The translations under genes and the position numbers were made by a program. A stretch of DNA of 64,000 bases from Candidatus Eremiobacteraceae bacterium (GTDB lineage Bacteria; Vulcanimicrobiota; Vulcanimicrobiia; Eremiobacterales; Eremiobacteraceae): the NCBI GenBank assembly GCA_035314825.1, contig DATFYX010000001.1:1-64000 (forward strand), read 5' to 3'. How positions within the stretch are numbered: the stretch's first letter is position 1; each line of letters starts with the position of its first letter. The notes beneath the pieces were generated by a model. That model had not been told where the DNA came from and did no database searches. It saw nothing but the letters and a program-made list of their open reading frames with translations. Of this stretch, positions 1 to 64,000 are shown piece by piece.

Positions 1-10
1 CCGGCCTCGA

Positions 11-649
11 TCACGTAGCAGAGTCGGGTTTGGCGGCCGGAGCGATCCGGCCGCTCAACGACGAGAAGTCGCTTGCGACGCCCGCGTGCGTATGCCGCTG
101 CCGGTAGGTGCGCGCCTTCGTGCGGTTGCCGCACACGCTCATGGAGCACCACGTTCCCGAGCGGTTCTTGGTCTCGTCGTAGAACGCCCATAGACACGTC
201 TCGGCGGGGCATGCTTTGAGACGCGCCCACGTTCCATTGGCCATGGCGTCGAACGCGACGGCGATGATGCTGCCGAGCGCTCCGTCCACGCCCGGCGCGC
301 GCGGCTCGAGGCCGGCGCCGCCGTCCGCTCTGAAACTGACCGCCAGCTGCGCGCAACGCGCGGCCCGGTTCAGCGTGTCCAGCGCGCTGGGATCGGTTTG
401 ATATCCGTTATTCGCGAGTGTGAGGTTGCGCAACGCCTCGCGCACGCCGACAGCGGCGGCGAGGTCGGTTTGCGTGACGGGCGTCGCGGCGTCAATGAGC
501 CCAACGGTCGTCAGCCAATCGCGCAGGCCCTGGGGGGTGTCGATCTCGTCCGTCCCCTTTTCGTGATCGGCGGTGTTGATGAAGGCCTGGGCAAGCGCCA
601 GCTCAGGCGGTGCCGGCTTGCTCCCCAGGTTCCTTGCGGGAAGAGTCAT
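11..649 (-). CDS. CGNR zinc-finger (ABATE-type) transcriptional regulator
   Basis: 212 aa. The N-terminal ~150 residues look like the helical ABATE domain; the C-terminal part carries the zinc-binding signature with CPAETC, then WCSMSVCGNR and KARTYRQR, the segment that names the CGNR family and is thought to bind DNA. The ATG at 649 is chosen over an upstream start at 694 because a consensus -10 box lies at 659-664, only 10 nt before this ATG; the longer form would begin upstream of the promoter. It is divergent from the small-peptide/phosphoesterase unit, and TTATATG repeats lie in both promoters, so it is likely a local autoregulator (inference). The gene ends close to the window edge. Confidence 0.85.
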   Translation of the reverse strand: MTLPARNLGSKPAPPELALAQAFINTADHEKGTDEIDTPQGLRDWLTTVGLIDAATPVTQTDLAAAVGVREALRNLTLANNGYQTDPSALDTLNRAARCAQLAVSFRADGGAGLEPRAPGVDGALGSIIAVAFDAMANGTWARLKACPAETCLWAFYDETKNRSGTWCSMSVCGNRTKARTYRQRHTHAGVASDFSSLSGRIAPAAKPDSAT

Positions 650-658
650 TACGACGCC

Positions 659-688
659 ATTATATGACCTTTGAGGGTTATATGACAA
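659..688 (-). promoter_or_regulatory. Sigma-70-like promoter of the CGNR regulator, near-leaderless
   Basis: On the minus strand TTGTCA (683-688) and a perfect TATAAT (659-664) are separated by 18 nt. A start site about 7 nt past the -10 falls near 652, so the ATG at 649 would be almost leaderless; no Shine-Dalgarno sequence is visible before it. Confidence 0.7.
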
Positions 689-752
689 TCCCAACGTCCC
701 GCATGGCTTATTAAGAATATAACTTTCTAAAGCTATTGACAGGTTATATGCC
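660..752. promoter_or_regulatory. TTATATG direct repeats in divergent promoter region (probable operator)
   Basis: TTATATGAC occurs at 660-668 and again at 678-686, and TTATATGCC at 744-752, all in the same orientation. The first overlaps the -10 box and the second the -35 box of the regulator promoter; the third sits in the spacer of the opposite promoter. An inverted copy of the core (AATATAAC) is at 716-723. The arrangement suits one factor controlling both directions; the adjacent CGNR protein is the obvious candidate, but this is inferred. Confidence 0.55.
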
Positions 753-764
753 GCGTATTATGAT
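736..764 (+). promoter_or_regulatory. Consensus sigma-70 promoter of the small-peptide/phosphoesterase unit
   Basis: A perfect -35 TTGACA (736-741) is followed after 17 nt by TATGAT (759-764), five of six to the -10 consensus. The predicted transcript starts near 771 and first meets the small ORF at 803, which has GGAG 6 nt before its ATG. Confidence 0.75.
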
Positions 765-802
765 GTGGTTGCAAGCAGACGACAAAGAAAGGCTGGAGCA
801 CC

Positions 803-940
803 ATGAACCCGCGTCGCAACTCACATCTGATCGGCGTCGCCCACGGCGACTACGAGCTTCCCACGACCCGCACCGAGCTGGTGCGCAGCCCCAACGGCTT
901 CTTCACCTCGGTGTTCGGAGGCTGGGGCGTAAGGATCTAG
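803..940 (+). CDS. Small peptide with C-terminal GWG motif (copy 1)
   Basis: 45 aa, ATG with GGAG at the right distance (AAAGGCTGGAGCACC before ATG). It begins MNPRRNSHLIGVAHG and ends TSVFGGWGVRI. The second small ORF at 2066 ends TSIFRGWGPKL, and further upstream both have LV and a Gly in register (LV-x5-G-x2-TS[VI]FxGWGx[RK][IL]). Two independent ORFs of 45 and 46 codons sharing only this C-terminus, both with stops right after it, argue that both are real. No transmembrane segment or Cys. It overlaps in another frame an N-terminal extension of the phosphoesterase reading frame, which is why I reject that extension. Function unknown; a peptide signal, RiPP-like precursor or protein-binding tail are possibilities. 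Confidence 0.7.
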   Translation: MNPRRNSHLIGVAHGDYELPTTRTELVRSPNGFFTSVFGGWGVRI

Positions 941-966
941 TACTGCCAACGCCAAGCCAAACCGCC

Positions 967-1911
967 ATGAGAATGAAAATGATGATCGTGGCGGGGCTTG
1001 GCGTTCTCGTTGCTGCGGCAGCGCTCGCCCCCGTCTCGAGCGCGCGCACCACCGTCGCTGCAGGGCAGGTGATCGCGGCAGCGGGTGACATCGCCTGCGA
1101 CCTCTTGCCCGCTACTGCCGCCCCGGCAGCTGACGAAACCGGACCAGACACGTGCCACATGGATGCGACCGCGAAGCTGATCGCCGAGCTGCATCCCGCG
1201 GCCGTGCTCGCGCTCGGCGACGAACAGTATGCGGACGGCACGCTGGCCCAGTTCAACGCGGGCTACGCCAAGTCGTGGGGCGCTTTCAAGAGCATCACCC
1301 ATCCGGCGCCGGGCAATCACGAATACCACACGCCGAACGCGGCCGGATATTTCGCCTACTTCGGCTCGCTCGCCGGCGATCCGCAGCGCGGCTACTATAG
1401 CTTCGATCTCGCGGGCTGGCACCTGATCTCCCTCAACGGCAATTGCAAAGCGATCGGAGGCTGCGGGGCCGATTCCGACCAGGTCCGCTGGCTCACCGCC
1501 GATCTGGCAGCGCACCACGCGGCCTGCACGCTCGCGTATTGGCACCAGCCGCGCTTCTCATCGGGCGCCGTCCACCACAGCGACCCGGCCTATGACGCGT
1601 TTTGGCGCGCGCTGTACGCGGCGCACGCGGACCTTGTGCTCGGCGGACACGATCACGACTACGAACGGTTCGCCCCGCAGACGCCAGACGCCAAACCGGA
1701 CCCCACGAACGGCATCACCGAGTTCGTGGCGGGAACGGGCGGCCGCAGCCACTATAAGATAGGCCAGCTTGAGCCGAACAGCCAGACCGCCAACGGCCAG
1801 ACCTACGGCATCCTGGCGATCACGCTGAACCAGCACTCCTTTGACTGGCGCTTCATCCCCGAGCCCGGCTCGACGTTTAGGGACTCCGGGACACAGGCGT
1901 GCCACGGCTGA
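967..1911 (+). CDS. Secreted calcineurin-like metallophosphoesterase
   Basis: 314 aa. A signal peptide (basic MRMKMM, then a hydrophobic stretch to about residue 25, VSSAR) precedes a complete Metallophos domain: GDIACD, then ALGDEQYADG (GDxxY), PGNHEYH, YWHQPRFSSG and LGGHDHDYERF (GHDHDYER), the five metal/phosphate-binding blocks of purple-acid-phosphatase-like enzymes. It should act outside the cytoplasm as a phosphomono- or diesterase; the substrate cannot be told. The ATG at 967 is chosen because it gives a clean signal peptide and lies just after the peptide ORF (26 nt gap); the frame is open back to 736. It is flanked on both sides by the GWG peptides, one transcription unit. Confidence 0.85.
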   Translation: MRMKMMIVAGLGVLVAAAALAPVSSARTTVAAGQVIAAAGDIACDLLPATAAPAADETGPDTCHMDATAKLIAELHPAAVLALGDEQYADGTLAQFNAGYAKSWGAFKSITHPAPGNHEYHTPNAAGYFAYFGSLAGDPQRGYYSFDLAGWHLISLNGNCKAIGGCGADSDQVRWLTADLAAHHAACTLAYWHQPRFSSGAVHHSDPAYDAFWRALYAAHADLVLGGHDHDYERFAPQTPDAKPDPTNGITEFVAGTGGRSHYKIGQLEPNSQTANGQTYGILAITLNQHSFDWRFIPEPGSTFRDSGTQACHG

Positions 1912-2065
1912 GCGGCGACCCGTAGGACATTCTCAGTACCCCCTCGCCGCCACTACCCGTGGTTGTACCGATTCGGGCACCCCTGCGCTCCGCGTACCAT
2001 AAGGTCAGCGAAGGGCACCACCCAGGCCGCCCTCGCCCGCCGACCGTGAAAGGACGCAGATCGAA

Positions 2066-2206
2066 ATGGACGCCAAGAAGAACGAATACATTCCGCAGGA
2101 TGAGGAAGAGGTTGATACAGACTTGCTGGACAGCCGCTCGACGCTCGTGCACGTACGGCGCGGTCCTGACACGTCGATCTTCCGGGGCTGGGGCCCGAAG
2201 CTCTAA
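2066..2206 (+). CDS. Small peptide with C-terminal GWG motif (copy 2)
   Basis: 46 aa: MDAKKNEYIPQDEEEVD at the N-terminus, strongly acidic, and TSIFRGWGPKL at the very C-terminus. The C-terminal ~20 residues align without gaps with the peptide encoded at 803, while the N-terminal halves are unrelated in charge and sequence. AAAGGA lies 11 nt before the ATG. It follows the phosphoesterase after about 150 nt and is followed within 14 nt by a strong terminator, closing the unit. No known family recognised. Confidence 0.7.
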   Translation: MDAKKNEYIPQDEEEVDTDLLDSRSTLVHVRRGPDTSIFRGWGPKL

Positions 2207-2219
2207 TGCGGCTCTCGAG

Positions 2220-2257
2220 CTAAGGGCGACGGCTGCCGACGCCCTTAGCATTTTCTT
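2220..2257 (+). terminator. Rho-independent terminator of the GWG-peptide unit
   Basis: Nine-bp perfect stem CTAAGGGCG (2220-2228) / CGCCCTTAG (2240-2248), 11-nt loop, then CATTTTCTTTCT. It lies between the small peptide and the convergent PLP-enzyme gene. Confidence 0.85.
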
Positions 2258-2258
2258 T

Positions 2259-3440
2259 CTACAGCGCGTCCAGACCGCGCGCGAGGTCCGTCTGGATGTC
2301 GGCGACGTCTTCGATGCCGACAGACATCCGCAGAAAACCGTCGTGCAGACCCAACTCGTCGCGCAGCTCCTGCGAGAGGGCGCGGTGCGAGGACTTCGCC
2401 GGATGCGACAACGTCGTCGCCGTGCCGCCGAGGCTCAGGACAAGCCTGATCCGCGCCAGCCGTGCCAACAGCGTATCCACCGCCGCCGCGCCGCCATCGA
2501 TCTCGAACGAGATCATCGAGCCGAAACCGCGCTGCAGCACACGCTTGGCGATCGCGTGATCCGGATGATCCGGCAAGCCGGGGTAGTGCACGCGCCGCAC
2601 CTTCTGGTGGCTCGCCAGCCAGCGCGCTAGTTCGAGGGCAGAGTCCGCGCCACGCGCCATGCGCACGGCGAGCGTCTCGATCGAGCGCTCCGCGAGCCAC
2701 GCATCGAACGCTCCGGGCACCATGCCCGCGCGCACGGCAAACGTGCGGATCGGCGCGAGCAGCTCTCGCGTTCCCGCCAGCGTTCCGATCACCACGTCAT
2801 GATGGCCGCCGAGGAACTTGGTGCCGCTCTCCATCGCGAGATCTGCGCCCAGCGCGAGCGGTGTGCAGTGATACGGGGTGGCGAACGTGTTGTCGACGAG
2901 CAGCGCGCCACCCGCCCGTTTCGCCGCGGCGCCGAGCGACGGGATGTCGGCGACGCGCAGGCGCGGATTCGAAATCGTCTCGACGGCGAGCAGGCGCGCG
3001 CCGCCGCTAAGAGCGCGATCTACGGCAGACGGATCGGTCGCGTCCACGCGCACGGCACTCACCCCGAACCGCTCGAAATCGCCCAGAAGGCGCAGCGTGT
3101 TGCCGTACACCTCGCGCGCCGCGACGACGCGATCGCCGCTGTGCAATATCGTCATGAACGTCGCCGCGAACGCGGCCATGCCGGCCGAGGTGGCAAGCGC
3201 CTCAGGCGCACCCTCAAGCGAGGCGACCTGCGCTTCGAGCGCGAGCAGATTGGGATTGCCGTCGGAGCCGTAGATCGCGCCGGCGATGCGCCGTTCGTAG
3301 ATCGCATCCACCTGCGCGAGGTCGGCGAACGTCCAGCCCGCGGACTGATAGATGGGCGTGCGCGCAGGCGAGTTCGCGGGCGCGTCGGCGCGAGCGTCAT
3401 GGACGCCGCGAGTGCTAAAACCGTCGCCAGATGGGGCCAT
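2259..3440 (-). CDS. PLP-dependent Cys/Met metabolism enzyme (cystathionine synthase/lyase or sulfhydrylase type)
   Basis: 393 aa from the ATG at 3440, the usual length. Family features: TPIYQSAGWTF near the N-terminus, YGSDGNPN, LEALATSAGMAA-like region (ATSAGMAAF) for the PLP phosphate, VDNTFATPY with the PLP-nitrogen Asp, and MESGTKFLGGH with the Schiff-base Lys; SLGGTATTLSHPA near the end. It makes or breaks thioether/thiol bonds of homocysteine, cysteine or methionine; sequence alone does not tell cystathionine gamma-synthase, gamma-lyase and O-acylhomoserine sulfhydrylase apart. An in-frame GTG at 3485, with TTGAGG before it, would add 15 residues and lies inside a hairpin (see 3463-3489), so the start is uncertain. 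Confidence 0.88.
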   Translation of the reverse strand: MAPSGDGFSTRGVHDARADAPANSPARTPIYQSAGWTFADLAQVDAIYERRIAGAIYGSDGNPNLLALEAQVASLEGAPEALATSAGMAAFAATFMTILHSGDRVVAAREVYGNTLRLLGDFERFGVSAVRVDATDPSAVDRALSGGARLLAVETISNPRLRVADIPSLGAAAKRAGGALLVDNTFATPYHCTPLALGADLAMESGTKFLGGHHDVVIGTLAGTRELLAPIRTFAVRAGMVPGAFDAWLAERSIETLAVRMARGADSALELARWLASHQKVRRVHYPGLPDHPDHAIAKRVLQRGFGSMISFEIDGGAAAVDTLLARLARIRLVLSLGGTATTLSHPAKSSHRALSQELRDELGLHDGFLRMSVGIEDVADIQTDLARGLDAL

Positions 3441-3462
3441 CGGCGACCGCTTGGCGTAAAGA

Positions 3463-3489
3463 AGGGGTGCCGCCTGGTGCGGCACCCCT
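3463..3489 (-). terminator. Strong hairpin: terminator of the lysine-rich mini-gene or leader hairpin of the PLP enzyme
   Basis: Perfect 11-bp stem AGGGGTGCCGC / GCGGCACCCCT with a 5-nt loop, followed on the minus strand by TTCTTT. It sits 30 nt after the stop of the mini-gene and 22 nt before the ATG of the PLP enzyme. The alternative GTG start of that enzyme (3485) falls in the stem, so the hairpin could also control its translation. Confidence 0.65.
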
Positions 3490-3519
3490 CAATGCTTCTA
3501 GAACGCGAACGTTAACGCG

Positions 3520-3570
3520 TTAGTGCTTCTTCTTTTTCGTTGCTTTCTTCTTAGCTTTTTTCTTGGCCAC
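3520..3570 (-). CDS. 16-residue lysine-rich mini-protein
   Basis: GTG-started ORF for MAKKKAKKKATKKKKH, 11 of 16 residues Lys. A near-perfect ribosome-binding site AGGGAGGTGA (3581-3590) precedes the start by 10 nt, and a strong hairpin follows the stop. No other start (ATG/GTG/TTG) exists in this frame back to a stop near 3673. The composition is that of the C-terminal tails of histone H1-like and AKKK-repeat DNA-binding proteins, so nucleic-acid binding is the natural guess. It lies divergent from fabF. It is too short for ordinary gene calls; the alternative is a translated leader controlling the PLP enzyme downstream. Confidence 0.55.
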   Translation of the reverse strand: MAKKKAKKKATKKKKH

Positions 3571-3808
3571 GGTGCGCAGGTCACCTCCCTCTGAACTTCC
3601 GGTGCTCGCGGGGCGTTGCTGTACGCCGCTATTTCGTTTCCTAGTCTGATCCGCCGGTGCGGAGCCGCGCGGTTATGCACGATGCCGGAGGGTACGGGGT
3701 CACGACTGGCCCACGGAGTGTGTGTTCGTTTCAACGCAGCGTTCCCCTTTTCTGTCAGAGCGCGCGGGGCAGGAGTCATATGCGGGCACAACTCATACTG
3801 TATACCCT

Positions 3809-5059
3809 ATGCGACCTTCGAGGCGCGTCGTCATCACCGGACTCGGTGCGGTCACGCCGCTCGGCCACACGGTTCCTGAGTTCTGGTCCAACGTCGTCGC
3901 CGGCAAGAGCGGAGTCGGCGAGATCACGGCGTTCGACGCCTCGCATCTGCCCACGCGCTTCGCGGCGGAGGTGCGCGGCTTCGACGCGCCGGCCCTGATG
4001 GGCAAAAAAGAGGCGCGCAAGGCCGATCGCTTCGCGCAGTTCGCCATCATCGCCGCCAAAGAGGCGCTGGCCGACTCCGGCCTTGAGATCAACGACGACA
4101 ATCGCGACGACATCGGCGTCGTCATGGGCTCCGGTATCGGCGGCATCATCACGATCGAGAACCAGCACAAGGTCATGCTCGCGCAAGGCGCGGACCGGTT
4201 GTCGCCGTTCTTCATCCCCATGCTCATCTCGAACATCGCGCCCGGCCTCATCTCGATGAACATGGGCGTGCGCGGGCCGACGTTCACGTCGGTCTCGGCG
4301 TGCGCCTCGTCGAACAACGCGATCGGCGAGGCCTACCGCTCGGTCCAATTGGGCGAGGCCGACGCCATGATCTGCGGGGGCTCAGAGGCCCCCATCTCGC
4401 CGCTCGCGGTAGCCGGTTTCTGCGCCATGCGCGCGCTGTCGACGCGCAACGACTCGCCCGCGACCGCCAGCCGGCCGTTCGACAAGGAGCGCGACGGCTT
4501 CGTGATGGCCGAGGGCGGCGGCGCGCTCATGATCGAGGAGCTGGAGCACGCTCGGCGCCGCGACGCGCGCATCTACGCCGAACTCGTCGGCTACGGCACG
4601 TCGTCGGATGCCTACCATATGGTGCAGCCGGATCCGGATGCTCGCGGCGTGACCTTGGCCATGCAGCGCGCGCTGCGCGACGCCGGCATCGAGCCGTCGG
4701 ACGTCGACTACATCAATGCCCACGCGACCTCGACCGATCTCGGCGATATCGCCGAAACCCAGGCGATCCACCGCGTGTTCGGCGAGCGGGCCAAGACGCT
4801 GGCCGTGAGCTCGAACAAGTCGATGTTCGGCCATGCGCTCGGGGCGGCGGGCGCGCTGGAAGGCATCTGCACGGTGCTGACGATCCGCGACGGCATCATC
4901 CCGCCGACCATCAACTACCACCACGTCGATCCGCTGTGCGACCTCGATTGCGTGCCCAACGTCGCGCGCAAGGCCACGGTCGACATCGCGATGTCGAATT
5001 CGTTCGGTTTCGGCGGCCACAACGCGGTCATCGTCTTCCGCCGTTTCGCGGAGAGCTGA
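3809..5059 (+). CDS. fabF: 3-oxoacyl-[acyl-carrier-protein] synthase II
   Basis: 416 aa, the usual length. Condenses malonyl-ACP with acyl-ACP in fatty-acid elongation. The catalytic triad is present: Cys in SVSACASSNNA, His in NAHATSTDLGD and His in KSMFGHALGAAGA; the C-terminal NSFGFGGHNAVIVF loop is typical. The ATG at 3809 gives MRPSRRVVITGLG, the family N-terminus; the frame is open to 3722 but nothing upstream looks conserved. No good Shine-Dalgarno lies before it. First gene of a fabF-rnc-smc-purH run; acpP, often in front, is not here. Confidence 0.95.
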   Translation: MRPSRRVVITGLGAVTPLGHTVPEFWSNVVAGKSGVGEITAFDASHLPTRFAAEVRGFDAPALMGKKEARKADRFAQFAIIAAKEALADSGLEINDDNRDDIGVVMGSGIGGIITIENQHKVMLAQGADRLSPFFIPMLISNIAPGLISMNMGVRGPTFTSVSACASSNNAIGEAYRSVQLGEADAMICGGSEAPISPLAVAGFCAMRALSTRNDSPATASRPFDKERDGFVMAEGGGALMIEELEHARRRDARIYAELVGYGTSSDAYHMVQPDPDARGVTLAMQRALRDAGIEPSDVDYINAHATSTDLGDIAETQAIHRVFGERAKTLAVSSNKSMFGHALGAAGALEGICTVLTIRDGIIPPTINYHHVDPLCDLDCVPNVARKATVDIAMSNSFGFGGHNAVIVFRRFAES

Positions 5060-5785
5060 TTGTCACAAGGCCTCGCGCGGCGCAAGACGCTGCGTGCCTT
5101 CGGCAAGGGGCTCGGCCTCAAAGCGGCCGCGAGCGGCGAATGTGAGCTGCTCGGGGCCGCGCTCACGCACGACTCCTACGCCTTCGAGCGCGGCGACCGC
5201 CGCGGACTTTCGGCCAACGAGAGACTGGAGTTCCTGGGCGACGCGGTCGTGGGACTCGCGGCGTCGGCGTGGCTGTATGCGCGCCATCCCGACGAACCCG
5301 AGGGCCGGCTGTCGCGCCGCCGGCAAGCGCTCGTCTCCGGGCCGGCGCTGGCGAAGACCGCGGCTAGGCTCGGACTCGGTCCGATGCTGCGACTCGGCAA
5401 GGGCGAGGCCGCCGGTCAAGGCGAGCGTCGCCCTTCCATTCTGGCGGGCGCGTTCGAAGCATTGGTCGGCGCGGTGTTGGTGTTGGAAGGCTACGACGCC
5501 GCGGCGCGCTTCGTCGAGCGGTCGCATCTCGCGCAGGCCGACGACGCCGCGCGCATCGATCCGCGCACCGCGTTGCAAGAGCTCGTGCAGGCCAGATTCA
5601 AGCAGCCGCCGCGCTATACGTTCGAAGGTGAAAGCGGTCCCCCGCATGCGCGCGTCTTCCGGGCGCACGTCGCCGCGGGCGGCGTAGTGGGAACCGGCAC
5701 GGGTTCGACGAAGAAGCAGGCGCAGGCCGAGGCTGCTGCCCAGGCCCTCCGGAAACTAACGAGGCAAACCGTCAATCTACCTTAA
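5060..5785 (+). CDS. rnc: Ribonuclease III
   Basis: 241 aa, TTG start directly abutting the fabF stop. The N-terminal nuclease domain has the signature NERLEFLGDAVVG with the conserved Glu/Glu/Asp; the C-terminal dsRNA-binding domain runs from about DPRTALQEL to STKKQAQAEAAAQAL. In the second catalytic block, which normally reads ILAD-x-x-EA, this protein has RPSILAGAFEALVGA: the metal-binding Asp (Asp114 in E. coli) is Gly and the preceding Glu110 position is Pro, while the essential Glu117 is kept. The codon is GGC, clearly Gly. Processes rRNA and structured mRNAs if active. Confidence 0.9.
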   Translation: MSQGLARRKTLRAFGKGLGLKAAASGECELLGAALTHDSYAFERGDRRGLSANERLEFLGDAVVGLAASAWLYARHPDEPEGRLSRRRQALVSGPALAKTAARLGLGPMLRLGKGEAAGQGERRPSILAGAFEALVGAVLVLEGYDAAARFVERSHLAQADDAARIDPRTALQELVQARFKQPPRYTFEGESGPPHARVFRAHVAAGGVVGTGTGSTKKQAQAEAAAQALRKLTRQTVNLP

Positions 5786-8700
5786 GAGTATCGATCTCTT
5801 CGGTTTCAAGACGTTCGCAGAGCGGACGCGCCTCGTCTTCGAACCGGGTATCTCCGCGATCGTGGGCCCCAACGGCTCGGGCAAATCGAACCTGGTCGAC
5901 GCCGTGCGTTGGACCCTGGGCGAGCAGAGCGCGAAGCAGCTGCGCGGCGGCCGCATGGACGACGTCATCTTCGCCGGCAACAATCGCCGCCGCTCGCTGG
6001 GCATGTCGGAAGTGACGCTGACGTTCGACAACAGCGACGGGGCGCTGCCGACGCCGTTCGGCGAGATCGCCGTCACCCGCCGCGTCTATCGCAACGGCGA
6101 AGGCGAGTACTTCCTCAACAAATCGCAGGTCCGGCTGCGCGATATCATGGACCTGTTGCTCGGCACCGGCCTTGGCCCGGACGCATCGGCCATCATCTCG
6201 CAAGGCGAGATCGACGGGATCCTCTCCGCCAAACCGATCGCGCGCCGCGAGGTCTTCGAAGAGGTCGCCGGCACGAGCAAGTACCAGGCGCGCAAGCACG
6301 AAGCGCAGCGCCGCCTCGAGCAGACCGACGCCAACGCGCTGCGCGTCAACGACCTGCTCGTCGAGCTCGATCGCCAAGTGCCCGCCATCGAACAACAGGT
6401 GCGGCGCGCGAAGCGCCATCAGAAAGTCGTCCAACGGCTGCGCGATCTCGAGATCCTCTCGTTCGTGCGAAACACGCACTCGCGGCGCGAGGAGCGCGCC
6501 GGTCTGAGCGAGGCCCTCCGCGAGCAAGAGATCGAACGCGCCGCAGTGGACGCGCAACGCGCCACGTTGGAAGCGCGCCTGGCCAAGGCGCGCCACGAAG
6601 AGTATCAAGCCACGCTCGCGCTCGACGAGCGCAACGCAGCGCACGCCACCGCGGCGACCACCGTGCAGGCGGCGGCATCGGCGCAAGCGACCGCGCAGGC
6701 GCGCGTGGACGAGACCGGCCGCCGCTGCGAAGCGTTGGAACGGGAAGTCGACGCAGCCGCGCGCGACATCGCGGCCGCCGAAGCGCGGGTCGCAGCGCTG
6801 GTGTCGGCGCTTGCCCAGACCCGCGCGCAACGCGACGAAGCGATGCGGCTCGTCGAAGAACGCGCGATCGCCGAACGCGGCGCGGCCGCGCAATGGGATC
6901 AAGCGTACGTCGCCCTCCGCGCGGTCGAAGACCGCCGCGCCACGATGGCCGCGTCCGCGGCAGAAGCGGATGCAGCGACCCAGGCGCATCTCACGCACAA
7001 AGAACGGTTGAGCAACGCCGCACGGCGTCTCGAGAGCGAGCTTGGCGCGGCGCGCGAAAAGCTCGCCTCGGAGAAAAAGCGGACCCAATCCCTCAAAGAG
7101 ACGTACGCGGAGCTGGACCGGGCGGTCGAACGCGCTGTCGCAGAGATCGCGCGAGCGGCGAGCGAGCGGGAAGCGGCCGGCGCCGCATTAGAAGAGGCGC
7201 GCGCCGATCTGGAACGCAAACGCGCCGCCGCCGTCGAGGCCGACGCTCGCATGCGCGCACTTGCAGACCTGGCGGCGGGCAGGCACGACATGCCGTCAGG
7301 CGTCCGTTCCGTGCTCGACGCCGCCGCTGCGGGCGCGCTGCACGGGATTCTCGGCGTCATCGCCGAGCGGATCGAGACCGATGCCGCGTACGCGCAGGCG
7401 ATCGACGTCGCGCTGGGCTCGAACGCGCACGCGCTGGTCACGCGCACCGGCGCGCACGCGCACGCCGCGATCGAGCATCTGAAGAAGGGCGGCACCGGGC
7501 GCGCCACGTTCCTGCCGCTCGATGCGGTGGGCCAACAGGAACTGCCGCTGCTGGTCGAGGCCGGCCGACGCGACGGCGTCATCGGCCAGGCGCGGGAGCT
7601 AGTGCGCTGCGCCGACGAGGTCCGCCCCGCAGTCGATTACGCCCTCGCCGGGGTCATCGTCGTGGACTCGCTGCGCACCGCGCAGCGCCTGGCACGCGAA
7701 TTCGCGCACGCGACGCTGGTCACGCTCGCCGGCGAGGTCGCGCGCGATGCTTCGCTGACAGGGGGGAGCCGGGATGACGACCGCGGGCCGCTGGCCCGCC
7801 GCGCTGCGATCGCCGAGCTGGGGCGTCTGCTGTCCGCCGCGCGGGAGACAGCGCAGCGCAGCGAAGCGGCCCTCGCGCAGGCTCGCGCCGCGTTCGGCAA
7901 AGCGACGGCCGAGGCCGAACAGGCGGGCGTGCGCCGCAACGAAGCCCAAGCTCGAGTGCACGACTCGCAGGTCTCGATCGAGCGCAGCGCCGCGCAGAGC
8001 TCCGGGCTGGAGCGCAGCATCGAGGCGCTCGAGAAGGAATTCGGCGAGACGCGGGTCGCCCTCGAGAACATCGACGCGCAATGGCGCGCGCACGACGAAC
8101 GTCACACCGCGGGGCGCGCGGCGGTCGGCGCCGTCGAGGCCGAGCGCCGTGCCGCCGCGCACGCGTCCGACGATTTGCAGAAGACCCTCAACGAGCTGCG
8201 CGAGCAGCATCGCGATGCCGCTTCCGCCGCGGCCGCGTTGGTCGAGCGAGTCGCGCAGGCCGGCGACGACGTCGAGCAGGCGCGCGCGCACGTGATCGAG
8301 CGCCGCGAGGCCCACGGCGCACGCATCGACGCGCTGGCCGCGGCACGCGGCGAGCGCGAACGGGCGCAGGCCGAACTCGCAACGGCGCTCCAAGAGCGAA
8401 GCGTGGCCGATGCCGCGTTGCTGGGCGCCGAACGCGACGCGCACGAGCTGCGCGCAAAGCGCGACGCTTCCGCCGCGACGGTGCGCGAGCTCGAAGAACA
8501 GCTCAACGCGGAGCAATCGCAGACCAAAGAACGTTCGCTCGAGCTCGACCGCCAGCGCATCCGGCTCGCCGAGATCGACGCCGAGCTCTCCGTGCTGCAG
8601 CAGCAATTCGCGCAGAATCCCGCGTCGCCGCAAGAATGCGACGACGTCGCGGCGCGCTACGCGGCCTACGAGGGCGACGCCGACGCCGATATCCGGCGTC

Positions 8701-9326
8701 TGCGCGAAGAGCTGGCGCGCCTGGGCGGCGTCAATCTCAACGCCCTGGAGGACCATGCCGCGCTGCTCGAACGCCGCGATTTCCTGCGCGGCCAGCTCAC
8801 CGACCTCGAGCGCGCCCGCGCCAGCATCCTGGCGGTGATCGCGGAGATCGACGCCGAGTCGGTGCGACAGTTCAACGCCGTCTTCGAAAAAGTGTCGGCC
8901 GCGTTCTCCGAGATGTTCTCTCGTCTATTCGCCGGCGGCGTGGGCAAGATCTGGCTCGCGCAATCCGACGATCCGGCCCAGGCCGGCGTCGAGATCGCCG
9001 CGCAGCCGCCCGGCAAGAAGATGCAGAGCCTCAATGCGCTCTCAGGCGGCGAGCGCGCGCTCACCGCGGTGGCGCTCATCTTCGCCATCCTCACCGTACG
9101 GCCGAGCCCGTTCTACATCTTCGACGAGATCGACGCCGCGCTCGACGAGGCCAACATCGGCCGCTTCGGCTCGGTGCTCGCCGAATTCGCCGGTCGCGCG
9201 CAGATCGTCATCATCACGCACAACAAAGCGACGATGACGCTCGCGGATCGCATCTACGGCGTCACCATGGGCGAGCCCGGCGTTTCGAACCTGCTCTCGC
9301 TGGCGCTGGAGCAGGTGGGTGCCTAG
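5775..9326 (+). CDS. smc: Chromosome segregation/condensin ATPase SMC
   Basis: About 1183 aa, standard SMC length. Walker A GPNGSGKSN at the N-terminus, long heptad-repeat coiled coils either side of a hinge (roughly residues 490-650, with GVRSVLDAA, HGILGVIAERI), then the ABC signature LNALSGGERALTAVA and Walker B FYIFDEIDAALDEAN. The family N-terminus (MYLKSIDLFGFKTFAERT) is encoded, but the residue at the Met position is an ATC codon (5775); in frame there is no ATG, GTG, TTG or CTG between the upstream stop (5757) and GTG 5862, which lies inside the P-loop strand and cannot be the true start. GAGG at 5761-5764 is well placed for ATC 5775. The start overlaps the rnc stop by 11 nt. Works in chromosome compaction with ScpAB (not in the window). 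Confidence 0.95.
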   Translation: MYLKSIDLFGFKTFAERTRLVFEPGISAIVGPNGSGKSNLVDAVRWTLGEQSAKQLRGGRMDDVIFAGNNRRRSLGMSEVTLTFDNSDGALPTPFGEIAVTRRVYRNGEGEYFLNKSQVRLRDIMDLLLGTGLGPDASAIISQGEIDGILSAKPIARREVFEEVAGTSKYQARKHEAQRRLEQTDANALRVNDLLVELDRQVPAIEQQVRRAKRHQKVVQRLRDLEILSFVRNTHSRREERAGLSEALREQEIERAAVDAQRATLEARLAKARHEEYQATLALDERNAAHATAATTVQAAASAQATAQARVDETGRRCEALEREVDAAARDIAAAEARVAALVSALAQTRAQRDEAMRLVEERAIAERGAAAQWDQAYVALRAVEDRRATMAASAAEADAATQAHLTHKERLSNAARRLESELGAAREKLASEKKRTQSLKETYAELDRAVERAVAEIARAASEREAAGAALEEARADLERKRAAAVEADARMRALADLAAGRHDMPSGVRSVLDAAAAGALHGILGVIAERIETDAAYAQAIDVALGSNAHALVTRTGAHAHAAIEHLKKGGTGRATFLPLDAVGQQELPLLVEAGRRDGVIGQARELVRCADEVRPAVDYALAGVIVVDSLRTAQRLAREFAHATLVTLAGEVARDASLTGGSRDDDRGPLARRAAIAELGRLLSAARETAQRSEAALAQARAAFGKATAEAEQAGVRRNEAQARVHDSQVSIERSAAQSSGLERSIEALEKEFGETRVALENIDAQWRAHDERHTAGRAAVGAVEAERRAAAHASDDLQKTLNELREQHRDAASAAAALVERVAQAGDDVEQARAHVIERREAHGARIDALAAARGERERAQAELATALQERSVADAALLGAERDAHELRAKRDASAATVRELEEQLNAEQSQTKERSLELDRQRIRLAEIDAELSVLQQQFAQNPASPQECDDVAARYAAYEGDADADIRRLREELARLGGVNLNALEDHAALLERRDFLRGQLTDLERARASILAVIAEIDAESVRQFNAVFEKVSAAFSEMFSRLFAGGVGKIWLAQSDDPAQAGVEIAAQPPGKKMQSLNALSGGERALTAVALIFAILTVRPSPFYIFDEIDAALDEANIGRFGSVLAEFAGRAQIVIITHNKATMTLADRIYGVTMGEPGVSNLLSLALEQVGA

Positions 9327-10890
9327 CGCCCGACCGGCCGCGCTGCTCTCGCTCTCGGACCGCACGGGTCTGGAGCCGCTCGCGCGCGCCCTCGCGCAGC
9401 ACGGATTTCGCCTCGTCGCGACCTCCGGAACCGCAAACGCCATCCGCGAGTTCGGCCTCGAGGCGGAAGAAGTCGGCGACGTCACCGGCTTTCCGCCGTT
9501 GCTCGACGGCCGCGTCAAGACGCTGCATCCGAAGATCGTGGCCGGCATCTTGGCCGATGAGAGCAAGCCGACGCATGCCGCCGAGCTGCACGCGCACGGC
9601 ATCGCGCGGTTCACGGTCGTGGCGGTGAATCTCTATCCGTTCGAGCGCACCTTCGCGCAGGCGGGCGTGACCGACGCCGAGGTGATCGAGCAGATCGACA
9701 TCGGAGGCGTCACGCTGCTGCGCGCGGCGGCCAAGAACTACGGCAGCGTGAGCGTGCTGCCGGATGCGGCGAGTTTCGAAGATTTCGCCGAAGCGCTCGA
9801 GCGCGGCGGACCAGGCCTGCCGGAGCGTCGGCGTTGGGCGGCAGCGGCCTTCGCGCGCTGCGAGCAGTACGACGCGGCGATCGCGCGGTATTTCGCGGCA
9901 ACCGGCGGCGACGACGAACTGCCTGACACATTGCACGTCGATCTGCCGTTGGCCAGCCGGTTGCGCTACGGTGAGAATCCCTGGGCGCGCGCGGCCTTCT
10001 ACGTCGGCCGCTCGGTGCAGATACCGGCGCAGCTCTCAGGCAAGACGCTCTCCTATAACAATCTGCTCGATGTCGATTCGTGCGTGCGCCTGCTCGCGCC
10101 GGTGGAAGAGCCGCGCGGATTCCCCGCCACCGCTCGCTCGGCGCGCCGCGCCCTGGCGGCGATCGTCAAGCATACCGTGCCGAGCGGCGTCGCAGGGCGC
10201 GCGACTCCGCTTGAGGCGCTGAACGCGGCGCTCGGCGCCGACCCCATTTCGGCGTTCGGGGGCATCGTCGCGTGCAACACGCCGATCGATGTGCCGGCAG
10301 CCGAGCTGTTGCATTCACGCTTCCTCGAGGTCGTCGCCGCGCCCGGTTTCGAGCCTGCGGCGCTGGAGATCTTACGGAAGAAGAAGAACCTGCGCGTGCT
10401 CCAGTTCGACCGCGAACTGCCGAGCCGGCTGCTGGCGGCCGCGAAGGTGCGCTCCGCGTTGGGCGGTGTGCTGCTTGAATACCCGGATCCCGATGCCGCG
10501 CCGGATGAGTGGCGCGTCGTCACGCAGCGGCGGCCGACGGACGCGCAATGGCGCGACATGCTGTTCGGTTTCGGCGTCGTCCGTCAGGTCAAGTCGAATG
10601 CGGCGGTGGTCATCGGCGACGAGGTGACGCTCGGCATCTGCGGCGGCCAGACCAACCGCGTGGCGGCGGTCGAGCTCGCCTGTCAGCGCGCCGGCGAGGG
10701 GACCAAAGGCGCCGTGCTGGCGACCGATGGCTTTTTCCCGTTCGCCGACGGCATCGAAGCCGCGTCGCGGGCGGGCATCGGAGCCGTCGTCGCGCCAAGC
10801 GGTTCGATCAGAGACGAGGAAGTGATCGGGGCGGCGCGCAGCCTCGACGTCGCGCTCGTCTTCACCTCGCGCCGCTACTTCCTACACTAA
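9319..10890 (+). CDS. purH: Bifunctional AICAR formyltransferase/IMP cyclohydrolase
   Basis: 523 aa, last two steps of IMP synthesis. N-terminal MGS-like IMP cyclohydrolase domain (SLSDRTGLEPLARAL, DGRVKTLHPKI, IDIGGVTLLRAAAKN) and C-terminal transformylase domain with LRYGENPWARA, KHTVPSGVA (catalytic Lys-His kept; the usual NPCG is VPSG), GADPISAFGGIVA, GQTNRVAAVELA, DGFFPFADGIE and SGSIRDEEVI. GTG start at 9319 overlaps the smc stop by 8 nt, so co-transcription is likely. The C-terminus ends RRYFLH, as expected. Confidence 0.95.
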   Translation: MPSARPAALLSLSDRTGLEPLARALAQHGFRLVATSGTANAIREFGLEAEEVGDVTGFPPLLDGRVKTLHPKIVAGILADESKPTHAAELHAHGIARFTVVAVNLYPFERTFAQAGVTDAEVIEQIDIGGVTLLRAAAKNYGSVSVLPDAASFEDFAEALERGGPGLPERRRWAAAAFARCEQYDAAIARYFAATGGDDELPDTLHVDLPLASRLRYGENPWARAAFYVGRSVQIPAQLSGKTLSYNNLLDVDSCVRLLAPVEEPRGFPATARSARRALAAIVKHTVPSGVAGRATPLEALNAALGADPISAFGGIVACNTPIDVPAAELLHSRFLEVVAAPGFEPAALEILRKKKNLRVLQFDRELPSRLLAAAKVRSALGGVLLEYPDPDAAPDEWRVVTQRRPTDAQWRDMLFGFGVVRQVKSNAAVVIGDEVTLGICGGQTNRVAAVELACQRAGEGTKGAVLATDGFFPFADGIEAASRAGIGAVVAPSGSIRDEEVIGAARSLDVALVFTSRRYFLH

Positions 10891-10898
10891 AAATGTAG

Positions 10899-10918
10899 CG
10901 GTCGAATTTATTCGACCG
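10899..10918. repeat. REP-like palindrome, copy 1
   Basis: CGGTCGAAT-TT-ATTCGACCG, a 9-bp perfect palindrome with a 2-nt loop, preceded by TGTAG, in the gap between purH and the convergent ybjQ-like gene. One of five related copies in the window (also 32737, 47609, 51686, 56280). Confidence 0.8.
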
Positions 10919-10927
10919 TCCAATCGG

Positions 10928-11263
10928 TCATGCCGCCGTCAGCGTGACGGCCGTTCCGTAACACAGCACTTCGGTGACGCCCGGGCCGATCTCGGTCGCA
11001 TCGTAGCGCATGCTGATGATGCCGTTGGCGCCTATCTGGTCGGCGTGCCGGATCATGAGCTCGTACGACTCCATGCGCACCTTCTCGCACAGTTCAGTAT
11101 ACAGCGTGATGTTGCCGCCGATGATCTGTTGCAGGCTCGCGCCCATGCTGCCGAAGATGCTTCGCGAGCGCACGACGATGCCGCGTACGATGCCGTAATT
11201 CTTCGAGACTTTGTAACCCGGCAGTTCGAGAGCGGTGGTGACGAGTGAATGGTCGAATGCCAT
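10928..11263 (-). CDS. YbjQ/UPF0145 (DUF74) family protein
   Basis: 111 aa. Matches the small YbjQ family throughout: [62 protein letters not shown] and [10 protein letters not shown]. Members form pentamers and were named putative heavy-metal binders; the biological role is not established. It is encoded alone on the minus strand between purH and the peroxiredoxin; its start is 35 nt from the divergent peroxiredoxin start. Confidence 0.9.
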
Positions 11264-11298
11264 GGGCGTCCTCCAATGACGGACGAGGAAGGAATCGG

Positions 11299-11775
11299 AT
11301 GCTCGAGGTTAACGCGCGCGCGCCGTCAATCCCTGTTCCGGATCAATCGGGACGCCCGCGCAGCATCGATGAGTTCAAAAGCTCGTGGGTCGTCCTGTGG
11401 TTCTATCCCAAAGACCACACCAGCGGTTGAACGAACGAAGCGTCGCAGTTCCGCGATGCCCAACCCGAATTCACGCGCGCCGGCGCCCAGATCGTCGGCG
11501 TCAGCCGCGACTCGGTGCAATCACACGAGTCCTTCGCGCAGGCGCAGGGCTTGCAGTTCCCGCTGCTCGCCGACACCGGCGAGGCGCTGTGCAAAGCGTA
11601 TGGAACGCTTGTCGAACGCGTGGCCGACGACGGCTCGAAGTCGATGGGGCTGCAGCGCTCGACATTTCTCATCGATACGCACGGCGTGATCCGCCACGTC
11701 TGGCCCAAGGTGTCGGTGCCGGGTCACGCGGCCGACGTGCTCGACACGCTGCGGTTGATGACCGCGAAGGGCTAG
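11299..11775 (+). CDS. Bcp/PrxQ-type peroxiredoxin with in-frame UGA (probable selenoprotein)
   Basis: 158 aa if UGA 11428-11430 is read as selenocysteine (residue 44). Before it the frame gives [11 protein letters not shown], after it [10 protein letters not shown]; in Bcp proteins this reads FYPKDxTPGC-T-x-E, so the UGA replaces exactly the peroxidatic Cys. The frame then stays intact through [33 protein letters not shown] to a normal end. Start ATG 11299 has GAGGAAGGAA before it. A stem-loop follows the UGA (11440-11459). The usual nearby resolving Cys is Ser; one Cys remains in ALCKAYG. Needs SelA/SelB/SelC/SelD, not in this window. The alternative is a nonsense mutation or sequence error. 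Confidence 0.8.
11440..11459 (+). promoter_or_regulatory. Candidate bacterial SECIS element
   Basis: GCGTCGC-AGTTCC-GCGATGC: a 7-bp stem (one G-U pair) with a 6-nt apical loop, 9 nt after the UGA. A G lies at the second loop position, and the loop starts 16 nt after the UGA, within the spacing described for bacterial SECIS elements (a G among the first two loop bases, 16-37 nt from UGA). Confidence 0.6.
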
Positions 11776-11782
11776 ATCGAGT

Positions 11783-12193
11783 ATGACATGGTTCGCCGGA
11801 AGCCTCATCATCTGGTCGCGCACCGCGGCGCCGAACGACGACAACCCTGACCCGCCCTGCCACTTCTGGGAACGCGTCATGATGGTCGAGGCCGATGACG
11901 TCGATCGTGCGGTGCAGAAGCTGACCGATTTCGGCAACGCCGACGCGGCGGAGAATTCGACGCAGCCCGACGAAGGCGACGATATCCAGCCCTCTTCGTC
12001 GGAGGCCGGCGCCGAGCAGCTCGTCTTCATGGGAGTCCGCAAGGTCCGCGCGATCGAATCCGTCGGACCGCCCGGCGCGGAGCCGGCGGGCGATCTCGTC
12101 GAGGTGATGTTCTCCGAGATGGAGGCCCGCAACAAGACCGACCTCCTCAAAGTCGCGGCGGGCAAAGATGTCATCGTGAGGTACATCGACTAG
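11783..12193 (+). CDS. DUF4288-like small protein
   Basis: 136 aa. Begins MTWFAGSLIIWSR, then WERVMMVEADDVDRAVQKL, FMGVRKVRAIE and LVEVMFSEMEARN: the order and spacing of the DUF4288 family (W-F/Y-A start, WEE-type strand, VxAExxxEA helix, FxGVxxV strand, a final E-V-x-S). The middle has an acidic, Ser-rich insert (residues ~55-75). Function unknown. It starts 7 nt after the peroxiredoxin stop and is probably co-transcribed; its 3' end overlaps the convergent YcgQ-like gene by 23 nt. Confidence 0.65.
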   Translation: MTWFAGSLIIWSRTAAPNDDNPDPPCHFWERVMMVEADDVDRAVQKLTDFGNADAAENSTQPDEGDDIQPSSSEAGAEQLVFMGVRKVRAIESVGPPGAEPAGDLVEVMFSEMEARNKTDLLKVAAGKDVIVRYID

Positions 12194-12761
12194 CCGACCG
12201 CGCGCGTTCGACCGTCGCCTGCTCGATGCGATAGCGCAGCTCGCCGCTCTGCACGCGCGCGCTCAGGATCCCGCTGACACAGATCTCGGTGCCGGCCTCG
12301 ATGTGGATCGGTCCTCGCGGCGCCACGTCGAACCCGACGTCAAGCGCGTCCGCGGCGCAACAGGCCATGACGAGGCGCGAGACGCTTGCGTCTTGATCGG
12401 CGCGCGCGGGTGTCCAAACTCCCGACACTGCAACCGAGCGGCCGACCACGGCCTGCGGCTGTTGATCTAATCGCTCGAGCAGCGCGAAGAGATCTCCCGC
12501 ACGGCGACCCCCCGGCGCTTGCGTGACGACACGTTCGATGGGCAGCGAGCGGGGCAGCGCCGATCCGAAAGCAAGACCCGCGCACGCCGACGCCAACGTG
12601 CATGCGCGCGCGCGCTTGGGCATGAGCGCGATGACCAGCGTCGCACAACCGAAGGCCGCGACGACGAGAGCCGGCGCAGCGACAAGGACGCGGCTAGCGC
12701 CGGTCGCGGCTGCGGCGAGCGCCACACCCGCGAGCAGCGCGGCAAAGCTGAACGTGCGCAT
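12171..12761 (-). CDS. YcgQ-like (TIGR03943/DUF1980) membrane protein
   Basis: 196 aa. Two hydrophobic segments at the N-terminus (FSFAALLAGVALAAAATG and LVVAAFGCATLVIALM region), then an exported domain with VSGVWTP, RLVMACCAADA and ICVSGILSARV, the features of the YcgQ/TIGR03943 family, whose domain binds a metal or small ligand through the MxCCAAD segment. Its ATG overlaps the stop of the permease gene (TGATG), so the two are one unit as in Bacillus ycgR-ycgQ. Predicted accessory subunit of the permease. Confidence 0.8.
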   Translation of the reverse strand: MRTFSFAALLAGVALAAAATGASRVLVAAPALVVAAFGCATLVIALMPKRARACTLASACAGLAFGSALPRSLPIERVVTQAPGGRRAGDLFALLERLDQQPQAVVGRSVAVSGVWTPARADQDASVSRLVMACCAADALDVGFDVAPRGPIHIEAGTEICVSGILSARVQSGELRYRIEQATVERARSASRCTSR

Positions 12762-13621
12762 CAAGCGAGCGCGGCGGCCGCGGCACATCCCGCCGCGCCG
12801 GCGACGCAAGCGAGCAGCATCCGCGCGGCGCCGAAATGCCGGCGCAGCAGAGAGAGCTGGCGCAGATCGAGGCATTGAGCCGCGATGATGAACGCGGCTT
12901 GGGCATGCGGCGACCGCGCGACGAGTTTGGCGAGGATAGGATCGGCGCTCGAGCACGGCGAGAGCAAAGCGCCCGCGATCGCCGCGACGATCGGTGAATG
13001 GAGCTCCCCGCGCGGCGCCACGACCAGCGCGAGCGACGCACCGCAAGCCGCGGGCAATAGCAATCGAAGCGCGCTCTCGAGATGATCCCGCAACGAGATG
13101 GCTTGCGCGGCGCACGGATGTGCATGCGATGCTGGCGCATCCGACGGACAAAGCGACCACGCAAGAGCGACGCCGGCGGCCGCCACCAAACCGCCGGCGA
13201 TGCGCGCGGTGAGAAGATGATGGCCGAGCACCGCGGCCGTGGCCGCGAGCGCGAACGGATTGCAGACCGAGCCCCAGGTGAGCGCAGCGCCGGCAACCGG
13301 AATGCGGCATCCGCGCAACGCGGCGGCGAACCCGTTCATGCTGCAGTCGCAGCCGGGCGCGACGACGGTGACAAACGCCGCGATGACGCCTGCGCGTCGC
13401 GCGAGGCGCGCGAGCAGCGCGGCAGCGAGCGTGCCTGCGACGACGTAGGGGCCGGCCGCCAACACGATCGACGTCGCATCGATCGTGATGCGAGAGCCTA
13501 TCTCCGCGGCCGCCGCCAGCCCAGGCGTCGCGATCGAAGGATCGCTCGACGCAAGGCCGCTAGCCGCAAGCACGAGCGCGACGGCCCCGAACCCAAAGGA
13601 GGGTTGCTGACGGCGGTTCAC
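12761..13621 (-). CDS. YcgR-like permease (UPF0718 family)
   Basis: 286 aa, largely hydrophobic, with about eight membrane segments in two halves. Each half carries the family Cys motif: APGCDCSMNG (first half) and LSPCSSADPILA (second half), with WGSVCNPFA between. Permeases of this family pair with YcgQ-like proteins; the cargo is not established. The GTG start at 13621 is only 13 nt from the divergent hisS start, so each gene's ribosome-binding site lies in the other gene's 5' end; a later start cannot be excluded. Confidence 0.8.
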   Translation of the reverse strand: MNRRQQPSFGFGAVALVLAASGLASSDPSIATPGLAAAAEIGSRITIDATSIVLAAGPYVVAGTLAAALLARLARRAGVIAAFVTVVAPGCDCSMNGFAAALRGCRIPVAGAALTWGSVCNPFALAATAAVLGHHLLTARIAGGLVAAAGVALAWSLCPSDAPASHAHPCAAQAISLRDHLESALRLLLPAACGASLALVVAPRGELHSPIVAAIAGALLSPCSSADPILAKLVARSPHAQAAFIIAAQCLDLRQLSLLRRHFGAARMLLACVAGAAGCAAAAALA

Positions 13622-13634
13622 CTATCGAACCCTT

Positions 13635-14930
13635 GTGAAGCATGCGGCAGCGCCACGCGGAACGTTCGATGTCCTTCCCACGCAGGCACGCCGATGGCAA
13701 GCCCTCGAGCGCATCGTCGACGAGGTGTGCGGCCGCTTCGGCTATGGCGAGATCCGCACGCCGATCTTCGAGAGCACGGACGTGTTCGTCCGCACCATCG
13801 GGGTCGGCACCGACATCGTCGACAAAGAGATGTACACGTTCACCGATCGCGGCGACCGCAGCCTCACCCTGCGCCCGGAGTTCACAGCGCCGGTGGTACG
13901 CGCCGTGCTCGAGCACAATCTGCTGCAGAATCTGCCGCTCAAGCTCTACTATCGCGGTCCGATCTTCCGCTACGAGCGCCCGCAAAAGGGACGATATCGC
14001 CAAGCGCATCAATGGGGCATCGAGTGCTTCGGCGTCGCCGGACCGGAAGCCGATGCCGAAGTGATCGCGCTCGGCATCGAGATCATCGAATCGATCGGCA
14101 TCACGGATCACGTGCTGCGCATCAATTCGATGGGCTGCGAGTGGTGCCGCGCGCAGTTCCGCGCGGCGCTCGTCGGCTATCTCGAAGAGCGCGCGGATCG
14201 GCTGAGCGAAACAAGCCGCACGCGCTTGGAGCGCAACCCGCTGCGCATCTTGGATTCCAAAGATGAAGGCGACCGCCGCGTGCTCGCCGGCGCTCCGACG
14301 ATCGACGCGTTCTGGTGCGACTCGTGCCGCGCACATCTCGCGAGCGTGCGCGAGCTGCTCGACGCGATGGGAATCTCAAGCGAGCTGGACACGCACATCG
14401 TGCGCGGCTTCGACTACTACACGCGGACCGTCTTTGAAATCGTGTCGCATGCGTTGGGCGCCCAAAACTCCATCTGCGGCGGTGGGCGCTACGACCGCCT
14501 GGTCAAAGACATGGGCGGTCCCGACACGCCGGGCGTCGGACTCGCGATGGGCATGGAGCGGCTGTTGATGCTGGTCGAGGACGCGCACAGCACGAAGCTC
14601 GACGGCGCCGCCCCCGTGCACGTCGCGCTGGTCGCCTTGGAAGCAGAAGACATCGGCGTGCTCGTGCCAGTGATGCACCAATTGCGGCGGCGCGGCATCG
14701 GCGCCGATATGGACTACACGCGCCGCAAGCTCGAAAAGCAGATCGTGGCGGCGTCGGATAACGGCGCGAGATTCGCGATCATCGTCGGGGGCGATGAGCG
14801 CGCCGCCGGCGAAGCAACCATCCAGGACCTGCAGACCCGCGAGCGCCGCCGCGTCAAGATATCCGACGTCGCCGACACACTCGCCGCGCGGCTGCAGACA
14901 CCGACGGAGCGCGAGCATGGATCTCAATAA
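13635..14930 (+). CDS. hisS: Histidine--tRNA ligase
   Basis: 431 aa, class II synthetase of usual length. PRGTFDVLP at the N-terminus, motif 2 with YYRGPIFRYERPQKGRYRQ, HisA block RGFDYYTRTVFEI, CGGGRYDRLV, motif 3 GVGLAMGMERL, and a C-terminal anticodon-binding domain (GADMDYTRRKLEKQI). GTG start gives MKHAAAPRGT, in line with the family. The 3' end overlaps accB by 14 nt. Confidence 0.96.
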   Translation: MKHAAAPRGTFDVLPTQARRWQALERIVDEVCGRFGYGEIRTPIFESTDVFVRTIGVGTDIVDKEMYTFTDRGDRSLTLRPEFTAPVVRAVLEHNLLQNLPLKLYYRGPIFRYERPQKGRYRQAHQWGIECFGVAGPEADAEVIALGIEIIESIGITDHVLRINSMGCEWCRAQFRAALVGYLEERADRLSETSRTRLERNPLRILDSKDEGDRRVLAGAPTIDAFWCDSCRAHLASVRELLDAMGISSELDTHIVRGFDYYTRTVFEIVSHALGAQNSICGGGRYDRLVKDMGGPDTPGVGLAMGMERLLMLVEDAHSTKLDGAAPVHVALVALEAEDIGVLVPVMHQLRRRGIGADMDYTRRKLEKQIVAASDNGARFAIIVGGDERAAGEATIQDLQTRERRRVKISDVADTLAARLQTPTEREHGSQ

Positions 14931-15375
14931 GAAGATCCTCGATCAGCTCGTCGAGCTCATGCAGCGCGACGGGCTCGACCGGCTGCGCGTGCGCGTCGGC
15001 GACCTCGATCTCGACCTGCGCATGACCTCGTCCAAGCACGACGCGGGGCCAGCGAGCCACGCGGCCGCGCCGCAGGCAGCGGCGAGCGCGCCGCCGCCCG
15101 TCGCGCACGCGGCGCGCCACGATGAAGCGCCGCCCAACGTCAGAAAGGTCCTCGCGCCGTTGGTCGGCGTGTTCTATCGCGCGCCCGCTCCGAATGCGCC
15201 GGCGTTCGTCGAAGTCGGCGATACGGTGAGCGAAGGGCAGGTTTTGTGCATCCTGGAAGCGATGAAATTGATGAACGAGATCGTGAGCGAATACGACGGC
15301 AAGGTCGTGAAGATCTGCATGCAAGACGCCGAACTCGCTGCGCTCCACCAGGAGCTGTTTTGGATCGAGACGTGA
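14917..15375 (+). CDS. accB: Biotin carboxyl carrier protein of acetyl-CoA carboxylase
   Basis: 152 aa. N-terminal dimerisation helix, an Ala/Pro-rich linker (residues ~45-70) and a C-terminal biotinyl domain with the biotin-accepting Lys in EAMKLMNEI. Carries CO2 from biotin carboxylase to the carboxyltransferase in the first step of fatty-acid synthesis. accC is not next to it; instead heptose genes follow, with gmhA overlapping by 4 nt. Confidence 0.93.
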   Translation: MDLNKKILDQLVELMQRDGLDRLRVRVGDLDLDLRMTSSKHDAGPASHAAAPQAAASAPPPVAHAARHDEAPPNVRKVLAPLVGVFYRAPAPNAPAFVEVGDTVSEGQVLCILEAMKLMNEIVSEYDGKVVKICMQDAELAALHQELFWIET

Positions 15376-15953
15376 GCGCGCCGGCGAAGCGCAAGCGCTT
15401 CGCCGACTGCATGGCAGAGCGCGCCGATCTGTGGCGCGAGGGCGACTATGAGGCTCCGGTGCACGCCGCATGCGACGCCATCGTGCGCTGCATCCGCGCT
15501 GGCGGGCGCGTGTTCTTCTTCGGCAACGGCGGCAGCGCGGCGCAAGCGCAGCACCTCGCCGCCGAGCTGACGGGCCGTTTCTTGCTCGAGCGGCCAGGCT
15601 ACGGGGGGATCGCGCTGACGGTGGACACGTCGGCGCTGACCGCGATCGCCAACGATTACGGATTCGACCGCATCTTCGCGCGCCAGCTCGAAGGGCTGGC
15701 GCATCGCGGCGATGTCGCGGTCGGCATCACGACGTCCGGCAAGTCGGCCAACGTCATCGAAGGCCTCAAGACGGCGCGTCAACGCGGGGCGACGTGCATC
15801 GCGCTCACCGGCAACGGCGGCGGCCCGATCGTCCAACACGCTGACATCGCCATCATCGGACCCCACGGTCCATCGTGGAAAGTGCAGGAAGTGCAGTTCG
15901 CGCTCGGCCACATCATCTGTGAACTGGCGGAGCTCGAGCTGGCGGGATCATGA
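15372..15953 (+). CDS. gmhA: Sedoheptulose-7-phosphate isomerase
   Basis: 193 aa, SIS fold. GRVFFFGNGGSAAQAQHLAAEL, LTAIANDYGFDRIFARQ, GITTSGKSANVI and the C-terminal EVQFALGHIICELAE with the catalytic His are all present. Converts sedoheptulose 7-phosphate to glycero-manno-heptose 7-phosphate, the first step of ADP-heptose synthesis for LPS inner core. GTG start at 15372 overlaps the accB stop (GTGA). First of four consecutive heptose genes. Confidence 0.93.
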   Translation: MSAPAKRKRFADCMAERADLWREGDYEAPVHAACDAIVRCIRAGGRVFFFGNGGSAAQAQHLAAELTGRFLLERPGYGGIALTVDTSALTAIANDYGFDRIFARQLEGLAHRGDVAVGITTSGKSANVIEGLKTARQRGATCIALTGNGGGPIVQHADIAIIGPHGPSWKVQEVQFALGHIICELAELELAGS

Positions 15954-16537
15954 GAGCCGTCTTCGTCGATCGCGACGGCACGCTCAATGTCAATACCGGC
16001 TACGTGAGCGACCCCGCACGCGTCACGCTCGTCCCCGGCGCCGCCGACGGCGTGCGCCTGCTCGCGCAGGCCGGCTACGCGATCGTCGTGATCTCGAACC
16101 AGTCGGGCATCGCGCGCGGTTATTTCAGCGAGGATGACGCCGACGCGGTCGACGCGCGCGTGCGCGAGCTCTTGGCCGCACAAGGTGCCCCCATCACCGC
16201 CATGTACCGCTGTCCGCATTGGCCGTCCGACCAGCGCCCACCGGGCGTGCCGGCATGCGACTGTCGCAAGCCAAAGCCGGGGATGCTCGTGCGCGCTGCC
16301 GCGGACTTAGGGATAGACCTCGACCGCTCGTGGATGATCGGCGACCGGCTGCTCGACATGCAGGCAGGCCAAGCGGCGGGCTGCCGCTGCGTGTTCGTCC
16401 CCGGCGTGCCGCCGCAGGAGCCCGTCGAAGATCTCTCGCCGGCGCCGCCGCAGTACCGCGCGCGGGATCTCGCTGACGCGGCGCACTTCATCATCACGGC
16501 GGACGCAAGCGCGGCTCGACCCGCTCCGGCTCGATGA
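15950..16537 (+). CDS. gmhB: D-glycero-beta-D-manno-heptose-1,7-bisphosphate 7-phosphatase
   Basis: 195 aa, HAD superfamily. FVDRDGTLN (nucleophile Asp and acid Asp), VVISNQSGIARG, the zinc loop CPHWP...CDCRKPKPGM (Cys-x-His and Cys-x-Cys) and MIGDRLLDMQAG are all in place, the pattern of GmhB-type histidinol-phosphatase-like enzymes. Removes the 7-phosphate from heptose 1,7-bisphosphate. ATG overlaps the gmhA stop by 4 nt. Confidence 0.92.
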   Translation: MRAVFVDRDGTLNVNTGYVSDPARVTLVPGAADGVRLLAQAGYAIVVISNQSGIARGYFSEDDADAVDARVRELLAAQGAPITAMYRCPHWPSDQRPPGVPACDCRKPKPGMLVRAAADLGIDLDRSWMIGDRLLDMQAGQAAGCRCVFVPGVPPQEPVEDLSPAPPQYRARDLADAAHFIITADASAARPAPAR

Positions 16538-17583
16538 GCGCCGACCGGCCCGCCTGGGTCGCCGATCTGCTCAAGTCGATGCGCGGCAAGCGCATTGCAG
16601 TGGCGGGCGACATCATGCTCGACGAATGGCTGTGGGGAAGCGTCCAGCGGATCTCGCCCGAAGCGCCGGTGCCGGTCGTCGAGGTCAGCTCGCAGTCGTT
16701 CACCCTGGGCGGCGCCGGCAACGTCGCCAACAACCTGGCCGCCCTGGGCGCGAAGGTCCGGCTGCTCGGCGTCGTCGGCACCGACGAGGCCGGCCAACGC
16801 GTGCTCGAGCTGTGCCGGCAGCTCGGCATCGACGCATCGGGGGTCGCCGTCGCGCGCGGGCGGCCGACGACGCGCAAAACGCGCATCGTGGCGCACAATC
16901 AGCAAGTCGTGCGTGCCGACCGCGAGGTCAGCGGCCCGCTCGACGCCCGCTCGCAGCGCACGGTGTTGGAGCGACTGCGTGCGCTTGACGGCCTGATCGA
17001 CGGCGCGATCGTCTCAGATTACGCCAAGGGGATGGTGAGCGCGCCGATCGTGCACGCGCTGCTAGCGCACGAGCATCGCGTGGTCGTCAGCGGCGATCCA
17101 AAACCGCACAACCTCGCCGCGTTCGCCGGCGTCGACTGCATCGCACCCAACCTGGTAGAGGCCGCCAGCGCCGCGGGGATGGCGATCGACGGCGATGCGA
17201 CTCTCGCCCGCGCAGCCGCCAAGCTGCTGCGGCTAGCCCGGACGCGCTACGTTCTCGTCACCCGCGGCGAGCACGGCATGACGCTGTTCGGCGCCGGCTC
17301 TGCGCCGTTCACCGTGCCGGCCATCGCGCGCCAGGTCTACGACGTGAGCGGCGCGGGCGATACCGTCATCTCGGCGCTCACCCTCGCGCTTGCCGCCGGC
17401 GCGCCGATCCGCCACGCGGTGGTGCTCGCATCGCTCGCCGCGGGCGTCGTCGTGGAGAAGCTCGGCACGGCGACTGCGACCGCCGCTGAGATCGGGCAGT
17501 TCGCGCAACGCGAAGGCGTGGCGCATCCCACGCGGCTCCAAGGCAAACCCGCCAAAGGCCAGCGCCGTGCACGCCGCCGATAA
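16534..17583 (+). CDS. hldA: Heptose-7-phosphate kinase (HldE domain I as separate protein)
   Basis: 349 aa, PfkB/ribokinase fold. VAGDIMLDEWLWG, PVPVVEV, GGAGNVANNLAALGA, then VSDYAKGMVS and DVSGAGDTVIS with the catalytic Asp. Adds the C1 phosphate to heptose 7-phosphate. In enterobacteria this is the first half of bifunctional HldE; here the second half is a separate overlapping gene. The last ~20 residues are very basic (KGQRRARRR). Confidence 0.92.
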   Translation: MSADRPAWVADLLKSMRGKRIAVAGDIMLDEWLWGSVQRISPEAPVPVVEVSSQSFTLGGAGNVANNLAALGAKVRLLGVVGTDEAGQRVLELCRQLGIDASGVAVARGRPTTRKTRIVAHNQQVVRADREVSGPLDARSQRTVLERLRALDGLIDGAIVSDYAKGMVSAPIVHALLAHEHRVVVSGDPKPHNLAAFAGVDCIAPNLVEAASAAGMAIDGDATLARAAAKLLRLARTRYVLVTRGEHGMTLFGAGSAPFTVPAIARQVYDVSGAGDTVISALTLALAAGAPIRHAVVLASLAAGVVVEKLGTATATAAEIGQFAQREGVAHPTRLQGKPAKGQRRARRR

Positions 17584-18058
17584 GGTCCGTTCGCGCGAAG
17601 ACATCGCCGCACTGCTGCCGGAACTGCGCGCGCGAAGAGGCGCGGTCGTCTTCACAAACGGCGTGTTTGATCTGCTTCACATCGGCCACGTGCGCTATCT
17701 CGAATTCGCGCGCGCGCTCGGCGGCATCCTGATCGTCGGGGTCAATTCGGACGCGTCGGTACGCGCGCTCGGCAAAGCGCCCGCACGACCGATCGTTCCC
17801 GCCGTCGAGCGCGCCGAGCTGGTCGCCGCGCTCGCGTGCGTCGACTACGCATGCATCTTCGACGAGCAGCGGCCAGACGCAACGCTGCGCGTGATCAAGC
17901 CTGACATACACGTCAAAGGCGCCGGTTACACGATCGAAGAGCTGCCCGAGGCGGCGACGGTCGCAGAGATCGGAGCTTCGATCGTGTTGGCGCCGCACGT
18001 CGAAGGCCGTTCGACCAGCGCGCTGTTGCAGCGCATCCGCGAGAGCAGCGGCCTGTGA
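17567..18058 (+). CDS. hldC: Heptose-1-phosphate adenylyltransferase (HldE domain II as separate protein)
   Basis: 163 aa, cytidylyltransferase-like fold with the nucleotide-binding GVFDLLHIGHVRYLE motif, VGVNSDASVRALGK, RAELVAALACVDY, KPDIHVKGAGY and a C-terminal EGRSTSALLQRI. Makes ADP-heptose. GTG start at 17567 lies inside the 3' end of hldA (17-nt overlap), so the two remain translationally coupled although not fused. Confidence 0.9.
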   Translation: MHAADKVRSREDIAALLPELRARRGAVVFTNGVFDLLHIGHVRYLEFARALGGILIVGVNSDASVRALGKAPARPIVPAVERAELVAALACVDYACIFDEQRPDATLRVIKPDIHVKGAGYTIEELPEAATVAEIGASIVLAPHVEGRSTSALLQRIRESSGL

Positions 18059-19296
18059 CGCCGCGCATGGTGGTCGCGGTCAACGGACCGGGTGAGCTCA
18101 TGGGGTGGTGCCGCCCGTTCGTGCGCGCCTTGTACGGGCTCGATGCGGATGCGCACGTGACCATCGTCTTCGTGCCGTGTCCGTATGCGACGGGGCGCGA
18201 GCCGGCGACGGCCCAAGCGCTGTTCCCAAAAGCGACCGTGGTGCCGCCCAAGCAATACGCGCGCTTTCTCATGGGGCGCGCCACCGCCGGGATGGAACGC
18301 GGCCCGGGTGCGCTCCAATATCTCGGCGGCGACCTGTATCACGCCAAGACGATCGCCAAGCGCATCGGCTTGACGGCCATGACGTACAAGTTCTCGCGCC
18401 GCAACTACGCGCACACGTTCGTCCGTTTCTTCGCCGTCGACGAAGCCAACGCGCAGTCGCTGCGCGCGAGCGGCGCTCCGCCGCAACGCGTCCAGGTCGT
18501 CGGCAATCTCGTCGCGGATGCCGTCCTCGACAGTCTGACCAAACCCGCGCCCCCGCCCGGCGTCGGCGACACCCTGTGCATCTTCCCCGGCAGCCGGCCG
18601 CCGGAGCTGCGCTCGCTGCTGCCGTTCCTGCTCGACGCCGCCCTGCGCGTGATGCGCGAGCGGCCCGGGCTGGGTGCGAGCGTTTCAATCGCGCCCTTCA
18701 ATACTGATGCGGAGATCAGCGCTAGCCTGCGATCTCCCGACCCGGCGTTCGGAGGGGTGCGCGGCGAACTGGTCGACAGTGGGCGCGCGATCGCCGTCGA
18801 TGGGGTCCGGGTCAACGTCGATCGCTCCGGGTCGTACGAGGCGCTCGCGCGTGCGGCGCTGGTGATCGCGACGCCCGGGACGAAATGCGTCGAGGCCGCC
18901 GTGCTCGGCAGACCCATGCTCGTGATCCTGCCGTTCAATCGCTTAGATGACGCGGTGATACCGGGCATCGGCGGCTACTTGCGACACGTGCCGCTGGTGG
19001 GGCCGTCGCTCAAACGCTGGCTCGCGCTCGCTTTCGAGCGCCGCTTCAAATACGTCGCGCAGCCGAACATCGACGCGGACAAGCTGCTAGTGCCCGAAAT
19101 GCGTGGCGAGCTGACCGCAGACGACGTCGCGCGCCGCGCGCTGGCCATGCTGGCGGATCCGGACGCCTTGCGGACGATGGGCGAAGAACTGTCACGGCTC
19201 TATGCGCGCGACGTCGGCGCGTCGGCCAGGATGGCACGCGAGGCGTTGGCCGTCGCCGCGCAGGCCCTCGGGTCGGCTGCCGGAGCGGCATCGTAG
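18055..19296 (+). CDS. Lipid-A-disaccharide synthase-like (LpxB-related) glycosyltransferase
   Basis: 413 aa, GT-B fold. VAVNGPGELMGWCRPF at the N-terminus, VQVVGNLVADAVLD in the middle, then CIFPGSRPPELRSLLPF and VIATPGTKCVEAAVLGRPMLVI, which correspond to the LpxB blocks LLPGSR-x-x-E and SGTxxLExxLLGxPMVV. Divergent enough that the exact acceptor and donor are unclear; could be LpxB itself or a paralogue acting on another lipid carrier. GTG start overlaps the hldC stop. Confidence 0.75.
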   Translation: MTPRMVVAVNGPGELMGWCRPFVRALYGLDADAHVTIVFVPCPYATGREPATAQALFPKATVVPPKQYARFLMGRATAGMERGPGALQYLGGDLYHAKTIAKRIGLTAMTYKFSRRNYAHTFVRFFAVDEANAQSLRASGAPPQRVQVVGNLVADAVLDSLTKPAPPPGVGDTLCIFPGSRPPELRSLLPFLLDAALRVMRERPGLGASVSIAPFNTDAEISASLRSPDPAFGGVRGELVDSGRAIAVDGVRVNVDRSGSYEALARAALVIATPGTKCVEAAVLGRPMLVILPFNRLDDAVIPGIGGYLRHVPLVGPSLKRWLALAFERRFKYVAQPNIDADKLLVPEMRGELTADDVARRALAMLADPDALRTMGEELSRLYARDVGASARMAREALAVAAQALGSAAGAAS

Positions 19297-19298
19297 CT

Positions 19299-20177
19299 AT
19301 GTCCGAGGCCACGGTGGTCATCGCGACGCGCGATCGCGCCGAGCTCTTGCGCGATTGCCTCGCCCGCCTCGCGCGGCAGACGGCGGCCGGGCGGTTCGAC
19401 GTCGTCGTCGTGGACAACGGCTCGAGCGATAGCACTGCAGCGGTCATCGAGGGCGCTGCGCCGCTCGCTCGGCGCGTGTTCAGCGCCGAACCGAATCGGG
19501 GCAAAGCGCGCAACGCGGGCATCGCCGCCGCGGCCGGGCGCATCGTCATCTTCTGCGACGACGACACCCTAGCGCCAGAGACGTTCGTCGCCGCCCATCT
19601 GGAGGCGCACGGCGGCGCAAGCGATCGCGTGGTCAGCGGTCCGATCGTCAACGTGTCCGACTCGGCACACCTGCACCCGGTGACGGCCGCGCACTACTCG
19701 CGCGCGTTTTTTTGCACCTGCAACGTCAGTTCGCCCAGAGCGGCGCTCGACGCGGTCGGCGGTTTCGACGAATCGTTCGACCTCTACGGTTGGGAAGACA
19801 CGGATCTGGGCGTGCGCCTGCGTGCGCACGGGATGCATCGCGTGTTCGCCTGGGACGCCTACATCTATCACGTCAAGCCGCCGTCGTCGATGACCCTGGC
19901 GCTCCGCGTCGCGCTCGCGCGCGAAAAAGGAGAAATGGCGGCGCGCTTCGTGCGCAAGGCTCCGACGTGGCCGGTCAAGCTCGCGACCGGAGCGTATGCG
20001 GCGAACTTCGCGCGCGCCGCGCTGGTCGGTGCGCCGCCGTTGCGACGCCTGTATGCGCGTATCGCCGGCGCCGGCGAAGACCGCCTTTCAGGCGCGCGCG
20101 CGATCGCAGCCGACGCACTGGCGGACGCGGCGTACATCGACGCACTGCGTGCGGCGCTGCGGCGCGCCGATGGCTGA
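19299..20177 (+). CDS. Family 2 glycosyltransferase
   Basis: 292 aa, GT-A fold: VVIATRDRAELLRDCLARL, VVDNGSSDST, NRGKARNAGIAAA, DxD-type metal motif FCDDDTLAPE and the acceptor-side GWEDTDLGVRLRAHG. A C-terminal ~80 residues rich in Ala and Arg may lie at the membrane surface. Sits between the LpxB-like gene and GT9 heptosyltransferase-like genes; probably adds a sugar to the LPS core. It overlaps the next gene by 8 nt. Confidence 0.88.
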   Translation: MSEATVVIATRDRAELLRDCLARLARQTAAGRFDVVVVDNGSSDSTAAVIEGAAPLARRVFSAEPNRGKARNAGIAAAAGRIVIFCDDDTLAPETFVAAHLEAHGGASDRVVSGPIVNVSDSAHLHPVTAAHYSRAFFCTCNVSSPRAALDAVGGFDESFDLYGWEDTDLGVRLRAHGMHRVFAWDAYIYHVKPPSSMTLALRVALAREKGEMAARFVRKAPTWPVKLATGAYAANFARAALVGAPPLRRLYARIAGAGEDRLSGARAIAADALADAAYIDALRAALRRADG

Positions 20178-21177
20178 CGGCCCGCGCTTCCTTCTCGTCC
20201 GGCTCGACGGACTCGGCGACGCGCTCGCATGCGTGCCGGTGCTGGAAGGTTTGCGACAAGCGTATCCCGGTGCCGGTTTCGGCGCGGTGTGCTCGCCGGC
20301 GAATGCACAGGCGTTTTCGCCGCGCGTGACGGTGCACGTCTTCGGAGGCGGCACGTCTGTCGCGGCGCTCGGCTCCGAGCTGCGACGCGCCGCTTATACG
20401 CATGCGCTCGTGGCGACCGAGGAGGTCGCAGGGTACGAGCTCGCGCGCGCGTCAGGCGCGAGCCGGCGCTCCGGCTTCTGGCATCGCCTCGAAAAACCGT
20501 TCAAGTCGCTGTGGCAGTTCGTCCGATTGACCGATCGCGTCTACCGGCCCGCGGCGTGGACGTCGCGACCCGAGCACGAAGTCGAAACGCTGTATCGGCT
20601 CGCGCTGCCGTTCGGCGCCCAGCAGCCGGCGCCGCGCGACATCATCGCGCTGCGCAGCTGGCTCGCGGGTTGCGCGACCTCGGCAACGCGCACCGGCGCG
20701 CTCGGGTTCCAGGTCGCAGCGAAACTCACGGTCGACGGATGGGGTCCTGCAGCGCTTGCGCAGCTCTGCGGCGCTACCCTAAAGGCTTCAGGCTTGCATG
20801 ATTTGACGCTCCTCGCCGCACCTCGCGACCAGGGCCTGGCGTCGGCCTTGATGGAACATTTGGAAAGCGACGTGCGCGCGTGCGCGCATCTGTCACCACC
20901 CGCCGGCGTGCCGCAGTGGCTGCGCGCCATCGACTCGCTCGCAGCGCTCGTGACGCCGGATACCGGCGCTGCGCACGCAGCCGGCATGCTCGGAGTTCCG
21001 GTGATCGACCTCTTCCTCCAAACGAGATTCGATCAGCTCTCGCGCCAGTGGCGACCGTGGGCAGCCCCGGCGCGCTGCATCGTTAAACCGCTGCTCGGTC
21101 CGGGCGTGCCGCAGCGCCTCGGCGAGCAGCTGGGCGCGCAGATCATCGAGCTGCGTGCGCTCGACGTCCGGCCATGA
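20170..21177 (+). CDS. Family 9 (heptosyltransferase-type) glycosyltransferase 1
   Basis: 335 aa, GT-B fold. Starts FLLVRLDGLGDALACVPVL, the ADP-heptose transferase N-terminal motif, and has VTPDTGAAHAAGMLGVPVIDLF, the C-terminal donor-binding motif. The middle is divergent. Given the ADP-heptose genes just upstream, heptose transfer to lipid A-Kdo or core is likely (inference). Confidence 0.85.
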   Translation: MADGPRFLLVRLDGLGDALACVPVLEGLRQAYPGAGFGAVCSPANAQAFSPRVTVHVFGGGTSVAALGSELRRAAYTHALVATEEVAGYELARASGASRRSGFWHRLEKPFKSLWQFVRLTDRVYRPAAWTSRPEHEVETLYRLALPFGAQQPAPRDIIALRSWLAGCATSATRTGALGFQVAAKLTVDGWGPAALAQLCGATLKASGLHDLTLLAAPRDQGLASALMEHLESDVRACAHLSPPAGVPQWLRAIDSLAALVTPDTGAAHAAGMLGVPVIDLFLQTRFDQLSRQWRPWAAPARCIVKPLLGPGVPQRLGEQLGAQIIELRALDVRP

Positions 21178-22220
21178 CGCTGACGACCGAACCTCGCGTG
21201 CTGGCGGTGTGCACGGGCGGCGGCAGCGGCGACTTGCTGGCGGCGACGCCGGCGATGCAGGCGCTCGCGCGCCGCTTCGGACGCAAGCTGTACGTGCTCG
21301 CGTCGCCCGCATCGGCGCCGCTGCTGGAAGGCCACCCGGCGGTCGAAGCCGTCCTGGTCGACGACGGGCGCGAGTCGGTCGATGAGGCCGCCGCGCGCAT
21401 CAAACAGCGCAACTGCACTCACGCCGTGGTCTTCTGGTCCACCGCGCGCGTCGCGGCTATCGTGTATCGCGCCGGCATTCCGATACGCGTCGGCCAGTCG
21501 CGCCGGCTGTACTCGTGGCGCTACACGATCCGCGTTCCGGTGCGCACCGAACGCGGCGATCGCACAAGCCACTGGAGCGACGTGCAGATGGATTACGCGC
21601 GCGCTCTCGGCGCTGCGCCAGTGTCGCAAGACTATCGCATCGTCATCCCGATCGGCGCGGACGACCGCGCGCAGGCGGACGCCCTCATCCAGCGCGTGGC
21701 GCCGGCCGGACGTTTCGTGGTCTGGCACGCCGCGCGCGGCATGCGCCTTGCCGCAGTGCAGTGGCCGGTCGAGCGCTTCGCGGCTATCGGCGACGCGCTG
21801 GGCGACGCATTCGAAGCGCCGGTGCTGCTGACCGGGAGCGCCGATGAAGCGCCGGTGATCGCCCGCATCGGCGCCGGCATGCGTGCGGCGCACGCCGTCA
21901 TCGCCGGCGAGACCACCCTGCGCGGGCTTGCCGCACTGTTCGCGCGCGCTGAGGTGGTCGTGGCGTTGGACTCCGGACCGATGCACATCGCCGCTGCGGT
22001 CGGCGCACCGACCGTGGGCATATTCGCGCTGCGCACCGATCTGCCGCAACGCTGGCGGCCGCTCGGCGACCGCGTGGTCATCGTCGGGCCATCGTACCCG
22101 TGTCCGCCCTGGTGCCGCAAAGAGACCTGCAAGTCGTTCGATTGCTATCGCGCGCTCGATCCCGCCGCGATCGTGGCCGCGGCTCGTGCCGCGGCGCAGA
22201 TGACTGCGAGCGTCGCATGA
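21174..22220 (+). CDS. Family 9 (heptosyltransferase-type) glycosyltransferase 2
   Basis: 348 aa. VLAVCTGGGSGDLLAATPAMQ at the start is a variant of the usual GDxxxxTP motif; VVALDSGPMHIAAAVGAPTVGIF is the donor-binding motif, and the C-terminal Cys-rich CPPWCRKETCKSFDC with YRALDP is typical of GT9 heptosyltransferases. ATG overlaps the previous stop by 4 nt. Confidence 0.87.
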   Translation: MTLTTEPRVLAVCTGGGSGDLLAATPAMQALARRFGRKLYVLASPASAPLLEGHPAVEAVLVDDGRESVDEAAARIKQRNCTHAVVFWSTARVAAIVYRAGIPIRVGQSRRLYSWRYTIRVPVRTERGDRTSHWSDVQMDYARALGAAPVSQDYRIVIPIGADDRAQADALIQRVAPAGRFVVWHAARGMRLAAVQWPVERFAAIGDALGDAFEAPVLLTGSADEAPVIARIGAGMRAAHAVIAGETTLRGLAALFARAEVVVALDSGPMHIAAAVGAPTVGIFALRTDLPQRWRPLGDRVVIVGPSYPCPPWCRKETCKSFDCYRALDPAAIVAAARAAAQMTASVA

Positions 22221-23137
22221 CCGCTCCGATCATCACCGTCCAGATGAGCACGTACAACCGGCGCGCGCTTCTCGGGCGCGTGATGCAAGCGCTGTTCGAG
22301 CAAGATCTGGACCATTCGCAGTACGAGATCGTGCTCGTCGACGACGGCTCGACCGACGGCACCTACGAAGACGTCATCGCCGGCCTGCGTCCGACGTGCG
22401 CGCTAACCGTCGTGCGCCAGCGCAACGCCGGCTTGGCCGCCGGGCGCAACGCGGGCATCGCGCGCGCGCGCGGCGAACTCATCATGTTCATGGACGACGA
22501 CGTGCTGGCCACGCCGGGCCTGCTGCGCGCGCACATCCGCTGTCATCGCGCGCACCCGCGTGCGATCTGCCGCGGCGGCGTCATCAACGTGGCCTCGTTC
22601 GACGAACTGCCGCCCGCCCGATACTCGTGGCGCAATTACTCCGGCGCGTACTTTTGGACAACCAACGTCTCCGTGCCGCTCGCGCTGCTCACAGAAGCCG
22701 GCGCCTTTGACGAGAGCTTCCGCGAGTACGGCTGGGAGGATCTGGACGTCGGCCTGCGCCTGCGCCATATGGGCGTGCCGTCGATCCTTGCCAAGGACGC
22801 GCTCGTCTACCATTATAAGCCGCCCGCGCCGCCAAGCGCATTTTCAGGGATGAGGCGACAGGCGCGCGCTCAGGCACGCACCGCGGTGCAGTTCATCGAC
22901 AAACATCCGCACTGGCGCGTCGCGCTTGCGACCGGCCAAGTCGCTCCGCTGTTGTGGTGGAGCGGGGTCGCCGATTCGCTCGGCTGGCCGCGCGTGCTGG
23001 AGCGTCTTGCCGCCCCACGGTCAGGCGAAGACGGCTTGCCGATGGGGCTGCGCCGCTGGGCCGCTACGCGGCTGGCGCGCGCGGAGTACTACGACGAATT
23101 GCGGCGCGCGCGCGCGGCGCGCGACGTGAAACGGTAG
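22217..23137 (+). CDS. Family 2 glycosyltransferase
   Basis: 306 aa. VQMSTYNRRALLGRVMQAL, VLVDDGSTDGTYED, NAGLAAGRNAGIARA, MDDDVLATPG (metal motif) and FDESFREYGWEDLDVGLRLR. Closely resembles in layout the GT2 encoded at 19299, including YFWTTNVSVP against FFCTCNVSSP, so the two are probably paralogues from a local duplication. Ends in a TAG that is in frame with the next glycosyltransferase. Confidence 0.88.
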   Translation: MTAPIITVQMSTYNRRALLGRVMQALFEQDLDHSQYEIVLVDDGSTDGTYEDVIAGLRPTCALTVVRQRNAGLAAGRNAGIARARGELIMFMDDDVLATPGLLRAHIRCHRAHPRAICRGGVINVASFDELPPARYSWRNYSGAYFWTTNVSVPLALLTEAGAFDESFREYGWEDLDVGLRLRHMGVPSILAKDALVYHYKPPAPPSAFSGMRRQARAQARTAVQFIDKHPHWRVALATGQVAPLLWWSGVADSLGWPRVLERLAAPRSGEDGLPMGLRRWAATRLARAEYYDELRRARAARDVKR

Positions 23138-23143
23138 GCGCCG

Positions 23144-24181
23144 CTGCCCGCATATCGCCGCATCCTGCTCATCCGCACCGACAGGCTCGGGGACCTCGTG
23201 CTCTCCACGCCGGCGATCGCGTCGTTCCGGCGTTCGTGGCCGGACGCCCATATCGATCTCTTGGTCTCAGACTACAACGAGCCGATCGTGCGCTACAATC
23301 CTGACGTCGACGCGCTCCACGTGCTGCCGCGATCGGCTTCCCGCGCCGAGGCAAGCGTGCTCGCCGCGGGTCTCGGACGCGACGCAGATGTCGCGGTCGC
23401 GCTCGCTCCGCGCACGCCGGACTATCGCCTGGCGCTCTGGTCGCATGCCCCGCGGCGCCTCGGCTACGTCTATCGCCGCCGCTACCTCTCCCGGTTCGCC
23501 GCGCGCTTCATGCTCACGCAGCACGCGATCTCGGAAGCCGACCCGGATCTCGCCGATCGCTATCCGGACCGCCCGGTCGCGCACGAGGTGCATCAGGTGC
23601 TCGCGCTCGTACGGCTTGCGGGAGGCGACATGCTCACCGATGCGCTCGTGCTCGACGTCGGCGACGAGGCACGAACTGTCGCAGCCGCCCTCGTGCCCGC
23701 GGGCGCCATCGGCGTGAACCTCGCGCCTCGCTGGTTCGAAAACGACTTCGGTGCGGGCGCGACGCGCACGCTGATCGAGCGGCTCGCCGCCGAGCACAAG
23801 GACGTGCTCGTGACCTACGGAACCGACGTGCGCGATGCCGCGGGGCGTCTGCGCGAAGCGGTCGTCGCGCCCAACGTCGTGTGGTCCGGTGAGGCGCCCG
23901 CGTTGGAATGGGCGGCCTCCATCGGCAGATGCGCGGTGCTCATCACCGTGGATTGCGGCGCCGTGCATGTCGCGGCCGCGCAAGGCGTGCCCGTGGTCGG
24001 CGTGTACGAGCGGCGCTACTTCCGGCTGAGCTCGCAGGAATGGAGTCCGTGGCGCGTGCCGTCGGTCGTGCTGTGCAAGCCGCCGCTCGGCGCCGAGATG
24101 ACGCCGATCATCGACGACGTGCTTTCCGGCGTGCGCGCGCTGCTGTGCCGGCCCAGCCCAGCGATCCGATCCAGGATATGA
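23144..24181 (+). CDS. Family 9 (heptosyltransferase-type) glycosyltransferase 3
   Basis: About 345 aa. The family N-terminus RRILLIRTDRLGDLVLSTPAI is encoded from 23156, but between the in-frame upstream TAG (23135-23137) and this motif the only near-start codon is CTG at 23144; the first standard start (GTG 23198) lies within the motif and would delete the first strand. I therefore place the start at CTG 23144, with AGG 6 nt upstream. Donor-site motif VDCGAVHVAAAQGVPVVGVY. Read-through of the TAG into a GT2-GT9 fusion is an alternative. Confidence 0.8.
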   Translation: MPAYRRILLIRTDRLGDLVLSTPAIASFRRSWPDAHIDLLVSDYNEPIVRYNPDVDALHVLPRSASRAEASVLAAGLGRDADVAVALAPRTPDYRLALWSHAPRRLGYVYRRRYLSRFAARFMLTQHAISEADPDLADRYPDRPVAHEVHQVLALVRLAGGDMLTDALVLDVGDEARTVAAALVPAGAIGVNLAPRWFENDFGAGATRTLIERLAAEHKDVLVTYGTDVRDAAGRLREAVVAPNVVWSGEAPALEWAASIGRCAVLITVDCGAVHVAAAQGVPVVGVYERRYFRLSSQEWSPWRVPSVVLCKPPLGAEMTPIIDDVLSGVRALLCRPSPAIRSRI

Positions 24182-25118
24182 AGCTCTCGGTCGTCGTCCC
24201 GACCTACAACCGCGTCGACACGTTGCGGGAAGTGTTGCCCTCGCTGCTGGGCCAAACGCTGCCCGCGCGCGAGTATGAGATCATCGTCGCTGATTCGCGG
24301 AGCGCCGACGGCACGGCGGAGCTCATCGCGCGCCTCGCACAAGCGGCAGGCGCACCGGCGCTGCGCCATCTTCCGGGCGACTACGCCGGCCGCGCCTCGG
24401 CGCGCAATGCCGGCATCGCAGCGGCTAGCGCGCCGCTCGTCCTCTTCACCGACGCCGACATCATCGCGTCTCCCGATCTGCTGGAACGCCACGTCGCCGA
24501 TCACGGTGCCGCCGCGCATCGCGTGGCCGTGGTCGGGTGCGAGCTGCAGGTGAATTCGCTTGCGGATTATCAGACGCAGCGCGACCATCCGGAGGTCCGC
24601 AAGCCGCTCCATCCGGCGTCGAAACGCCGGCTCTCGTGGCTCTACTTCTTGACCGGCAATGCCTCCGTGCGGCGCGATGACCTGCTCGCGGTCGGCGCCT
24701 TCGATGAGGACTTCACGGGCTATGGCCACGAAGATCTCGAGCTGGGCTACCGGCTGCAAAAGGCCGGCGTCGAACTGCGCTACGACCCGGACGCGATCAA
24801 CTACCATTGGCACCCGGTCGGCTACCAAGAGCAGAAGAGCAAGATGGAGCTGGCGGGCGTCTCCACCGTGCGCTTCTACCGCAAGCATCGCGACGTGGCG
24901 GTCATGGCGAACCTCGGGATGACGCCGCTGTCGCTCGCCTTGCACTCGCTGCTGCAAGCGGCAGGACCGGTGCGCCGTGCGATCGAGCGTGCGGCTGAAG
25001 GCCAGGAGGCGCCGCGCAAGAACACATGGCCCTTCATAGCGCGCCAGATCGCCTACCAATACCACTACTTGAACGGGGTGAAGCGCGCGTTGCGCGAGCC
25101 CGACGGAGCCAGACGCAC

Positions 25119-25122
<4 letters not shown>
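24178..25122 (+). CDS. Family 2 glycosyltransferase
   Basis: 314 aa. LSVVVPTYNRVDTLREVLPSL, DSRSADGTAEL, RASARNAGIAAA, metal motif FTDADIIASPD, then FLTGNASVRRDDLL and GYGHEDLELGYRLQ. The C-terminal part (YHWHPVGYQEQ onwards) is helical and may dock at the membrane. Overlaps the GT9 stop (ATGA) and aspS start, so the cluster and aspS are one transcript. Confidence 0.88.
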
Positions 25123-26968
<1,846 letters not shown>

Positions 26969-26972
<4 letters not shown>

Positions 26973-27841
26973 CTATAACGCTGGTACGCGAACCCGACGC
27001 CGTCGACGAACGGGTGCGCGAGGCATACCGGGATATCAAAGCCAGCCTGCGCGTGCCCGTCGTGAGCAGCCTCTTTCAGGCGTATGCGGCCGTGCCGCGC
27101 TTCCTCGACTACACGTGGCGGCGCCTGCGGCCGAACGTGCTCGCGAAACCGTTCGTCGACCATGCGCGCGCGTTGGGCGAACAGACCGAGCGCGCCGCGG
27201 CGACCTGGCCGCTTGCCGATCATGCCGCGCAGCTGCGCGCGCGCAACGTCGGCGAGGGCGACATCGTGCGCATGCGCGAGATCGCAGCCATGGTCGTCGA
27301 CGTCGACCCCAAGCTGCTGGTCATCGCGCATGCCGTCCGCCTGGCGATGAGCGGCGCCCAGGTCGGCGGCGCCGGAACCGGGACCCATCAGTTCAGCGGC
27401 GACGAAGAGCGCCTGGCGCGCGACTACCGCGGCCTGAGCGTGGCGATCATCGAAGAGCGCGACGCTCCGCTGCGCGTGCGCGCTGTGTACGAGGAGATCA
27501 AAGCGGCCAGCGGCGCGCCGTTCGTGAGCGGCGAGTATCGCGCCATGGCGGCGTTTCCCGACTGGCTCGAGATCTTTTGGCACGACATGAAGGCCGCGAT
27601 GCAGACGCCGCGCTTCGCCGCCTTATGCCGCGAGGTCGACGACGCGGCGATCACCGCCGCGCGCCATCTGCCGTACGTCTTCAACCTGCGCGAAGACGCG
27701 CTGGTGCGCGTGGAGGTGAGCGCGGACGAGCGCGCGCGCATCACGCGCGCGAACGACGTCTTCTGCGAGATGCTGCCAGGGGTGATCATCGGCACGGCGC
27801 TCGCGCATCGCGCGCTGAACCAAAGCGAACCCTCTTCGTAG
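26969..27841 (+). CDS. DehI-like (halocarboxylic acid dehalogenase family) protein
   Basis: 290 aa, built as two tandem halves: DERVREAYRDIKASLRVPVV...FLDYTWRRLRPN and RVRAVYEEIKAASGAPFV...WLEIFWHDMKAAM, each continuing into a helical segment. This duplicated all-helical layout is that of DehI, which dehalogenates 2-haloacids. Whether the catalytic Asp/Asn pair of DehI is kept cannot be judged by eye; many members have unknown roles. ATG overlaps the aspS stop and the next gene begins directly at its own stop. Confidence 0.6.
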
Positions 27842-29248
27842 GTGGCTGGCGACCTGCGCGCGGACACGAGCGCCAGGCGCCTCTTGTGGGCGGCCGTCGC
27901 GGCGTTCGCGGCGCTTGGCTGTGCGCTTGCGGCCGACCGCTACCTGACCTACGGCTACGGCGCGGATCTCGGGCTGTACACACAGACCATCGCGTCGGCG
28001 TTCCACGGCTTCTCCAACCAGGTCGAGCACGGCAATCACTTCATGGTCCATTTCTCGCCGGTGTACTATCTGCTGGCGCCGCTGCTCTTCCTCGCGCGCT
28101 CGCCGCTGACGCTTCAACTGATCCAGGTGGCGGCGTGCGCGCTCACCGCGCCGGCGATCTACCTGATCGCGCGCAAGCGGACGGATCCGCACCTGGCGGC
28201 GCTGATCGCATGCGTGACGCTGCTGTACCCGCCGCTGGTCGCCATGTCGCTGGGTGAGGTCCACGAGAACGGCATGGCGCCGGCCACGCTCGCGTGGCTG
28301 CTGTGGGCGGTCGACGCCAGGCGTTTCGGCTGGGCCGCGCTTTTCGCCGCGCTTGCGCTGTGCATCAAGGAAGATCAAGCGCTCATCCTCGCGGTCCTGG
28401 GAGGCGGATACCTGATTCTGTCCCTGCGCAAACGCGATCGTGCGGGAGCGCTGTTCGGCGGATCCGTCGCCGTCGCGTCGTTGGCGGTGCTGGCCCTGTA
28501 TTTCGACGTCATACAGCCGAATGCGGGCGGCCGGTATTTCGTGGCCGATTTCTACCTCGCGCACGACGCTGATCTGCCGCACGGCGCCGCGATCGTGCTC
28601 GAACGATTGACCTTCTTGCTCGAGGTCTTCGTGCCGTTGCTCTTCTTGCCGTTCGCATCCCGCTGGCTATGGCTTGCCGTTCCTGGGCTGGTCGAAGTGC
28701 TTTCGTCGCGCTGGCCCGTCACCTACACGATGGGCACGCACTATGCCGGCGTCTGGCTATCGTACGTGCTGGCCGCGTTCGCAGTCGGACTGGCGGGGAT
28801 CGCCGCGAGCGACGCGGCGCGGGCGCGCCTGCTCGTCAAGATCTGCATGGGCGCGTGCGTCCTGAACCTCATCGTCGCGAGCCCGACGCACTGGGCGCAC
28901 TACTACCATCTGCGCAGCGCGCGCGACGCGTCGTTGGACCGCATCATCGCCAAAGTGCCGCCCGATGCGGTGGTGGGCTCGTTCGACGAGGCGTACACCC
29001 ACCTGTCGCTCGATCCTAACGCGCGGATCGGCATGTACGTGACGCCGGACTACTTCGTGTATGACGCGAGTTACGATGGCCTCACGTGGCGGACGAACAT
29101 CGTGCCGCGCCTTGCCGCTGTCGTGTGCGGCGGCTACTTCCAACCGATCGCGAAAGACGGCAGCGTGACGCTTTTCAAACGGATCAAAGACGTGCCTGAC
29201 GAGGTCTACGCGCGCGCCCGCATATCCCCGCCGACGTGCGCCCTCTGA
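27842..29248 (+). CDS. DUF2079 polytopic membrane protein
   Basis: 468 aa with about 9-10 membrane segments. GADLGLYTQTIASAFHG, HFSPVYYLLAPLLFLA, LTLLYPP-like segment (VTLLYPPLVAMS), EVHENGMAP and IKEDQALIL match DUF2079, a GT-C-like family of putative membrane glycosyltransferases using polyprenyl-phosphate sugars. The C-terminal soluble part is external (PPDAVVGSFDEAYTHLS). GTG start immediately follows the preceding stop. Probably adds sugars on the periplasmic face; substrate unknown. Confidence 0.8.
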   Translation: MAGDLRADTSARRLLWAAVAAFAALGCALAADRYLTYGYGADLGLYTQTIASAFHGFSNQVEHGNHFMVHFSPVYYLLAPLLFLARSPLTLQLIQVAACALTAPAIYLIARKRTDPHLAALIACVTLLYPPLVAMSLGEVHENGMAPATLAWLLWAVDARRFGWAALFAALALCIKEDQALILAVLGGGYLILSLRKRDRAGALFGGSVAVASLAVLALYFDVIQPNAGGRYFVADFYLAHDADLPHGAAIVLERLTFLLEVFVPLLFLPFASRWLWLAVPGLVEVLSSRWPVTYTMGTHYAGVWLSYVLAAFAVGLAGIAASDAARARLLVKICMGACVLNLIVASPTHWAHYYHLRSARDASLDRIIAKVPPDAVVGSFDEAYTHLSLDPNARIGMYVTPDYFVYDASYDGLTWRTNIVPRLAAVVCGGYFQPIAKDGSVTLFKRIKDVPDEVYARARISPPTCAL

Positions 29249-29250
29249 CG

Positions 29251-30126
29251 CTACTGCTGGGTGGCCTCGCTGGGCGTGCTCTCGAGGAACAGCAGGTCGG
29301 AGACGTTCTTCAAGAACTGAAAGTCGGTGAACGTATAGCTCACGCCGTCATAGCGCGTCGCGCCCGGCAGCGCGACGTACGGGTCGACGACAGGCGCGTA
29401 GCCGCCTAACAGCAGCGACGCCGACGTCGACTCGTTTTCGATCAGCCAGCGGCCGTGATTGATGGTGTAGCTGACGGTCCAGGTCACCGTCGTCGCCTGG
29501 CCGGTGCGAAACGCGCCGGCGCTGGTGAGTTTCAACACCGCGAAGGTCTTGGCGTCGACCCACATCTCGCGCACGCGGTGGGCCTTGGGATCGAGCAGCG
29601 GCGTCAGCTCGAGTAGATACGCGTGCCGGCCGTGCAGCGACTCGACGCCCAAGAGCGAGACGTCGTACGCGCGCGCAGCCGACGTCGCCGGCGCGAGCCG
29701 CGCGAGGCCGAAGTCGTACAGCGGCGAGATCTGCGGCAAGCCGAACGGCTCGTCGATGTTGGGGCTGTCCTTCACGGGAAGACCTTTGACCTTGAGCGTG
29801 ACGCGGTACGGATTGTCCGGCTGTTCGGTCGAGCTCAGCGGTTTCGCGGTGGTGTCGACCCGGTCGTCTCGCGAGCGGCAGACCGACGCGAACTGCTCGA
29901 CGAGCCAACGGCCTTTGGCTTGCGTGTCCACCGTGATGACAGAGGAGACGTAGGGCGGATAGGTCTGCGAGCGCACGAACGTGAGCGCACGGTCGAAGAT
30001 CTCGTTCGCGCCCGGCTCCGACTGCACGGCGATATAGCCGCCGGCGCGGGCGGGCGAGGCGCAGATGATGAGGGCTGCGCACGCGCCAGTCGCGACGGCG
30101 AAAAGTCCGACGGCTTTGGTTGACAT
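29251..30126 (-). CDS. Secreted protein of unknown function (LolA/RseB-like pattern)
   Basis: 291 aa. Signal peptide (MSTKAVGLFAVATGACAALIICASPARA). The mature part alternates beta strands and contains REMWVDAKTFAVLKL, YLLELTPLLDPKAHRV and TVSYTINHGRWLIENES, the kind of pattern seen in outer-membrane-lipoprotein-sorting-like domains; I do not recognise a specific family. Last gene of the minus-strand run that begins near 35.8 kb; 8 nt after the C39-like gene. An in-frame start at 30204 is less likely since it would bury the signal peptide. Confidence 0.75.
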   Translation of the reverse strand: MSTKAVGLFAVATGACAALIICASPARAGGYIAVQSEPGANEIFDRALTFVRSQTYPPYVSSVITVDTQAKGRWLVEQFASVCRSRDDRVDTTAKPLSSTEQPDNPYRVTLKVKGLPVKDSPNIDEPFGLPQISPLYDFGLARLAPATSAARAYDVSLLGVESLHGRHAYLLELTPLLDPKAHRVREMWVDAKTFAVLKLTSAGAFRTGQATTVTWTVSYTINHGRWLIENESTSASLLLGGYAPVVDPYVALPGATRYDGVSYTFTDFQFLKNVSDLLFLESTPSEATQQ

Positions 30127-30134
30127 CGCGGGCC

Positions 30135-31205
30135 CTAACGCAGCATCTGGACGATATCGGGCGGAGCGATGATGTACACCGTCCCGTTCGAGCCGCCCTG
30201 CCACACGCGCGCGAACTGATCGCGCCGGTAGACGCGCCGGATAGCGCCGGGCAAGGCGTACGGATCGTTGACGATGACGTCCCCGGCCGAGGTGAAGCCG
30301 CGGACGACCAGCAGGTGCCCTTCGGTCTTCGGATACGGCGTGCCATCGAGTTCGCCGGGCTTGACCGCGATGCTCGCGATCACCGGCACGCCGCGTGCGA
30401 CGAGCTGCGCGACGTCGTCAAGGGAAGGGAACTGCCGTACGAATCCGGCTAGGCCGTGCTCGGACGCGAACGCGACGTTGAACGGCCAGTTGCCGCAGCC
30501 GTCGTACACCGGATCGTAGACGCCGTCGGCCACCTGCGCGACATCGATATCCCATCGCGGCTGGCTGCGCACGCGCGCCCAATACGCCATCACCATCGAC
30601 ACGCTGGTCGGACTGCACCACGAATCGCCGCCCCCGCCCTTGGCGTCCGGCGACGTCGCGATGCGTTGGCTGCGCTCGGGCACGGGCAGTTCTGCGACCA
30701 GACCGCCGGCGGGGCGGGCCGAGCCGCCGCCGTCGGGCGCCAGCGACGTCGCGACAGCGAGCAAGCGCACGACCGGTAGCGAACCGTCGCTTCCAGCCGA
30801 CGGCGTCACGCGCACGTCGAACGCATCGGCGCGCGCCGCAAGCGTCAACGTGTCGGTGTCCACCCGTCCGTCTGCGTCCTTTTGCCCGTCCACCGAGCGG
30901 CGCTTGCCGCCCTGCAAGTCCGCGCTCCACATGCCCATCGAATACCAACGGGTCCAGCGCGCGCCGATGCGCGCGCGCAACTCGACGGCGACGCTCGAGC
31001 CGCCGGGCGTTTGCACGTTCCAGGAGGCGATCGCGGTCACGAAGCCGCCCGGCACCTGCGCGCTGCGCTCTACGGCTGCCGAGGCTGCGGTGGGATCCAC
31101 GAACCATATGCGGTCGTTGGGATCGGCTACGCCGCCGTTCACGATATGGGTTCCGGCAAGGGTCGACAGCGCGGCCAGCAGTGCCGCATATGCTAGATTT
31201 CCCAT
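30135..31205 (-). CDS. C39-like papain-fold peptidase, exported
   Basis: 356 aa. N-terminal hydrophobic segment (MGNLAYAALLAALSTLAG) then a ~150-residue beta domain and a C-terminal Peptidase_C39_2 domain: catalytic Cys in DSWCSPTSVSMVMAYW, His in EGHLLVVRGFTSAGDV, and the Asp in IVNDPYALPGA. Acts outside the cytoplasm on peptides; with the downstream epimerase and peptide-binding lipoprotein a murein- or peptide-scavenging role is plausible. Its start overlaps the end of the peptide-binding protein gene; an ATG at 31220 is an alternative. Confidence 0.82.
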   Translation of the reverse strand: MGNLAYAALLAALSTLAGTHIVNGGVADPNDRIWFVDPTAASAAVERSAQVPGGFVTAIASWNVQTPGGSSVAVELRARIGARWTRWYSMGMWSADLQGGKRRSVDGQKDADGRVDTDTLTLAARADAFDVRVTPSAGSDGSLPVVRLLAVATSLAPDGGGSARPAGGLVAELPVPERSQRIATSPDAKGGGGDSWCSPTSVSMVMAYWARVRSQPRWDIDVAQVADGVYDPVYDGCGNWPFNVAFASEHGLAGFVRQFPSLDDVAQLVARGVPVIASIAVKPGELDGTPYPKTEGHLLVVRGFTSAGDVIVNDPYALPGAIRRVYRRDQFARVWQGGSNGTVYIIAPPDIVQMLR

Positions 31206-32818
31206 TCCCAGCAGTTCCAAAAATCCGTGATGACCGGAGACGTCTTGTAGTTGCGCAGATCGGAGTTCGCCGCGACGACGCTCTTATCCCAATAGACGAT
31301 GACCGCGGGGACATCGCGGAGCATGATGACCCACGCTTGGCGGTAATCGCGCCGGCGCGCGTCTTGATCGGCCTGCCGCTGCGCGTCGCGCAGCAGCGCG
31401 TCCACGCGCGGGTCGCAGTAGAAGTCGGTGTTCGCGCCGGCACGCGGGAAGTAATCGCAGCCCCAGGCCGCGAGATCGTCGGGATCGACCCCTTCCGTGT
31501 TCTCGATCCACGCCATATCGTACGTGCCGCCGTACAACGGACCGCGTTCGTCGAAGAGCAGCGGCCCGGCATAGTTCTTGATCGCAAGCTCGACGCCGAT
31601 AGACTTGAGCTGCTGCGCGATCAGCGCCTCGGCGGACTCGGCAGCGCGGTTGCCCGCCGCACTGGAGATCGAGAGCGCCAAGCGTTCGCCGGCCTTTTCG
31701 CGGATGCCGTCCGCCGCCACCCGCCAACCGGCATCGTCAAGCGTGCGCCTCGCTTCGTCGGGGTCGTATGGGATGGGTGCAAGATCGCTCGCCGCCCACG
31801 AAAACGGCGGTATGTCGGTCGAAGCACGTCGCGCGTAGCCGGCGTAGACCGTCTTCATGATGCGCTCGAAGTCGATGCCGCGAGCGAGCGCGCGGCGCAC
31901 CGCCGCGTCGGCCAGGATCGGATTCTTGAGGTTGAAATCGAGGTGCCGGTAGGCGGCGATGAGATGCACGTAGACGCGGATGCCGGGGGCGTCCGCAAGT
32001 TCGCGGACGTGCGCCTTTTGGACGCCGTCGATGACGTCGATCTCGTGCGAGCGCAGCAGCTGCATCGCGGTGTCGGTGTTCGGGATGATCTTGATGACCA
32101 CTTCGTCGAGTTTCGGGCGCCCGCGCCAATAGCGGGGGTTGGCGGCGAACACAAGCTCGGAGCCATGCTCCCAACGTTTGAGCATGAACGGACCGTCTCC
32201 GATGGGAGCGGCGTCGTACGGGATATCGTTCAGCGTGCGGTAACCGGCGAGCAGATGCTTGGGCAGCGGCGGAAAGTCGCCTTCGGAGAACAAGTAGACC
32301 GCCGGCGCGAAGGGCTGGCGCAAGATCATCGTCACCTGGTGCGGATTGTCCGCGATGATCGTCCGGATCTTGTCATACCCAGCCGTGTGGGTTACCGGGT
32401 TGTTCCCATCCACGATCGCGTGCCAGGTGAAGATGACGTCGTCGGCCGTCACCGGCACACCGTCTGACCACACCGCGTCCGGGCGCAGGCGGAAGGTGAT
32501 GCGCAACCCGTCCTTGCTGACAAGGCCGTTGTCCAGGCTGGGGAAGGCCGTCGCAAGCGCCGGCACCGGCCGCTCTCGTTCATCGAAGCGGAAGAGCGGC
32601 TCGAAGAGCAGCGCGCTGACGTCGTCGGCCGATTCCTGGTTCGAGAACATCTTGAGGAGCGTGTTCGGCTCTTCTTGTTCCGAAAAACGCACGACGCCGT
32701 GCACGGTCCACGGATTCCCAGCGCCTTTCCCTGGAGCGGTCGAATTCATTCGACCGTGCGATACGCCGCATCCGCCGAGCACGAGGATGGCGAAGAGCGC
32801 GATGCCGGCGCTTCTCAC
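31193..32818 (-). CDS. Oligopeptide-binding lipoprotein (SBP_bac_5, ABC importer)
   Basis: About 541 aa. Lipobox LVLGGC with the lipidated Cys at residue 17 when started at GTG 32818, which overlaps the upstream stop as GTGA; GTG 32842 would add 8 residues. The body is a DppA/OppA-type extracytoplasmic binding protein: LFEPLFRFDERERPVPALA, ITFRLRPDAVWSDGVPVTADDV, LDFNLKNPILADAAVRRAL, EARRTLDDAGW. The linker right after the lipidated Cys (SHGRMNSTAPG) is encoded by a copy of the CGGTCGAAT palindrome. No permease or ATPase genes are adjacent. Confidence 0.88.
   Translation of the reverse strand: MRSAGIALFAILVLGGCGVSHGRMNSTAPGKGAGNPWTVHGVVRFSEQEEPNTLLKMFSNQESADDVSALLFEPLFRFDERERPVPALATAFPSLDNGLVSKDGLRITFRLRPDAVWSDGVPVTADDVIFTWHAIVDGNNPVTHTAGYDKIRTIIADNPHQVTMILRQPFAPAVYLFSEGDFPPLPKHLLAGYRTLNDIPYDAAPIGDGPFMLKRWEHGSELVFAANPRYWRGRPKLDEVVIKIIPNTDTAMQLLRSHEIDVIDGVQKAHVRELADAPGIRVYVHLIAAYRHLDFNLKNPILADAAVRRALARGIDFERIMKTVYAGYARRASTDIPPFSWAASDLAPIPYDPDEARRTLDDAGWRVAADGIREKAGERLALSISSAAGNRAAESAEALIAQQLKSIGVELAIKNYAGPLLFDERGPLYGGTYDMAWIENTEGVDPDDLAAWGCDYFPRAGANTDFYCDPRVDALLRDAQRQADQDARRRDYRQAWVIMLRDVPAVIVYWDKSVVAANSDLRNYKTSPVITDFWNCWEWEI
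32737..32756. repeat. REP-like palindrome, copy 2, inside a coding region
   Basis: CGGTCGAAT-TC-ATTCGACCG preceded by TGGAG. It lies within the linker of the peptide-binding lipoprotein, about seven codons after the lipobox Cys, and is in frame, so the gene is not broken. Confidence 0.8.
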
Positions 32819-33891
32819 GGCATCGCGACGCGCGCGCGCCACTTACCCGTACGCTGCGCGGCGTCGCGCAACGCGTTCCACAAGCGCGCGCCGCCGTAGC
32901 GCACGACGTCGTCGGCGGGCAGGCCGGAGCTCGCCTCGGCCTGCGCGATCGCCGCACGCGCTTGCGCATCGTCAAGACTTGAGGTGTTGACCGCGACGAC
33001 CGCCACGCTTGCCGCTTTGATGGGGGCGAGCAGCGCTTCGTGCGCGGCGATCATGTCAGGCAAAGCGGGGAGCGTTACGCCGTACTCCTCGACCGCCTCG
33101 CGCTCCGTGTCGATGCACATCACGAGCACGTCGGGGGCGCAGCCGTACAGTAGACCGACGGTGACCGGCGCATATGCGGGATGCCACAGACTTCCCTGTC
33201 CTTCGACCAGCGCATAGCGAGCATCCCGAGCGACGCCCAGCACAAGCTGCTCGGCGGCGCCGGTGATGAAATCCGAGATGACGCGATCGACGACGATGCC
33301 CTTGCCCGCGATCAGCGTGCCGGTCTGGCCGGTCGCGACGAACTCGCTGCGGTCGCCGGCGGCGCGGGCCGCTCGATCCAGCTCGATCATCACCGATTTT
33401 TTTCCGACGGCGCAGTCGCTGCCGACCGCAAGTGCGACCACCTGGGCGGCGCGATACGCCGCTCCGGAGAACAGCGGGATGTCGTCAGGCGGCACGCGCA
33501 CGTCCCACAGGTTGGAGCCCGAGCGGCGCGCGCGGGCGACGAACTCGGCGTCGTCGCGCAGCAACTGATGCAGACCGCTGACGATCTCAAGCCCGGCGTC
33601 GATCGCCGCGAGGATGTGCGGACGAAAATCGTCGGGTATGAAACCGCCTTGATTCGCCACCCCGAGCAGCAATGAGGTCGGGCGATAAGCAAGCGACTCG
33701 CGCAGCGACGCGACGATCGGCGCAGATCTGTGCAGGCGCGGCAGCACATCAGCGACGTCGCGCCCCGCATAACGGGAATCGATCACCGCCGCGATCTCGT
33801 CGCGGCCGTACTGGATGACTCCATGCGCGGTTTTCGCCCGCCGGTCGACGAGCTGGCCTTCGGTCAGGATCGCGTAGCGGCGCGCTGCCAT
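32815..33891 (-). CDS. DUF1611 protein (DgcN-type, probable D-glutamate N-acetyltransferase)
   Basis: 358 aa. Matches DUF1611: N-terminal Rossmann-like part (YAILTEGQL, LLLGVANQGGFIPDDFRPHI), then a P-loop-type segment AVGSDCAVGKKSVMIELDRAA, FVATGQTGTLIAGKG, DRVISDFITGAAEQL and EGQGSLWHPAYAPV. Members next to dipeptide-epimerase-like enzymes include DgcN, which acetylates D-glutamate before racemisation by DgcA. The gene lies 9 nt after such an epimerase gene, so the pair may be DgcA-DgcN; activity is inferred from context. Confidence 0.82.
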   Translation of the reverse strand: MAARRYAILTEGQLVDRRAKTAHGVIQYGRDEIAAVIDSRYAGRDVADVLPRLHRSAPIVASLRESLAYRPTSLLLGVANQGGFIPDDFRPHILAAIDAGLEIVSGLHQLLRDDAEFVARARRSGSNLWDVRVPPDDIPLFSGAAYRAAQVVALAVGSDCAVGKKSVMIELDRAARAAGDRSEFVATGQTGTLIAGKGIVVDRVISDFITGAAEQLVLGVARDARYALVEGQGSLWHPAYAPVTVGLLYGCAPDVLVMCIDTEREAVEEYGVTLPALPDMIAAHEALLAPIKAASVAVVAVNTSSLDDAQARAAIAQAEASSGLPADDVVRYGGARLWNALRDAAQRTGKWRARVAMP

Positions 33892-33900
33892 GCGTCCGGA

Positions 33901-34923
33901 CTACGCCGTCGCGCGGGCGCGGACCCCCAGCCCAGGCGCGTCAGGCAGGCGCAGCTGCGCGCCGTCGTAGGTCACGCCTTCGAACGGGTCGTCGACGATG
34001 AGCAGCGGACCGTCGATGTCCGCGTAGTCGGCGAGCGGGGTGAGATGCGCGGCGGCGGTCGAAAGCACCGACGACTCGATCATGCAGCCGATCATGACCT
34101 TCATGCCGCGCTCGCGCGCGTCGCGGATCATGTGCGCCGCGGCGCGCATGCCGCCGCACTTGACCAGCTTGACGTTGATGCCATCGACGCAGCCCTGCAG
34201 CCGCGGAAGGTCGCCGGCGCTCACGGAGTCTTCGTCGGTGAAGATCGGGATCGGCGAGCGCTCGCGCACGTAGCGCAGCTGCGCAGGATGTCCGGCTGGC
34301 ACCGGCTGCTCGCAGAACTCAAGATCGAAGCGCTCAAGCTCGCGCAGGCATGCGACCGCCTGCTCGGGGGTCCAGCCCTCGTTCGCGTCGATGCGGATCG
34401 TGCCGCGGAAGATACCGCGGATCGCTTCGAGCGTCTCGATCTCGCGGCCCGCGCCTAGTTTGACCTTGAGGATCGGCAGATGTGCTGCCTCGCGCACCTT
34501 GGCGAGCGTCTCGTCTATATTTGCGATGCCGATGGTGAACGACGTCGCCTTGGCCTGCGCCGGATCGAGTCCGAAGAGCGCGTAGGCCGGCATGCCGAGG
34601 AGTTTGCCGGCGTAGTCGTGCAGCGCGAGATCGAGCGCGCACATCGCGCCGCGTTCCCCGGCCGGCACGCGCGCGAGCGCCGCGTGGACGTCGAGCAGAT
34701 CCTCGTCGCGCAGCGCGAGCGCGCGCAGCTGGCTCTCGATGAGCTCGACGCTCTCGCCGTAACGTTCCGACGGCGTCACCTCGCCCAGCGCCTCGATGCC
34801 ATGCGCGAGCAGGCGCACGATCAGCGTGCGCGAGACGTCTTCCGATCCGCGCGCGATGGTGAAGCGATGGCGCAATCGAAGGTCGAGCGGCTCGAGCTCA
34901 AGCCGGGGCCGGCCTTCCTTCAT
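33901..34923 (-). CDS. Dipeptide epimerase (Ala-Glu epimerase / DgcA type), enolase superfamily
   Basis: 340 aa. Enolase-superfamily muconate-cycloisomerase subgroup: ILKVKLGAG with the catalytic Lys, IRIDANEGW (metal Asp), FCEQPVP (metal Glu), FTDEDS (metal Asp), INVKLVKCGG with the second Lys, and DDPFEG near the C-terminus. Family members epimerise L-Ala-D/L-Glu from murein or racemise N-acetyl-D-Glu. With DUF1611, peptide-binding and peptidase genes it suggests use of D-Glu-containing peptides from peptidoglycan. Confidence 0.88.
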   Translation of the reverse strand: MKEGRPRLELEPLDLRLRHRFTIARGSEDVSRTLIVRLLAHGIEALGEVTPSERYGESVELIESQLRALALRDEDLLDVHAALARVPAGERGAMCALDLALHDYAGKLLGMPAYALFGLDPAQAKATSFTIGIANIDETLAKVREAAHLPILKVKLGAGREIETLEAIRGIFRGTIRIDANEGWTPEQAVACLRELERFDLEFCEQPVPAGHPAQLRYVRERSPIPIFTDEDSVSAGDLPRLQGCVDGINVKLVKCGGMRAAAHMIRDARERGMKVMIGCMIESSVLSTAAAHLTPLADYADIDGPLLIVDDPFEGVTYDGAQLRLPDAPGLGVRARATA

Positions 34924-34934
34924 GCGGTCGGGCT

Positions 34935-35357
34935 TTAGAACACCGCGACCGGGTTGGCGCCGGCAGCCGAGAACATCGCGCGCAACGCGTCGGCGTCGTC
35001 GGCGGCCGGGAAACCGGCCACGCTTCGTCCGGCGTCAACGGCTCGCATGAAATCATCGGTGCGGCCGTCAGGGACGGCAAGATCGCTGAGCGCTTCGAGC
35101 GCGGGCGAGGTCTCTTGGTCGTTCAGATCGGACGGCGCCCCGGTCCGCAATCCGGGCACTGCCACGTCCACGTCGCCCGAGATGCGAGCGGGCTCCAGCG
35201 CGCCGACAAAGCGCGCCCCGATCGACGCGAGGTACCCCGAAGGTTCGTCGTTGCTGATCACGACGAGACGCGAGGGGTCGAGGCCGCGCGCCTTGATCTC
35301 GTGCGCGAGCGTCGAGATCGTGTCGCTGGTGGGGAAGATACCGACGACGGTGCTCAC
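34935..35357 (-). CDS. Small acidic protein of unknown function
   Basis: 140 aa, GTG start overlapping the stop of the preceding DUF962 gene (GTGA). Begins VSTVVGIFPTSDTISTLAHEI, followed by RLVVISNDEPSGYLA: a short alpha/beta N-terminal unit somewhat like that of general-stress-protein-17M/YflT-type proteins, then a long acidic, Ala-rich C-terminal part (DDFMRAVDAGRSVAGFP). I cannot assign a function. It lies 11 nt before the epimerase gene and probably shares its mRNA. Confidence 0.7.
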   Translation of the reverse strand: MSTVVGIFPTSDTISTLAHEIKARGLDPSRLVVISNDEPSGYLASIGARFVGALEPARISGDVDVAVPGLRTGAPSDLNDQETSPALEALSDLAVPDGRTDDFMRAVDAGRSVAGFPAADDADALRAMFSAAGANPVAVF

Positions 35358-35779
35358 GGCTGGTACCTGCGCGCGCGAGGCGGCATCGCCAACGAGCAGA
35401 TCCACAGCGGACCTACGAGCAGGTGGACCAGGTTGTTGAGGAATGCCGGTTTCTTGCCTTCGTACCCGTGGCCGACGAACTGGAAGATCCAGCCGACGAC
35501 GAACGCGCCGACGGCGACCGGCCAGGGCGTGTAGCGTCCGGCGACGTAGAGCGCCGCGAAGGCGACCAGCGCGACGAGCGCGAGGCGCACGTCCAGACGC
35601 AGATAAAACGCGATGATCAGCACACCGACGACCATGCCGAGGTCGATCGGGCCGATCTTGACCAGTTCGAGCAGCGAGAACAGCGCCCAGACGATGAGCG
35701 GGATGCCGATCTCGTGGCAGATGAGATTGCGCCGGTCCGTGTGATACGACGCGTATTCTGCGAAGTAGCGATCGACCAT
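35354..35779 (-). CDS. DUF962 / Mpo1-like membrane protein
   Basis: 141 aa with four membrane segments. VDRYFAEYASYHTDRRNLICHEIGIPLIVW at the N-terminus (Tyr/His-rich, read in parts: YASYHTDRRN, CHEIGIPL) and FQFVGHGYEGKKPAFLNNL near the C-terminus are the diagnostic blocks of DUF962, which includes yeast Mpo1, an iron-dependent dioxygenase that alpha-oxidises 2-hydroxy fatty acids. The conserved His residues are present. AAGGAG lies 11 nt before the ATG. First gene of the minus-strand run down to 29.25 kb. Confidence 0.85.
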   Translation of the reverse strand: MVDRYFAEYASYHTDRRNLICHEIGIPLIVWALFSLLELVKIGPIDLGMVVGVLIIAFYLRLDVRLALVALVAFAALYVAGRYTPWPVAVGAFVVGWIFQFVGHGYEGKKPAFLNNLVHLLVGPLWICSLAMPPRARRYQP

Positions 35780-35866
35780 CGTTGTGCAGCTCCTTCACAC
35801 GTTCTTCGCATCGCGGCGGGCGCGCACCTATTCTGTTCGAGAACGACCTCCGCGCCAAAGTCAAGA

Positions 35867-35896
35867 CTTGTTTTGTCGCGCGCCAAGTGCTAGTGT
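35867..35896 (+). promoter_or_regulatory. Possible promoter of the 6S RNA gene
   Basis: TTGTTT (35867-35872) and TAGTGT (35891-35896) with 18-nt spacing, predicted start near 35903, about 20 nt before the conserved 5' strand of the 6S closing stem. The match to consensus is partial. Confidence 0.4.
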
Positions 35897-35919
35897 GGGG
35901 CCACGCGCGAGCGATCGCG

Positions 35920-36110
35920 CGAGATCTCCCTGCGGTGTGCGCCAGTCCGCTTTGTGATTGAGCCAACGCAATCACAACGGGAGCCGATCTCCGGGCCGCT
36001 TTGAGCAAGCCCTCCACGAGAGGGAAGCCTGTGTCCGGCCGGGTGAGCACCCACCTGCGAGAGCAGGTTCAGATCCCTTGCGGGCAACGGCACTTCGGGG
36101 CAGAGCATAG
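35920..36110 (+). ncRNA. ssrS: 6S RNA
   Basis: A 355-nt gap between two minus-strand genes holds a structured plus-strand RNA. The closing stem is formed by TCTCCCTGCGGTG (35925-35937) and CACTTCGGGGCAGA (36092-36105, one bulged C), the counterpart of the conserved 6S ends (CUCCCUGAGGUG and ACGGCACUUCGGGGAG). GCCAGTCC and GAGCC follow the 5' strand, AAGCCTGTGTCCGGCC lies in the right half, and AACGGCACTTCGGGG closes it. About 180 nt between stem ends is the usual 6S length. 6S RNA binds housekeeping RNA polymerase as an open-promoter mimic in stationary phase. It has its own terminator. Confidence 0.75.
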
Positions 36111-36111
36111 A

Positions 36112-36140
36112 CGGCTCGCGAACAGCGGGCCGTTTTATTG
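36112..36140 (+). terminator. Rho-independent terminator of 6S RNA
   Basis: ACGGCTCGC / GCGGGCCGT (9 bp, one G-U pair), 5-nt loop GAACA, followed by TTTATT. The T-run touches the stop of the convergent TIM-barrel gene. Confidence 0.8.
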
Positions 36141-36827
36141 GGGGGCGTAGAAGCTTTGCGCCCAGCGGCGCAGACGCAGCGCGTCCAGCGAGCCGCCTTC
36201 ATCTTCTAAGCTGACGAAGCCGCGGAAGCGCAGCGCAGCGGCGAGATCATCGCCGCTCGGCCCCGCCGTCATGATCACCGCATCGCCGGCGTGGCTCTCC
36301 CAGGACACCGTCGCAGGCACGGCTGGTCGCAGCCATGCCGAGTCGCACTCCTTGAAGGCCCGCTTGATGTCGGCTTCGTCGGCGATCAAGGTATTGTCGC
36401 GAGGCGTCACCGCCAGCGTCACGTTGCGGCGCTTGGCGTGATCGCTCGAATATTTCAACGCTCGGATCAGTTCGCGCCACGCGACGCCTGGCGAACCCGC
36501 CGCCGCGCCGCACGAGAAGCGCACCAACGGCGCGCCAAGCGTTGCCGCGGCGTCCAAAACCGCTTTCATCTCATCGACCTGCGGATCGAACTCGCCCGCG
36601 CCGAGCGCAAGCGCGGTGTTCACGCCGGCGATCGTCAAGCGCCGGTCGACGCACAGTTTCTTGAGCTGCGCGAGATAGTCGTCATCGCGGCGCGGGAAGT
36701 GCTCGATGCTCATGTCGACGCCATCGAGCGCCGGCTCGGCGCCGCACAGGTCGATCCACTCGAGCTGCGTGAGGCGCTTGTCGTCCAAAGCAAGTGCAAA
36801 ACTGCGGGAGCTGAGCGCTAGTCTCAT
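36135..36827 (-). CDS. Xylose-isomerase-like TIM-barrel protein
   Basis: 230 aa from ATG 36827. MRLALSSRSFALAL, CGAEPALDGVDMSIEHFP, RLTIAGVNTALALGAGEFD, GAPLVRFSCGA and VTLAVTPRDNTLIADEADIK follow the pattern of AP-endonuclease-2/sugar-isomerase barrels. The usual metal-binding His/Glu set is incomplete by eye (VTPRD where VEPH or similar is common), so it may not be a metal-dependent isomerase. Function unknown. The frame is open to 36920, but the upstream residues are non-family. Divergent from the PTP-RpiB gene. Confidence 0.7.
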   Translation of the reverse strand: MRLALSSRSFALALDDKRLTQLEWIDLCGAEPALDGVDMSIEHFPRRDDDYLAQLKKLCVDRRLTIAGVNTALALGAGEFDPQVDEMKAVLDAAATLGAPLVRFSCGAAAGSPGVAWRELIRALKYSSDHAKRRNVTLAVTPRDNTLIADEADIKRAFKECDSAWLRPAVPATVSWESHAGDAVIMTAGPSGDDLAAALRFRGFVSLEDEGGSLDALRLRRWAQSFYAPQ

Positions 36828-36886
36828 CGAGAGCGCCGTTCTTCGCGACGGACTCGCGCCCTTTCGGGTCGAAAGCCGGCGAGGAG

Positions 36887-37870
36887 ATGTCGACCTCCGA
36901 TCCGCGCCCCCGCGCCGCACCGATGCTGCTGTTCGTCTGCAGCGGCAACATCTGCCGCAGCCCTATGGCTGAGGCCATCGCGGCACATACAGCGCGCGAG
37001 TCCGGCTTCGACATCCGCGTCGCGAGTTCGGGGACGATGGGCCTGGTCGACATGCCGGCCGAAGATACCGCCTGTCAGGTCATCGAAGAGCTGGGGTTGA
37101 CGCTGCGCCGCCATCGCGCTCGCCAGACGACCCGCGAACACGTGCGCGAAGCCGCGCTGGTCGTCGCCGCCACCGGTTCACACCGCTCGTGGTTGCGCGT
37201 GCACGAGCCGGATGCCCAACACATCGTCAGCTTCGACGAGCTCACCGGATTGGGCGACGTGCCCGACCCATACGGTCGAAGCCTCGAAGAATATCGGGCG
37301 GTGCGCGACATGCTCGTGGCGGGCATGCCCCGCGTCTTGGCCGAGCTCAAGGCCAGGCATGCGGCAGGCGCGAACGATGACCAGGTCCGTATGAACGATT
37401 CGAATGCGCACGTCTACCGCATCGCCGTGGGCGCCGATCACGCGGGATTCCTGTACAAGCAGAAGCTCGCAGAACTGCTGCGCGAGTGGGGCCACGAAGT
37501 GGTGGATTTCGGCACCTACTCCACCGACCCAGTCGATTATCCGCTCATCGCGTTCAAGGTCGGCGAGGCCGTCGGCAGCGGCGAGTTCGAGCGCGGCGTC
37601 TTGGTGTGCGGCTCGAGCATCGGCATCGCGATGGCCGCCAACAAAGTACGCGGCGCGCGCGCCGCGCCGGTCGCCGAACCCTATTCCGCGCAGCTGTCGC
37701 GCGAGCACAATCACGCCAACATCATCTGCTTCGCGGAGCGATTGGTCGGCTGGGAGATGATCGTCGAGTGCCTGCGCGTGTGGCTGCAGACCGAGGGCGA
37801 AGGTGGCCGCCATGCGCGGCGTGTGGCTGAGATCGACGAATACGATCCAGACAGCAAGGAGCACATCTAG
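36887..37870 (+). CDS. Fusion of low-molecular-weight protein-tyrosine phosphatase and RpiB
   Basis: 327 aa in one uninterrupted frame. Residues ~13-160: LMW-PTP with the P-loop [15 protein letters not shown] (Cx5R-S) and the general-acid Asp in DVPDPYGRS. Residues ~175-310: RpiB/LacAB sugar-phosphate isomerase with [37 protein letters not shown] (active-site Cys) and [15 protein letters not shown]. So one chain should carry both tyrosine-phosphate (or arginine-phosphate) phosphatase and ribose-5-P isomerase B activity. ATG 36887 has GGAG directly adjacent; ATG 36923 is an alternative start. Followed after 2 nt by glyA. Confidence 0.92.
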
Positions 37871-37872
37871 AC

Positions 37873-39126
37873 GTGAACGCGCGCCTGCTCGAGCACGCCG
37901 TGCTCGCGACGCAAGACCCCGAGATCTACGACGCGATCCTCAAAGAAGAAGAGCGCCAGCGCAAGAACCTGGAGCTGATCGCCTCGGAGAATTACGTCAG
38001 CGCGGCCGTGCGCGAAGCCGCGGCCAGCGTCATGACCAACAAGTACGCAGAGGGCTACCCCGGCAAGCGTTACTACGGCGGCTGCGAATTCGTCGACCTG
38101 GCCGAGACGCTGGCGATCGAGCGGCTCAAGAAGCTGTTCGGCGTCGAGTACGCCAACGTGCAGCCGCATTCGGGCGCGCAGGCGAACATGGCGGTCTATT
38201 TCGCCGCCGTCAAACCGGGCGACACGGTGATGGGCGCCGCGCTCGATCACGGCGGCCATCTGACGCATGGCAGCAAGGTCAACTTCAGCGGCAAGCTCTA
38301 CAACTCGGTCGGCTATACGGTAAGCCGCGAGACCGAGCAGTTCGACTACGACGAGATCCGCGCGCTCGCCAAAGAGCATCAGCCCAAGCTGATCGTCACC
38401 GGTTGGAGCGCCTACTCGCGCATCCCGGATTGGAAGGCGTTCGCCGACATCGCGCACGAGGTCGGCGCGGTGCTCATGGCCGACATCGCGCACGTCGCCG
38501 GGTTGGTGGCAACCGGCATCCACCCGACGCCGGTCGGGCACGCCGATTTCGTCACGACGACGACGCACAAGACGCTGCGCGGCCCGCGCGGCGGCGCTGT
38601 GATGTGCGACGCGGAGCGCGGCAAGGCCATCGCTAAGAATGTCTTCCCGGGCATCCAGGGCGGCCCGCTCATGCACATCATCGCGGCCAAGGCGGTCGCG
38701 TTCCGGGAGGCGCTGCGCCCCGAGTTCGGCGCGTACGCGCGCCAGGTGGTGGGCAACGCGAAGGCGCTGGCGGCGGCGCTGCAGACGCACGGCTTGCGCA
38801 TCGTGACCGGCGGGACCGACAACCACCTCATGCTCGTGGACGTGTCGGTGCGCGGGTTGACCGGCAAGGACGTCGAGGTCTATCTGGACGAGATCGGCAT
38901 CACGGTCAACAAGAACACCATCCCGTTCGACAAGAATCCGCCCACCGTCGCCAGCGGCGTGCGCATCGGCACGCCGGCGATCACGACGCGCGGCATGAGA
39001 GAAGACCAAATGGTCGAGATCGCGGCGATCATCGGCGCGGCGATGGACGACATCGGCCCGCGGGCGCGCGTCGGTCAGCTGCGCGACCGGGTCTACGAGT
39101 TGACCGCGCAGTTCGACGTGCCGTAG
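37873..39126 (+). CDS. glyA: Serine hydroxymethyltransferase
   Basis: 417 aa, GTG start. [54 protein letters not shown] and the PLP-lysine block [15 protein letters not shown], then [11 protein letters not shown]. Interconverts serine and glycine, charging tetrahydrofolate with C1 units, which links to purH. Neighbouring rpiB domain and dCMP deaminase place it in a nucleotide-precursor operon. Confidence 0.96.
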
Positions 39127-39138
39127 TCCGCCATCGCT

Positions 39139-39612
39139 GTGAAAGAGACGCTGCCGCACATCCCCGAGCCGACCACCCACGACCGCCCGTCCTGGGACGA
39201 GTATTTCATGGCGATCACGCGCGCGGTGGCGACGCGGGCGACCTGCTCGCGGCGCAGCGTCGGCGCGGTGATCGTCAAAGACAAACGCATCCTCGCCACC
39301 GGCTATAACGGCGCGCCGATCGGCATGCGCCACTGCGATCATACGAACGGCGGCGACATGCGCGACGGCCATTGCGCGCGCTCGACGCACGCGGAGCAGA
39401 ATGCGCTGGTGCAAGCCGCCCGCTATGGCACGTCGATCGCCGGCGGCACGATCTACTGCACCGATCACCCGTGTCTGACGTGCGCGAAGCTGCTCATCAA
39501 TGCCGGCATCACGCGCGTCGTGTACGAAGCCGCCTATCCCGACGATCTGGCTGCCGCGCTCCTGAACGAGGCCGGCACGCGCCTCGACCGGCTCGCGACG
39601 CGGACGCGATGA
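39139..39612 (+). CDS. Deoxycytidylate (dCMP) deaminase
   Basis: 157 aa. Zinc-dependent deaminase: STHAEQNALVQAAR (HAE) and DHPCLTCAKLLINAGI (PCxxC), plus RRSVGAVIVKDKRILATGYNGAP. Long loop CDHTNGGDMRDGHC as in ComEB/dCMP deaminases. Makes dUMP for thymidylate synthesis. GTG start; overlaps the wecA start by 4 nt. Confidence 0.92.
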   Translation: MKETLPHIPEPTTHDRPSWDEYFMAITRAVATRATCSRRSVGAVIVKDKRILATGYNGAPIGMRHCDHTNGGDMRDGHCARSTHAEQNALVQAARYGTSIAGGTIYCTDHPCLTCAKLLINAGITRVVYEAAYPDDLAAALLNEAGTRLDRLATRTR

Positions 39613-40664
39613 CGGCGCTCGCGGCTCTCGTGACGCTGGCGGCGCCGATCCGCTTCAGCATCAACATCTACGCGCTGTGCGCGGTGACGTTCGTGCTCGC
39701 GTTCGCGGCGTGCGCGCTGGTGACGCCGCTGGTGATCCGCGCGGCGATCAAGCTTGGGCACTTCGACGAGCCCGACGGCGACCGGCGCATCCACACCGAA
39801 CCGACGCCGCGTCTCGGCGGCATCGCGATCTATCTCGGGTTCACGCTCGCGCTGTTCGTCACGCTCAACGTGGCGCTGTCCAACAACAGCGTCATCGCGC
39901 GCTACCTCGACACGCCGGATCTGGCCAAGATCATCGGTTTGCTGTTCGGCGGCACGCTGATGATGGGCGTCGGCCTGTGGGATGACGTGATGGGAATGCG
40001 CGCGCGCAACAAGTTCATCGCGCAGTTCGCGGTGGCGCTCGTCGCGGTGCTGTTCTACGGCTTCACCATCTACCATCTGCGCCTGCCGCACTTCGGTCTG
40101 GTCGAACTGGGCTGGTTCGGGATCCCGTTCTCGCTCTTCTGGTACCTCGGAATGGTCAATGCGATCAACTTCCTCGATGGGCTCGATGGCCTGGTCGCCG
40201 GGTACACCACCATCGCGTGCGTCGCGCTCACCGTCATCTCGCTGCTCAAAGGGCAGTATCTGGTGGCGATCACGACGTGCGCCCTCGCCGGCGCCGCGGC
40301 CGGCTTCTTGCCGTTCAACTACAGTCCGGCACGCATCTTCATGGGCGACGGCGGGTCGCTGTTCATCGGCTTCGTGCTCGCCACGGTCGGCGTGATGGGA
40401 ACCGAGAAACAAGCGGTCGCGATCTCGCTCGTCGTGCCGCTGCTCATCCTGGCGCTGCCGATCCTCGACACCGCCAAAGTCATCGCGCGCCGCCTCCACA
40501 AGGGCGCTCCGCTTTCGGGCGCGGACCGCGAACACGTGCACCACCAGCTGCTCGATCTAGGCCTGTCGCAGCGCCAGGCGGTGTTGCTGATCTACGCCGT
40601 GTGCGGCATCCTAGGCGTGGTCGCCATCGTGCTCTCGCTGCCCAAAGGACCGCACATCTTTTGA
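39609..40664 (+). CDS. wecA: Undecaprenyl-phosphate GlcNAc-1-phosphate transferase (WecA/TagO type)
   Basis: 351 aa, about 10-11 membrane segments. Asp-rich motif GLWDDVMGMRARNKF, NAINFLDGLDGLVAG, ARIFMGDGGSLFIGF and the C-terminal His motif DREHVHHQLLDLGLS are the four catalytic blocks of the MraY/WecA family; the HxHH type favours WecA/TagO. Starts a lipid-linked glycan (O-antigen, enterobacterial common antigen or teichoic-acid-like). Directly coupled to wecB (TGATG). Confidence 0.92.
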   Translation: MTALAALVTLAAPIRFSINIYALCAVTFVLAFAACALVTPLVIRAAIKLGHFDEPDGDRRIHTEPTPRLGGIAIYLGFTLALFVTLNVALSNNSVIARYLDTPDLAKIIGLLFGGTLMMGVGLWDDVMGMRARNKFIAQFAVALVAVLFYGFTIYHLRLPHFGLVELGWFGIPFSLFWYLGMVNAINFLDGLDGLVAGYTTIACVALTVISLLKGQYLVAITTCALAGAAAGFLPFNYSPARIFMGDGGSLFIGFVLATVGVMGTEKQAVAISLVVPLLILALPILDTAKVIARRLHKGAPLSGADREHVHHQLLDLGLSQRQAVLLIYAVCGILGVVAIVLSLPKGPHIF

Positions 40665-41830
40665 TGTGTCCGCTGCGGGTAGCCGTCGTCTTCGGCACGC
40701 GACCCGACGCCGTGAAGATGGCGCCGGTGATGCTCGAACTCGCGCGCGACGCGCGCTTCGAGTGCGTCCCCATCGCGACCGGGCAGCACCGCGAGATGAT
40801 GGACGACGTGCTCGCGCTGTTCGGCATCGCGCCCGAACACGATCTCGAGGTGATGACCGAGGGCCAGTCGCTCACCGACGTGACGACGCGAGTCCTCGAG
40901 CGCCTTGGGCCCGTGCTGGGGGACGTGCGCCCCGATACGGTGCTCGTCCACGGCGACACCACCACCTCGACCGCCGCGGCGCTCGCTTCCTATTATAAGA
41001 AGATCCCAGTCGGCCACGTCGAGGCGGGCCTGCGCACCGACACCATTTACGAGCCGTTCCCCGAGGAGATGAACCGGCGCCTCACCGGGGTGCTCGCGAC
41101 CCACCATTTCGCGCCCACGCCGACGGCGCGCGAGAACCTGCTGCGCGAAGGCAAGGATCCGCACAGCATCGTGGTCACCGGCAACACCGTGATCGACGCC
41201 CTCCTGTGGATGCACGGACGCACGACGGCAGGCGATGCGCCTGCCGTCGCCACGCAGCGGATGATCTTCGTCGAAGCGCACCGACGCGAGAACCTCGGCG
41301 AACCGCTCGAAGCGATCTGCCGCGCACTGCGCTCGGTGGTGAAGCGCCACGAAGACGTGTCGGTACTCTGGCCGGTGCACCAGAACCCGGAGGTCGTCGA
41401 AACGGTGCGGCGCATCTTGGACGGTCAGCCGCGCGTGCACCTCGTCCCGCCGATGAGCTATCGCAGCTTGGTCGGCGCGATCGGACGCTGCACGCTCGTG
41501 GCGACCGACTCGGGCGGACTGCAAGAAGAAGCGCCATGTCTTGGCAAGCCGGTGCTCGTGCTGCGCCGCGTCACCGAACGGCCCGAAGGCGTGGCAGCCG
41601 GCACGCTGAGGCTGATCGGCACGCAGGAAGCGGCGGTCGCCGCCGCGCTCGACGAATTGCTCGACGATCCCGCGGCGTATGCGCACATGGCGCATGCCGC
41701 CAATCCATACGGCGACGGCCAAGCCGCGCGGCGCATCGCGGACGCGCTCTGGGCGTTTCACCGCAACGGCGCACTGCCTGACGAGTTCGATCCGTCACGC
41801 CCGCCGACGCTGCCGTCCGCCGCGCGGTGA
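40664..41830 (+). CDS. wecB: UDP-N-acetylglucosamine 2-epimerase (non-hydrolysing)
   Basis: 388 aa. VVFGTRPDAVKMAPV, VHGDTTTSTAAALA, HVEAGLRTDTIYEPFPEEMNR (read as VEAGLRT and PEEMNR), EAHRRENLG, VHQNPEVV and TDSGGLQEEAPCLGKPVL are the family blocks. Makes UDP-ManNAc for surface glycans; pairs with WecA. The usual FGTRPE-x-IK reads FGTRPDAVK here. Confidence 0.93.
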   Translation: MCPLRVAVVFGTRPDAVKMAPVMLELARDARFECVPIATGQHREMMDDVLALFGIAPEHDLEVMTEGQSLTDVTTRVLERLGPVLGDVRPDTVLVHGDTTTSTAAALASYYKKIPVGHVEAGLRTDTIYEPFPEEMNRRLTGVLATHHFAPTPTARENLLREGKDPHSIVVTGNTVIDALLWMHGRTTAGDAPAVATQRMIFVEAHRRENLGEPLEAICRALRSVVKRHEDVSVLWPVHQNPEVVETVRRILDGQPRVHLVPPMSYRSLVGAIGRCTLVATDSGGLQEEAPCLGKPVLVLRRVTERPEGVAAGTLRLIGTQEAAVAAALDELLDDPAAYAHMAHAANPYGDGQAARRIADALWAFHRNGALPDEFDPSRPPTLPSAAR

Positions 41831-42027
41831 AGGACCAGACGCCGCTTTCGGTCTCTGCGCTCGGCGCGATCGGGTTCTCGCTGATCGCCAACGTCATCGC
41901 CGGCGGGCTGCTTGGTTTTGCCGCCTACAAGTATCTGCACTGGGGATGGGCGGTGCCGGTCGGGATCCTGGTCGGATTCGTGTCCGGCTTTTTCTCGATG
42001 TTCCGTCAGCTCGCCGCGCTCAAGTGA
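41827..42027 (+). CDS. AtpZ/AtpI-family small membrane protein
   Basis: 66 aa with two membrane helices (SALGAIGFSLIANVIAGGLLG and the VPVGILVGFVSGFFS segment) and a short FRQL-type C-terminus, as in AtpZ/AtpI proteins encoded in front of F-ATPase operons, where they assist assembly of the c-ring or Mg uptake. GTG start overlaps wecB. The ATP synthase genes follow but are separated by an inverted nuclease-like gene. Confidence 0.75.
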   Translation: MKDQTPLSVSALGAIGFSLIANVIAGGLLGFAAYKYLHWGWAVPVGILVGFVSGFFSMFRQLAALK

Positions 42028-42039
42028 TGTAGTAGCGCG

Positions 42040-43035
42040 CTACTGGCCCGTATATGGCTTGATGGTCGCGCTCGTCACGTAGGCCGTCAGGATGAGCGAG
42101 TCTAGCATTTGCGCCGCGGCTGCGAGCCGCAACGCCGTGAACCTCACGCCGTCCGCATGCGCGGCGCTCGTCGAATCGGCTAGATCGAACGCACCGCGCT
42201 TTTGCAGATCGTAGAACGGGATCACTTCGCGCGCCGTCGCCGCGATGTAGCCCGCGACCTCCGGTTGCGGTACGGTCTGGAAGGTCTGCACCGCTCCGAC
42301 CAGCGGCGTGACGGCCGCCGGCGTCAAGAACTTGACCACGAAGTCGTCCTCAAACTCGGCATGGGTGTTGCTTGCGGTTGTGTAGCCGCTCGGGTTCGGA
42401 TATTTCCCCCACCCGTTGTAATGGATCGAGACATGCAGCGGCTGGGTCGCGTCGCCGACGAAATGCGAGAAGATGCCGATGTCATGAATGGTCAGCGCGC
42501 GGCGCCGGTCCACTTCGGTTTGCGCAGCCGCGCGCTCGCCCGGCTCAGCGCTGGCCAGCGCGTCTTGCGCGAATCGCTCGAGCGCGAAATCGGTGCGCAC
42601 TTGTTCGTAGCCTTCAAGGATCGCGTATGGCAAGAATCCGACGGAATATGCGTCGATCGGCGGACTCGCGCTGTAGAGCGCGACGATATATTCGTCACGC
42701 GTCGGCGGAAGCGCGCCCAGCTCCAAGACCCCGGCGATGCGCCCGTCGTCGCCGATATCGATGTAATGGTCCGTCGACCACTCGCGAAACCACGCCCGTT
42801 CGTCCTGTTGCCCGACCTTGAGACGGTCTTCTTCGGTCTGCAGGTAGACGATCTGCGCCTTCGCCGAATCGGTGCGCATCCAGTCGGGCAGCGCGGCGGG
42901 AAGATGCGCGACCGCGGCATCGCCGATGATCTCGTGGCCGCGCAATCCCCACGCACGCGCGGGCGCAACGGCCGACATGACGAAACAAAGGAGCCAGCAG
43001 ATGGCGAAAGCGGCATTTCTCATAGACTTCCTCAT
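42040..43035 (-). CDS. S1/P1-nuclease-like zinc-dependent secreted protein
   Basis: 331 aa. Signal peptide (NAAFAICWLLCFVMSAVAPARA) followed at once by WGLRGHEIIGDAA: the mature N-terminal Trp and the His of GHE are zinc ligands in S1/P1 nucleases and phospholipase C. Further His/Asp ligands in FSHFVGDATQPLHVS and THAEFEDDFV. Predicted to hydrolyse single-stranded nucleic acids or phospholipids outside the cell. Encoded on the opposite strand between two atpI-like genes. Confidence 0.8.
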   Translation of the reverse strand: MRKSMRNAAFAICWLLCFVMSAVAPARAWGLRGHEIIGDAAVAHLPAALPDWMRTDSAKAQIVYLQTEEDRLKVGQQDERAWFREWSTDHYIDIGDDGRIAGVLELGALPPTRDEYIVALYSASPPIDAYSVGFLPYAILEGYEQVRTDFALERFAQDALASAEPGERAAAQTEVDRRRALTIHDIGIFSHFVGDATQPLHVSIHYNGWGKYPNPSGYTTASNTHAEFEDDFVVKFLTPAAVTPLVGAVQTFQTVPQPEVAGYIAATAREVIPFYDLQKRGAFDLADSTSAAHADGVRFTALRLAAAAQMLDSLILTAYVTSATIKPYTGQ

Positions 43036-43126
43036 GCTAACTGCGCCGCGTTAACGGGTCATTATCGGCGTACGAGCGTTCGAAGGGGAGGGCGGTTTCC
43101 GGAGCCGCACGAACCAGCCAAATTCC

Positions 43127-43531
43127 ATGGAAAGCTTCCGCACGTTTCAGGCAGCGGTGGCGTTGCGCAGCCTGGCGGTCGGGGCTGCCGCTGCGGTCGC
43201 TTTGGCCCTGAGCCATCAGCCTCTACCGGCGATCGCGCTGTTCGCGGGCACGCTGATAGGCATGGCCTACCTTTTCCACATCGCCACCAGCTTCGACCGG
43301 CTGACGAGAGGCGGCAAACGCTACCTGCCGTTCTTGACGATCGAATCGCTGTTGCGCGTGCTGCTCGCCGGGGCGGCCCCGTTCTTCATCGTCGGGCGCG
43401 GTCCATGGCTCGGCTACTTCACGTACCTTGCCGGATTTGTCGCACCGCTGGCAGTGGCCATCTGGGTGTACAAGAATAGAATCGTTGACGGTCCCGCGCA
43501 GACGGGCGCGACCGGAACGACTCCAGTGTAA
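43127..43531 (+). CDS. atpI: ATP synthase subunit I-like membrane protein
   Basis: 134 aa with four predicted helices (SLAVGAAAAVALALS, PAIALFAGTLIGMAYLF, SLLRVLLAGAAPFFIV and YLAGFVAPLAVAIWVY), the layout of ATP-synt_I proteins. Sits directly in front of atpB (8 nt gap). Probably an assembly factor of the F0 sector; sequence is weakly conserved in this family. Confidence 0.75.
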   Translation: MESFRTFQAAVALRSLAVGAAAAVALALSHQPLPAIALFAGTLIGMAYLFHIATSFDRLTRGGKRYLPFLTIESLLRVLLAGAAPFFIVGRGPWLGYFTYLAGFVAPLAVAIWVYKNRIVDGPAQTGATGTTPV

Positions 43532-43539
43532 AGGACGCG

Positions 43540-44265
43540 ATGCACGAGACGATCGGGGATCATCCTCTATGGCACATCCCCTTGCCGGCTCCTTTCAACA
43601 CCGTGCACTCCGACACGGTGCTTATAACATGGCTCGCCATGGCGATCGTCCTCGTCACGCTCGGCCTCTTGGCGCGCTTGCATCCGGTCACGCAGCTCTC
43701 GAAACGCTACACGATACTTGAACTCATCGTCTCAGCGTTGAGCAATCAAGTCGAGACGATCCTCGGCAAGAACGGCGTGCCGTTCGTGCCTTTCATCATC
43801 TCGCTCTTCCTGTTCATCTTCGTGATGAACGAGATCGGCGTCATCCCATTCGTGGGCAAGTCGCCGACCGCTGACCTCAACACGACGGCCGCGCTCGCGC
43901 TCTTCGCGATTGGCTTGGTCTGGGGCGTCGGCGTCTACCGCAAAGGGCTCGGATATTTCGGGCATCTGGTCATCCGGCCGCTCGGTCTTGGGATTCCGAT
44001 GCTGCCGATCATGATCATCGACGAGTTAGCACGCCCGGTCACCCTGGCGATGCGGCTGTTCGGCAATATCTTCGCGGGCGAGATCCTGCTGGTGGTGATC
44101 GCCGCGGTGATCGCCGCGCACCTCGGCGCTATATCGGTCTTGGCGAACGGCGCGCCCGTGCTCATCTACGCGTTCAACATCTTCATTGGATTCCTGCAGG
44201 CCCTGGTCTTCACGCTACTCACCATCGCCTACCTCATCACTCCGACCTCTGACGAGCAACACTAA
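43540..44265 (+). CDS. atpB: ATP synthase F0 subunit a
   Basis: 241 aa, five to six membrane helices. The essential Arg is in LARPVTLAMRLFGNIFAGE; the second half-channel region reads FIGFLQALVFTLLTIAYL. Forms the proton path next to the c-ring. ATG start, 8 nt after atpI and 9 nt before atpE. Confidence 0.94.
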   Translation: MHETIGDHPLWHIPLPAPFNTVHSDTVLITWLAMAIVLVTLGLLARLHPVTQLSKRYTILELIVSALSNQVETILGKNGVPFVPFIISLFLFIFVMNEIGVIPFVGKSPTADLNTTAALALFAIGLVWGVGVYRKGLGYFGHLVIRPLGLGIPMLPIMIIDELARPVTLAMRLFGNIFAGEILLVVIAAVIAAHLGAISVLANGAPVLIYAFNIFIGFLQALVFTLLTIAYLITPTSDEQH

Positions 44266-44274
44266 GGAGCAGAC

Positions 44275-44562
44275 ATGGAAAACACTATTCTGGTCGCCAC
44301 GGTCATCATGGCGTTCGCCCTGATGGTCGGCTTCGCGGCGTTCGGTTCCGCGATCGGCGACGGCATCATCGGGAGCAAGGCCGTCGAATCCATCGCGCGC
44401 CAGCCCGAAGCCCGCGGAAATATCTTCTTCTTTTATTTCCTCGGCTTCGGCATCCTGGAGGCGTTCCCGATCATCGCGATCGCGCTCGCCTTCTTCTTGG
44501 TCATCGGCGGCGGCGGCTTCGGCGTGTTCTCGCAGCTCAAGCCACTGCTGGCGGCGCACTAG
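44275..44562 (+). CDS. atpE: ATP synthase F0 subunit c
   Basis: 95 aa, two-helix hairpin with the polar loop IARQPEARG. The ion-binding carboxylate is Glu62 in helix 2 (GILEAFPI). Helix 1 reads GSAIGDGIIGSKAVES where many c-subunits have GxGxGQG or a hydrophobic residue: Asp29 occupies the position of Gln32 of the Ilyobacter Na+-type ring, so the site may have two acidic groups. Good Shine-Dalgarno AAGGAG before the ATG. Confidence 0.95.
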   Translation: MENTILVATVIMAFALMVGFAAFGSAIGDGIIGSKAVESIARQPEARGNIFFFYFLGFGILEAFPIIAIALAFFLVIGGGGFGVFSQLKPLLAAH

Positions 44563-44569
44563 CAGACGC

Positions 44570-45004
44570 ATGCTGCTCTCGTTCGACGGCACGCTCCTCG
44601 TCCAGATCCTGAACTTCGTCGTGTTCTGGGTGCTGTTGAACTATCTGTTCATCGCGCCGACGCGGCGGGCGATCGAAGCGCGGCAGCGGTTCATCGCCGA
44701 TCAGTACGCGCAGGCCGATGCGCTTGCGGCGCAAGCGCGGGATCTGCAGGCGCAGGCGGGCACGATCCTCGACGGCGGGCGCCGCACGGTCGACGAAGCG
44801 ATGCGCGCTGCTGGGACCCGGGCGTCCGACGAGACCCACGCGATCGAGCGCAAGGCGGCCGATGAGGCCGCCGCCACGGTCGCGCTCGCGCACGCGACCG
44901 TCGCCGACGAACGCGCGCAAGCGGTCGAGAAGCAGGGACCGTTCGTCGACGAGCTCGCCCGCACGATGGCGCAGCGCGCGCTCGACATCGAGCAGGTGGC
45001 CTAG
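44570..45004 (+). CDS. atpF: ATP synthase F0 subunit b-type 1 (b or b')
   Basis: 144 aa. One N-terminal membrane helix (LLVQILNFVVFWVLLNYLF) followed by an Ala/Glu/Arg-rich coiled coil, the form of b subunits. Directly followed by a second b-type gene, so the peripheral stalk is probably a b/b' heterodimer. Cytoplasmic stator part. Confidence 0.85.
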   Translation: MLLSFDGTLLVQILNFVVFWVLLNYLFIAPTRRAIEARQRFIADQYAQADALAAQARDLQAQAGTILDGGRRTVDEAMRAAGTRASDETHAIERKAADEAAATVALAHATVADERAQAVEKQGPFVDELARTMAQRALDIEQVA

Positions 45005-45502
45005 ATGGACTTCTCGAGCATCCGCGATCCGATCTTCATCGCGAAGGTCATCGACTTCGCCCTCTTGATCGCCGCGATCGCGTACATCTATCAGCGCGCC
45101 GGCAAGGGTTGGCTCGTCGCGCAGCAAGAGGCTCAGAACAAGGCGGTTGAGGACGCGGTGGCGCAGCGCGCCGCGTCCGAGAAGGCCGTTGAATCCTCCC
45201 GCCGCGCCATCGAACAGGCGAAAGTCGACGTGGTGCGCATGGTCGAGGTTGGCACGGCGCAAGCCGAGCGTCTCATCAACGAAGAGAACGCGCAAGCGCG
45301 CGAGCACGCACAACGCGTGCTCGCACACGCCAACGGCGAGCTCGAGCGCGAGCGCTACCGCGTGCGCCGCGAGCTGCTCGAAGAAACGGTCGAGCGCGCG
45401 ACGCAAGGCGCACGCGCGATCGCGCGCCGCGAACTCACGCCGGCCCGCCAAGACGAGCTGGTCCAGGGCGTGCTCGGCGGTCTCGAGGCGCGACGTGCTT
45501 AA
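45005..45502 (+). CDS. ATP synthase F0 subunit b-type 2
   Basis: 165 aa. DPIFIAKVIDFALLIAAIAYIY is the membrane helix; a long charged helix with EAQNKAVEDAV and GELERERYRVRRELLEE follows. Begins one nucleotide after the stop of the first b-type gene and overlaps the delta-subunit start by 8 nt. Confidence 0.85.
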   Translation: MDFSSIRDPIFIAKVIDFALLIAAIAYIYQRAGKGWLVAQQEAQNKAVEDAVAQRAASEKAVESSRRAIEQAKVDVVRMVEVGTAQAERLINEENAQAREHAQRVLAHANGELERERYRVRRELLEETVERATQGARAIARRELTPARQDELVQGVLGGLEARRA

Positions 45503-46076
45503 GGACAGCATCGCGCGGCGCTACTCGAGCGCGCTGTTCTCGCTGGCGAGCGAAGCCGGCGCCGTCGACGCGACCGTGGCGGAGCTCGACGCCTTCGTCG
45601 CCGCCCTGGGCGAGGATCCGGCGCTGGCGCAGTTCTTCGAGTCGCCGGTCGTCGACCGATCCACCAAACAGCAGATCCTCGAGAAGACGCTGTCGGGCGC
45701 AAGCGAGCTCGTGCGCAATTTCGTGATCCTGCTCGCCCGCAAGCGCCGTGAGAACCTCATCCGCATCATCGCGAGGCAGATGCACGAGCTGCTCGACCGG
45801 CACGCAGGGGTCGAACGCGCGACGATCGACATGCCGGCGCCGCTGCCGGCGGACGAGTTGGCAGCGTTGACGCGCCGGCTCAGCGATGTCTACAAGCGGA
45901 CGATCGTGCCGCAAGTGAAAGTGCAGCCAGAGCTGCTTGGCGGCCTCATCGTCCAAGTCGGCGATCGCTACGTCGACGCGAGCGTTTCCGGCAAGCTCGA
46001 AGAGCTTCGCCGCCATCTGCTCGCGACCACGGATACGTGGCCCGCCACCTCGACCAACGGAAAAACAGGGGATTGA
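45495..46076 (+). CDS. atpH: ATP synthase F1 subunit delta
   Basis: 193 aa, GTG start. [18 protein letters not shown] at the N-terminus, then [35 protein letters not shown] and the C-terminal [21 protein letters not shown], the delta/OSCP signature. Joins the b stalk to the top of F1. Confidence 0.93.
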
Positions 46077-46077
46077 A

Positions 46078-47589
46078 ATGATCAACGCCGACGAAATCGC
46101 CGGAATACTCAAGCAGCAGATCAAGAGCGCGCAGACACCGGTGCGCGAAGACGAGGTCGGAACCGTCATCGAGGTGGGCGATTCGATCGCGCGCGTCTAT
46201 GGGCTGAGCGCCGCCCAGGCGGGCGAGCTGGTGCAGTTCCCCAACGGGCTGTTCGGGATCGTCTTCAACTTGGAAGAAGACAACGTCGGCGTCGTGATCA
46301 TGGGCTCGGACAACGAGATCAAAGAAGGCGATACCGTGCGCCGCACCAAGCGCATCGTATCGGTGCCGGTGGGCGAAGGCGTCATCGGCCGCGTGGTCAA
46401 TCCGCTCGGCCAGCCGCTCGACGACAAGGGACCCGTCAACACGACGCGCACCCGCCCGATCGAGACGCAAGCGCCCAACGTCGTGCAGCGCCAAGGCGTG
46501 CACGAGCCGCTGCAGACGGGCATCAAGTCCATAGACGGCCTCATCCCGATCGGCAAGGGGCAGCGCGAGCTCATCATCGGCGACCGCCAGACGGGCAAGA
46601 CCGCAATCGCGCTCGATACGATCATCAACCAAAAGGGCAAAGACGTCATCTGCATCTATGTCGCCATCGGCCAGAAGACGTCGACGGTCGCGCAGGTCTA
46701 CAAGATCCTCACCGACGCGGGCGCCATGGATTACACGACGATCGTCGCGGCCAATGCCGCGGATCCCGCCAGCCTGCGCTACATCGCGCCGTACGCCGGC
46801 TGCGCCATGGGCCAAGAGCTCATGTACGCCGGCAAGCACGTGCTCATCATCTACGACGATCTCTCCAAGCATGCGCAGGCCTATCGCGAGATCTCGCTGG
46901 TGCTGCGCCGCCCGCCGGGCCGCGAGGCGTATCCGGGCGATATCTTCTACCTGCACTCGCGCCTGCTCGAGCGCGCGGCCAAGCTCTCCGACGAGCTGGG
47001 CGGCGGTTCCATGACCGCGCTCCCCGTCATCGAGACGCAGCAAGGCGACGTGTCGGCGTACATCCCGACCAATCTGATCTCGATCACCGACGGTCAGATC
47101 TATCTCGACACCAACCTCTTCTACCAGGGCATCCGCCCGGCGGTCGACGTCGGCCTGTCCGTATCGCGCGTCGGCGGCAACGCGCAGACCAAGGCGATGA
47201 AAGCGGTGGCCGGCCAGCTACGCCTGGAGCTGTCGCAATACCGCGACCTCGCGGCGTTCTCGAAGCTCGCGTCCGACCTCGACAAGGCGACGCAAGCCCA
47301 GCTCTCGCGCGGCGAGAAGGTCACGGAGACGCTCAAACAGCCGCAGTTCGAGCCGCTCGATCTCGACAAACAGGTCATCCAGATCTACGTCGCGGTCAAA
47401 GACTACCTGGCGGACATCCCGACCGAGCGCGTGCGCGAGTTCCAAAAGCAGTTCTACGAGTTCTTGCAGACGGCGCATCCGGACATCCCGAAATTCATCG
47501 CCGACCGCAAAGAGCTGACGGACGATCTGCGCACGAAACTCGACGCTGCGATCGTCGAGTTCAAGCAGCGCTTCAAGGCGGCATCATAG
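46078..47589 (+). CDS. atpA: ATP synthase F1 subunit alpha
   Basis: 503 aa. Walker [14 protein letters not shown], arginine-finger region [35 protein letters not shown] and DQ-type [16 protein letters not shown]. Non-catalytic nucleotide site of F1. AGGGG precedes the ATG at 46078. Confidence 0.97.
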
Positions 47590-47608
47590 CCTATGTGCGG
47601 AAATGGAG

Positions 47609-47628
47609 CGGTCGACTTTAGTCGACCG
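47609..47628. repeat. REP-like palindrome, copy 3, between atpA and atpG
   Basis: CGGTCGACT-TT-AGTCGACCG preceded by TGGAG. The stem changes AAT/ATT of the other copies to ACT/AGT on both arms, a compensatory change that keeps pairing. It lies in a 47-nt gap inside the ATP synthase operon. Confidence 0.8.
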
Positions 47629-47636
47629 GCGCGCTG

Positions 47637-48491
47637 ATGCCGACGTTACGCCAGCTCAGAGACCGCGTTAAATCGCTCAAGAACACCGAGCAGATCACGC
47701 GTGCCATGAAGATGATCGCGGGCGCCAAGATCCGGCGCGCCGAGCTCGACATGCGCGCGGCGCGTCCGTACGCGGCGGCGATCGGCGAGATGCTGGCGCA
47801 GCTCGCATCGGCCGGCGGCAGCGGCCTCAACCATCCGCTGCTCGAGGCACGCGACGTCAAGAAGCGAGCCGTCCTGCTCATGACCGCCGACAAGGGTCTG
47901 TGCGGGGCGTTCAATTCGAATCTGGTGCGCGCGGCGACGGCGGACGCGCGCGGCGACGCTCCTGTGGCATTGTATCTTGTGGGCACCAAGGGACGCGTTC
48001 AGCTGCGACGCTCACCCTATCCGGTCGCCGCGGAGTGGACGCTCGGCGGCATGCCTTTTGCCGCGCGCGCCAAAGAAATCGCCGCCAAAGTTTCGGACGC
48101 CTTCATCTCCGGCGCGGTGGATTCGGTAACGCTGGTCTCAAGCCGTTTCGTCTCGACGATGGTGCAGCGCCCGACGTCCATGCAGCTGCTGCCGATCGCG
48201 GCATCCGGCGGGCAACGCGACCCGTCGAAGAACTCGTTCGAGTTCGAGCCCGACGTGCGTTCGGTCTTGGCCGCGCTGTTGCCGAAGTATCTCGAATTCA
48301 TCATCTTCCAGGCACTGCTCGAAACGCAGGCGTCGGAATACGCCGCGCGGCTCATCGCGATGACCAACGCGACCGACAACGCCGGCAAACTCATCGACGA
48401 GATCACATTGCAGATGAACAAAACGCGCCAAGCGTCGATCACCAAAGAGATATTGGAGATCGTCGGCGGCGCGGAAGCGCTGAAGGGATAG
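47637..48491 (+). CDS. atpG: ATP synthase F1 subunit gamma
   Basis: 284 aa. RQLRDRVKSLKNTEQITRAMKM at the N-terminus (in parts SLKNTEQITRAMKMIAGAK), ADKGLCGAFNSN in the middle and the C-terminal SEYAARLIAMTNATDNAGKL with LTLQMNK-type NKTRQASITKEILEIVGGA are the gamma signatures. Rotor shaft of F1. Confidence 0.96.
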   Translation: MPTLRQLRDRVKSLKNTEQITRAMKMIAGAKIRRAELDMRAARPYAAAIGEMLAQLASAGGSGLNHPLLEARDVKKRAVLLMTADKGLCGAFNSNLVRAATADARGDAPVALYLVGTKGRVQLRRSPYPVAAEWTLGGMPFAARAKEIAAKVSDAFISGAVDSVTLVSSRFVSTMVQRPTSMQLLPIAASGGQRDPSKNSFEFEPDVRSVLAALLPKYLEFIIFQALLETQASEYAARLIAMTNATDNAGKLIDEITLQMNKTRQASITKEILEIVGGAEALKG

Positions 48492-49910
<1,419 letters not shown>

Positions 49911-49916
49911 CGATCA

Positions 49917-50309
49917 GTGGCGACGACGCACCTGCTCATCGTCACGCCGAAATCGAAGAAATTCGAAGGCGAAGTCGAGCTGGTGATCGCGCCGGGCGCG
50001 GCCGGCGATCTGGGCGCGCTGCCGAATCACGCGCCGCTGCTGACCACGCTGCGCATCGGCCTTGTGAAAGCCGGCGACGTCGAATTCGCCGTCAACGGCG
50101 GATTCATGGAGGTCTTGCCGGACCGGGTCATCGTGCTGACGGACATGGCGCTCGCCAAAGATGAGGTCGACGTCGAGGCCGCTCGCGCCGAGCTAAAGCG
50201 GGCCGAGGAGGCGCTTGCGCAGAAGAAAGGCCCCGATGATTCCGAGGAACGCGCCGCTTTGGCATGGGCGCACGCCAAGCTTGAGGTCGCAGGCCGAACC
50301 GGAGAGTAA
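49917..50309 (+). CDS. atpC: ATP synthase F1 subunit epsilon
   Basis: 130 aa, GTG start. Beta-sandwich with GEVELVIAPGAAGDLGALPNHAPL and FAVNGGFMEVLPDRVIVL, then a C-terminal helical hairpin (AARAELKRAEEALAQKKG). Controls ATP hydrolysis. The usual PGxxGE-x-G reads PGAAGDLG. Followed after 20 nt by murA. Confidence 0.93.
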   Translation: MATTHLLIVTPKSKKFEGEVELVIAPGAAGDLGALPNHAPLLTTLRIGLVKAGDVEFAVNGGFMEVLPDRVIVLTDMALAKDEVDVEAARAELKRAEEALAQKKGPDDSEERAALAWAHAKLEVAGRTGE

Positions 50310-50329
50310 GCCAGCAGCCGGATGCCGTC

Positions 50330-51685
50330 ATGCTTGATTCGCTGGACGGGCTCTCCACGAGGCTCGTCATCGACGGCGGTCGCCGGCTCGAAGGCGTCTT
50401 GCACGCGCCCGGCGCCAAGAACGCAGCCCTGCCCATCATGGCCGCGGCGATCCTCGCCGAGGGCGAGGTGGTCTTGCACCGCGTGCCGCGCATCACCGAC
50501 GTCGACGTCATGGCTGCCATCCTCGAGAGCCTGGGCGCACGCGTACGCGAACAAGCCGGCGGCACGCTGGTCATCGACACGTCGTCGGTCAATTCGTATC
50601 GCGCACCCTACGCGCTCGTCAGCCGACTCAACGCATCGTTCGACGTCACCGGCGCGCTCATCGCGCGCTTCGGCCGTGCCGAAGTGCCGCAGCCGGGCGG
50701 CTGCGTCATCGGCCCGCGCGCCGTCGATCTGCATCTTCGCGGCTTCGAAGCGCTCGGCGTTGACATCAATCTCGAACACGGCACGATCATCGCGAACGCG
50801 GAAGGCCTGAGCGGCGCCGCGATCACGCTTGCCAAGCGCTCGGTCGGAGCGACCAAGAACATCATGCTCGCCGCGACCAAGGCGCGTGGCACCACCGTCA
50901 TCGAGAACGCGGCGCAAGAACCCGAGGTCGTCGACCTGGCCGACTTCCTCAACGCGTTGGGCGCGCGCGTCCACGGGCAAGGCACGCCGACCATCACGAT
51001 CGACGGCGTGCGCAAGCTGCACGGCTGCGAGCACACCGTCATTCCCGACCGCGTGGTCGCGGGCACGTATCTCATCGCGGGTGCCATCACCGGAGGCGAC
51101 GTCACGCTGCAGGGGCTCGACCCGGCGATGTTAGACGCGCTGTCGGTCAAGCTGCGCGCCACCGGCGCGACCGTCGATGCGCAGGGCGTGAGCCTGCGCG
51201 TGCAGGGGATTCCTGCTTGGAGTCCGGTCGACGTCGTCACATCGGCCTATCCGGGTTTTCCGACCGATCTGCAAGCGCCGTTCGTCTCATATCTGAGTTT
51301 GGCAAAGGGAACGTCGCTCGTCGAAGAAACTATATTCGACGCCCGCTTCGTCTACGTCAGCGAGCTGGCGCGCATGGGGGCCGATATCAAGGTCTCCGGT
51401 CGCAACGCGGTGGTCAACGGCGTCGACAAGCTCAAGGATGCCGTCGTCGAGGCGCCGGATATCAGAGCGGGAGGCGCGCTCGTGTTGGCAGCGCTCGCCG
51501 CCGAGGGGACGTCGCAGATCGGCGGCCTGGAGTTCATCGACCGCGGCTACGAGTTCATCGAGGAGAAGCTCACCGCGCTCGGCGCGTCGGCGATGCGGGT
51601 CAGCGGACTCGCGCCGGTGCTGCCGAGACCTGACATCACCGTGACAGAGACGCTGCCGCGGGTCGTGACGCCGTTCGCACCGTGA
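50330..51685 (+). CDS. murA: UDP-N-acetylglucosamine 1-carboxyvinyltransferase
   Basis: 451 aa, about 30 longer than most. GAKNAALPIMAAAIL with the catalytic Lys, RFGRAEVPQPGGCVIGPRAVDLH with the PEP-binding Cys (so fosfomycin-sensitive type), TIENAAQEPEV-like IENAAQEPEVVDLA and a C-terminal GFPTDLQAPF, RAGGALVLAAL. First committed step of peptidoglycan synthesis. A repeat copy starts immediately after the stop. Confidence 0.95.
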   Translation: MLDSLDGLSTRLVIDGGRRLEGVLHAPGAKNAALPIMAAAILAEGEVVLHRVPRITDVDVMAAILESLGARVREQAGGTLVIDTSSVNSYRAPYALVSRLNASFDVTGALIARFGRAEVPQPGGCVIGPRAVDLHLRGFEALGVDINLEHGTIIANAEGLSGAAITLAKRSVGATKNIMLAATKARGTTVIENAAQEPEVVDLADFLNALGARVHGQGTPTITIDGVRKLHGCEHTVIPDRVVAGTYLIAGAITGGDVTLQGLDPAMLDALSVKLRATGATVDAQGVSLRVQGIPAWSPVDVVTSAYPGFPTDLQAPFVSYLSLAKGTSLVEETIFDARFVYVSELARMGADIKVSGRNAVVNGVDKLKDAVVEAPDIRAGGALVLAALAAEGTSQIGGLEFIDRGYEFIEEKLTALGASAMRVSGLAPVLPRPDITVTETLPRVVTPFAP

Positions 51686-51705
51686 CGGTCGAATGAATTC
51701 GACCG
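51686..51705. repeat. REP-like palindrome, copy 4, between murA and mreB
   Basis: CGGTCGAAT-GA-ATTCGACCG; read on the minus strand it is preceded by TGTAG like copy 1, so it is inserted in opposite orientation. It begins directly after the murA stop codon and ends 23 nt before mreB. Confidence 0.8.
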
Positions 51706-51719
51706 CTACAGATATATAA

Positions 51720-52706
<987 letters not shown>

Positions 52707-52722
52707 GAATAGGAAGGCGACC

Positions 52723-53523
52723 ATGAGAACTCGTCTGCTCGCGACCTTAGCGTTCGCCGCGTTCGCCCTCGGTCTCGCGCTGGCGCGGCCGGCGCACGCC
52801 GACGCCTTGTCCGCGATCAAAGCGCGCGGCACGCTCAACGTCGGCGTCAAGGCCGACGTGGTCGGGTTCGCCTATCTCAACCCCAAGACCGAGCACTACG
52901 AGGGCTATGAGATCGACATCGCCCACGAGCTCGCGAAGCGCTTGCTCGGCGATCCGAACAAGATCAATTTCACGGCGGTCACGCCGAGCACCCGAGGCGT
53001 GATGCTCGACAGCGGCGACGTGGACATGGTGATCGCGACGTTCACCATCACGCCCGAACGTCAGATCGTGTACAATTTCAGCCCGCCCTACTACACGGAC
53101 GGCATCGCGCTGTTGGTGCCCAAGCTTTCCGGCATCAAGGGCCTGTCCGATCTGAGCGGCAAGCCCATCGGCATCGCCAAGGACACCACCACGGCAAGCG
53201 CGCTCATGGCCAAGGCCGGCACGGACACGTTGCTGACGTTCGCCGCGTTCGACACCTACGGACAAGTGCTCAACGCGCTCGAGAACGGAAGGGTCCAAGC
53301 GTTTTCGACCGACAGCTCGATCCTCAAGTCGTACGCGCAGCAGGATCCGGGTGCGGTCATCCTGCCGGGCCGCTATAGCAGCGAACCCTACGGCGTCGCG
53401 ACCAAGAAAGGCGAGAATGCGCTCGCCAAGTGGGTCGCCGATCAGATCACAGATATGGATAAGACAGGTTTGCTCAACACGTGGCAACGCACGTGGGGCA
53501 TCTATTTCGAAAACATCAAATAG
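52723..53523 (+). CDS. Amino-acid ABC transporter substrate-binding protein (SBP_bac_3)
   Basis: 266 aa with signal peptide (LLATLAFAAFALGLALARPAHA). ARGTLNVGVKADVVGFAYL, GYEIDIAHELAKRLLG, DMVIATFTITPERQI, FSPPYYTDGIALLV and YGVATKKGENALAKWV are family-3 binding-protein blocks (polar amino acids such as Glu/Gln). No permease or ATPase follows, so its partner is elsewhere. Confidence 0.9.
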   Translation: MRTRLLATLAFAAFALGLALARPAHADALSAIKARGTLNVGVKADVVGFAYLNPKTEHYEGYEIDIAHELAKRLLGDPNKINFTAVTPSTRGVMLDSGDVDMVIATFTITPERQIVYNFSPPYYTDGIALLVPKLSGIKGLSDLSGKPIGIAKDTTTASALMAKAGTDTLLTFAAFDTYGQVLNALENGRVQAFSTDSSILKSYAQQDPGAVILPGRYSSEPYGVATKKGENALAKWVADQITDMDKTGLLNTWQRTWGIYFENIK

Positions 53524-53553
53524 GGCGCGCGCGCGGCGCGCGACGGCCGAGGT

Positions 53554-53748
53554 CTAGGCGGCGGAGCGCAGGCGGCGCACGAAGCTCGCGCCCGCGCGCA
53601 TGACGCGGCGGCGCGCGCGTTCGACCCGGTTGCCCGCGTTGCGGCGCAGTTCCCGACCGACCCCGATCGGCACCAGCGCCGAATAGACGGCCGTGAAGAC
53701 GACCGCGAGTCCGGCATAGAAGAGCTGGTTGCGAAGGCGGGACATCAT
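53554..53748 (-). CDS. Small single-pass membrane protein, hypothetical
   Basis: 64 aa: MMSRLRNQLF, one membrane helix (YAGLAVVFTAVYSALVPIGVG) and a very basic C-terminal tail rich in Arg (RRNAGNRVERARRRVMRAG). Divergent from tsaC with 57 nt between starts; no strong ribosome-binding site. The frame is open to 54003 but the longer form would overlap tsaC. No family recognised; may be real or not. Confidence 0.5.
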   Translation of the reverse strand: MMSRLRNQLFYAGLAVVFTAVYSALVPIGVGRELRRNAGNRVERARRRVMRAGASFVRRLRSAA

Positions 53749-53805
53749 GAGTAGAGCTTTTCCAAACGGCTCGTTTCGCCCTCCGGCCGCGAGGCGCATA
53801 CCTCG

Positions 53806-54432
53806 GTGCGGGTGATACGAACGGCGGGTATGCCCGACGCCGCCGCGCTGGCGGAGGCGGCCGCCTGCATCACACACGGTGGAACGCTGATCTTCCCGAC
53901 CGAGACCGTCTATGGAATAGGCTGCGCGCCTGACGACACCGCGGCCGTGGAGGCGATATTCCGGGCCAAGCGTCGTCCGCCGGACAAGCCGCTGGCGGTG
54001 CATCTCGCGTGGCCCGAAGCTGCGGCGCAGTTCGCGCGCACGCTCCAGCCCGCTGCACGACGGATCATCGAGCGCTTGTGGCCCGGCCCGGTGGCGATCA
54101 TCGTCGAGCGCGCGCCCGCCATGGCGAGCGCAGCCGCCCTCGGCGGCGCGACGCTGTCGCTTCGCTGTCCGGACGACGCCGCGTGCGCCGCGATCTTGCG
54201 CGCGACTGGACCGCTCGCCGCGACCTCCGCGAACGTCTCAGGCGGCGAGGCCTACACGGGCGAGCGTGCGGATCTGCGCGCATTGCCGGACGCCACGCTC
54301 GCGCTCATCACAGGGCCGACCAGACTGCGGCAAGAAAGCACGATCGTTGATTGCACCGGAGAGACCGCGCGCATCGTGCGCCGCGGCGCGGTGGACGACG
54401 CGACGATCGCGTCGGTGACCGCCGCATCGTGA
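53806..54432 (+). CDS. tsaC: Threonylcarbamoyl-AMP synthase (YrdC/Sua5 family)
   Basis: 208 aa. GGTLIFPTETVYGIGC, FRAKRRPPDKPLAVHL (KRRP-x-x-KPL, substrate-binding), WPGPVAIIVER, SLRCPDDAAC, ATSANVSGGE and ESTIVDCTGE are the YrdC blocks. Makes threonylcarbamoyl-AMP for t6A37 of tRNAs. GTG 53806 is used; ATG 53830 is possible. Overlaps the LptA-like gene by 4 nt. Confidence 0.92.
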   Translation: MRVIRTAGMPDAAALAEAAACITHGGTLIFPTETVYGIGCAPDDTAAVEAIFRAKRRPPDKPLAVHLAWPEAAAQFARTLQPAARRIIERLWPGPVAIIVERAPAMASAAALGGATLSLRCPDDAACAAILRATGPLAATSANVSGGEAYTGERADLRALPDATLALITGPTRLRQESTIVDCTGETARIVRRGAVDDATIASVTAAS

Positions 54433-56276
54433 GATCCCGCAACCTCATCGCCGCCGTCGTCGTGCTCGCGCTGCTCGTGAGCGCGATGCCGCGTGCCGCG
54501 CGCGCCGATCTGCAGATCGGGCGTTTCTCGGTCGAGTTCCGCAATTCGAACTACAATCTGAAGACGGGCGATATCGTGCTCACCGGCGGGGTGAGCGGCA
54601 AGGGGCCGGACGGCGATTTCCGCGCCGACCGCGCGTTCGGCAATCGCGAGCGCCAAGAGATCACGTTAGTGGGCAATGTCCAAGCCCATCGCAAGTCCGC
54701 GGGCACGCCGATCACGCTCAACAGCGACACCGCGACCATCGACGAGCGCAACAAGACCTACATCGCCTCGGGGAACGTCAGCGCGATCGTCGGCGCGAGG
54801 ACGATGAGTGCCGACCAGATGCGCCTCGACGACGCGGCCCATGTGTTCACCCTTGGCGGCAACGTGCACATCACCGAAGCGGGCCGCTCGCTCGCGACCG
54901 ATCAATTGGTGTATCACGACGATTCCGGTGTCATCACGGCGCCCGGGCCGGTCAGCGGCACCACGGATAACGGCGATTTCAGCGCCGACCGCGCCGACGG
55001 CAACGTCAAGCTGGGCCAGGTCACGCTGACGGGCGACGTCGTGCTCCATTCGGGCGCCGCAGCGAACGGGCCGTCGAAGGAACCGGTCGCGCTCTACGCC
55101 GACGTCCTTCACTACGACGGCCAGGCCAAGACGGTGACAGCGACCGGCAGCGTCAAGATCGAACAAGGCACGCAGGTGGTGACGGCGCCGCTGCTGAGCT
55201 TGGACAACGCGACCGGCGATCTCCACTTGAGCGGCGGCGTGCACGGCGAGCAGCCGCCCGATCGCACGTTCGACACCGAACAGCTCACGTACAACGTCGA
55301 TACGGGCGCGATCACCGTTCCCGGAGCGATCCGCGGGTCGGCTCGCGAGGGCGACTTCGCTGCGGATAGCGTGCGCGGCAACATGAAGACGCGCGTGTAC
55401 GATCTGACGGGCCATGCCGTCGTGCGCACGTCGGGCAAGCGCGCGACCGGCGCCAACCAGACGCCGACCGCGCTCAAAGCCGACCACATCCATATCGACG
55501 AGGCGCACAAGCGCTACGTCGCAGAGGGCAACGCGACGATCGCGCAGGCCACGCGCACGGTGAGCGCGCCGCTGCTGACCTTCGACGACGTGGTGCACGT
55601 CGTGAAGCTGACGGGCGGCGTCCACGCGACGGAACAGCCTGATCGCAGCGCGGATACCGCCGAAGTGATCTACCATTCTGACACGGGGGCCATCTCGGCG
55701 CCGTCTCAGGTCACGGGCCGCTCGACGACCGACGCGTTCCGGGCCGATCGCGCCACCGGGAACACGAAGAACAACCTCTTCAATCTGGACGGCAACGTCG
55801 TCATGCGACGGCAGACGCCGCAAGACAAAGATCCTACGGTGCTGACCGCGTCGCACGTGCGCATCGACGGCGCCACCAAGACCTACACGGCCACCGGCAA
55901 TCCGAAGGTCACGCAGGGCACGAAGTGGATGACCGGTCAGGTCATCAGCCTCAACGACTCGACCCACTTGCTGCACGTCACCGGCGGCGTGCATGCGGAG
56001 CAGCCGCACGGCCGGACGTTCGACACGCCAGAATTGACCTACAACACGCAGAGCGATTACTTCAAGATGCTGGGCGGGATCATGGCGATTTTCCCGCTCT
56101 CCAACGCGTCGTCGACGCCGACGCCGTTCCCGACTCCCAGCGGCAATCTCTCCCCGCAAGCGCCCTCGCCGTTCCAGAACGAGTCCATGCCGGCGCAGTA
56201 CGCCTCGCCATCACCCACGCCCGCGCCCACGCCGTCGCCCACCGCGACTTCCCCGCCGACCGCAACGCCGCATTAG
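54429..56276 (+). CDS. Large OstA/LptA-like periplasmic protein with four tandem repeats
   Basis: 615 aa. Signal peptide (cleavage near ARA-DLQ, residue 26), then about 530 residues of OstA-type beta strands. Four repeats of ~120-127 residues are marked by GDFRADRAFGN (62), GDFSADRADGN (182), GDFAADSVRGN (308) and DAFRADRATGN (435), and by LxGGVH-x(4)-DR at the repeat ends. The C-terminal ~55 residues are Pro/Ser/Thr-rich (SPTPAPTPSPTATSPP). LptA carries LPS across the periplasm as beta-jellyroll filaments; one long chain could bridge the periplasm. Could also be a non-LPS glycolipid carrier. No LptC/LptB neighbours here. Confidence 0.8.
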   Translation: MRSRNLIAAVVVLALLVSAMPRAARADLQIGRFSVEFRNSNYNLKTGDIVLTGGVSGKGPDGDFRADRAFGNRERQEITLVGNVQAHRKSAGTPITLNSDTATIDERNKTYIASGNVSAIVGARTMSADQMRLDDAAHVFTLGGNVHITEAGRSLATDQLVYHDDSGVITAPGPVSGTTDNGDFSADRADGNVKLGQVTLTGDVVLHSGAAANGPSKEPVALYADVLHYDGQAKTVTATGSVKIEQGTQVVTAPLLSLDNATGDLHLSGGVHGEQPPDRTFDTEQLTYNVDTGAITVPGAIRGSAREGDFAADSVRGNMKTRVYDLTGHAVVRTSGKRATGANQTPTALKADHIHIDEAHKRYVAEGNATIAQATRTVSAPLLTFDDVVHVVKLTGGVHATEQPDRSADTAEVIYHSDTGAISAPSQVTGRSTTDAFRADRATGNTKNNLFNLDGNVVMRRQTPQDKDPTVLTASHVRIDGATKTYTATGNPKVTQGTKWMTGQVISLNDSTHLLHVTGGVHAEQPHGRTFDTPELTYNTQSDYFKMLGGIMAIFPLSNASSTPTPFPTPSGNLSPQAPSPFQNESMPAQYASPSPTPAPTPSPTATSPPTATPH

Positions 56277-56279
56277 CAC

Positions 56280-56297
56280 GGTCGAGTAAACTCGACC
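56280..56297. repeat. REP-like palindrome, copy 5, after the LptA-like gene
   Basis: GGTCGAGT-AA-ACTCGACC; read on the minus strand it is preceded by GGAGCGG as in copies 2 and 3, with one extra G. The arms differ from other copies in a paired fashion (AGT/ACT). Lies between convergent genes and might act as a terminator hairpin. Confidence 0.7.
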
Positions 56298-56310
56298 CGC
56301 TCCATACCGT

Positions 56311-57594
56311 TTAGGGTTCGAAGAACGTCCGGTCTTTGAGCTCGTCGGGCAGATGCTGCTGCTCGATCTTGGCATCGGGGAAGTCGTGCGCGTACTGATA
56401 GTCCTTGCCGTATCCGAGCTGCTTCATCAATCCGGTGGCAGCGTTGCGCAGGTGCAGCGGCACCGGCAGCGTGCCCGTCTCCTCGATCGCCTGTCGCGCA
56501 GCCGCATATGCCCGCAAGCCCGAGTTGCTCTTCTTCGCCCGCGCCAGATAGAGCGTCGCCTCCACGAGCGGGAACATCGCTTCGGGCATCCCGATGGCGT
56601 GCGCGGCATAGTGCGCGGCGGTCGCGATCGGCAGCGCCTGGGGATCGCCAAGCCCCACATCTTCGCCTGCCAGAATGACCAGCCGGCGGGCGATGAACAT
56701 CGGATCCTCGCCTGCCTCGAGCATGCGGGCTAGCCAATACACCGCGGCATCCGGGTCGCTGCCGCGCACGGACTTGATGAACGCCGAGATAAGATCGTAG
56801 TGCTCGTCGCCGGCGCGATCGTAACGCAGCGCGCGCCGCTGCATCGCCTCCTCGACGTCGCGCGGCTCGATCACCGGCGCGGGCGTGCCGCGACTGGCCG
56901 CGATCTCCGAGGCCAGCTCCAAGGCGTTGAGCGCCGAGCGCGCGTCGCCGTCGGCGAGCGCGATAAGCTTGGCGCGCGCTTCCGGCGCGAGGCGCACGGC
57001 GCAAGGCAGTCCGCGGTCGCGGTCGGCGATCGCTCGATCGACGATCGTGCCGATCTCATCCGGCCCGAGCGGTGCGAGGACGAAGACGCGGCTGCGCGAC
57101 AGTAGCGCGCTGTTCACTTCGAACGATGGATTTTCGGTCGTCGCGCCGATGAACGTGATGTCGCCTCGCTCGACGAACGGCAGGATCGCGTCCTGCTGCG
57201 CCTTGTTGAAGCGGTGGATCTCGTCGATGAAGACGATCGTGCCGCCGCGCGCGCGCACGCGCCTGGCGTCGGCGACGATGCGGCGCAGGTCCGCGACGCC
57301 CGCGGTGACGGCGGAGAGGCCGACGAAGCGCGCGCCGACCGCCTTTGCCAGCAGCCGCGCGAGCGTCGTCTTGCCGCTGCCCGGCGGGCCCCACAGCACG
57401 AGCGAGGGGATCTTGCGTTGCTCGGCGGCGGTGCGCAGCGCGGTGCCCGGGCCGATGATGCGCTGCTGGCCGACGAACTCGTCCAACGCGCGCGGCCGCA
57501 TGCGCGCGGCGAGCGGCGCACCGGCCGGCAACGGTTCGTCGCCGCTCTCCGAAGATGGCGGCGCGATCTCGAACAGCCGCGGTTCGTCAGTCAT
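56311..57594 (-). CDS. rarA: Replication-associated recombination AAA+ ATPase RarA (MgsA)
   Basis: 427 aa. PLAARMRPRALDEFVGQ, Walker A LWGPPGSGKTTLARLLA, Walker B TIVFIDEIHRFNKAQQD, GATTENPSFEVN (sensor 1), GDARSALNALE, and the tetramerisation part with EDVGLGDPQAL and YGKDYQYAHDF. Acts at stalled forks with SSB. Convergent with the LptA-like gene. Confidence 0.94.
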   Translation of the reverse strand: MTDEPRLFEIAPPSSESGDEPLPAGAPLAARMRPRALDEFVGQQRIIGPGTALRTAAEQRKIPSLVLWGPPGSGKTTLARLLAKAVGARFVGLSAVTAGVADLRRIVADARRVRARGGTIVFIDEIHRFNKAQQDAILPFVERGDITFIGATTENPSFEVNSALLSRSRVFVLAPLGPDEIGTIVDRAIADRDRGLPCAVRLAPEARAKLIALADGDARSALNALELASEIAASRGTPAPVIEPRDVEEAMQRRALRYDRAGDEHYDLISAFIKSVRGSDPDAAVYWLARMLEAGEDPMFIARRLVILAGEDVGLGDPQALPIATAAHYAAHAIGMPEAMFPLVEATLYLARAKKSNSGLRAYAAARQAIEETGTLPVPLHLRNAATGLMKQLGYGKDYQYAHDFPDAKIEQQHLPDELKDRTFFEP

Positions 57595-57598
57595 GCGC

Positions 57599-58333
57599 TT
57601 AACGCCGCAGCGCGGCCACGGTGCGCATCCAGCTCAGGATCTCGCCCACCGTCACCTTCGACACGCCGCGCTCACGATTGCGGAACGAGATGGGCACCTC
57701 GACGATGCGCGCATCGGACGACGCCGATTCGAAAAGCAGCTCGGGCACCATCGAGTAGCCGGTGGATTTGAGTTTGGCGAGGCGCATGTGGCGCAGCAAC
57801 CCGCTCGAGTACAGTCGAAAGCCCGACGTGCAGTCGCGCACGCGTAGTCCGAGCAGCATGCGCGCCATCGCATTGGCGACCGCGCTGTTCATCTTGCGCG
57901 CCATCGAGAAGTTCTCGACCGAGCCGCCGCGCACGTAGCGGGAGCCGATGACGAGATCGGCATCGCCCGCGTCGATGTACCCGAGCATGACGGGCAGCGC
58001 CGCCGGATCGTGCGAGCCGTCGGCGTCCATCGTCGCGATCGCCGCATAGCCGGCGTCGAGGCCGTATTGAAAGCCGGCGATATACGCGGTGCCCAGACCG
58101 AGTTTGCCTGCCCTGCTGACCAGCGCGATGCGCGGATCGCGCGATCGCATCGCCGTGACCAGCGCGGCGGTCCCGTCAGGGGACGCGTCGTCTACCACCA
58201 ACACATCCAAGCGCGGCGACGCAGCGAGCACCGCTTGCACGGTGGCGCGGATGTTGTCGGCCTCTTGGTAGGTCGGGAGGACGACCAGGCAACGCCCGGC
58301 CGCCGCGGACATGTCGTCAGAAGTCACGGGCAC
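57599..58333 (-). CDS. Polyprenyl-phosphate sugar transferase (dolichol-P-mannose synthase-like GT2)
   Basis: 244 aa. VVLPTYQEADNIRATV, VVDDASPDGTAALV, GLGTAYIAGFQYGLD, ATMDADGSHDPAALP (DxD), GSRYVRGGS and DCTSGFRLYS are typical of polyprenol monophosphomannose synthases without membrane domains. Donates lipid-linked sugar, possibly for the DUF2079/GT-C type enzymes. Start uncertain: GTG 58333, GTG 58327 or ATG 58312 (MSAAAGRCLVVLP). 4 nt before rarA. Confidence 0.87.
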   Translation of the reverse strand: MPVTSDDMSAAAGRCLVVLPTYQEADNIRATVQAVLAASPRLDVLVVDDASPDGTAALVTAMRSRDPRIALVSRAGKLGLGTAYIAGFQYGLDAGYAAIATMDADGSHDPAALPVMLGYIDAGDADLVIGSRYVRGGSVENFSMARKMNSAVANAMARMLLGLRVRDCTSGFRLYSSGLLRHMRLAKLKSTGYSMVPELLFESASSDARIVEVPISFRNRERGVSKVTVGEILSWMRTVAALRR

Positions 58334-58381
58334 AGGGCTTCGGCGCCGGGGTTCGCCCGACCCCGCCGCGAAACGACGCGC

Positions 58382-59569
58382 ATGGCCGTCTATCTCGACA
58401 ATGCCGCCACCACGGCGCTGCGCGCCGAGGCGCTCGACGCGATGCTGCCGTATCTGCGCGCGGAGTACGCCAACCCGTCAAGCCCGCATTCATCGGGCCA
58501 GCGGGTGCGGCGCGCGCTCGACGAGGCGCGCGAGCGCACGGCCGCTGCGATCGGCGCGCGACCGGCCGAGATCGTCTTCACCGGCAGCGGCTCGGAGGCC
58601 GACAATCTTGCGCTGTTCGGCCTCGTGGCGGCCGGCGCCGGCCGCGGACATCTGATCATCAGCGCCATCGAGCATCATGCCGTGCTGCATGCGGCCGACG
58701 TCGTACGCGCGCGCGGCCACACCGTGACGACACTGCCGGTCGACCGCGACGGGTTCGTCTCCGAGGATGCGCTCGCAGGGGCGTTGGAGGCGAACGCGGG
58801 CGCGACGTTGGTGAGCGTGATGCACGCCAACAACGAGATCGGCACGATCGAGCGCATCGAGCGGCTCGCCGCGATCGCGCACGCGCGCCGCGCGCTGTTC
58901 CATACCGACGCCGTGCAGACGGTCGGGCACATCGGCGTCGACGTGAAGGCGCTCGGCGTCGACGCGCTGTCGCTGTCCGCGCACAAGTTCGAGGGACCAA
59001 AGGGCGTCGGCGCGCTGTACGTGCGCTCCGGCGTTCACCCCGCGCCGCTGATCCACGGCGGCGGACAAGAAGGCGGCCGGCGCGCCGGCACCGAGAACGT
59101 CGCCGGCGTCGTCGGCTTGGCGACCGCGCTCGATCTGGCGGTGCGCAGCGTCGCGCGCCACGCAGCGGCGACCAGCGCCCTGCGCGACGAGCTGATCGAG
59201 AGCGTGCTCGCGCGCATCCCTGGATCGGCGCTCAACGGCTCGCGCAGCGAGCGGCTGCCCAATAACGCGAGCCTTCGCTTCGACGGCATCGACGGCCAGA
59301 CGATGGTGCTCGCCCTGGACGTGGTCGGCTTCGAGGTCTCGACGGGCAGCGCGTGCACGTCGGGGTCGCTCGAGCCGTCGCACGTGCTTACCGCCGCGGG
59401 ATTGGACGCTGCGCAAGCCCGGGGAACGGTCCGCTTCTCGCTCGGCCGGGGCACGACCAAAGCCGATATCGCGAGTTTGCTTTCGCATCTCCCGGGTATG
59501 ATAGAGAGGTTACGCTCGCTGTCGGCTGCACTCGTACCTGGGGGAGGTCCCTCACGCGCCCGAGAATGA
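58382..59569 (+). CDS. Cysteine desulfurase (NifS/IscS family)
   Basis: 395 aa. VYLDNAATTALRAEAL, FTGSGSEADNLAL, SAIEHHAVLHA, MHANNEIGTIE, SLSAHKFEGPKGVGAL with the PLP Lys and STGSACTSGSLEPSHVL with the active-site Cys. Supplies sulfur for Fe-S clusters and thio-tRNA; could also feed selenium to SelD. No iscU or trmU beside it. Divergent from the GT2 gene. Confidence 0.93.
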   Translation: MAVYLDNAATTALRAEALDAMLPYLRAEYANPSSPHSSGQRVRRALDEARERTAAAIGARPAEIVFTGSGSEADNLALFGLVAAGAGRGHLIISAIEHHAVLHAADVVRARGHTVTTLPVDRDGFVSEDALAGALEANAGATLVSVMHANNEIGTIERIERLAAIAHARRALFHTDAVQTVGHIGVDVKALGVDALSLSAHKFEGPKGVGALYVRSGVHPAPLIHGGGQEGGRRAGTENVAGVVGLATALDLAVRSVARHAAATSALRDELIESVLARIPGSALNGSRSERLPNNASLRFDGIDGQTMVLALDVVGFEVSTGSACTSGSLEPSHVLTAAGLDAAQARGTVRFSLGRGTTKADIASLLSHLPGMIERLRSLSAALVPGGGPSRARE

Positions 59570-59582
59570 CTGAGGTCCTCAT

Positions 59583-59984
59583 ATGAGCACGCAAGATTTC
59601 ATGTGGTTGGCCATCGGGATCGCGAGCCTCGCCATCGGCGGCGGTCTGCTGTACGTCTTCATCCGCCTGGGGATGCTGCTGACGCAGTCGCAGGCCACGC
59701 TGGCCAAAGCGGACGGCAAGCTCGACCAGCTCGACGTGCCCATTTTGAAGACGATGGACTCGGTCGGCAACATCGCCAACAGCGTCGACAGCATGGTCGC
59801 CCGCGTCGACCGGGTCACCGCGGTCGCAGAGCGCGCCGCCGGCGCGGTGGACAAGGCGACGGACGCGGCCAGCTCGAGCATCGCGCCGACGGTCGCGAAG
59901 ATCGCGAGCCTGATCGCCGGCGTCAGCGCCGGGGCGCGCGCCTTCCTCACCAAGTCGCGCGGCAAAGACAACGGATCGAATTGA
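59583..59984 (+). CDS. DUF948 (YtxG-like) membrane-anchored protein
   Basis: 133 aa. N-terminal membrane helix (WLAIGIASLAIGGGLLYVFIRL) then a coiled-coil segment (KLDQLDVPILKTMDSVGNI, VDSMVARVDRVTAVAERAAG) as in DUF948. Related proteins are general-stress proteins next to YtxH. First gene of a run leading to a SigB-type sigma factor. Confidence 0.8.
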   Translation: MSTQDFMWLAIGIASLAIGGGLLYVFIRLGMLLTQSQATLAKADGKLDQLDVPILKTMDSVGNIANSVDSMVARVDRVTAVAERAAGAVDKATDAASSSIAPTVAKIASLIAGVSAGARAFLTKSRGKDNGSN

Positions 59985-59994
59985 AGGAGACGAC

Positions 59995-60339
59995 ATGGAC
60001 AACGATCGCAGCAATTCAGGAGTAGGTTTTCTCTCGGGCCTCGTGATCGGCGCGTTCGCCGGTGCGGTGCTCGCGCTGGTGCTCGCGCCGCAAACGGGCG
60101 AAGAGACGCGCGAATTGATCACCGGCAAGGCGCAAGAGGCGCGCGGCAAAGCGATGGACCTCGCCTCGGACCTGCGCGATCTCGCCAATCAACTGGCCGA
60201 CGACCTGCGCAAGCAAGCGGACGATCTGGCCAAGCGCACGCGCGTCGCGTATGAATCGACCGCCAAACGCGCCGACAGCGCGGTCAACGCGGCCAAGCAC
60301 GCCGCGCAATCCAAGATCGACGAGCTTTCGAACGGGTAG
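59995..60339 (+). CDS. YtxH-like (gas-vesicle-type) stress protein
   Basis: 114 aa. GFLSGLVIGAFAGAVLALVLAPQTGEETREL is the YtxH N-terminal helix and motif (split: LSGLVIGAFAGAVLALVLA, then PQTGEETREL), followed by an amphipathic helix of Ala/Lys/Asp repeats resembling LEA/apolipoprotein helices. AAGGAGACGAC before the ATG. Probably expressed with the sigma-factor module below. Confidence 0.85.
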   Translation: MDNDRSNSGVGFLSGLVIGAFAGAVLALVLAPQTGEETRELITGKAQEARGKAMDLASDLRDLANQLADDLRKQADDLAKRTRVAYESTAKRADSAVNAAKHAAQSKIDELSNG

Positions 60340-60346
60340 GTCCAGC

Positions 60347-60694
60347 GTGGACATCAACGTGGACGTCAAAGAGATCCCCGGCAAGAACGGCGTGCGGGTC
60401 GTCGACCTCAACGGCGAGATCGACGTCTATACGTCGCCGCGCGTCAAAGAGACGATCAGCGAGCTGATCGATCAAGGCCACTACGATCTCATCATCAACC
60501 TCGAGAACGTGCGCTATATCGATTCGACCGGCTTGGGCGTGCTGATCGGCGGCCTCAAACGCGTGCGCGAGCACAGCGGAACGGTCAACCTCATCTGCAC
60601 CAATCCGCAGATCAAGAAGATCTTCGATATCACCGGCCTGGTGAAGATCTTCGGGATCTACGATTCGGAAGCGAGCGCAAGCGCGGCGCTATGA
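60347..60694 (+). CDS. Anti-sigma factor antagonist (RsbV/SpoIIAA type, STAS domain)
   Basis: 115 aa, GTG start. VRVVDLNGEIDVYTSPRVKE and NVRYIDSTGLGVLIGGLKR, with the conserved phosphorylatable Ser in IDSTGLG, then FDITGLVKIFGIYDSE. Unphosphorylated form binds the kinase and frees the sigma factor. Overlaps the kinase gene by 4 nt. Confidence 0.92.
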   Translation: MDINVDVKEIPGKNGVRVVDLNGEIDVYTSPRVKETISELIDQGHYDLIINLENVRYIDSTGLGVLIGGLKRVREHSGTVNLICTNPQIKKIFDITGLVKIFGIYDSEASASAAL

Positions 60695-61146
60695 TCTCGC
60701 CCGCAGACGAGGCCCTCGCGAACAACACCATCGAGCTGCGGCTGCCGAGCAAGGCCGAGTGGGTCGGCGTCGCCCGGCTCGCCGTCGCCGGCATCGCCAG
60801 CCGGCTCGAGTTTTCCATCGAAGACATCGAAGACCTCAAGCTCTCGGTGGCAGAGGCATACACCAACTGCATCCAGCACGCCGACGACAGCGGCGAAGTG
60901 CGCATCATCTGCACGATCCATCCGGAGAAGCTCGTCGTGATGGTCCGCGATCGAGGCAAGGGCTTCAAGGGCGCCACCGTCGCACCGCGCCGTCTCGGCG
61001 AGCCGCAAGAGGGTGGACTCGGCGTGTTCCTCATCAGAACCTTGATGGACGACGTGACCTATGAGGTCGATCCGGGGCGCGGCACCCGCCTGACGATGAC
61101 CAAGCACGTCCGTCCTGCGTCCGGCTCGCGTGAGCGCGGAGCCTAG
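60691..61146 (+). CDS. Anti-sigma factor serine kinase (RsbW/SpoIIAB type)
   Basis: 151 aa, GHKL/HATPase_c2 fold: LSVAEAYTNCIQHA (N-box), VRDRGKGFKG (G1), GGLGVFLIRTLMDDVTY (G2). Phosphorylates the antagonist and binds the sigma factor. Overlaps the sigma gene by 17 nt. Confidence 0.92.
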   Translation: MISPADEALANNTIELRLPSKAEWVGVARLAVAGIASRLEFSIEDIEDLKLSVAEAYTNCIQHADDSGEVRIICTIHPEKLVVMVRDRGKGFKGATVAPRRLGEPQEGGLGVFLIRTLMDDVTYEVDPGRGTRLTMTKHVRPASGSRERGA

Positions 61147-61942
61147 AGCTCCCAACGCCGACCGTCAAACCGTGCGCTTCGACAAGCAGCGCGTGCGGTC
61201 GCTTTTCGCGTCGTTCGCGGCGTCGCGCGATCCGCAGGTGCGGGAGCAGCTCGTCATCGAGCATCTCAATCTGGTGCGCTACCTCGCGTCGCGTTTCGCC
61301 AATCGCGGCGAACCGCTCGACGACCTGATCCAGGTCGGCATGCTCGGGCTCATCAAAGCCATCGACCGCTTCGAGCCGGAGCGCGGTCTGGAGTTCACCA
61401 CGTACGCGACGCCGACCGTCATCGGCGAGATCAAGCGCCACTTCCGCGACAAGGGCTGGGCCATACGCGTGCCGCGCCGCTTGCAGGAGCTCAACGCCGC
61501 GGTCAATCGCGCCGTCGACACGATGTCGGTGGAGCTCGGCCGGCCGCCCACGATCGCCGAACTCGCCGCTGCGCTCGGGGCCGGCGAAGAAGAAGTCATC
61601 GAAGCGCACGAGCTCGGGCAGGCGTATGCGCCGCTTTCGCTCGACGTCGACCTCGCCGGTGAGGGCGAAGGCAAGAGCGCGACTCTGCGCGATTATCTGG
61701 GCGCCGCCGACCCCGCGATGCAGTTGGCCGAAGATCGCGATCTGCTGGAACGGGCGTTCGCGCGCCTCGACCGCCGCGAGCGCGTCATCCTCTACCTGCG
61801 GTTCTACGAAAACGCCTCGCAGTCGGACATCGCCCGGCGCCTGCAGGTCTCGCAGATGCACGTCTCGCGCCTGCAACAGCGCGCGCTCGCCAAGATGAAG
61901 GGCCTCGCCCAAGAAGAGTCGCGCCCCGATCACGCAAACTAG
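61130..61942 (+). CDS. SigB/SigF-family RNA polymerase sigma factor
   Basis: 270 aa, GTG start. Region 2 DLIQVGMLGLIKAIDRFEP with FTTYATPTVIGEIKRHFRD, region 3 VPRRLQELNAAVNRAVD, region 4 RVILYLRFYENASQSDIARRLQVSQ (in parts YLRFYENASQSDIARRL, VSQMHVSRLQQRAL). The antagonist-kinase-sigma order is the partner-switching unit of SigB/SigF regulators, usually for general stress or stationary phase. Confidence 0.93.
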   Translation: MSAEPRAPNADRQTVRFDKQRVRSLFASFAASRDPQVREQLVIEHLNLVRYLASRFANRGEPLDDLIQVGMLGLIKAIDRFEPERGLEFTTYATPTVIGEIKRHFRDKGWAIRVPRRLQELNAAVNRAVDTMSVELGRPPTIAELAAALGAGEEEVIEAHELGQAYAPLSLDVDLAGEGEGKSATLRDYLGAADPAMQLAEDRDLLERAFARLDRRERVILYLRFYENASQSDIARRLQVSQMHVSRLQQRALAKMKGLAQEESRPDHAN

Positions 61943-61951
61943 TCCTACGGG

Positions 61952-64000
61952 ATGACATCCGCCCAGATCCGTCAGTCGTTCGTCGACTTTTTCGTCGCTC
62001 GTGACCATCGTCATGTGCCGGGCGCGAGCCTTGTGCCCGACGCGCTGTCGACGACGCTGTTCACCATCGCCGGCATGGAGCCGTTCGTGCCGCAGTTCTT
62101 GGGCGAAGCTCCGCCGCCGGCACCGCGCGTCGTCACCGTCCAGCGCTGCCTGCGCGTGGCGGGCGGCAAGAACGACATCGACAACGTCGGGCGCAGCGGC
62201 AGGCACGGCACGTTCCTGGAGATGCTCGGCAACTTCTCGTTCGGCGATTACTACAAGCGCGAAGCGATCGCATTTGCGTGGGAATACCTGACGAAAACGC
62301 TTGCGCTGCCGGCCGACCGCCTCTACGCGACCGTGTACCTCGACGACGACGAAGCGGCCGATATCTGGCATCGCGACATCGGCCTGCCGCGCGAGCGCAT
62401 CACGCGCATGCGCGAGGACAATTTCTGGGATATGGGTCCGACCGGCCCCTGCGGCCCGTGTTCGGAGATCTTCTACGACCTCGGACCTGAGGTAGGCTGC
62501 GCTAAACCGACGTGCGGCGTCGGTTGTCCGGATTGCGATCGTTACATCGAGTTCTGGAACCTGGTGTTCCAGCAGTACGACCGGGATTCTGACGGGCGGC
62601 TGCACCCGCTCCCCAAACAGTGCATCGACACCGGGATGGGCTTCGAGCGCCTGTGCATGATCCTGGCCGGCAAGACGTCGATCTTCGACACGGATCTGTA
62701 CCAGACGATCATCGCGGCGCTGCCGCCGGTCGGAAAATCGCGGCTGTCCGAAGAGGACCGCGGCGTGCACAAGCGCATCATCGCCGACCACGCGCGCGCG
62801 TGCATCTTCTTGGTAGCCGACGGCGTCGTGCCAAGCAACACCGATCGCGGCTACGTGCTGCGCTTTCTCGCGCGCCGCGCGATCCGCGGCGGAAAACTGC
62901 TCGGCTTTCCGGACGGCTTCTTCTCTCAGCTGACGCCGGTCGTGATCTCGACGTTGATCGACGGCTACCCCGAGCTCGCCGGCGCGGACGAGCGAGTTCG
63001 CCGCGCGCTTGAAGCGGAAGAGAAACAGTTCGGCGCGACGCTCGCGCGCGGCTCGGCTCGTCTGACCGAACGGCTCGACGCGCTGCGCGCCACAGGAGCG
63101 CGCGAATTGCCGGGCGACGACGCGTTCGAGCTGTATGACACGTTCGGATTTCCGGTCGATCTCACGCGCGAGATCGCGGCCGAGGCGGGCATCGCGATCG
63201 ACATGGCGGGCTATCACGCGGCCATGGCCGCGCAGCGGGAACGCGCGCGCGCCGACGCGTTGGCTAAACGCGGCGAGGTGCGCGTCGCGTCCTCAGGACC
63301 GAGCGACGCGCCGCAATCGAAGTTCGTCGGCTACGACCGTCTGGAGAACGCGGCGACCATCATCGCGCTGTTCGACTCGAGCGGCGCGCCCGTGCAGCGG
63401 CTTGAAACCGGCGCCGAGGGAGTCATCGTGCTCGATGAGACGCCGTTCTACGCCGAGCGCGGCGGACAGGCCGGCGACCGCGGCGCGATCGCTGCCGGCG
63501 GCGCGTCGTTCGACGTGCGCGATACGCAGTGGGAGGACAAGACACACCGGCGCATCCTGCATAAGGGCGTGGTGAACGCCGGTGCTCTCGCGGCCGGCGA
63601 TCGCGTGGACGCGCTGGTCGATCCGCACTGGCGGCGCGAGATACGGCGCCACCATACGGTCACGCATCTGCTCCAACGCGCGCTCAAGGACGCGCTCGGC
63701 GACGCGGTCGCTCAACGCGGCAGCGCGGTCTTCCCGCAGCGCACGCGTTTCGACTTCGACTCGCCGGTCGGCGCCCTGACGCGCCAGCAGCGCTCCGAGA
63801 TCTCCGGCAGGGTCAACGAGCTGATACGCGCCGACTATCGCATCGGCGAGGAGATGATACCGTTCGAAGCGGCGCTCTCCCGCGGCGTGACCTACATGAA
63901 GGGCGAGGACTACGGCGACGTCGTGCGCGTCGTGACGTTCGGTCCGAGCATCGAGCTGTGCGGCGGCACCCACGTGTCGTCGACCGGCGAGATCGGCCAT
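61952..64000 (+). CDS. alaS: Alanine--tRNA ligase (3' end outside window)
   Basis: 683 codons, running off the window without a stop. Class II core: GMEPFVPQFLG, GTFLEMLGNFSFGDYYK, DMGPTGPCGPCSEIFYDLG, RYIEFWNLVFQQYDRD and DTGMGFERLCMIL. The catalytic core has a Cys-rich insert GCAKPTCGVGCPDCDR, as in some phyla. Editing domain HHTVTHLLQ and the start of the second zinc motif CGGTHVSSTGEIGH lie at the edge. GATGACATCC start 9 nt after the sigma stop, ATG at 61952. Confidence 0.95.
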   Translation, partial: MTSAQIRQSFVDFFVARDHRHVPGASLVPDALSTTLFTIAGMEPFVPQFLGEAPPPAPRVVTVQRCLRVAGGKNDIDNVGRSGRHGTFLEMLGNFSFGDYYKREAIAFAWEYLTKTLALPADRLYATVYLDDDEAADIWHRDIGLPRERITRMREDNFWDMGPTGPCGPCSEIFYDLGPEVGCAKPTCGVGCPDCDRYIEFWNLVFQQYDRDSDGRLHPLPKQCIDTGMGFERLCMILAGKTSIFDTDLYQTIIAALPPVGKSRLSEEDRGVHKRIIADHARACIFLVADGVVPSNTDRGYVLRFLARRAIRGGKLLGFPDGFFSQLTPVVISTLIDGYPELAGADERVRRALEAEEKQFGATLARGSARLTERLDALRATGARELPGDDAFELYDTFGFPVDLTREIAAEAGIAIDMAGYHAAMAAQRERARADALAKRGEVRVASSGPSDAPQSKFVGYDRLENAATIIALFDSSGAPVQRLETGAEGVIVLDETPFYAERGGQAGDRGAIAAGGASFDVRDTQWEDKTHRRILHKGVVNAGALAAGDRVDALVDPHWRREIRRHHTVTHLLQRALKDALGDAVAQRGSAVFPQRTRFDFDSPVGALTRQQRSEISGRVNELIRADYRIGEEMIPFEAALSRGVTYMKGEDYGDVVRVVTFGPSIELCGGTHVSSTGEIGH

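Follow-up and report, generated by a model that had tools for sequence, protein, structure and literature searches.

An in-frame UGA at the peroxidatic position of a PrxQ/Bcp-type peroxiredoxin gene from Eremiobacterota as a probable selenocysteine codon

In a 64,000-nucleotide stretch of Eremiobacterota DNA, referred to here in its full length as the window, a peroxiredoxin (Prx) frame is interrupted by a UGA codon at the place of its catalytic cysteine, which raises the question of whether the codon is read as selenocysteine (Sec) or marks a damaged or misread gene. Sec-containing peroxiredoxins (Sec-Prx) of COG1225 (Bcp) with a TxxU motif are a known family (PMC9312934, PMC1088965), for which the motif PxxxTxxU has been stated (PMC13188914) and 91 genes in 78 organisms have been reported (PMC5029168). 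From comparative sequence evidence, we consider it almost certain that the gene encodes a Sec-containing PrxQ/Bcp-type peroxiredoxin whose UGA would be decoded by SelB under the guidance of a hairpin.

The reading frame and its predicted protein

The features of the locus, all on the forward strand of the window, are as follows.

11285..11293, forward: Shine-Dalgarno-like GAGGAAGGA, read off the sequence, 5 nt upstream of the ATG at 11299
11299..11775, forward: gene for a predicted Sec-containing PrxQ/Bcp peroxiredoxin of 158 aa when the UGA is translated as Sec, ending in TAG at 11773-11775, identified by domain and structure matches
11398..11400, forward: codon of Trp34, residue -10 from the Sec, invariant in Sec orthologues and Tyr/Phe in Cys orthologues
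11428..11430, forward: UGA codon, predicted Sec44 at the peroxidatic position, in the PxxxTxxU motif P37 KDH T41 SG U44
11440..11459, forward: bacterial SECIS-like hairpin, stem 11440-11446/11453-11459 (7 bp), loop AGUUCC at 11447-11452
11590..11592, forward: codon of Cys98, the sole other thiol of the protein and candidate resolving residue

The frame and the UGA position were computed directly: the ATG opens a frame that meets TGA at codon 44 and then continues for 114 codons up to the TAG. An earlier sequence-only reading had placed the UGA exactly at the peroxidatic cysteine of such a continuing frame, and the alignment bears this out, as the TGA falls on the peroxidatic Cys of FYPKDxTPGC in solved Bcp/PrxQ structures, which are the nearest solved structures to the 158-aa protein and align with it over residues 2-152. 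The read-through protein covers the entire Pfam AhpC-TSA domain (E=5e-36) and matches NCBIfam PrxQ-type models at 1e-28 to 3e-35, under their curated equivalog cut-offs. It combines the two marks of COG1225/Bcp Sec-Prx, an AhpC-TSA PrxQ-like domain and the PxxxTxxU motif (P37, T41, U44). Standard gene calling would split this gene at the UGA.

With the Sec-Prx family, represented by PrxU of Eubacterium acidaminophilum and the Sargasso Sea Prx, the predicted protein shares the peroxidatic Sec, the PxxxTxxU motif and the AhpC-TSA fold, and its gene shares a SECIS-like hairpin right after the UGA (PMC9312934, PMC13188914, PMC1088965). Unlike PrxU, it comes from an Eremiobacterota lineage, belongs to the PrxQ subfamily and scores 50.7 bits against the PrxU equivalog NF040737, far under its cut-off of 270. 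Cys-type PrxQ/Bcp proteins (E. coli Bcp, Xanthomonas Bcp 3gkn/5iiz, Burkholderia 5enu) have the same fold and motifs, but in the window protein Sec would replace the peroxidatic Cys. The two resolving positions of atypical 2-Cys PrxQ, at +5 and in the alpha-3 helix, hold Ser and Ala instead of Cys, and at one position where the window protein has Ala, one of two aligned Bcp chains has Cys.

Seven bases 3' of the PrxQ gene lies a gene of 136 aa (11783-12193, forward strand) with no Pfam or NCBIfam match, possibly a PrxQ partner within one transcript. Elsewhere in the window, a 6S RNA is found at 35924-36105 on the forward strand (Rfam RF00013, 83.9 bits).

Selenocysteine machinery and the placement of the UGA among relatives

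The window belongs to a 2.55-Mb draft genome of 89 contigs that is 97% complete. Direct searches of this genome found each component that defines bacterial selenoprotein synthesis, namely SelA, SelB, SelD and tRNA-Sec(UCA), here listed by contig.

C66:21956-23287: selA, 522 bits
C66:23305-25167: selB, directly after selA, 305 bits, over the cut-off
C66, 3.6 kb beyond selB: tRNA-Sec, 76 bits, anticodon tca (ARAGORN)
C1:187040-187966: selD, 380 bits

The selA-selB-tRNA-Sec region of C66 (L018 5027-14828) stands behind a gyrA-like gene, and two Cys-type msrA-like genes lie between selB and tRNA-Sec.

The strong evidence for a Sec reading comes from the placement of the UGA across relatives. Among 78 genomes of the class, PrxQ codon 44 is TGA in 35 and TGC or TGT in 43, with no other codon, so that the in-frame UGA occupies one alignment column with a conserved redox Cys. 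The UGA forms are spread over three families, and the frame downstream of the UGA is conserved. The nearest named relative, L021 ('Candidatus Eremiobacterota bacterium'), is 77% identical across the UGA and has TGA at the same codon; TGC or TGT stands there in the other named relatives whose matches reach it (Rhodospirillales, Holophagaceae and others). A DNA pattern for the UGA form of PrxQ matched in 33 of 149 genomes of the phylum, and the reversed control pattern matched in 0.

A selA gene turned up in 99 of the 117 genomes of the class, and a whole class of Eremiobacterota thus appears to use selenocysteine. Sixteen genomes have a PrxQ gene but no selA, and the Cys form occurs in 14 of these (Fisher p=0.004, a value not corrected for phylogeny); the two UGA-form exceptions are drafts. 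In G003 and G085, one of them a draft only 63% complete, a UGA-form PrxQ is present, yet neither selA nor selB was found. The G003 gene (C357:25099-25530, L099) lies in a 96%-complete draft, and its lack of selA and selB likely reflects a binning gap; otherwise it would be a stranded selenoprotein gene.

Several other explanations of the UGA were weighed against these data. A random nonsense mutation at the Cys codon of an ordinary PrxQ would leave a pseudogene, and one base change is enough to turn TGC or TGT, both common in the class, into TGA. An error of sequencing or assembly at 11428-11430 is conceivable in a draft of 89 contigs. Both fail as explanations because the codon is UGA in 35 and TGC/TGT in 43 of the 78 genomes. 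The same TGA is shared by independent assemblies (L021, G001, G006, G008 and others), which makes an error exceedingly improbable. A pseudogene, for its part, would have to have arisen at this very codon in 35 genomes spread over three families, with no loss of the frame beyond it; the changes between the window gene and L021 are biased to third codon positions (39 versus 19 and 11 at the other two), the downstream frame being under purifying selection, and the Sec machinery of the genome is complete. We give this explanation next to no credence.

The UGA might also stand for Trp, Gly or Cys, either by code reassignment or by the action of a suppressor tRNA. Nothing found here speaks for this reading, and we regard it as very unlikely, since the UGAs in the genes examined, three Prx and one FdhA-like protein, all lie at catalytic Cys/Sec positions, four ordinary window genes used for codon counts contain no in-frame TGA, and the genome encodes selA, selB, selD and a tRNA-Sec with a UCA anticodon. 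The Sec reading of the window gene is further accompanied by at least three other UGA-Sec genes in the same genome, all of them followed by a suitable hairpin. Scanning for AhpC-TSA proteins brought up two more with one TGA each, both at the peroxidatic position, and the remaining gene is formate-dehydrogenase-like.

C88:26105-26455 (L144 1606): second predicted Sec Prx-like protein, VLYFFPQAFTEG-U-T (FTEG-UGA-T), UGA at the peroxidatic position
C67:29359-29733 (L145 1624), minus strand: third predicted Sec Prx-like protein, VLIFYVLDHTLG-U-Y (HTLG-UGA-Y), UGA at the peroxidatic position
C1:102937-104412 (L176 1597): formate-dehydrogenase-like molybdopterin oxidoreductase (match at C1:102937-104196), NQARI-UGA-HSSTVPGLGTSFGRGG, UGA at the metal-ligand position

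The motif of the C1 oxidoreductase is one that we take to be the Sec formate dehydrogenase motif, and its hairpin, GGUGCCC-GGUCU-GGGCACC, has the textbook GGUCU loop. In the C88 gene the same frame continues into a second AhpC-TSA domain with a CAPC motif, by which we read the product as a fused Sec-Prx/thioredoxin-like protein. Sister genome G001 (L107) has the C67 protein as well. A search of the window's genome for an Rdx/SelW protein gave no match. A scan of the window for more UGA-interrupted genes gave false candidates only, such as the fabF/rnc junction at 5057, and its sensitivity is low because the known PrxQ-UGA gene went undetected by it; the total of at least four UGA-Sec genes in the genome is a lower bound.

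The sequence-only reading had proposed a selenoprotein in a lineage with a selenocysteine pathway, had named the absence of the sel genes from the genome as a finding that would overturn it, and had suggested aligning homologues at the UGA. With all of these genes present and the codon alternating between Sec and Cys, the proposal stands, and by its sequence relationships the gene is best described as a genuine selenoprotein of the known Sec-Prx kind. A search of the open-access literature, incomplete in coverage, found no paper connecting Eremiobacterota with selenocysteine or selenoproteins, which leaves a first report unproven.

The hairpin downstream of the UGA

The bSECIS model describes a hairpin with a loop of 3-9 nt, a stem of 4-16 bp and G in loop position 1 or 2, placed 16-37 nt from the UGA, with a minimum free energy of at most -7.5 kcal/mol (PMC13188914). 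The window hairpin, GCGUCGC-AGUUCC-GCGAUGC, was likewise computed directly and falls within all of these limits, having a 6-nt loop with G at position 2, followed by U, 7 bp, a loop start 16 nt after the UGA and a folding energy of -10.5 kcal/mol (z=-3.6), in agreement with the earlier description of a loop G at an allowed distance (model from PMC13188914). When synonymous codons were shuffled, however, 14% of the recodings matched this hairpin (P=0.14), and taken alone it is weak evidence for Sec.

The SECIS of E. coli fdhF has a small apical loop, AGGUCU, with G near the loop start, about 16-17 nt after the UGA. The window hairpin resembles it in its small G-bearing apical loop and in its distance from the UGA; the loop sequences differ, AGUUCC in PrxQ against AGGUCU in fdhF and GGUCU in the genome's FdhA-like gene.

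Of the 35 Sec orthologues, 20 have a stem of at least 7 bp, and some others (L085, L088, L121, L122, L125) have short stems only. Part of the window stem's pairs are retained more often among Sec than among Cys forms. Counted from the UGA, the bases at 11 and 28 nt can pair in 16/26 Sec forms versus 7/43 Cys forms, and this is paralleled at residue 54, which is Ala in many Sec forms and Leu in most Cys forms, as if an RNA constraint of the hairpin were shaping the protein there. Nine Sec forms that make up a divergent clade within the window's family have another hairpin, (A)GUCAGC-GGUCU-GCUGAC, located 28 nt after the UGA, in which seven pairs are retained in nearly all nine members and one compensatory A-U/G-C change is seen.

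Residue -10, the resolving residue and the proposed mechanism

At -10 relative to the active site, every one of the 35 Sec forms has Trp, and each of the 43 Cys forms has Tyr (42) or Phe (1). This is the sole column that fully separates the two (0.99 bits; next best, 0.51), and Trp at -10 in all its Sec forms sets the PrxQ of this class apart from PrxU and the Sargasso Sea Prx. On a tree built without the column, the Sec/Cys character must change 7 times (5-8 across the bootstraps), and a single clade of Sec forms is rejected (p-AU 0.019). On the best tree, all independent pairs show Trp together with Sec, but strongly supported branches lie under only one pair, so shared descent of Trp and Sec may still account for the link. 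The rule does not carry over to the Sec Prx-like proteins of C88 and C67, in which the residue is Tyr and Ile. We hold in even balance the proposal that, in the PrxQ lineage of this class, a swap between Sec and Cys brings with it a change at a second site, to Trp for Sec and to Tyr/Phe for Cys, at each of the 5-8 inferred switches. It is plausible that this coupling is functional, and Trp34 may be required for tuning or shielding the selenolate, with a loose parallel in the Trp that belongs to the catalytic tetrad of GPx. If true, the coupling would amount to a rule for turning a Cys peroxidase into a Sec peroxidase. The repeated switches, with a Trp/Tyr site linked to them without exception, form a natural experiment in the requirements of Sec use by a protein.

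How the PrxQ protein works is proposed by analogy with the family, from the insertion of Sec and the peroxidase reaction to the substrate and the reductant. SelB with Sec-tRNA(UCA) would decode the UGA as Sec, guided by the hairpin, and the selenolate would attack H2O2 or organic hydroperoxides and form a selenenic acid, to be reduced by an external thiol, or through Cys98, and thioredoxin. The Ser in place of the resolving Cys had earlier been thought to suit a Sec enzyme. That idea was not upheld: Ser at +5 occurs in 19/35 Sec forms and 22/43 Cys forms and, because it is equally common in both, is a trait of the subfamily with no link to Sec. A 1-Sec mechanism with resolution by an external thiol is likelier than an intramolecular selenosulfide, because the protein has no Cys at +5 and a second Cys is entirely absent in 11 of the 35 Sec orthologues.
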